A stretch of 22,533 nucleotides of DNA, taken from the IMG/VR virus record IMGVR_UViG_3300033143_000558, positions 1 through 22,533 of that record. One strand, 5' to 3'. Position numbers and translations under genes: made by a program. Below, one piece after another: positions 1 through 22,533 of this stretch. Under the pieces are notes generated by a model that saw only the letters and a program-made list of their open reading frames with translations, made no database searches and was not told where the DNA came from. Within the stretch, counting starts at the first letter, position 1. Every line of letters begins with the position of its first letter. This DNA comes from a virus.

Positions 1-1
1 T

Positions 2-538
2 GAAAGTGACATCGGTCAAAACAGTGAAGAACTTGCAGACGCACTAAACCGAACTCACACTAGATCAGGTGATCGTATCCTTCAAGTATTACACGCAGAA
101 GGAATGCTAAAAAAGGTTCGTTGCGAAGATATCGTAATGACACCTGGCCCTAATCAACAGATTCGTTTAGATGAGTTGAATAAAATCTTAACTGAAATGA
201 AAGCAGGCGAAGAAGCAACTCGCAAACTTGCAGAAGCAGATGCATCAGCAGGATTACAAGATCCAGCAGATGTCAGACGTAGAAAAGAAGGTCTAATTGG
301 AGATCAAGTAAGACCAGAACCTACTATGGGAACAAATGCTGATAATCCTAATCTTGCAATGAATGATGATGTTTTAGCAAGAGACTTTATGGCACAAGCA
401 GAACGCATGGAAGCAGAAGCCAAGGGTTTAATTGCCGAGTCTAAAAGGTTGATGAAAGAAGCAAAAGCAATGATGCCGAAACCAGCAAAGAAGACACCTG
501 CAAAAAAGACAACACGTAAGAAAACAGCGGCAAAATAA
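2..538 (+). CDS. Unknown protein with Lys-rich histone-like tail (5' partial)
   Basis: The frame is open from the left edge of the window, so this is the C-terminal part of a longer gene; the in-frame ATG at 104 is probably internal because coding-like sequence (acidic, then ALNRTHTRSGDRILQVLHAE) continues upstream of it. The visible 178 residues have a helical, charged middle, a run of Ala/Glu/Lys helix (FMAQAERMEAEAKGLIAESK) likely to form a coiled coil, and an end of alternating Lys-Lys-Thr/Pro/Ala resembling histone H1 tails. Such tails bind nucleic acid non-specifically; tails like this are, as I recall, common in uncharacterised proteins of marine T4-like phages. No function can be named. 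The next gene starts 14 nt downstream behind a strong ribosome site, so the two are probably co-transcribed. Confidence 0.75.
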   Translation, partial: ESDIGQNSEELADALNRTHTRSGDRILQVLHAEGMLKKVRCEDIVMTPGPNQQIRLDELNKILTEMKAGEEATRKLAEADASAGLQDPADVRRRKEGLIGDQVRPEPTMGTNADNPNLAMNDDVLARDFMAQAERMEAEAKGLIAESKRLMKEAKAMMPKPAKKTPAKKTTRKKTAAK

Positions 539-552
539 CAAGGAGGTCTCCG

Positions 553-855
553 ATGGGAGATAAATCTCGTTCAATACAGGATTGGGAACGACTCCTGGAA
601 GATGTTGATAAACATAAGATACCTGTAGAATTTTTACAGAAACTAGTTCTCCGTTTAACTGGACGTAAACAGAAAACCATTAACATTGAAAAGTTCTTAA
701 GACAAGGACTTGACACCGAAACAGTAGAAATTATAGTTGGTAAACTGTTAGAGGAATATGAAGATGAAATCTTATCAATAGATTTTATTCTTAACATAGA
801 AAGAATTGCAGAAGCAGTTCAACCTGAAACAGATAAACTACTAAGTGGTCTATAA
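553..855 (+). CDS. Small hypothetical protein, 100 aa
   Basis: The start is set by a near-perfect Shine-Dalgarno sequence AAGGAGG at 540-546, six bases before ATG. The product is 100 residues, mixed charge, predicted mostly helical, with no signal peptide, membrane segment or cysteine pair. I do not recognise the family. It follows the lysine-tailed protein directly and is followed by a strong hairpin, so it is probably the last gene of the left-hand transcript. A small T4-like transcription accessory protein (gp33-like) was considered on size alone but no motif supports it. Confidence 0.7.
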   Translation: MGDKSRSIQDWERLLEDVDKHKIPVEFLQKLVLRLTGRKQKTINIEKFLRQGLDTETVEIIVGKLLEEYEDEILSIDFILNIERIAEAVQPETDKLLSGL

Positions 856-872
856 AATCTCTGTAAACTATA

Positions 873-892
873 GAAGGGACTTCGGTCCCTTC
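873..892 (+). terminator. Hairpin with UUCG tetraloop, possible terminator
   Basis: A perfect 8-bp inverted repeat, GAAGGGAC and GTCCCTTC, encloses TTCG, giving the very stable C(UUCG)G tetraloop. It lies 18 nt after the stop of the 100-aa gene and 24 nt before thyX. No clear U-run follows, so it may be a weak terminator or a 3'-end stabiliser/processing hairpin rather than a strong intrinsic terminator. CUUCGG hairpins in intergenic regions are a known feature of T4-like phages. Confidence 0.7.
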
Positions 893-916
893 ACTCTATT
901 ATGATAAGGAACAAAC

Positions 917-1570
917 TTGAAAGTTAAACTAATTAGTCATTCACAAGCACCAGACTTTAATGAGTCAGCATTAGATTTAGTTGCATATTGTGCAAGAGTA
1001 AGTAACCCAGATAATCAGAACAACAAAGAAACAAGTGAAAAACTTGTAAAGTATTTGATGAAACACAAACATTGGTCTCCACTTGAAATGGTGTCAGCAT
1101 GTTTAGAGATTGAAACTACACGTGATATTGCTAGACAGATTTTACGTCATAGATCATTTTCTTTTCAGGAGTTTAGTCAACGTTACGCAGATCCTACAAA
1201 AGACTTAGACTTTGAAGTACGTGAAGCAAGACTGCAAGACCCTAAGAATAGACAGAACAGTGTGGTTACTGATGATGTAGAGTTACAAGCAATGTGGGAA
1301 GACAAGCAACGTAGTGTCATCAATGCTTCACTAGATGCATACAACTGGGCTATCGATAACGGCATTGCTAAAGAACAAGCAAGAGCAGTACTACCAGAAG
1401 GAAACACTGTAAGTCGAATGTATGTAAATGGTACCTTACGTAGTTGGGTTCATTACATTGAGTTACGTGGTGCTAATGGTACACAACAAGAACATATTGA
1501 TATTGCTCATGCAGTAGCAACAGTGATCTCACAAATTTTCCCAATCAGTTTGAAAAATGAGTCTATATAA
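917..1570 (+). CDS. thyX: Flavin-dependent thymidylate synthase ThyX
   Basis: ThyX makes dTMP from dUMP using FAD, NADPH and methylene-tetrahydrofolate, feeding phage DNA synthesis. The diagnostic ThyX motif RHR-x7-S is present at residues 77-87 (RHRSFSFQEFS), followed by QRY. The C-terminal part has the family pattern of an Arg-rich substrate-binding helix (LRSWVHYIELRG) and ends at 217 residues, the normal subunit length. The start is TTG at 917, six bases after AAGGA at 906-910; the first in-frame ATG lies well inside the conserved N-terminus, so TTG is preferred. It stands just after the UUCG hairpin and ahead of the sugar-modification genes. ThyX is a common auxiliary gene in marine phages. 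Nothing looks broken and all motif residues are intact. Confidence 0.95.
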   Translation: MKVKLISHSQAPDFNESALDLVAYCARVSNPDNQNNKETSEKLVKYLMKHKHWSPLEMVSACLEIETTRDIARQILRHRSFSFQEFSQRYADPTKDLDFEVREARLQDPKNRQNSVVTDDVELQAMWEDKQRSVINASLDAYNWAIDNGIAKEQARAVLPEGNTVSRMYVNGTLRSWVHYIELRGANGTQQEHIDIAHAVATVISQIFPISLKNESI

Positions 1571-1584
1571 ACTATAATAATAAG

Positions 1585-1848
1585 ATGTTAGAAAAAGAAG
1601 AATGGGAAGCAACTGAAGTAGACGTACATCAAATAGTAATGGGAGATGTTGAAGACCCTGATCTGATGATTGCCGAGCCTATTTATAAATGGCAACAAAC
1701 AGAAGCAGGTAAGTATGTTATGGAGAATAGTAATCCAACTGCTAAGTGGGTAAGAAGTAATGCGCCAGATTATATGGGACATAAGTATACGATAAAGGCA
1801 TACTTCACAGACAAAGAAGTTACATATTGGAAATTAAAATACGAGTAA
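1585..1848 (+). CDS. Conserved small phage protein, 87 aa, unknown function
   Basis: This 87-residue protein sits 14 nt after thyX and 3 nt before the epimerase gene, which supports it being a real member of the same transcript. It has a WQQTEAGKYVMEN segment followed by an aromatic C-terminus (YTIKAYFTDKEVTYWKLKYE); from memory, a W-x-x-T-E-x-G-x-W/Y-V-M-E pattern ending in a T-x-W-x-L-K-W/Y stretch occurs in uncharacterised proteins of T4-like cyanophages. There is no membrane segment or signal peptide. The ribosome-binding site is poor (only TAAG before the ATG), so translation may depend on coupling to thyX. Function unknown. Confidence 0.75.
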   Translation: MLEKEEWEATEVDVHQIVMGDVEDPDLMIAEPIYKWQQTEAGKYVMENSNPTAKWVRSNAPDYMGHKYTIKAYFTDKEVTYWKLKYE

Positions 1849-1851
1849 ACT

Positions 1852-2868
1852 ATGGCAAAGAAAAAGCAAAAAATTCTAGTAACAGGCGGTCTTGGATTTA
1901 TTGGCTCACATGTCGTTGTCAAACTAATCAATGAAGGACATGATGTTGCCATCATTGATAAAAAGACAGACTATGGCATTATAGATAATGATGAACTTGA
2001 TGCAGTTATGCAAGAACGTTTCTTTGGTATTGCTGGTCGTATTACTGATGCAGTAAATTTGAATATCTATACAATTGATATTGCTAATCCTGAATTAAAG
2101 ACTTTATTCGACAAAGAAAAGTTTGATGCTGTTATTCATCTTGCAAGTTTCCCAAGACAAAAAGTTGTTAATGCAGATCCAACACAAGGTTCTAAAGTAA
2201 TGAGTGAAGGACTACTTAACTTATTAGAACTTAGTAAACAAAACAAAGTAAAACGTTTCACTTATATTAGTTCTTCTATGGTCTATGGTGATTTTGCTGA
2301 CGGTGTAACTGAAGATACAGAATGCAATCCTAAAGGTCAGTATGCGATTATGAAGTATGCAGGAGAGTTGCTAGTCAAAGATTATACAAGACAGTATAAG
2401 TTACCCCACACTATCATTCGTCCTAGTGCTGTTTATGGTCCACTAGATGTCTGTGATAGAGTTATTTCTAAATTCTTTATTAATGCAATGACAGGTAAGA
2501 AAATAACTGTTAATGGCAAAATGGAAAAGTTAGACTTTTCGTTTGTTAATGACGTTGCTGACGGTATCGTACAAGCAACAACATCTACTAAAGCAAAGAA
2601 TCAAACGTATAATCTTACAAGATCAAAAGGTGTCACGTTATATGATGCCGCACAAGCAGTCAAAGATATTGTTGGTAAAGGTAACATTGATGTAAAACAA
2701 AAAGATACAGCCTTTCCAAGTCGAGGTGCGTTAAGTATTGCAAAAGCACAAAAAGATTTTAAATATGAACCGTCAACTGATTTAAATGAGGGTTTAATGA
2801 TTTATCATAATTGGTTATTAAATTCTAAATATTGGCAAGAGCAATTCAATGACAAGAAGTCCGATTAA
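1852..2868 (+). CDS. NAD-dependent nucleotide-sugar epimerase/dehydratase
   Basis: This is an extended short-chain dehydrogenase of the UDP-glucose 4-epimerase/dTDP-glucose dehydratase class, of full family length (338 aa). The N-terminal Rossmann motif TGGLGFIGSH binds NAD(H); the catalytic Ser lies in ISSSMVYG at about residues 139-146 and the catalytic pair Tyr164-x3-Lys168 in YAIMK. A substrate-binding region with RPSAVYGP follows. The exact sugar substrate and whether it epimerises or dehydrates cannot be told from sequence alone. It overlaps the aminotransferase gene by 20 nt, so the two are probably translationally coupled and act in one pathway, converting a nucleotide sugar to an amino sugar for a glycan. 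Start ATG at 1852 sits three bases after the previous stop. Confidence 0.9.
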   Translation: MAKKKQKILVTGGLGFIGSHVVVKLINEGHDVAIIDKKTDYGIIDNDELDAVMQERFFGIAGRITDAVNLNIYTIDIANPELKTLFDKEKFDAVIHLASFPRQKVVNADPTQGSKVMSEGLLNLLELSKQNKVKRFTYISSSMVYGDFADGVTEDTECNPKGQYAIMKYAGELLVKDYTRQYKLPHTIIRPSAVYGPLDVCDRVISKFFINAMTGKKITVNGKMEKLDFSFVNDVADGIVQATTSTKAKNQTYNLTRSKGVTLYDAAQAVKDIVGKGNIDVKQKDTAFPSRGALSIAKAQKDFKYEPSTDLNEGLMIYHNWLLNSKYWQEQFNDKKSD

Positions 2869-3955
2869 ACATTTTGGACTTGATCGACAATATCAAAACT
2901 TAAAGTCCGAACTACTATCTGTTACAGACTCTGTTATGTCTACTGGCATACTTGTTGACGGACCTTATTCAGAACAAGTAAAAGAATGGCTATCAGATAG
3001 AACAGGCTGTCAATATGTCATATTATGTCATAGTGGTACACAAGCATTAGAAATTATGGCAAGACATGAAATCGCAACAATGCCAGACACAGATCCTTAT
3101 ACAGAATGGAAGTATGATAAAGAAGCCTATCGCACAATCAGAATACCAAACATAACCTATCCAGCAACATTAAATGCATTTGCTTCAGCAGGATTCAATA
3201 TTGATTTATGTGATGTTGACAGTAATGGTATTATGATACCTAATTCAGATCCAGAGCAACCTAAGTTAGAATGTTATGTAGGTTTGTATGGAAATCCTAT
3301 ACCCCAAGATCGTTTTGAAAATGTGTGCATTGTAGACGGAGCACAACATTGGTTAGTTGCAGACGGTCATGTAGGTGTTGGTATGGCTATTAGTTTTGAC
3401 CCAACTAAAAATCTAAGTGCGAGTGGTAATGGTGGAGCCCTTGTTACTAATGATGAAGAACTTGCTGGCTTTGCAATGCGTTGGAGAAACAACGGTAAAC
3501 CAGATCATTTATATCCTGGTACTAATTCAAAAATGAGTGAGATTGACTGTGCCCATCTATTAGTCAGAACAAAATATATTGATGACTGGCAAGCACGTAG
3601 AAAAGAAATTAGACTTAGATACTTAGACACAATAGACAAGATACCGTCTGTTACTGCTATGAGTAATAGAGGTGTACATGCAGATCAAAAGTTTGTAATC
3701 AGAAACAACGTAGAACGTGACGGTCTTAAAAAAGTATTAGAAGAAAAAGAAATTGATGTCAGAATACATTATGACAAACCATTAAGTGATACAATTATAG
3801 GTAACTCTGAGTATATAAAAGAAAGACCAGACATGATGAGTACAAGTCATGCTCTTTGTAGAGGTGTTCTATCACTTCCTATTTATCCTGAACTAACGGA
3901 TGAAGAAGTAGAACACATCTGTACTTCTTTAATTTATTACTTTGATGCTTGGTAA
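2849..3955 (+). CDS. DegT/DnrJ/EryC1/StrS-family sugar aminotransferase
   Basis: A PLP-dependent enzyme that transfers an amino group to a keto-nucleotide sugar. Family marks in order: HSGTQALE near residues 71-78 (PLP phosphate binding), VDGAQHW with the Asp that contacts the pyridine nitrogen, and the Schiff-base lysine Lys187 in DPTKNLSASGNGGA. The C-terminal half with the RIHYDKPLS segment matches the substrate-side region (usually VHYP-P-L in the family). Length 368 aa is normal. The gene begins inside the end of the epimerase gene (20-nt overlap), which points to a shared pathway: keto-sugar made by the neighbour, aminated here. Similar enzymes make amino sugars for O-antigen-type glycans; in a phage the target could be host surface glycan or virion/DNA decoration. 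That target is inference. Confidence 0.9.
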   Translation: MTRSPIKHFGLDRQYQNLKSELLSVTDSVMSTGILVDGPYSEQVKEWLSDRTGCQYVILCHSGTQALEIMARHEIATMPDTDPYTEWKYDKEAYRTIRIPNITYPATLNAFASAGFNIDLCDVDSNGIMIPNSDPEQPKLECYVGLYGNPIPQDRFENVCIVDGAQHWLVADGHVGVGMAISFDPTKNLSASGNGGALVTNDEELAGFAMRWRNNGKPDHLYPGTNSKMSEIDCAHLLVRTKYIDDWQARRKEIRLRYLDTIDKIPSVTAMSNRGVHADQKFVIRNNVERDGLKKVLEEKEIDVRIHYDKPLSDTIIGNSEYIKERPDMMSTSHALCRGVLSLPIYPELTDEEVEHICTSLIYYFDAW

Positions 3956-3962
3956 ATAAATA
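3955..3962 (+). promoter_or_regulatory. T4-type late promoter octamer (AATAAATA)
   Basis: AATAAATA matches the T4 late consensus TATAAATA at 7 of 8 positions and ends exactly 5 nt before the ATG at 3968. There is no Shine-Dalgarno sequence for that ATG. T4 late transcripts start roughly 5-7 nt after the octamer, which would put the RNA 5' end at or next to the start codon. Confidence 0.6.
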
Positions 3963-3967
3963 ATGTA

Positions 3968-5281
3968 ATGTCAAAAACAGTCCCCATGGCCAATGACCTT
4001 GAGCAAGAAGGTATCGATATTTCAATCGACAACAAAGATGATTTGTGGATTTGGAATAAACTACATTGGTTTTATTTTCCTGATTTAGAAGAACGAGCGG
4101 CATCACAGGATGAACAATTAAAACAACGTATCTTACCTAGTGTAGACTATAATGATTATAAGCCAACATATGTATATATGTACAATGGTCGCATGTCAGA
4201 ATTAGAAAGCATAAATCATACCCCAGAAATCGTACAACAATTAAATGAAACGGGTGTAACATTTTATTTAAATGAACCTATGTGCATGTATGATAATTCA
4301 AAAGTACCTGGACATACATTAACATTTTATTCAGAATTTAATGGTAAAGAAAAACCAGAGCATATGCGTTCTGATGAATTAGATTGTATACGTGATTACA
4401 TTACTAGAAATAATCTTACAAATGTTAAAGTAAAAACATGTGACTATAAATCAGAAAACATGTTTCCTTATTATAACGAATGGATGTCAGTAACATGCGA
4501 AGATACATTTATTAAAAATGCTGTATTTGTTAATATCTATGATGATTCATATGAGAACTGGGATTTACTAGGCATTGCCGCTAATAACTTTTCAAAAAAG
4601 TTTATAAACTTAAACTGGAGATGGACACCGCATAGAAATCTAATAGCCGCATTTCTTGCGAACAGTAATGCAGATGTTAGTTTTGTTTATAAGACTGATA
4701 TGGTAAGATTACAGATTTTACCTTGGTTCGATATCAGAAAGTGTCCTAAGAAATATAAGACACGTTTATATGAAGGCATACAGTCATTAGATAATGACGG
4801 CCCTTATAATGTTGATGTACACTTTGATGAATTACTAGACATAGAAAAGACTCCGTATCCAGTTAACACTACAGTTGATGATCACTTTGACCCTTCTGAA
4901 GATGACTTTACCCCTATAGAAAAATATTATAAAGATATATTTTGTGATATTGTTACAGAATCTAGGTTCGCACAACCTACTCCAAACTATAGTGAAAAAG
5001 TACATCAACCCATGTGGTATCGAAAACCTTTTATTCTTATGGCACCCCCGGGTACATTAAAGTATCTACATGAACACGGCTATAAGACTTTCAGTGACTT
5101 TTGGGACGAGTCATATGATGACTGTACTAACCATGAAGAACGTTTGTATAAAATATTTGAAGTTATAAAATACATCGAAAACAAGTCAATTGATGAATTA
5201 AAAGATATCTATAAAGCCATGGAACCCATACTATCTTACAATCGTAAGCATGTAGAAGACAGCCTTTATCACTGGAGATGA
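3968..5281 (+). CDS. Uncharacterised protein, possible glycosyltransferase-like C-terminus
   Basis: A 437-aa soluble protein rich in aromatic and acidic residues, with no signal peptide or TM segment. The only part that rings a family bell is residues 342-385: SEKVHQPMWYRKPFILMAPP, then a GTLKYLHEHGYKTF stretch and DFWDESYD. A Ser-Glu-Lys, then a hydrophobic stretch ending in Pro-Pro-Gly and a Gly-(F/Y)-x-T-F, is a recurrent pattern in phage and bacterial proteins that I associate with glycosyltransferase-like domains (compare the SEK motif of GT10 enzymes); this is a weak link. Its place directly after the epimerase and aminotransferase, 12 nt from the latter, fits a transferase using their product. 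It has its own late promoter and no ribosome site, so the mRNA from that promoter may be leaderless. Another ATG exists 8 codons in, but the octamer spacing favours 3968. Confidence 0.7.
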   Translation: MSKTVPMANDLEQEGIDISIDNKDDLWIWNKLHWFYFPDLEERAASQDEQLKQRILPSVDYNDYKPTYVYMYNGRMSELESINHTPEIVQQLNETGVTFYLNEPMCMYDNSKVPGHTLTFYSEFNGKEKPEHMRSDELDCIRDYITRNNLTNVKVKTCDYKSENMFPYYNEWMSVTCEDTFIKNAVFVNIYDDSYENWDLLGIAANNFSKKFINLNWRWTPHRNLIAAFLANSNADVSFVYKTDMVRLQILPWFDIRKCPKKYKTRLYEGIQSLDNDGPYNVDVHFDELLDIEKTPYPVNTTVDDHFDPSEDDFTPIEKYYKDIFCDIVTESRFAQPTPNYSEKVHQPMWYRKPFILMAPPGTLKYLHEHGYKTFSDFWDESYDDCTNHEERLYKIFEVIKYIENKSIDELKDIYKAMEPILSYNRKHVEDSLYHWR

Positions 5282-5287
5282 TAAATA
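5280..5287 (+). promoter_or_regulatory. T4-type late promoter octamer (GATAAATA)
   Basis: GATAAATA (7 of 8 to TATAAATA) followed by GTAGTAT overlaps the stop codon of the upstream gene. A start about 6 nt downstream would give a leader of about 20 nt that contains the AGGAGG ribosome site at 5300-5305 before the holin ATG. Confidence 0.65.
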
Positions 5288-5313
5288 GTAGTATATTATA
5301 GGAGGTTTCTATC

Positions 5314-5736
5314 ATGGGATTAGGAATTATTGATTCAGTTATCGGCGCCGCAGGGCCTATACTAGACAAGTTTATTGTTGACAAAGACAAGAAAGCAGAA
5401 ATGGAACACGAACTTAAGATGGTGTTACATAATGCAAATCTACAACAAAATCAAATTAATTTAGAACAAGCAAAACATCCAAGTATTTTTGTAGCAGGAG
5501 CAAGACCAGCAATTATGTGGATATGTGCATTTGGACTAGCATGGTCTTATGTTCTAGCACCAGTTGCCAACTGGGCAGTTGTAGTAAGTGGAGCAGATGT
5601 TACACTACCAGTCATACAAACAGAAGGTTTGATGACACTTACATTGTCTATGTTAGGTCTAGGTGGTATGCGTAGTTTTGAAAAAATGAACGGATTAGCC
5701 AGAGAAAATATGAAGGCTACTCCACCAAAAGAATAA
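5314..5736 (+). CDS. Holin, three-TM GTA type
   Basis: Holins open the inner membrane at the end of infection to release endolysin. This 140-aa protein matches the GTA-type three-TM holin pattern: an amphipathic N-terminus (GLGIIDSVIGAAGPILDKF), a charged helix, then ARPAIMWICAFGLAWSYVLA as a membrane segment starting with the typical Arg-Pro, a second segment through the Ala-Pro-Val-Ala-Asn-Trp-Ala region, and LMTLTLSMLGLGGMRSFEKM near residues 108-127, with the family signature LGLGG-(M/L)-R. An ideal AGGAGG site eight bases upstream sets the ATG, and a late promoter stands just before, consistent with late timing. No endolysin gene is visible next to it in this window. Confidence 0.85.
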   Translation: MGLGIIDSVIGAAGPILDKFIVDKDKKAEMEHELKMVLHNANLQQNQINLEQAKHPSIFVAGARPAIMWICAFGLAWSYVLAPVANWAVVVSGADVTLPVIQTEGLMTLTLSMLGLGGMRSFEKMNGLARENMKATPPKE

Positions 5737-5757
5737 CATTGGTTACTTACCCAATCG

Positions 5758-5765
5758 CATAAATA
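5758..5765 (+). promoter_or_regulatory. T4-type late promoter octamer (CATAAATA)
   Basis: CATAAATA (7 of 8 to TATAAATA) lies 23 nt before the ATG at 5789, in the 52-nt gap after the holin gene. It would drive the three TAATG-linked structural-type genes at 5789-7292. Confidence 0.65.
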
Positions 5766-5788
5766 CAATATAAGACTGGGATAAACAT

Positions 5789-6355
5789 ATGGCTGTAAAT
5801 TACGAAATTATTAACATCGGTGCATTACCGAACGATGGTTCTGGTGATCCGTTAAGAGTTGCCTTTGATAAGATAAACAATAACTTTGCTAACTTATCAT
5901 CGACTGCTGTAATATCATCTAACACGTATACAACAGGCAATACTGCACAACAAGTCATTTGGGAGTACCCAGCAAATGCATTTACATTGGGTTCATTCTT
6001 TATTAAGACTAATGATCCAGGCACAGTAGATCAACAAGATGTAAGACTTGATGCACAACTTAGTGCTAACTCAGCAAACATCAAGTTTTCAGCATATTCA
6101 TCTACACAATGGGGGAATGTGTTAATACAAGGAAGCGGATATGACATGGATGTCAACTCTGGCAACGTCAGAATATTAATAGATCCTGACACTGCAAACG
6201 TAACCGGTTCACAAACACTATTTCATTTTATTAATTCTTCAGTTATGTTCCAAGGATCTGCTCCAGCAGGTTTACCACTAGCACTTGATGGCTATGTAGA
6301 TTCTGAACTTGCAACTGAAGTAGACGAAACAATTACAACTGAAGAAACTCCATAA
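5789..6355 (+). CDS. Probable tail-fibre/virion protein with NDGSGDPLR motif
   Basis: The N-terminus contains NIGALPNDGSGDPLRVAFDK followed by INNNFANL. The pattern (A/P)NDG(T/S)GD-x-LR-x-AF-x-K-(I/V)N-x-NF recurs near the N-termini of fibre-like and other virion proteins of marine T4-like phages, where it probably serves as an attachment module. The rest (188 aa total) is rich in Asn, Ser, Thr and Val in beta-prone stretches, ending in an acidic Thr/Glu tail. It is far shorter than a full fibre, so it could be a fibre tip, a head decoration or a short attachment protein. It has a late promoter upstream. Its TAA overlaps the next ATG by one base, suggesting coupled translation. Confidence 0.7.
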   Translation: MAVNYEIINIGALPNDGSGDPLRVAFDKINNNFANLSSTAVISSNTYTTGNTAQQVIWEYPANAFTLGSFFIKTNDPGTVDQQDVRLDAQLSANSANIKFSAYSSTQWGNVLIQGSGYDMDVNSGNVRILIDPDTANVTGSQTLFHFINSSVMFQGSAPAGLPLALDGYVDSELATEVDETITTEETP

Positions 6356-6738
6356 TGAGAGCAAAAGAATTCTTAAACGAAGACAACGAACCTGGCAAAC
6401 TAACTAAACGTCAACGTTACGGTTCAAGAGGAATGCACAAGTTCCAAGACGAAGAAGGTAGAGACAGAATCTACGAATTGAATCGTGTAATGATGGCATT
6501 AGCACAAGCAAACGGTGAGTCAGACCACGAAGTAATTGATTTAGATTCAGAAAGTTGGATAGGCACAAGCAACATGGCTGTACCATATACTGAAGTAGAA
6601 TCTAATATGTTGAAATCAGCATATAAAGCAGTGGGCTCTGAATGGGAAGATTTAAATGATGGTGATTTGAAATCTTCAGAACTACCTTCAATCAATAAAC
6701 AAAGTCCAGTAGAAGGTTTCAAAGGGTATGAAAGATAA
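6355..6738 (+). CDS. Hypothetical protein with MRAKEFLNE N-terminus, 127 aa
   Basis: Starts in a TAATG overlap with the preceding gene and ends in another TAATG overlap with the next, so the three genes form a coupled set. The N-terminus MRAKEFLNED resembles the short M-(R/K)-x-K-(E/D)-F-(L/F)-x-E opening found on several unrelated proteins of marine T4-like phages, including MRFKDFFTEE on the gene at 13397 here. The body has an RVMMALAQANGESDHEVIDL helix, a DLDSESWIGTSN segment and a C-terminal region with basic and acidic clusters; no cysteine, membrane segment or enzymatic motif. I recognise it only as a type seen in marine myophages without known function; virion-associated is a guess from context. 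Confidence 0.7.
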   Translation: MRAKEFLNEDNEPGKLTKRQRYGSRGMHKFQDEEGRDRIYELNRVMMALAQANGESDHEVIDLDSESWIGTSNMAVPYTEVESNMLKSAYKAVGSEWEDLNDGDLKSSELPSINKQSPVEGFKGYER

Positions 6739-7292
6739 TGGCAGCCGTCAACGTACCAGTTAAAGGATTAACAGGATTAATAACAATCTTTAATTATGCT
6801 GATGATGCGACAACTACTGTCGCAGATGTATTAGCATCAATCGTAGCATCTGATGGCATAGCCGCAGGCAACTATTATAACTTAGCATTAGTCAGAGATA
6901 CAAGTATTAATGATAACGATACTCCAACTGCTACACTTGCTTCAATGAACTTTGTAGGCGCTACAGGCACTGATCCTTTCGCCTCAGGTGCTATTGTTAG
7001 TGAGACATTTGACAATGCAACACAAACAACTATTCCAGCAACAGATATATTTCTTACAACACCCGCATCTACTACAAATGCTCCTGCTAGTACATTACAA
7101 TTCAGACAAGAATTAAGAGTATCAGAAGTAGCAGAACTGAATAGAAAGGGCGGCGCAAGTGGTAATGTTAATTTACCCGGTTATAACGCATTAAACACTG
7201 CTGATCTTAATTTGCTTCCTGCTAAGTATGTTGGAAATACAGCAACACCTACTTCAACAGTTCCATTAGCATCTAGTAGACCTTGGAAATAA
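6738..7292 (+). CDS. Probable structural protein, Ala/Thr-rich, 184 aa
   Basis: Begins in a one-base TAATG overlap with the upstream gene. The sequence is Ala, Thr, Asn and Asp rich, with no cysteine and few aromatics, and alternates short beta-prone strands with loops (for example VPVKGLTGLITIFNYADDAT), typical of phage virion surface proteins. A charged patch ELRVSEVAELNRKGG near residue 130 separates the N-terminal domain from a Pro/Thr/Ala-rich tail ending in Pro-Trp-Lys. No family recognised. Its position among a fibre-like gene and holin and behind a late promoter supports a structural role, but this is inference from context and composition. Confidence 0.65.
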   Translation: MAAVNVPVKGLTGLITIFNYADDATTTVADVLASIVASDGIAAGNYYNLALVRDTSINDNDTPTATLASMNFVGATGTDPFASGAIVSETFDNATQTTIPATDIFLTTPASTTNAPASTLQFRQELRVSEVAELNRKGGASGNVNLPGYNALNTADLNLLPAKYVGNTATPTSTVPLASSRPWK

Positions 7293-7318
7293 AAAATAAT
7301 TCTTAGACAGTTTTTGTC

Positions 7319-7326
7319 ACTAAATA
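7319..7326 (+). promoter_or_regulatory. T4-type late promoter octamer (ACTAAATA)
   Basis: ACTAAATA (6 of 8 to TATAAATA), followed by TTATCAT, lies 40 nt before the methyltransferase ATG. The same ACTAAATA form precedes the terminase. A GAAGGAG ribosome site just before ATG 7367 would be in the resulting leader. Confidence 0.5.
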
Positions 7327-7366
7327 TTATCATACTATTTCTTATATCTGCACGAAGGAGCAATGA

Positions 7367-8074
7367 ATGGAAATCCCATATGATATTAATAACACACTTG
7401 ATTTAGTCAAGTTAAAGTTTTACAATGAGTGGCTATATACTGCTCACATTTATGATGAAGGGGACAGCCCTTTTCATAAAAATCTTACAACCCAAGTAGT
7501 CGAAACTTATATCGATCCATTAGAATTGCCCAAAGATGCAAAGATTTTAGATTTAGGATGTGGCCCGGGCTACTTTTTAGATGAAATGAAAAAGAGAGAA
7601 TACACAGATGTATTGGGTATTACTTTATCGCCAGGTGATATTAAAATCTGTGAAGAAAAAGGACATAAGACTGCGGGATATGATTTATCATTTTTACCAC
7701 AGAAAGATGGTTACCATGATGAAAGTGTAGACTTTATTTTCTTACGTCATGCATTAGAGCATTCACCTTATCCAATCTTTAGTTTAATGGAATACAATCG
7801 TATTCTAAAACAAGGATCAAAAATTTATATCGAAGTGCCTGCTCCTGATAATGATCGTAAACATGAATTTAACTTAAATCATTACAGTATCTTTGGCTCT
7901 ACACAATTAGCCGCACTCTTACAACGTACTGGATTTCAAATTGAACAGTTTAACAACTTAGAGTTTGATTTAGAACATCAAAATCCTGAAAATCCAGAAG
8001 GCGATACTATTAAAATGCGAGAGCATTACTATTGTATCGTTGCAACAAAGGCACAAGGTCTTGATATCAAGTAA
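7367..8074 (+). CDS. Class I SAM-dependent methyltransferase
   Basis: Motif I, ILDLGCGPGYF at residues 60-70, binds S-adenosylmethionine, and the DFIFLRHALEHSPYP stretch is the acidic post-motif region of the Methyltransf_11/25 group, followed by the usual strand IYIEVPAP. Total length 235 aa, one domain, no membrane segment. Substrate is unknown: it lacks the D/N-PP-Y motif of DNA adenine or cytosine-N4 methylases, so small-molecule, sugar or protein methylation is more likely. A late promoter and a GAAGGAG ribosome site precede it. It is separated from the sugar genes by the structural block, but sugar O-methylation is a reasonable guess. The last codons overlap the ribosome-binding region of the next small gene. 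Confidence 0.85.
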   Translation: MEIPYDINNTLDLVKLKFYNEWLYTAHIYDEGDSPFHKNLTTQVVETYIDPLELPKDAKILDLGCGPGYFLDEMKKREYTDVLGITLSPGDIKICEEKGHKTAGYDLSFLPQKDGYHDESVDFIFLRHALEHSPYPIFSLMEYNRILKQGSKIYIEVPAPDNDRKHEFNLNHYSIFGSTQLAALLQRTGFQIEQFNNLEFDLEHQNPENPEGDTIKMREHYYCIVATKAQGLDIK

Positions 8075-8273
8075 GTTAACCTTTGTCAAATACACTATAT
8101 CATGGATTAGTCAGCAATTGGCTATTCCATTTTGGGCAGTAGGGCATTTGCATCTCAGTCTCAAATTAGATGTCTACCAAGACATACATATGATCATTGC
8201 ATCATTAGGAATGAACATTCTCGTTGCTATAGGATTCTTCTTAGACTACCAAGATTATAAAAAAGCACACTAA
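8061..8273 (+). CDS. Small two-TM membrane protein, 70 aa
   Basis: The frame can start at TTG 8040 or TTG 8061; 8061 is preferred because AAAGG at 8047-8051 lies nine bases upstream and overlap with the methyltransferase is then only 14 nt. The product has two hydrophobic stretches, about YTISWISQQLAIPFWAVGHL and IIASLGMNILVAIGFFLDY, with a short polar loop and a Lys-rich end. It resembles no family I know. Small two-TM proteins in late phage regions may help lysis or alter the host membrane, but nothing here proves that. Confidence is limited by the non-ATG start. Confidence 0.55.
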   Translation: MISSKLTFVKYTISWISQQLAIPFWAVGHLHLSLKLDVYQDIHMIIASLGMNILVAIGFFLDYQDYKKAH

Positions 8274-8275
8274 AG

Positions 8276-8291
8276 ACTACTAAATAGTAGT
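8276..8291 (+). promoter_or_regulatory. Late promoter ACTAAATA within a 7-bp inverted repeat
   Basis: ACTAAATA at 8279-8286 is a 6/8 match to the late octamer and ends 5 nt before ATG 8292. It is embedded in ACTACTA-AA-TAGTAGT, a perfect inverted repeat of two 7-base arms. The two-base centre is too tight for an RNA hairpin, so if it matters it would be as a DNA site. The right arm is the same TAGTAT-like downstream extension seen at other late octamers, so symmetry may be accidental. Confidence 0.55.
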
Positions 8292-8540
8292 ATGAGCAAC
8301 TTTAATACAAGCGGAACGGGCGAGTTAGTCAAACCTGCTTATAAGAAAACAGCATTTAAAAATCAAACAGAGATTGATGACTTTGTAAAATGTTGTGATC
8401 CTGAAACTGGTTATCTATACTTTATGGATAACTTCTTTTATATTCAGCATCCAACATGCCTAGACAGTCTGGTAAGTCTACGTCAGCCGCAGGTTACTTA
8501 TTATGGTATGCTATGTTTGTACCTGATGCTACGATTCTAA
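8292..8540 (+). pseudogene. gp17: Terminase gp17 N-terminal fragment (out of frame with the rest)
   Basis: Residues 1-55, ending FVKCCDPETGYLYFMDNFFY then IQHPT, look like the N-terminal region of the T4-like large terminase in marine phages, where the helix ending in a D-x-x-Y-F-x-x-N-(Y/F) is followed by about 28 residues with the adenine-binding L-x-x-(F/Y)-Q motif, then the Walker A motif. Here HPT is followed at once by the codons for MPRQSGKST, but in another frame, so this frame runs on into 27 nonsense residues and stops at 8540. The start is fixed by the late octamer five bases upstream; no Shine-Dalgarno site is present. Either the gene carries a real deletion not divisible by three, or the sequence has an assembly error. 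Confidence 0.7.
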
Positions 8541-9769
8541 TCGCCGCACATAAGTACACAGGCTCACAAGAGATTATGCAACGTATCAGATATGCATATG
8601 AAAACTGTCCTACACATATTAAAGCAGGTGTTGTTACATACAACAAAGGATCGTTAGACTTTGAGAATGGCTCTCGTATTGTATCAGCAACGACTACAGA
8701 GAATACGGGTCGTGGTATGTCGATTACACTCTTGTATCTGGATGAGTTTGCATTCGTAAGACCTACAATTGCCGAACAGTTTTGGACTTCTATCACACCA
8801 ACACTAGCAACAGGTGGTAAAGCAATCATCACATCTACTCCGAACTCTGATGAAGATCAGTTTGCATTGATTTGGAAACAAGCAAATAAGAATATAGATG
8901 CTAACGGCGAAGAAACAGAACTAGGTGTTAATGGATTTAAACCTTTTAGATCATATTGGCATGAACAGCCCGGACGTGATGATAAGTGGGCAGAAGAAAT
9001 CAAAGCACAGTTAGGAGACGACAGATTTGCACGTGAGATCGGTTGTGAATTCTTAATTGCAGATGAAACATTAATCAATCCTAATACATTAATCATGTTA
9101 GAATCAGTAGAGCCTACAGATAGAATGGGTCAAGTTAGATGGTTTCAACAACCCAAGAAAGGCATGGTATACTGTGTAGGACTAGATCCATCATTAGGCA
9201 CAGGTGGAGATCCAGCCGCAATACAAATCTTTGAAGCAAACACAACGACACAAATAGGTGAATGGAAAGACAATAAAACAGATATTCCTAGACAAATTAA
9301 GTTACTAGGACAGATTACACAATATATTGCAGACAGCACCGGAGAACCAAATAACATTTATTACTCACTTGAAAATAATTCAATAGGAGAAGCCGCTTTG
9401 ATATCATTAGCCGAGTACGGTGAGGCAAATATTCAAGGTATTTTCTTAAGTGAGAAAGGTAAAAAACGTAGAGGATACAACACTACACAAAAAGTCAAAC
9501 TTTCTGCTTGTGCTAAGTTTAAAACATTGATGGAAAGTAAGAAAATGAATGTAAAAAGTAAAGCACTAATCAGTGAGTTAAAAACTTTCGTTGCCGCAGG
9601 TGGTAGTTATCAAGCAAAGATTGGTGATAACGATGACTTAGTAATGGCTACATTGCTTGTAGTACGCATTCTCCAAGACATCACAGACTTTCACAGTGAT
9701 TTAACTGAGCATATGCGAGACCATGATGAGATGGTTGCACCGCTTCCGTTCTTTGCTGTGATTAACTAA
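8456..9769 (+). CDS. gp17: Large terminase subunit gp17, ATPase and nuclease domains
   Basis: The DNA-packaging motor: an ATPase that pumps DNA into the prohead and a nuclease that cuts it. Walker A PRQSGKST is at residues 2-9, Walker B with catalytic Glu in LLYLDEFAF, and the coupling motif in IITSTPNSDEDQF. The C-terminal RNase H-like nuclease shows GLDPSLGTGGD, the SLENNSIGEA acidic segment, and GDNDDLVMATL, giving the three metal-binding acids. The 437-aa frame starts at an ATG that in relatives is internal (N-M-P-R-Q), has no ribosome site, and lacks the N-terminal 80 or so residues with the adenine-binding motif. The missing part is mostly on the 8292 frame. As read, neither fragment alone would be a working terminase. 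Confidence 0.9.
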   Translation: MPRQSGKSTSAAGYLLWYAMFVPDATILIAAHKYTGSQEIMQRIRYAYENCPTHIKAGVVTYNKGSLDFENGSRIVSATTTENTGRGMSITLLYLDEFAFVRPTIAEQFWTSITPTLATGGKAIITSTPNSDEDQFALIWKQANKNIDANGEETELGVNGFKPFRSYWHEQPGRDDKWAEEIKAQLGDDRFAREIGCEFLIADETLINPNTLIMLESVEPTDRMGQVRWFQQPKKGMVYCVGLDPSLGTGGDPAAIQIFEANTTTQIGEWKDNKTDIPRQIKLLGQITQYIADSTGEPNNIYYSLENNSIGEAALISLAEYGEANIQGIFLSEKGKKRRGYNTTQKVKLSACAKFKTLMESKKMNVKSKALISELKTFVAAGGSYQAKIGDNDDLVMATLLVVRILQDITDFHSDLTEHMRDHDEMVAPLPFFAVIN

Positions 9770-9773
9770 AAGA

Positions 9774-9781
9774 GATAAATA
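9774..9781 (+). promoter_or_regulatory. T4-type late promoter octamer (GATAAATA)
   Basis: GATAAATA (7 of 8) with the extension ATAGTAT ends 5 nt before the ATG at 9787, which has no Shine-Dalgarno sequence. The same 5-nt spacing occurs before 3968 and 8292. Confidence 0.65.
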
Positions 9782-9786
9782 ATAGT

Positions 9787-12700
9787 ATGGCAATTGATCA
9801 GGAATCATTCAATAATCGTTTATATCAGATTCTTAGGACTCGTGGGTATAAACCTGCACCTAAAGATTCTAAAAATGAAAGAACAAACCCGGAAACAGCA
9901 GACGTATTTGAGTTTCAATTCATTAAAGATGGTGAGAACTATGGAAAAGCATGGGCTACTATCGACAAAACATCATCACTAAATCTATATTATGATGACA
10001 ATCAAGCAGGCAGTCCACCGGGGCAAACTAAAGGCATGGACTACGATGATTCTTGGACCGGATTACTAAAACACTTAAAGCAATGGGCATTATCTAAACA
10101 ACTAAACTTCGGCTTACATGACAGTGATCGTTTAGGTGACGATATGCGTCAAAGGGATTATTATAAAATGAAAGAAAAGATGACAGAAGGTTATCATGCT
10201 GTTAATAAGATGACATCATATAACGATAACATACCAAATGTGAAAGTTGTAATACAACATGACAGACAAATCGGTGAGGGAGAACAACGTTGGAGAAACG
10301 TACACAAGATTTTTGTTGAAAACACTGAAGGTGAACGTTTTGCAGTCCCTACTAAAATGCCAGGCATTGCACGTGTATATGGTAGACACGTAGCAGAAGG
10401 TGGAACTCCGTATGATGAAAGAGGTAAGCACATTACTGCATTAGTAGAAGAATATACTAAAATGGCAGGGTTTATACGTGCTACTCGTAGAGGTGAGTTT
10501 AATGAATCAGTTGCAAAACTTATTGCTGAAGGTGTAAATCATCATAGATCATTAAAAGAAACTTTACAAAAGATGCAAAGTCATAGAGGATACAATCATT
10601 ACTTTGAGTCTTGGACACCTCCCCTTATGGAAGATGATTCTGATCACACAAGCATTGCAGAAATGTTTGCACAAGAATCAATCGACCCAAGAATCGAAAG
10701 TGTTTTACCTATCTTAAACAAACTTAATAGTAATATCATTAATGAAATTGAAGAAGTTAATGAGTTAGACGGTTGGGCAAAAGAAATCACAGAGATGACT
10801 GACGAATCAATTGATGAAGGTATTGTCGATAAAGCAATCGGTACAGCCGCAGAAAAAATTGCATCTAATCCAACAGTACAAAAATCTGTAAATGATCTTG
10901 CTGGTAAAGCAGTTTCAAGTCAAGCAGGCAATATAAATCAAATGGCACAAGCCGCAGGAAAATCTGCAGGAAGCGCCGCAGTCGATCAAGTTAATAGAGC
11001 AATCCCTGGCGCAGTAAACACTGCAACAGATCAAGCAATCGATAATCTTAAAGGACCAGCAATTGCAACAGGCGCCGGCATCGCAGGTGCTTCAGGTTTA
11101 GCCGCATATGCAGGTAATAAAGCCGCACAAAAAGATAATGAAAAAGTTTCTGAAGGAGCAATGAATAAGTTAGTTGTTGATGCTTTAGAAATGGGCAAAG
11201 AAGAATTTACGAAGAAGTACCCTACAATGGGTCATAGATATGAAGATATTGTTGCCGCATTTGATGAAGACGATTTAAAAGATAAACTTAAGGACCCAAA
11301 ACAAGGAGAACTAGATTTAACTACGCAACTTGAATTAGGGTTAAAAGAAGATATTGTAAATGAAGTAGTAAACAGAGCAATATTACAAAAAGAAGTAGAG
11401 CAAATAGTTAATAAGATTAAAATGGACGCCCGTGGTAATCAACAAAAAATTCGTAAAGACCTCAAAGGTGTATTATACGATTTACAAGACAAAATGAACA
11501 ATGCATCACCAGCAGAAAAAGAAACACTTAGACTTAAGCATCGAATGTTACAAAAGTACTTACGTATAGATATGGTGCCTGCAACAAATCCAGTTGATGC
11601 CGCTACTAAAGATGCAGATAAGATGCTTGATAATCCACGAAGTGTATTAGATAATCCAGCAAAACAAGTAACAGTAGGACGAGCGGGAGCAGGTATTGTA
11701 GGTGCATTAACAGGTATGTTTGAAGACTCACTACAAGAATCAGTCATTGATAAAAATGATTTTTCAGATAAACAAGTTAAAATGGCATATGGCATTTTAA
11801 ATGATCCTAGATTTAAAGGTGGTAATTTAGCAGGAGCAATTAAAGCAATAGAAGGAGTTGCCCCTGGTTTATCAGAACACCCTGGTGTTAAAAAAGCAAT
11901 TTACATGACACAGAATGAGCCGGATCAACTAGAAGAATTTCAAATGGGATCATTCGATGGAGATGATGACAAGCCTAGCAAAGGCAAATTAGTTACAGAC
12001 GACGGACAAGAAGTTATCTTACCATTAAGAACAGAAGATTTCAGAGGTGATCCAATTGTAGTTGTAGATTACATTCCACCTCATAAGCCAAGTTCAACAG
12101 GCAGAATCGTTACAGATAACGGGCAAACATATTTCCCGGGTGTCGCAGGTTTAAAAATTATCGGACATGAATTTGATATTGATGAAGCCTTGACAGGTCA
12201 AATCGGTGGTGCTATCGCAGGTGGAACATTAGGAACAGCAGTAGGTGGGTTCCCAGGACAAGTAGTAGGCGGTGCTTTAGGCGCTATTGCAGGAGATAAA
12301 CTACAAGATAAAGTAGACGATCTTGCTAAAGAAGACAAAGAAGATTTAAGAAGAATCAAAAAACTTGCTGACTTAGGTGGAACTGAAGATGATGACTTAG
12401 CAGATGAAGAATCTGGTAAAAACCACGACCCTAAGACAGGCAAAAGAATTAGACCTCATCCGTTTGATCCAGAAGATCATTTAGATGAAAACATTGAGAT
12501 TGGCGAAAAAGGTTTTTATGTAAACGTTGAAAACGGACAAGAACGACCTTTAACATGGCCACAATTTCAAAGTACATGGTATGACGAATTTAGAGATGAT
12601 CCTGAATCACGCAACATTTCAACAAATGAGTTATCTCAGAAGTATCAAGTATACTTAGATCAGTTAGGGGAAGAACCTTACCTCGAAGAAACTAAAGCAG

Positions 12701-13014
12701 GTGGATTTGATTTTGCCGGAGACTATAAAACAGGTCAAGCCGGACAATGGAAAAACACAGGCAAGACTAAAGGAAGACCTGCAAAAGTAGGTGACTTAGT
12801 TGGGGCGGAAAGTAAACACGCACATGATGAAATGTCTGTTAGTCAAATGTCTGATGAAGATTTAGCAGATTACCTGAATGTAGATGTTAAAGATGTTAAA
12901 GCAGATAGAGATCACGCAGAAGAAGTTGCAAACGACAAATCACGTGATCATGCACCTGACAATATGTTAGAAGACATCTTACGTTTAAGCGGATACGAAA
13001 AGTATGAAGTTTAA
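9787..13014 (+). CDS. Large probable virion protein with glycine-zipper segments, 1075 aa
   Basis: The largest gene on the + strand, directly after the terminase and behind a late promoter. Residues 1-280 form a mixed alpha/beta region rich in His, Arg and aromatics. The middle is highly charged, Gln/Asn/Ala-rich and helical. Two small-residue stretches stand out: ATGAGIAGASGLAAYAG near residues 426-445, and GQIGGAIAGGTLGTAVGG continuing to GGALGAIAGD near 804-835. The latter is a classic glycine zipper that can insert into membranes. The C-terminal part is acidic and ends EDILRLSGYEKYEV. Such zippers occur in proteins ejected with phage DNA, so a structural or ejected role is plausible. No enzymatic motif was found. 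It ends just before the Shine-Dalgarno site of the Cys-rich peptide. Confidence 0.75.
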   Translation: MAIDQESFNNRLYQILRTRGYKPAPKDSKNERTNPETADVFEFQFIKDGENYGKAWATIDKTSSLNLYYDDNQAGSPPGQTKGMDYDDSWTGLLKHLKQWALSKQLNFGLHDSDRLGDDMRQRDYYKMKEKMTEGYHAVNKMTSYNDNIPNVKVVIQHDRQIGEGEQRWRNVHKIFVENTEGERFAVPTKMPGIARVYGRHVAEGGTPYDERGKHITALVEEYTKMAGFIRATRRGEFNESVAKLIAEGVNHHRSLKETLQKMQSHRGYNHYFESWTPPLMEDDSDHTSIAEMFAQESIDPRIESVLPILNKLNSNIINEIEEVNELDGWAKEITEMTDESIDEGIVDKAIGTAAEKIASNPTVQKSVNDLAGKAVSSQAGNINQMAQAAGKSAGSAAVDQVNRAIPGAVNTATDQAIDNLKGPAIATGAGIAGASGLAAYAGNKAAQKDNEKVSEGAMNKLVVDALEMGKEEFTKKYPTMGHRYEDIVAAFDEDDLKDKLKDPKQGELDLTTQLELGLKEDIVNEVVNRAILQKEVEQIVNKIKMDARGNQQKIRKDLKGVLYDLQDKMNNASPAEKETLRLKHRMLQKYLRIDMVPATNPVDAATKDADKMLDNPRSVLDNPAKQVTVGRAGAGIVGALTGMFEDSLQESVIDKNDFSDKQVKMAYGILNDPRFKGGNLAGAIKAIEGVAPGLSEHPGVKKAIYMTQNEPDQLEEFQMGSFDGDDDKPSKGKLVTDDGQEVILPLRTEDFRGDPIVVVDYIPPHKPSSTGRIVTDNGQTYFPGVAGLKIIGHEFDIDEALTGQIGGAIAGGTLGTAVGGFPGQVVGGALGAIAGDKLQDKVDDLAKEDKEDLRRIKKLADLGGTEDDDLADEESGKNHDPKTGKRIRPHPFDPEDHLDENIEIGEKGFYVNVENGQERPLTWPQFQSTWYDEFRDDPESRNISTNELSQKYQVYLDQLGEEPYLEETKAGGFDFAGDYKTGQAGQWKNTGKTKGRPAKVGDLVGAESKHAHDEMSVSQMSDEDLADYLNVDVKDVKADRDHAEEVANDKSRDHAPDNMLEDILRLSGYEKYEV

Positions 13015-13024
13015 GGAGACTAAT

Positions 13025-13069
13025 ATGAAATGTGAATGCTGTTCATGTTGCAACTGCACTTGTTGCTAA
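13025..13069 (+). CDS. 14-residue cysteine-rich micropeptide (MKCECCSCCNCTCC)
   Basis: A tiny reading frame behind a strong Shine-Dalgarno sequence AAGGAG at 13013-13018, six bases before the ATG. Its 14 residues are MKCECCSCCNCTCC: eight cysteines (57 percent), spaced C-x-CC-x-CC-x-C-x-CC, with no hydrophobic residue after Met. The pattern of CC and C-x-C pairs is like the metal-thiolate clusters of metallothioneins. The Shine-Dalgarno site overlaps the stop codon of the 1075-aa gene, so the peptide would be translated from the same late mRNA. Its reality rests on the ribosome site, the clear stop and the extreme composition. A chance ORF cannot be ruled out at this size. Metal binding is inference. 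Confidence 0.6.
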   Translation: MKCECCSCCNCTCC

Positions 13070-13085
13070 GAGATAATGATAGAAA

Positions 13086-13229
13086 GTGGAACTAATTTTT
13101 GTATTAATTCTTATGATGCTACCGATGATAGGCGGTGGGTTTACCTTTATAGTAAGTCAACAAGCAGTAGAAGGTAAATTTAATGGCGGACAAGAAAAAG
13201 AAACAATCAAAAGTTTATTTGATACCTGA
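13086..13229 (+). CDS. Short membrane peptide, 47 aa (GTG start)
   Basis: Starting at GTG 13086, 16 nt after the Cys-peptide stop, this frame encodes VELIFVLILMMLPMIGGGFT as one membrane-spanning helix, then FIVSQQAVEGKFNGGQEK and a short charged tail, ending inside the start of the bL33 gene (47-nt overlap, different frame). The abrupt hydrophobic-to-polar layout is what a real small membrane protein looks like. The ribosome site is weak (AAGAGA), so coupling to the upstream peptide is possible. An internal ATG pair at 13113 would leave only half the helix, so GTG is preferred. Function unknown; small one-TM phage peptides often act on the host membrane. Confidence 0.45.
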   Translation: MELIFVLILMMLPMIGGGFTFIVSQQAVEGKFNGGQEKETIKSLFDT

Positions 13230-13386
13230 AAGTGAAACTAGAAACTCTCATACATATCATTACACTGCTATTAAAACAAAAAACTTAACCGTAAACAATA
13301 CTAAGTTAAGACTTAGGAAGTATAATCCGGTTAAAAGAAAACATGAGTGGTTTGTAGAAGCAAAACTACCCCCTCATTCTAAATAA
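13183..13386 (+). CDS. rpmG: Ribosomal protein bL33, phage-encoded
   Basis: The 67-residue product aligns by eye with bacterial bL33 of the large ribosomal subunit (near the E site). bL33 has an N-terminal basic stretch, K-x-x-L-(I/V)-x-x-x-E/T, a Y-x-x-x-K-x-x-N loop, and the signature L-(K/R)-K-(Y/F)-(D/N)-P-x-x-R-x-H-x-x-(F/Y)-x-E-(A/T)-K. Here: KVYLIPESE, HYTAIKTKN and KLRLRKYNPVKRKHEWFVEA (residues 41-60) then Lys. No cysteine is present, so it is the zinc-free type. Marine viruses are known to encode ribosomal proteins including bS21, bL12 and bL33. The N- and C-termini (KKKKQSK, LPPHSK) are longer than in typical host bL33. An AGAAGG site precedes the ATG. It may enter the host ribosome during infection. 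Confidence 0.8.
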   Translation: MADKKKKQSKVYLIPESETRNSHTYHYTAIKTKNLTVNNTKLRLRKYNPVKRKHEWFVEAKLPPHSK

Positions 13387-13396
13387 GGATTAAGTT

Positions 13397-14086
13397 GTGA
13401 GATTTAAAGATTTCTTTACAGAAGAAAACGACCTAGAGAAAAAAAGAAATATTCCTCCAATGGATATTAAGTCCAGAGATGTCGTATCAAAAGATGACAC
13501 ACAAGATGCCTTATCGAATGTAGATACAAGTGAGATACAGGGCATGGATGATCGCATGGCTCAACTTGCTCAAAACAAAGACTTAATCTACCAATACACT
13601 GATGATGAAATGACTGATCTTGTTCCTGTTGATGACGAAGAAGATGAAGAAGGGGCAGAAGAAGGTATTTCTGAACCAAATACATTACCACAAGAAATTA
13701 GACAAGACTTAAGAACACATGGTGATGTAACAGCAAGATTTCATTCTGTAGAAAACTTACCAGGATACTTAGACGATGCTATTCGTATGATGGGTCAAAA
13801 AGTATTTGCAACTTTAACAGCAACTCCAATCAATGAAATCAATGTACTTGCTAATCTAGGAGATCAAGGACCAAACGAGCAACGAGAACTAAATGCTGTT
13901 GCTGGTATGGTTGATACTTATGGAGAAAGAAGAGGAGACTATGAAATGAAATTCGATAGAATCCTCCCCGGATATGAAGCAGATATTCGTGTCTATGAAT
14001 ACAAAGATCAAATATTCTGCTTAGTAAAAGATTTTGCAGGCTCTTACGTTTATAGTTGGCCAGCAGAGAATAAAAAACTTAATTAA
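13397..14086 (+). CDS. Acidic hypothetical protein with MRFKDFFTEE N-terminus, 229 aa
   Basis: The GTG start at 13397 has TAAGGAT just upstream, overlapping the end of bL33, so the two are co-transcribed. The N-terminus MRFKDFFTEENDLEKKR matches the short charged opening seen on the 6355 gene. Residues 70-95 are strongly acidic (PVDDEEDEEGAEE). The C-terminal 120 residues form a more ordinary domain (FHSVENLPGYLDDAIRMMGQ, later RILPGYEADIRVYEYKDQIF) ending LN. No membrane segment or catalytic motif seen, and no family recognised. Prohead-type or virion-linked function is possible because similar openings occur in structural proteins. Its stop codon abuts the stop of the opposite-strand gene with no gap. 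Confidence 0.7.
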   Translation: MRFKDFFTEENDLEKKRNIPPMDIKSRDVVSKDDTQDALSNVDTSEIQGMDDRMAQLAQNKDLIYQYTDDEMTDLVPVDDEEDEEGAEEGISEPNTLPQEIRQDLRTHGDVTARFHSVENLPGYLDDAIRMMGQKVFATLTATPINEINVLANLGDQGPNEQRELNAVAGMVDTYGERRGDYEMKFDRILPGYEADIRVYEYKDQIFCLVKDFAGSYVYSWPAENKKLN

Positions 14087-14518
14087 TTATTCTACGTCAT
14101 TCAAAGGATTTTCTAAGATCGTTTGAATTCTTTCTTCTAACTCTTTTCTCATTTCACGCATTTCTTTGTCTTGCTCTTTGAAACGTTCTTGCATCTCACG
14201 TTCCATCTCATAGACATCATCACGTACTTCACGTTGAGTTTTAGCAGACGAACTTTCAACAGAACGTGCTAAACGAGATGCTTCTACAATATCTCCTTGT
14301 AGATTATCTTTAATAACTTCTGTAAGTTCAGTTAATCTAATAATTTCTTGCTCAATAACTTCTGGTTGAAGATTTTCTAACTTTTCTTCCGCGTCAAGTA
14401 GTCTATTGTAGAGTTCAAAGCCTCCCCATAAACCACCAATTAATGTACCTAATAAGGGTAAAATGAATAGCAGTTTGCTACCACTCATTTTAATTCCTTC
14501 ATACTCTACACTTGCCAT
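14087..14518 (-). CDS. One-TM protein with long coiled coil, 143 aa (i-spanin-like topology)
   Basis: Last gene of the minus-strand unit. After a short N-terminus comes one membrane helix, KLLFILPLLGTLIGGLWGGF, near residues 15-34, then about 105 residues of highly charged Glu/Arg/Lys/Gln helix (for example EMEREMQERFKEQDKEMREM) predicted to be a coiled coil. N-in, C-out membrane anchor plus periplasmic coiled coil is the topology of an inner-membrane spanin (Rz), but no outer-membrane lipoprotein partner is visible, so this is only a possibility. Its companions are exported proteins, so it could instead be a membrane anchor for them. The start ATG has TAGGAGT eight bases upstream. Confidence 0.7.
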   Translation of the reverse strand: MASVEYEGIKMSGSKLLFILPLLGTLIGGLWGGFELYNRLLDAEEKLENLQPEVIEQEIIRLTELTEVIKDNLQGDIVEASRLARSVESSSAKTQREVRDDVYEMEREMQERFKEQDKEMREMRKELEERIQTILENPLNDVE

Positions 14519-14527
14519 ATTATACTC

Positions 14528-14935
14528 CTATTGTTTACTGCTAAATGCTTTTCCTGCTTCAGCAATACCAAATGATCCTAATGTAACAACAACAAAAGAC
14601 GTATAGATAAAGTCTGATATAACTAAATCAGTGCCGTCTAATCCTGTCACTAAGTCTACAATACCAAACGCAACCATCATAAAGAACGATGCAAATCCAA
14701 TGATTGATTTCTCATTGATTTTATTGTCGTCCATGAATAGATGACTAAGTTTGAATTTTTCTTTTGGTTTCACTTCATGGGAAACTTTTCTTAAGTCCTG
14801 AGTTAATGCTTCCATCTCTCTGATTTTGTCATTAGCCTCGTCTAGTTTTAGAAGTAGATCAGTATATTTGTCTAAATCTAAGTTTTGAACGACTCCATCG
14901 CCGCCCTCGATTTCGATGTTTTCTTTGTCACTCAT
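14528..14935 (-). CDS. Membrane protein, coiled coil plus two TM helices, 135 aa
   Basis: The N-terminal 50 residues are acidic and helical (LLLKLDEANDKIREMEALTQ), followed by a basic linker (KPKEKFKLSHLFMDDNK) and two hydrophobic helices, SIIGFASFFMMVAFGIVDLV and SDFIYTSFVVVTLGSFGIAE, ending KAFSSKQ. Holin-like hairpin topology is possible, with a long cytoplasmic coiled coil unlike usual holins; a true holin of another class already exists at 5314. The gene begins in a TAATG overlap with the 997-aa gene upstream and behind AGGAG, indicating coupled translation. It lies 9 nt ahead of the coiled-coil membrane protein, so the two may form a complex. Function unknown. Confidence 0.7.
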   Translation of the reverse strand: MSDKENIEIEGGDGVVQNLDLDKYTDLLLKLDEANDKIREMEALTQDLRKVSHEVKPKEKFKLSHLFMDDNKINEKSIIGFASFFMMVAFGIVDLVTGLDGTDLVISDFIYTSFVVVTLGSFGIAEAGKAFSSKQ

Positions 14936-17928
14936 TATTTTTGCTCCTGTGTTTCTTCATCTGGATTTATTCCATATTGCATAAGAACCATCTTATACAA
15001 CTTTTCTTGTGTATTACCAGCCATACGATAGAATCCCATTTTGTTATCATCTATCTTACCATCTGGCATTTGTTTAGTATCAAAGAAACCTGTGTTCCCC
15101 TGACTATATACTTGCTCGCCTGTGTAAGCACTAAAGCCTGCTGTATAACCTATATAAGCAACAGCAATAGTTTGGTCAGCATAACCGCCATCTTCAGTAG
15201 GTTCGCCATCCTGAATGTTTTGAAGTTGTGCTTCCAAATTCTGTTGTGCAACAGCAGAGCCTACACTGTCTGCTAAACTCTCAACTGCTTCTGTAGTACG
15301 TTGTTCTTGTACTGAGTTCTGTACTTCAAAACGTTGAAAGTTTGGTGCTTGTTGACTTAAAAACTCAGTCAACCCTGTACCAGTCGCCAATGCTTCAGTT
15401 AAATTATCTTCAAACTGTACGTCAGTACTACTAATTCCACCAGTACCGTCATCAAAGTTTTCTATGAATAACTGTTCTTCTTGCATCATCTCTTGCTGTT
15501 GTTCAGCAACTTCAAACGCAGAAGTCTGTGCGACATCTACAGATGTACTAGCAACGTCAATAGACGTATCAACTTGACCAGTTACTTGTTCAAATTGTTG
15601 TTGGCTAGAATCATCTGCAACTACACCAGTCGAATCACTACTAGATGAACTAGCAACTGATTGTGAACCGGTGTTATTAAAACTACTACCGTCTTGACCT
15701 GCGAAACTTTGTGATGCGCCTGAATCAACTTGAACTGATGCTGAGGCTCCTCCGTCACTAATTACACTTTCAATTACATTAGCAGTTTGTGTATCGTCAG
15801 AAACCTCAGAAACAAACTGTGCAATAGCAACACTTTGATATGCAGGTCTTGACTTAGAAGACGAACCAGAACTTGAAACAGCCTGTTCTGCTTCTTTCTC
15901 TACACGAACTTCTTCTTGTGCGAGTTCTTCACGTACTTCTTCTTGTTCTTCTACTACCTCTTCTTGTTCTTCTACGAGTTCTTCAACTTCCTCGACTACT
16001 GCCTCTTCTCTCATTTCTGTTGGAGATTCTTCAGCAATTAATTGTTCTAACTCGTCTTCACTAATTAATTCTTCAAATGCCTCATCTTCTACAATAAGGT
16101 CAAATACTTCTTCAGACTCAACAAAGATTTCTTCTTCAGACTCCATAAGGAGATCGTCTTCTACTACTTGCCAAACTTCTTCTTCAGGCGCAGATTCATA
16201 TGTCTCCCAGTTAATTGTTCCGTCTTCAGTGAACTCTATATTACTATGCCAAGAATCAACTTCTTCTTGTCCATAAGTTTCAACATCATGTTCATAGTAA
16301 TCTTGGTCTGTGAACGTGTAGAAATCTTCTCCGTATGTGTCAACCATATCTTCTAATCGTTCTGTTTCTTGTTGTTGAAATTCTTCAGTTGCCCAAACAT
16401 CAGCACCAATCATCTGAATGTTACCACTCGGATCCCATTCAAGTGCTTGTTCTTGCATTGCTTGGTCATGTAGTTCAGTGTCATAGTTTTCTAATCCACC
16501 TACAGTTTCTAATACATAATCACCTGGTCTATGTCCGTTAAATTGTACTGCTAATGGATCTTCACCTAATGCGGCTATTTGTTCATTTCCCATTGTAACA
16601 AACATAGCATCTTGCGGAGATAAACCTTGATCAACTAACATCTGTTGTTCTGTGTTCAAGTCATCATATGTAATGTTAGGATCTAGTCTAGGGTCATAGT
16701 TACCGTCGACCATCCAGGGTTCATCACCGAAGTCACCATTGACACCTCCGTCATCGTAGATATAGCCATCATCATACATAGATCCGTCTGTGTTGTATTG
16801 CTCTCCAGTAGTAGGATCAGTAATTAATCCTGTAGTTGGATCGTAACCTCCTGAACTAGTAGCGGCTATTGCGGCATCATAACCTGGGCAACTTGGATCA
16901 TACAATGGATCAATCTCACACATCAACCCTTCATCTACTTCATTGTTTTCATAAAACTCACATCCACTATCATATTGAGGATCCAAATTACATTGATACT
17001 CTAAGTATGCTATATCATATAATAAACAATCTGTTGAATATAAAGGATTGCTCTGACATTGTGCTGGTTCTCCATCTGCATCTGAAAAAAGTATGCCGCC
17101 CCCATCTTCTAAGTATCCTTGATCCATATCATCAAATGTATTGTCAACACTACCATCACCTAAGTTATCTGTACCGTCATCATAAAATAGATACTGAGTG
17201 TAGTTGTTCTTATCTTTTTGTTCACCTATTAAAACATCATGTTGAATAATATCTAAATCACCATAAACAAATCCATAGTTGTCAGGTTTGTTTACTTCTG
17301 CTCTTTGTGCATCACTACATGATATATTTGGATGATCTCCGCATTTCGTAGCAGAATCATTGTAATCAAATATGTAAACTTCAAAACTATTTTCTGATGC
17401 TCTATTGTATTCTTTTAAAAAATACCAACCGAATATGGCATAATCATCAAATGCTTTATATAACAATGCACTATTACTATTTTTCCCAATCAAGTCAGTG
17501 TAAAAGGGAAAAAGAGTATCAGTTGCATTTTTAGTATAACCATCTTGTCCACTACCTAATGCATTAGGTGTGTAATCTTGGCAATACATACTGTTCATAT
17601 TAGAAATGAAGTAATCTTCTTTTACTAATTTAAGACAACCGTTCGTACTCATTACTGCGGCAGTATACGATTCGTTATGCCACTCCCATGAAAAACCAAA
17701 CTCCATTCTTATGCCACAACCACCGTCATCACTAAACTGACCAATAGTACAACCAGTTGCACCGGTGCCACTACGAGTTAAATCATACAAATCACCGTAA
17801 TCTCCAGTCACTGAGTAAATGGTATTGGTGCCGTCAGCATTTGACTCATTGTAGTTAGGAGGATTGTATTGTGCTACCGCAAACATGGGTAGCATCAATA
17901 GTAATGATATTATTTTGAATCGTGCCAT
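14935..17928 (-). CDS. Exported 997-aa protein: NIDO-like N-domain, Cys repeats, acidic region
   Basis: A Sec signal peptide, MARFKIISLLLMLPMFAVAQ, with cleavage after AVA, sends it across the inner membrane. Residues about 20-270 have a beta-rich pattern with LFPFYTDLIG, faintly NIDO-like (weak). Residues 291-351 hold three repeats of C-x3-P-x-Y-x3-C-x2-Y: CQSNPLYSTDCLLY, CNLDPQYDSGCEFY, CEIDPLYDPSCPGY. About 585-680 is extremely Glu-rich (VEEQEEVVEEQEEVREEL), followed by a Ser/Gln/Asp-rich region. The C-terminus has an IAVAYIGYTAGFSAYTGEQV segment and a compact end. I recall this kind of ending in uncharacterised marine phage proteins. Starts at ATG behind GAGGCAG, overlapping the upstream gene by 19 nt. 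Surface or periplasmic role inferred; not a normal tail protein, which would lack a signal peptide. Confidence 0.75.
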   Translation of the reverse strand: MARFKIISLLLMLPMFAVAQYNPPNYNESNADGTNTIYSVTGDYGDLYDLTRSGTGATGCTIGQFSDDGGCGIRMEFGFSWEWHNESYTAAVMSTNGCLKLVKEDYFISNMNSMYCQDYTPNALGSGQDGYTKNATDTLFPFYTDLIGKNSNSALLYKAFDDYAIFGWYFLKEYNRASENSFEVYIFDYNDSATKCGDHPNISCSDAQRAEVNKPDNYGFVYGDLDIIQHDVLIGEQKDKNNYTQYLFYDDGTDNLGDGSVDNTFDDMDQGYLEDGGGILFSDADGEPAQCQSNPLYSTDCLLYDIAYLEYQCNLDPQYDSGCEFYENNEVDEGLMCEIDPLYDPSCPGYDAAIAATSSGGYDPTTGLITDPTTGEQYNTDGSMYDDGYIYDDGGVNGDFGDEPWMVDGNYDPRLDPNITYDDLNTEQQMLVDQGLSPQDAMFVTMGNEQIAALGEDPLAVQFNGHRPGDYVLETVGGLENYDTELHDQAMQEQALEWDPSGNIQMIGADVWATEEFQQQETERLEDMVDTYGEDFYTFTDQDYYEHDVETYGQEEVDSWHSNIEFTEDGTINWETYESAPEEEVWQVVEDDLLMESEEEIFVESEEVFDLIVEDEAFEELISEDELEQLIAEESPTEMREEAVVEEVEELVEEQEEVVEEQEEVREELAQEEVRVEKEAEQAVSSSGSSSKSRPAYQSVAIAQFVSEVSDDTQTANVIESVISDGGASASVQVDSGASQSFAGQDGSSFNNTGSQSVASSSSSDSTGVVADDSSQQQFEQVTGQVDTSIDVASTSVDVAQTSAFEVAEQQQEMMQEEQLFIENFDDGTGGISSTDVQFEDNLTEALATGTGLTEFLSQQAPNFQRFEVQNSVQEQRTTEAVESLADSVGSAVAQQNLEAQLQNIQDGEPTEDGGYADQTIAVAYIGYTAGFSAYTGEQVYSQGNTGFFDTKQMPDGKIDDNKMGFYRMAGNTQEKLYKMVLMQYGINPDEETQEQK

Positions 17929-19265
17929 TCTGCCTCACAAGTCTTTGTAGTTTTTCGTCTTCCTTTAAAGTCAGGTCTAGTACATTTTTCTACAAAAGCG
18001 GCTTGATCATCAGAGACATTTGCAATATTATCAACTTCAATTTCATCAGAACCTAATACACCAAGTAATCTGCTTTTTACACCTTTCTTAGTATCTGGTC
18101 TTTTCTGTGAGTTTTCTTCCCATTGCTCAGAAGCGGCTGGACCTATAGCACCCATATACGGACAAGGTGTACCGGCCATTTCCATTGCTTGAAACACTCT
18201 AGGATCCTGACACATTAATGATACTGCGGCTACTTTCATACCCATATCATATATTGTTTTAGATAGTTTGATCCTTTCACAGTTCATATCTCTAACAGAC
18301 TTACCACCTGATATACCAAATACTTGCCCCTGAAACGCACCAGACACACCAGTTGTACATAAATCTTGCGAATAACTTGACCCTATGCTTGGTGCAATTG
18401 CACTAGCAGGTGGAGCCTTTGTAGTGATCTCTTGTTTAATAGTCTGATCAGTTTTGTTTATGTTGGTGTTATTGTTTGTGTTGGTGTTGTTATTTTCATT
18501 CTTACTGGTATTGTTAGTGGTCACATTAGAGTCACTTGTACTAGTAGAAGTGTTGTTATTGTTATTGGTATTAGTATTATTCGAGGTCGTGTTGTTATTA
18601 TTCGTATTGGTATTATTCGATGTAGAATTACTATTACTGTTAACATTTTGGTTAATGTTAGAATTGTTGTTGTTAGTATTCGTATTATTGGAAGTACTAT
18701 TCACCGTTGTATTATTGGTGTTATTATTGGTATTAGTATTCGTGCTAGTCGAAGTGTTAGTATTGTTATTGGTGTTGGTATTGTTACTGGTCGTATTGTT
18801 GGTATTATTGTTGGTATTCGTATTCGTATTGGTATTGTTGTTGGTACCGTTATACGTGGTGTTGTTGGTGTTATTATTGGTATTATTATTGGTGTTCGTA
18901 CTGGTCGAAGTATTAGTGTTAGTATTATTATTAGTATTGGTATTGGTCGAAGTACTGGTATTAGTGTTCGTGTTATTGTTGGTATTAGTGTTCGTGTTAT
19001 TGTTGGTATTGGTGTTGGTATTGGTGTTAGTATTGGTGTTAGTATTATTATTGGTGTTGGTATTTGTACTAGTGTTAGTATTGGTGTTGGTATTCGTATT
19101 AGTCGAAGTGTTGGTATTCGTATTTGTGGTAGTACTCGTAGAGGTACTTGCTTCACAATTATCTGTACCCGCCGTACATGTGCCTGTTGCTTGAGCAAAA
19201 ATATTTGGGCTGGCAAAACCCACACTAAATAAAATTAGTGCGATTTTCAAATGTTTCATGTGCAT
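17910..19265 (-). CDS. Exported Asn/Thr-repeat protein with conserved Cys domain, 451 aa
   Basis: First gene of the minus-strand unit. The start is the ATG at 19265 because AAGGA lies eight bases upstream; a GTG 33 bp earlier keeps the frame open but would sit almost at the predicted mRNA 5' end. A signal peptide, MKHLKIALILFSVGFASPNI then FAQA, follows. Residues about 40-275 are almost only Asn, Thr and Ser in TNTN, NNNT and TSTS runs. The C-terminal domain has CERIKLSKTIYDMGMKVAAV, SLMCQDPRVFQAMEMAGTPC and PYMG; from memory, this domain occurs in other marine phage proteins next to variable repeats. Several cysteines suggest disulphides in the periplasm or outside. It overlaps the next gene by 19 nt. 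Surface adhesin or envelope-modifying protein is inference. Confidence 0.75.
   Translation of the reverse strand: MHMKHLKIALILFSVGFASPNIFAQATGTCTAGTDNCEASTSTSTTTNTNTNTSTNTNTNTNTNTSTNTNTNNNTNTNTNTNTNTNTNNNTNTNTNNNTNTNTSTSTNTNTNNNTNTNTSTSTNTNNNTNNNTNNTTYNGTNNNTNTNTNTNNNTNNTTSNNTNTNNNTNTSTSTNTNTNNNTNNTTVNSTSNNTNTNNNNSNINQNVNSNSNSTSNNTNTNNNNTTSNNTNTNNNNNTSTSTSDSNVTTNNTSKNENNNTNTNNNTNINKTDQTIKQEITTKAPPASAIAPSIGSSYSQDLCTTGVSGAFQGQVFGISGGKSVRDMNCERIKLSKTIYDMGMKVAAVSLMCQDPRVFQAMEMAGTPCPYMGAIGPAASEQWEENSQKRPDTKKGVKSRLLGVLGSDEIEVDNIANVSDDQAAFVEKCTRPDFKGRRKTTKTCEAEWHDSK
18440..19140 (-). repeat. Degenerate Asn/Thr/Ser-coding tandem repeat
   Basis: About 700 bp built from short units encoding Thr-Asn and Asn-Asn/Thr-Ser pairs (6-bp steps on the minus strand, AAT/AAC with ACT/ACC), with third-base variation. 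Codon variation means it is not a pure microsatellite, which limits slippage but leaves copy number open to change by recombination. Near-absence of stop codons in the opposite frames creates long false antisense ORFs here. Confidence 0.85.
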
Positions 19266-19301
19266 AATTTGATTCCTTAATCGTAAGTTAGTTCGCACTA
19301 T

Positions 19302-19309
19302 TATTTATG
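19302..19309 (-). promoter_or_regulatory. T4-type late promoter octamer for the minus-strand unit (CATAAATA)
   Basis: On the minus strand CATAAATA (7 of 8) is followed by ATAGTG, the same extension as at 9774. The predicted mRNA would have a leader of about 30 nt containing the AAGGA site before ATG 19265. It is the only late octamer seen driving the four minus-strand genes, which have 19-nt or 1-nt overlaps or a 9-nt gap between them, so they are likely one transcript. Confidence 0.65.
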
Positions 19310-19431
19310 ATTTTGGCAAGAGAAATGAACTCTACTAACCCGGAGTTTGCACTGAACAGAGATTGTTGTTACTCAAGTCCCTAACTTGAAGATCGCACCC
19401 TTATAAGTTTTTTATAAATGGGTAAATCAGG

Positions 19432-19439
19432 CATAAATA
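19432..19439 (+). promoter_or_regulatory. Late promoter octamer upstream of gp32 (CATAAATA)
   Basis: CATAAATA (7 of 8) lies 4 bp upstream of the -35 of the consensus promoter, so gp32 may have both early and late promoters, as gene 32 does in T4. A second weaker match TATAAATG is at 19413-19420. Confidence 0.5.
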
Positions 19440-19443
19440 CTTA

Positions 19444-19472
19444 TTGACATAGGAACATTTATACAATATAAT
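19444..19472 (+). promoter_or_regulatory. Consensus sigma70 promoter (TTGACA, 17 bp, TATAAT)
   Basis: TTGACA at 19444-19449 and TATAAT at 19467-19472 are exact consensus boxes with the ideal 17-bp spacer. Start of transcription should fall near 19479, giving a leader of about 98 nt before gp32. Host RNA polymerase without phage factors should use it strongly, so the gp32-uvsX block is likely early. Exact boxes at exact spacing by chance in 22 kb are very unlikely. Confidence 0.9.
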
Positions 19473-19478
19473 ATGTTC
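19453..19478 (+). promoter_or_regulatory. Inverted repeat GAACAT/ATGTTC around the -10 box
   Basis: GAACAT (19453-19458) and ATGTTC (19473-19478) are a perfect inverted pair with a 14-bp centre, so the half-site centres are 20 bp apart (about two helical turns). The pair straddles the spacer and the -10 box, a typical position for a repressor dimer. Chance is possible for 6-bp arms. Confidence 0.35.
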
Positions 19479-19508
19479 ATGTGTCATGTTTTTAACAAAA
19501 CTAAACAA

Positions 19509-19526
19509 GTGAGACTTCGGTCTTGC
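19509..19526 (+). promoter_or_regulatory. CUUCGG hairpin in the gp32 leader
   Basis: The leader RNA can form a 7-bp stem with two G-U pairs closed by the ultra-stable C(UUCG)G tetraloop. T4 gene 32 mRNA leaders carry structured elements, including a pseudoknot, used for autogenous control and stability. Whether this one does the same is inference. It lies about 50 nt before the gp32 ATG, clear of the AGGAG site at 19564-19568. Confidence 0.55.
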
Positions 19527-19576
19527 GACAACACATATAGAACTAAACTTAGGCATACATTATAGGAGAAAACATT

Positions 19577-20575
19577 ATGGCCAGTCTAGCAGACATCCGT
19601 GCCCGTCTCGCGGCACAAGAAAATAAATCATCTGGATCTAAGTATCCAACATCTGATGGAGCGATCTATCCACATTGGAAAATGGACGAAGGAGCATCTT
19701 GCTCACTACGTTTCTTACCTGATGCGGATTCAAATAATTCGTTCTTTTGGATTGAGAGACAAGTTATTAAACTTCCGTTTAATGGCGTGAAAGGTGATCC
19801 AAATGTGAGACAAGTAACAGTACAAGTACCGTGCGTAGAAATGTTCGGTGAGAATTGTCCTGTATTAGCAGAAGTTCGTCCTTGGTACAAAGACGAAACT
19901 CTCAAAGAAATGGCAAACAAATACTGGAAGAAAAGATCATATATCTTCCAAGGTTTTGTTCGTCAAAATCCAATTGGGGAAGACAACACCCCTGCGAATC
20001 CTATTCGTAGATTTGTTATTTCACCTCAAATCTTTCAGACTATCAAAAGTTCATTGATGGATCCTGAGATTGAAGAATTGCCAACTGACGTAATGCGTGG
20101 TCTTGATTTTAATATCAGAAAGACTACAAAAGGTCAATATGCTGATTATTCAACATCATCATGGTCTAGGAAAGAATCTGCACTAACAGATGTAGAACAA
20201 GCGGCTATCGAAGCACACGGTCTATTCAATCTAGCAGACTTCTTACCTAAGAAGCCTTCAGAAGCAGAACTCAGAGTCATTAAAGAAATGTTCGAGGCAT
20301 CAGTAGATGGTCGTCCATATGACACTGACAAGTTTGGAGCATACTATCGTCCTTTCGGTATCGATGCACCAGCAAGTGCTGATAAAGTAGATGAATCAAC
20401 TTCAAGTGCACCAGCACCCGCAGTTGAGACACCTGCCCCAGTCGCAGAACCAGTAGCAGAAACTGCACCAGCAGTAGAAACTCCTTCAGCGGCTCCAGCA
20501 GAAAGTTCTGAGCCATCTAGTGATAAAGCACAAGACATTCTAGCAATGATACGTGCAAGACAAAACAATTCTTAA
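19577..20575 (+). CDS. gp32: Single-stranded DNA-binding protein gp32
   Basis: Coats ssDNA in phage replication, recombination and repair and recruits UvsX/UvsY. The N-terminal helix (MASLADIRARLAAQE) takes the place of the T4 self-association B domain. The core has the gp32 pattern: WKMDEGASCSLRFLPDADS, a PCVEMFGENCPVLAEVRPW segment, then YWKKRSYIFQGFV and PIRRFVISPQIFQTIK. In T4 the zinc is held by His64, Cys77, Cys87 and Cys90; here the matching region has Cys86, Cys94 and Leu97 instead of the last Cys, so the zinc site looks lost or changed. Residues about 265-315 form an Ala/Pro/Glu linker, and the protein ends in a helix DILAMIRARQNNS, not the Asp-rich end of T4. AGGAG at 19564-19568 sets the ATG. 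A strong terminator follows. Confidence 0.9.
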   Translation: MASLADIRARLAAQENKSSGSKYPTSDGAIYPHWKMDEGASCSLRFLPDADSNNSFFWIERQVIKLPFNGVKGDPNVRQVTVQVPCVEMFGENCPVLAEVRPWYKDETLKEMANKYWKKRSYIFQGFVRQNPIGEDNTPANPIRRFVISPQIFQTIKSSLMDPEIEELPTDVMRGLDFNIRKTTKGQYADYSTSSWSRKESALTDVEQAAIEAHGLFNLADFLPKKPSEAELRVIKEMFEASVDGRPYDTDKFGAYYRPFGIDAPASADKVDESTSSAPAPAVETPAPVAEPVAETAPAVETPSAAPAESSEPSSDKAQDILAMIRARQNNS

Positions 20576-20584
20576 TTGTTAGTC

Positions 20585-20604
20585 TGGGGGAGGCAACTCC
20601 CCCA
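20585..20604 (+). terminator. Intrinsic terminator after gp32
   Basis: TGGGGGAG and CTCCCCCA form a perfect 8-bp GC-rich stem with a GCAA (GNRA) tetraloop, followed by TATTTT. It starts 10 nt after the gp32 stop. The U-tract is short, so read-through to the following genes is likely, giving gp32 more mRNA than uvsX. Confidence 0.8.
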
Positions 20605-20626
20605 TATTTTGTAGGAGAAAATTAAA

Positions 20627-20863
20627 ATGACACTACCAGACGAAAGATTTAGAGCCCTTAAACAAGGGAAGAAATTATTAGAAGAATTATGCGATCCAGG
20701 AAAAACTCCGCGTGTACCAAGTCTTATCAGAGATAGGGCAAGAGCCGCACTCAGACATTATCCTGCTGATTATGATTTAGATGATATGGCAGAAGCCTGC
20801 CCAGAAATCTTGCAAAAACCTTCTAACTCTAGTAGAATTAACAACAAACAATCTAATCAATAG
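20627..20863 (+). CDS. Small BPSL0761-like phage protein, 78 aa
   Basis: The N-terminus TLPDERFRALKQGKKLLEEL, then CDPGKTPRVP and ARAALRHYPADYDLDDMA, recalls a widespread family of small phage and bacterial proteins (BPSL0761-type) with the pattern P-D/Y-E-R-x-R-A, a short helix, and a second helix ending L-R-H-Y-P. The family has no known function. It has an AGGAGA site upstream, follows the gp32 terminator, and its stop codon overlaps the Shine-Dalgarno site of uvsX (TAGGAG), so it is co-transcribed with uvsX. The Asn/Ser/Lys-rich tail is disordered. The family name is from memory and should be checked. Confidence 0.65.
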   Translation: MTLPDERFRALKQGKKLLEELCDPGKTPRVPSLIRDRARAALRHYPADYDLDDMAEACPEILQKPSNSSRINNKQSNQ

Positions 20864-20871
20864 GAGTAGAC

Positions 20872-21948
20872 GTGGCAAAACCATTTGACGTTTCCAAATT
20901 TAGGAAAGACATAACCAAATCCATCGACGGCTTGTCGATAGGTTTCAATGATCCAACAGACTGGATCTCTACGGGTTCTTATGCATTGAACTATCTTATC
21001 TCAGGAGACTTTAACAAAGGTGTTCCTCTAGGTAAAGTTACAGTCTTTGCAGGAGAATCAGGCGCAGGTAAATCATATTTCGCCGCAGGCAATGTCGTAA
21101 AGTCAGCACAAGAGCAAGGTATTTTTGTAGTCTTAATTGATTCAGAAAACGCACTTGATGAAACATGGCTTCATGCACTTGGTGTTGATACATCAGAAGA
21201 AAAACTTCTTAAGTTAAGCATGAGCATGATTGACGATGTTGCAAAAACTATCTCAACCTTTATGAAAGATTATAAAGACATGGCAGACGAAGAACGTCCT
21301 AAAGTGTTGTTTGTAATCGATTCATTGGGTATGTTACTGACACCAACTGATGTTGATCAATTTGACAAAGGTGATATGAAAGGTGACATGGGTCGTAAGC
21401 CTAAGGCATTGACTGCTTTAGTTAGGAACTCAGTTAACATGTTCGGTAGTTACAATGTTGGATTAGTTGCAACGAATCATACTTACGCATCACAAGATAT
21501 GTTTGACCCAGACGATAAAATCTCTGGTGGTCAAGGCTTTATCTATGCATCAAGTATCGTTGTTGCTATGAAGAAAATGAAACTAAAAGAAGATGCCGCA
21601 GGGAATAAAATCTCTGATGTAAGAGGTATTCGTGCAGGTTGTAAAGTAATGAAGACTCGTTATGCAAAACCTTTCGAGGGTGTGCAAGTGAAGATTCCTT
21701 ACGAGACAGGCATGAATCCTTATTCTGGACTAGTTGATTTATTTGAAAAATCAGGCTTGCTTACGAAACAAGGCAATCGTCTAAAATATATTTCTCAGAG
21801 CGGAGAAGAAGTTCTTAAGTTCAGAAAGCCTTGGGAAGCAAATGAAGACGGATGTTTGGATAATTTAATGCAAGAATACTCTGAAGTTAAAGATGCACTC
21901 GACAAACTAAATAACGAGGAAGATACAGCATCTGAGACGGAGGAATAG
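20872..21948 (+). CDS. uvsX: RecA-like recombinase UvsX
   Basis: UvsX forms filaments on ssDNA coated by gp32 and drives strand invasion in phage recombination-dependent replication. Walker A GESGAGKS is at residues 61-68 and Walker B VLFVIDS at 145-151, with the RecA-type NHTYASQDMFDPDDKISGGQ loop later. Length 358 aa is typical of T4-like UvsX. GTG start at 20872 is preceded by AGGAG at 20862-20866. The C-terminus is acidic (NNEEDTASETEE), as in T4 and RecA. It stands in the expected order with gp32 before and a UvsY-like gene after. No defects seen. Confidence 0.95.
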   Translation: MAKPFDVSKFRKDITKSIDGLSIGFNDPTDWISTGSYALNYLISGDFNKGVPLGKVTVFAGESGAGKSYFAAGNVVKSAQEQGIFVVLIDSENALDETWLHALGVDTSEEKLLKLSMSMIDDVAKTISTFMKDYKDMADEERPKVLFVIDSLGMLLTPTDVDQFDKGDMKGDMGRKPKALTALVRNSVNMFGSYNVGLVATNHTYASQDMFDPDDKISGGQGFIYASSIVVAMKKMKLKEDAAGNKISDVRGIRAGCKVMKTRYAKPFEGVQVKIPYETGMNPYSGLVDLFEKSGLLTKQGNRLKYISQSGEEVLKFRKPWEANEDGCLDNLMQEYSEVKDALDKLNNEEDTASETEE

Positions 21949-21951
21949 CAT

Positions 21952-22200
21952 ATGAATTTAAACGATCTAGCCAGAGTGTGGGAAGTTATTAAACCTTCAA
22001 TTGAAGACGGTGACATACATGAGGCGGCAGACGTATTAGTAAATCATTTGATCGATGAAGGAATGTCCGCACAGGAAATTAAAAAAGCCTTTAAGGACGA
22101 CAAAAAGATCAAAGAAGCCTTGTCTTATTTTTCAGAAGATGAAGATGAAATTTGGGAAGAGGAAGATGATGATTATGATGAAGACGATGATTGGAACTAG
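21952..22200 (+). CDS. Small acidic protein downstream of uvsX, 82 aa
   Basis: Begins 3 nt after uvsX behind the GGAGGAATAG site and ends where the AGGAG site of the next gene starts. Residues 1-60 look helical (DLARVWEVIKPSIEDGDIHE, then KKAFKDDKKIKEALSYF), and the last 22 are nearly all Asp/Glu with Trp and Tyr (EDEDEIWEEEDDDYDEDDDW). Acidic tails in phage recombination proteins can mimic DNA or bind basic partners; the position between uvsX and a UvsY-like gene suggests a helper of the recombination complex. A small conserved acidic protein in this place is, as I recall, usual in marine T4-like phages. Function unproven. Confidence 0.75.
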   Translation: MNLNDLARVWEVIKPSIEDGDIHEAADVLVNHLIDEGMSAQEIKKAFKDDKKIKEALSYFSEDEDEIWEEEDDDYDEDDDWN

Positions 22201-22209
22201 GAGTATTAC

Positions 22210-22533
22210 TTGAATTGGTATACACGTATTAGCCATGATTTGTCTGTCATACCTGATTTTATTGCTCACTATGAGACTGAACTAGCATCTAGTAAAAGAG
22301 ATTGTTTAGTATCAGGTCTTGTAGAGAGACAGATATCAGCACTTCCAGGCGTTACTGAGCATCGATTTAATCAATTACAAGAGATTGAAGCGGTGCTCAA
22401 TCTGCTTAACATCAAACTCCGTAAGATACGTAGAACTCATTTTCAAAAATACTTAGAGAAATATCAACGAGCCTTGACATCACGTGATGCTGAAAAGTAT
22501 GTAGATGGAGAAGATGAAGTGATAGACTTTGAG
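22210..22533 (+). CDS. uvsY: UvsY-like recombination mediator (3' partial)
   Basis: TTG at 22210 with AGGAG at 22199-22203 six bases upstream; the frame is open to the window edge (108 codons). The visible part, NWYTRISHDLSVIPDFIAHY then ETEL, and VTEHRFNQLQEIEAVLNLLN, then KLRKIRRTHFQKYLEKY, ALTSRDAEKYVDGEDEVIDF, matches my memory of the marine T4-like protein annotated as UvsY, which loads UvsX on gp32-coated DNA. Its place after uvsX fits. T4 UvsY itself is more distant, and the diagnostic C-terminal half is outside this window, so the name is tentative. Confidence 0.6.
   Translation, partial: MNWYTRISHDLSVIPDFIAHYETELASSKRDCLVSGLVERQISALPGVTEHRFNQLQEIEAVLNLLNIKLRKIRRTHFQKYLEKYQRALTSRDAEKYVDGEDEVIDFE

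Follow-up and report, generated by a model that had tools for sequence, protein, structure and literature searches.

A 14-residue, eight-cysteine peptide gene under selection in uncultured phages is a probable metallothionein-like metal binder

Introduction

Metallothioneins usually have a length of 24-75 aa, and the modules of Tetrahymena subfamily 7a end in CXCXXCXCCK (PMC1808422). The mammalian metallothionein domains are Zn3Cys9 and Zn4Cys11 (PMC10243857), and the wheat Ec-1 gamma domain has two Zn (PMC6269658). In mycobacteria, polycysteine short ORFs are cysteine-responsive attenuators (Canestrari 2020, cited in PMC13236596). No phage peptide family of the kind reported here was found described in the literature, a possible listing in the phage small-gene survey of Fremin et al. 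2022 aside.

We analyzed a virus contig of 22.5 kb over its full length of 22,533 nucleotides (IMG/VR record IMGVR_UViG_3300033143_000558), hereafter the window. It carries genes for a T4-type terminase large subunit, UvsX/RecA, a gp32-like protein and ThyX.

Results

The peptide gene and its surroundings

The original prediction had placed a 14-residue, eight-Cys peptide behind an AAGGAG site at 13013-13069. Direct reading returned the same gene, and the range is exact from the Shine-Dalgarno site to the stop. The features of the locus are as follows.

9787..13014, + strand: upstream gene of 1075 aa, function unassigned; a glycine-zipper match is weak and below the cut-off.
13013..13018, + strand: Shine-Dalgarno site AAGGAG, with a spacer of 6 nt to the ATG (direct reading).
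13025..13069, + strand: gene of the 14-aa peptide MKCECCSCCNCTCC, core C-x-CC-x-CC-x-C-x-CC (direct reading; same-locus homologues with 8 Cys; family in unrelated contigs).
13086..13229, + strand: small hydrophobic ORF of 47 aa with a GTG start (VELIFVLILMMLPMIGGGFTFIV...), between the peptide and bL33 genes and overlapping the bL33 start.
13183..13386, + strand: bL33-like ribosomal protein gene of 67 aa, without cysteine (Pfam Ribosomal_L33).

Eight of the 14 residues of MKCECCSCCNCTCC are Cys, and its codons are ATG AAA TGT GAA TGC TGT TCA TGT TGC AAC TGC ACT TGT TGC TAA. The AAGGAG overlaps the TAA (13012-13014) that ends the 1075-aa gene. When 300 windows were simulated under a first-order Markov model of the window, no comparable ORF (at most 30 aa, at least 8 Cys and at least 50% Cys) was obtained.

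The 67-aa ORF narrowly missed the curated Pfam cut-off of 25 bits (24.3 bits, E 4.2e-5). Its product lacks cysteine and is therefore of the zinc-free type; close relatives are present in more than 50 viral contigs, and the annotated phage collection gave no match. The window, L008 and the L040/L044 group share the conserved frame of the 47-aa hydrophobic ORF, which L003/L004/L020/L053 lack. Two predicted proteins are encoded farther along on the minus strand. One, of 997 aa (14935-17928), is secreted-like, acidic and Glu/Ser-rich and lies within a minus-strand gene block. The other, of 462 aa (17910-19298), consists mainly of Asn/Thr repeats (NTNTNNNTNT...), and the strand opposite to it has long mirror frames.

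Conservation at the same locus

Same-locus relatives were fetched by their flanking genes, with the 1075-aa upstream gene as anchor. The peptide played no part in the choice, which is therefore independent of it. One contig (L002/L036/L090) was nearly identical to the window. The peptide was found at the same place in five other contigs, with all 8 Cys kept in each:

MNTKCECCSCCNCTCC, in L003 and L020.
MSKCTCCECCNCTCC, in L004.
MNSKCKCCSCCNCTCC, in L008.
MNTKCECCTCCNCTCC, in L053.

The ribosome site is kept as (G)TTAAGGAGA in all five. The remaining close relatives had neither a peptide frame nor a decayed copy at the locus, and in them the upstream gene continues directly into the next gene. 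No copy was present elsewhere in the 26 records without the peptide at this locus. The stretch upstream in L053 is unrelated, and the peptide unit is all that is missing from its sister L051; the unit is therefore gained and lost by itself. Since presence is optional in close relatives, the peptide is not essential.

It had also been proposed that the frame, with a CC/CxC pattern like that of metallothionein clusters, is a gene too short for standard gene finders, which could be checked by the open frame and conserved Cys in relatives and by the ratio of synonymous to nonsynonymous change. The five flank-chosen contigs bear out the first point. For the second, substitution counts drawn from two flank-chosen sets gave 5 synonymous and 0 nonsynonymous minimum changes at Cys codons, compared with 1 and 10 at spacer codons (Fisher p = 0.0014), which is not a non-coding pattern. 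On this sequence evidence, the 14-residue peptide is a real, strongly conserved gene that annotation had missed, its translation is predicted, and selection is acting on the peptide rather than on DNA or RNA. The RNA of three members folded no better than shuffles (z -0.35, 0.21 and -1.26), which is a weak test. On this lack of structure, an RNA element was rejected.

A family with one fixed core

The family comprises at least 35 distinct peptides of 13-18 residues in at least 57 viral contigs besides the window. Its members share the core CxCCxCCxCxCC, which ends at the C terminus or no more than 2 residues before it. An IMG/VR scan for a ribosome site, an ATG and CxCCxCCxCxCC followed by a stop returned 45 stretches, compared with 1 for a mirror-image motif of the same bases. 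On inspection, almost all matches were frames of 13-18 aa in many unrelated contigs.

A pattern search may yield a motif that looks conserved only because the pattern demanded it. This bias was controlled by the two flank-based searches and by a relaxed scan. The second flank search was anchored on an upstream protein (c2) of another group. A short Cys-rich ORF was present at 17 of the 80 loci, and all 17 had 8 Cys; two of them, MSKCKCCKCCKCTCCS and MNKCKCCKCCKCTCCS, have an extra C-terminal Ser, a type that the motif scan excludes. The relaxed scan asked only for CC-x-CC-xxx-CC, leaving Cys 1, Cys 6 and the stop free. It yielded 8 further members, all of which have both unrequested Cys and run 1-2 residues past the last CC. 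Short frames lacking part of the core were limited to three longer poly-Cys frames that arose by chance; L456 is a further poly-Cys frame, and it fits the core by chance. Each peptide-bearing record holds exactly one copy and the reversed pattern gave 0; the entry for L358 in the copy-count list is a repeat artefact.

The spacers are also restricted. Spacer 2 is mainly Lys, spacer 3 mainly Asn or Ser, and spacer 4 mainly Thr, Asp or Glu. After Met1, none of the 35 distinct peptides contains V, L, F, W, H, P or A, and Tyr occurs in one.

We considered whether the frames are chance ORFs or simple-repeat, TGT-rich DNA with no peptide product, as the gene is short and rich in TGT/TGC. Such an origin is effectively refuted by the mirror-image control (1 vs 45), the purely synonymous change at Cys codons, the all-or-none presence of the peptide, the conserved start, stop and ribosome site, and the 35 different peptides.

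The carriers are uncultured, mostly marine-type phages, with flanking sequences similar to Pelagibacter phage HTVC008M, Methylophilales phage Melnitz and T4-like cyanophages. The peptide was absent from HTVC008M, Melnitz, P-SSM7, P-SSM2, S-CAM4, ACG-2014j, ACG-2014f, S-SCSM1 and C48C1, and it was not found in three single-cell virus records. BLAST at the peptide level against phages gave nothing convincing. A BLAST match of Synechococcus phage ACG-2014f under the Cys region was discarded, as no such peptide appeared in the three frames read. The motif with a ribosome site occurred in 0 of 385 bacterial genomes from the class of an alphaproteobacterial MAG and in 0 of 386 from the phylum of a Vampirovibrionales MAG. 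A cellular origin was also rejected: when genome contigs were scanned for the bare motif, only out-of-frame or poly-Cys matches were seen among those listed and inspected.

Placement between operon genes

The peptide gene is set between two operon genes, often 3-20 nt past the upstream stop, and the next gene often begins 0-9 nt past the peptide stop. Within the c2 group, empty and filled sites can be compared. That of L380 is empty and reads AAAGAAC-TAA-GGATAAATAATACT-ATG, and the filled site of L372 reads AAAGAAC-TAA-GGATAAATAT-[peptide]-GGGGAAAGAT-ATG. The peptide therefore takes over the old ribosome site and supplies a new one for the next gene. Phage C48C1 shows how the L345 context looks when the site is empty, with overlapping stabilizer and TerS genes.

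Neighbors vary widely across the family, and there are others besides those given here:

bL33, in the window.
PhoH and exonuclease, in L095, L353 and L159.
Cytidyltransferase pieces, in L331 and L157.
Tail sheath stabilizer and TerS, in L345.
Primase and ribonucleotide reductase, in L093.

At two junctions, the pieces on either side of the peptide form a single fused protein in other phages, and the site between the domains appears to be a hot-spot where small genes insert, among them NfuA. The c3-c1 junction holds the peptide in L157, L338, L508, L556 and L558, and the c2-c0 junction holds it in L331 and L372. Residues 18-337 of phrog_455 are matched by c3 and residues 420-637 by c1, and the match of c0 is to the final domain of the phrog_3041 cytidyltransferase. 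The position relative to the c45 gene varies within one phage group: the peptide gene precedes c45 in L133, L156 and L329 and follows it in L357. These differing sides suggest that the gene moved locally around c45.

bL33 was dropped as a functional clue because most members have other neighbors, and the link is incidental to the phage group of the window. The proposed control of bL33, which is only one of many neighbors, is not supported.

That proposal belonged to a wider one, a regulatory leader sensing cysteine: if Cys-tRNA ran short, ribosomes would stall at the Cys codons and so alter the expression of the next gene. The phage ORFs share with the mycobacterial polycysteine leader ORFs their shortness, consecutive Cys codons and a position upstream of another gene, and the attenuator role of the latter (Canestrari 2020, cited in PMC13236596) speaks for such a function. 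The small distance to the next gene would also permit translational coupling. However, a stall signal needs neither the fixed Cys spacing nor the constrained spacers of the phage peptide. Genes of unrelated kinds lie downstream (bL33, exonuclease, HesB, IscU, NfuA, cytidyltransferase and TerS), and neither they nor the Fe-S genes among them tie the peptide to cysteine supply or biosynthesis. A place upstream of a gene on the same transcript holds in most members and fails in L340, where the peptide is the last operon gene and is followed by a hairpin and opposite-strand genes, with no same-strand gene for about 3 kb. No RNA structure that could switch on stalling appeared in the three members folded, a weak test as noted. 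Because the spacing is fixed, the downstream genes are unrelated and the L340 copy ends its operon, we consider a leader function very improbable.

Iron-sulfur genes beside the peptide

An Fe-S assembly gene is the immediate neighbor in six contigs, representing three or four independent settings. The arrangements are as follows.

Peptide-IscU-IscA: L484/L557 (IscU E 1.3e-37).
Peptide-HesB/IscA: L361 and L362.
Peptide-NfuA, with no intergenic base: L537/L556.
NfuA-peptide: L465/L558 and L521/L559.

In L361 and L362, heme oxygenase, ferredoxin-dependent bilin reductase and HesB/IscA genes are clustered in a cyanophage-like manner beside the Cys peptide.

NfuA occurs in 3 of 50 records and adjoins the peptide gene in all 3, the three cases sharing one gene locus. 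With related contigs counted once, 3 Fe-S adjacencies compare with about 0.27 expected (p ~0.003, post hoc), the expectation being a rough estimate from gene counts. These adjacencies would suit a small carrier of Fe-S, iron or persulfide that acts together with the phage proteins IscU, IscA and NfuA in the maturation of Fe-S proteins during infection. We hold this specific role only tentatively, as somewhat improbable. Against it, most members have other neighbors (PhoH/exonuclease, cytidyltransferase, tail and terminase genes, bL33), and IscA/IscU genes are equally frequent per genome with and without the peptide. In L338, IscU and IscA lie about 49 kb from the peptide, and in the window the peptide has no Fe-S neighbor. 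The peptide has in common with the carriers IscA/HesB, NfuA and IscU a Cys-based chemistry and the adjacency in six contigs; unlike them, it shows no domain similarity and is far too short for their folds. The Fe-S link is a lead only.

Discussion

We propose that the selected and presumably translated micro-peptide is probably a minimal, metallothionein-like metal-thiolate binder. Given the invariant CxCCxCCxCxCC order and the hydrophilic spacers, it resembles a thiolate cluster ligand. The family resembles metallothioneins (for example the mammalian alpha domain and Tetrahymena subfamily 7a) in being very rich in Cys, in its CC and CxC(C) motifs, in hydrophilic spacers with much Lys/Ser/Thr/Asn, and in the near absence of aromatic or bulky residues. 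Small and Cys-rich like them, with 8 Cys in 13-18 residues, it departs from metallothioneins in length: all 35 distinct members are 13-18 aa, below the usual 24-75 aa. The peptides also differ in being phage-encoded and in having a single fixed 12-residue core, and the likeness lies in composition and Cys motifs. As far as can be judged from sequence, the peptide works like a metallothionein; it is not to be classed as one yet.

In the proposed mechanism, the peptide would be translated from a ribosome site of its own within phage operons that already exist. Its eight thiolates, within 12 residues and separated by the hydrophilic spacers, would fold around soft metal ions such as Zn, Cu(I), Fe or an Fe-S cluster. 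By analogy with known clusters, 8 Cys might suffice for two or three divalent ions or for several Cu(I). Within the infected cell, the peptide would then buffer, sequester or hand on metal. Because IscU, IscA and NfuA recur as neighbors, iron or Fe-S supply is the leading, still speculative, candidate for its use.

The same sequence data fit a thiol/redox buffer, or a zinc- or copper-stripping agent that inhibits a host metalloprotein as a host take-over peptide. Eight thiols per peptide make a dense redox store, and a single copy per genome with patchy presence fits an accessory gene. However, a plain redox buffer would need no invariant CxCCxCCxCxCC spacing, and there is no evidence for any host target. 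We regard both roles as distinctly unlikely. It is also unlikely, if less so, that the 13-18-residue peptides are a new metal or Fe-S cluster ligand rather than a metallothionein relative, spread from operon to operon and used alongside the phages' own IscU, IscA and NfuA to govern the supply of metal cofactors in infection.

If metallothionein-like metal binding is true of this family, the size limit of natural metallothionein-like genes would fall to about 13 residues, and phages would carry such genes widely. The peptides would be among the smallest selected protein genes known, and would clearly exemplify strong selection on a gene left out by annotation pipelines. Finally, the handling of host Zn, Cu and Fe by phages would become directly testable, and the Fe-S gene neighbors would point to a specific pathway.
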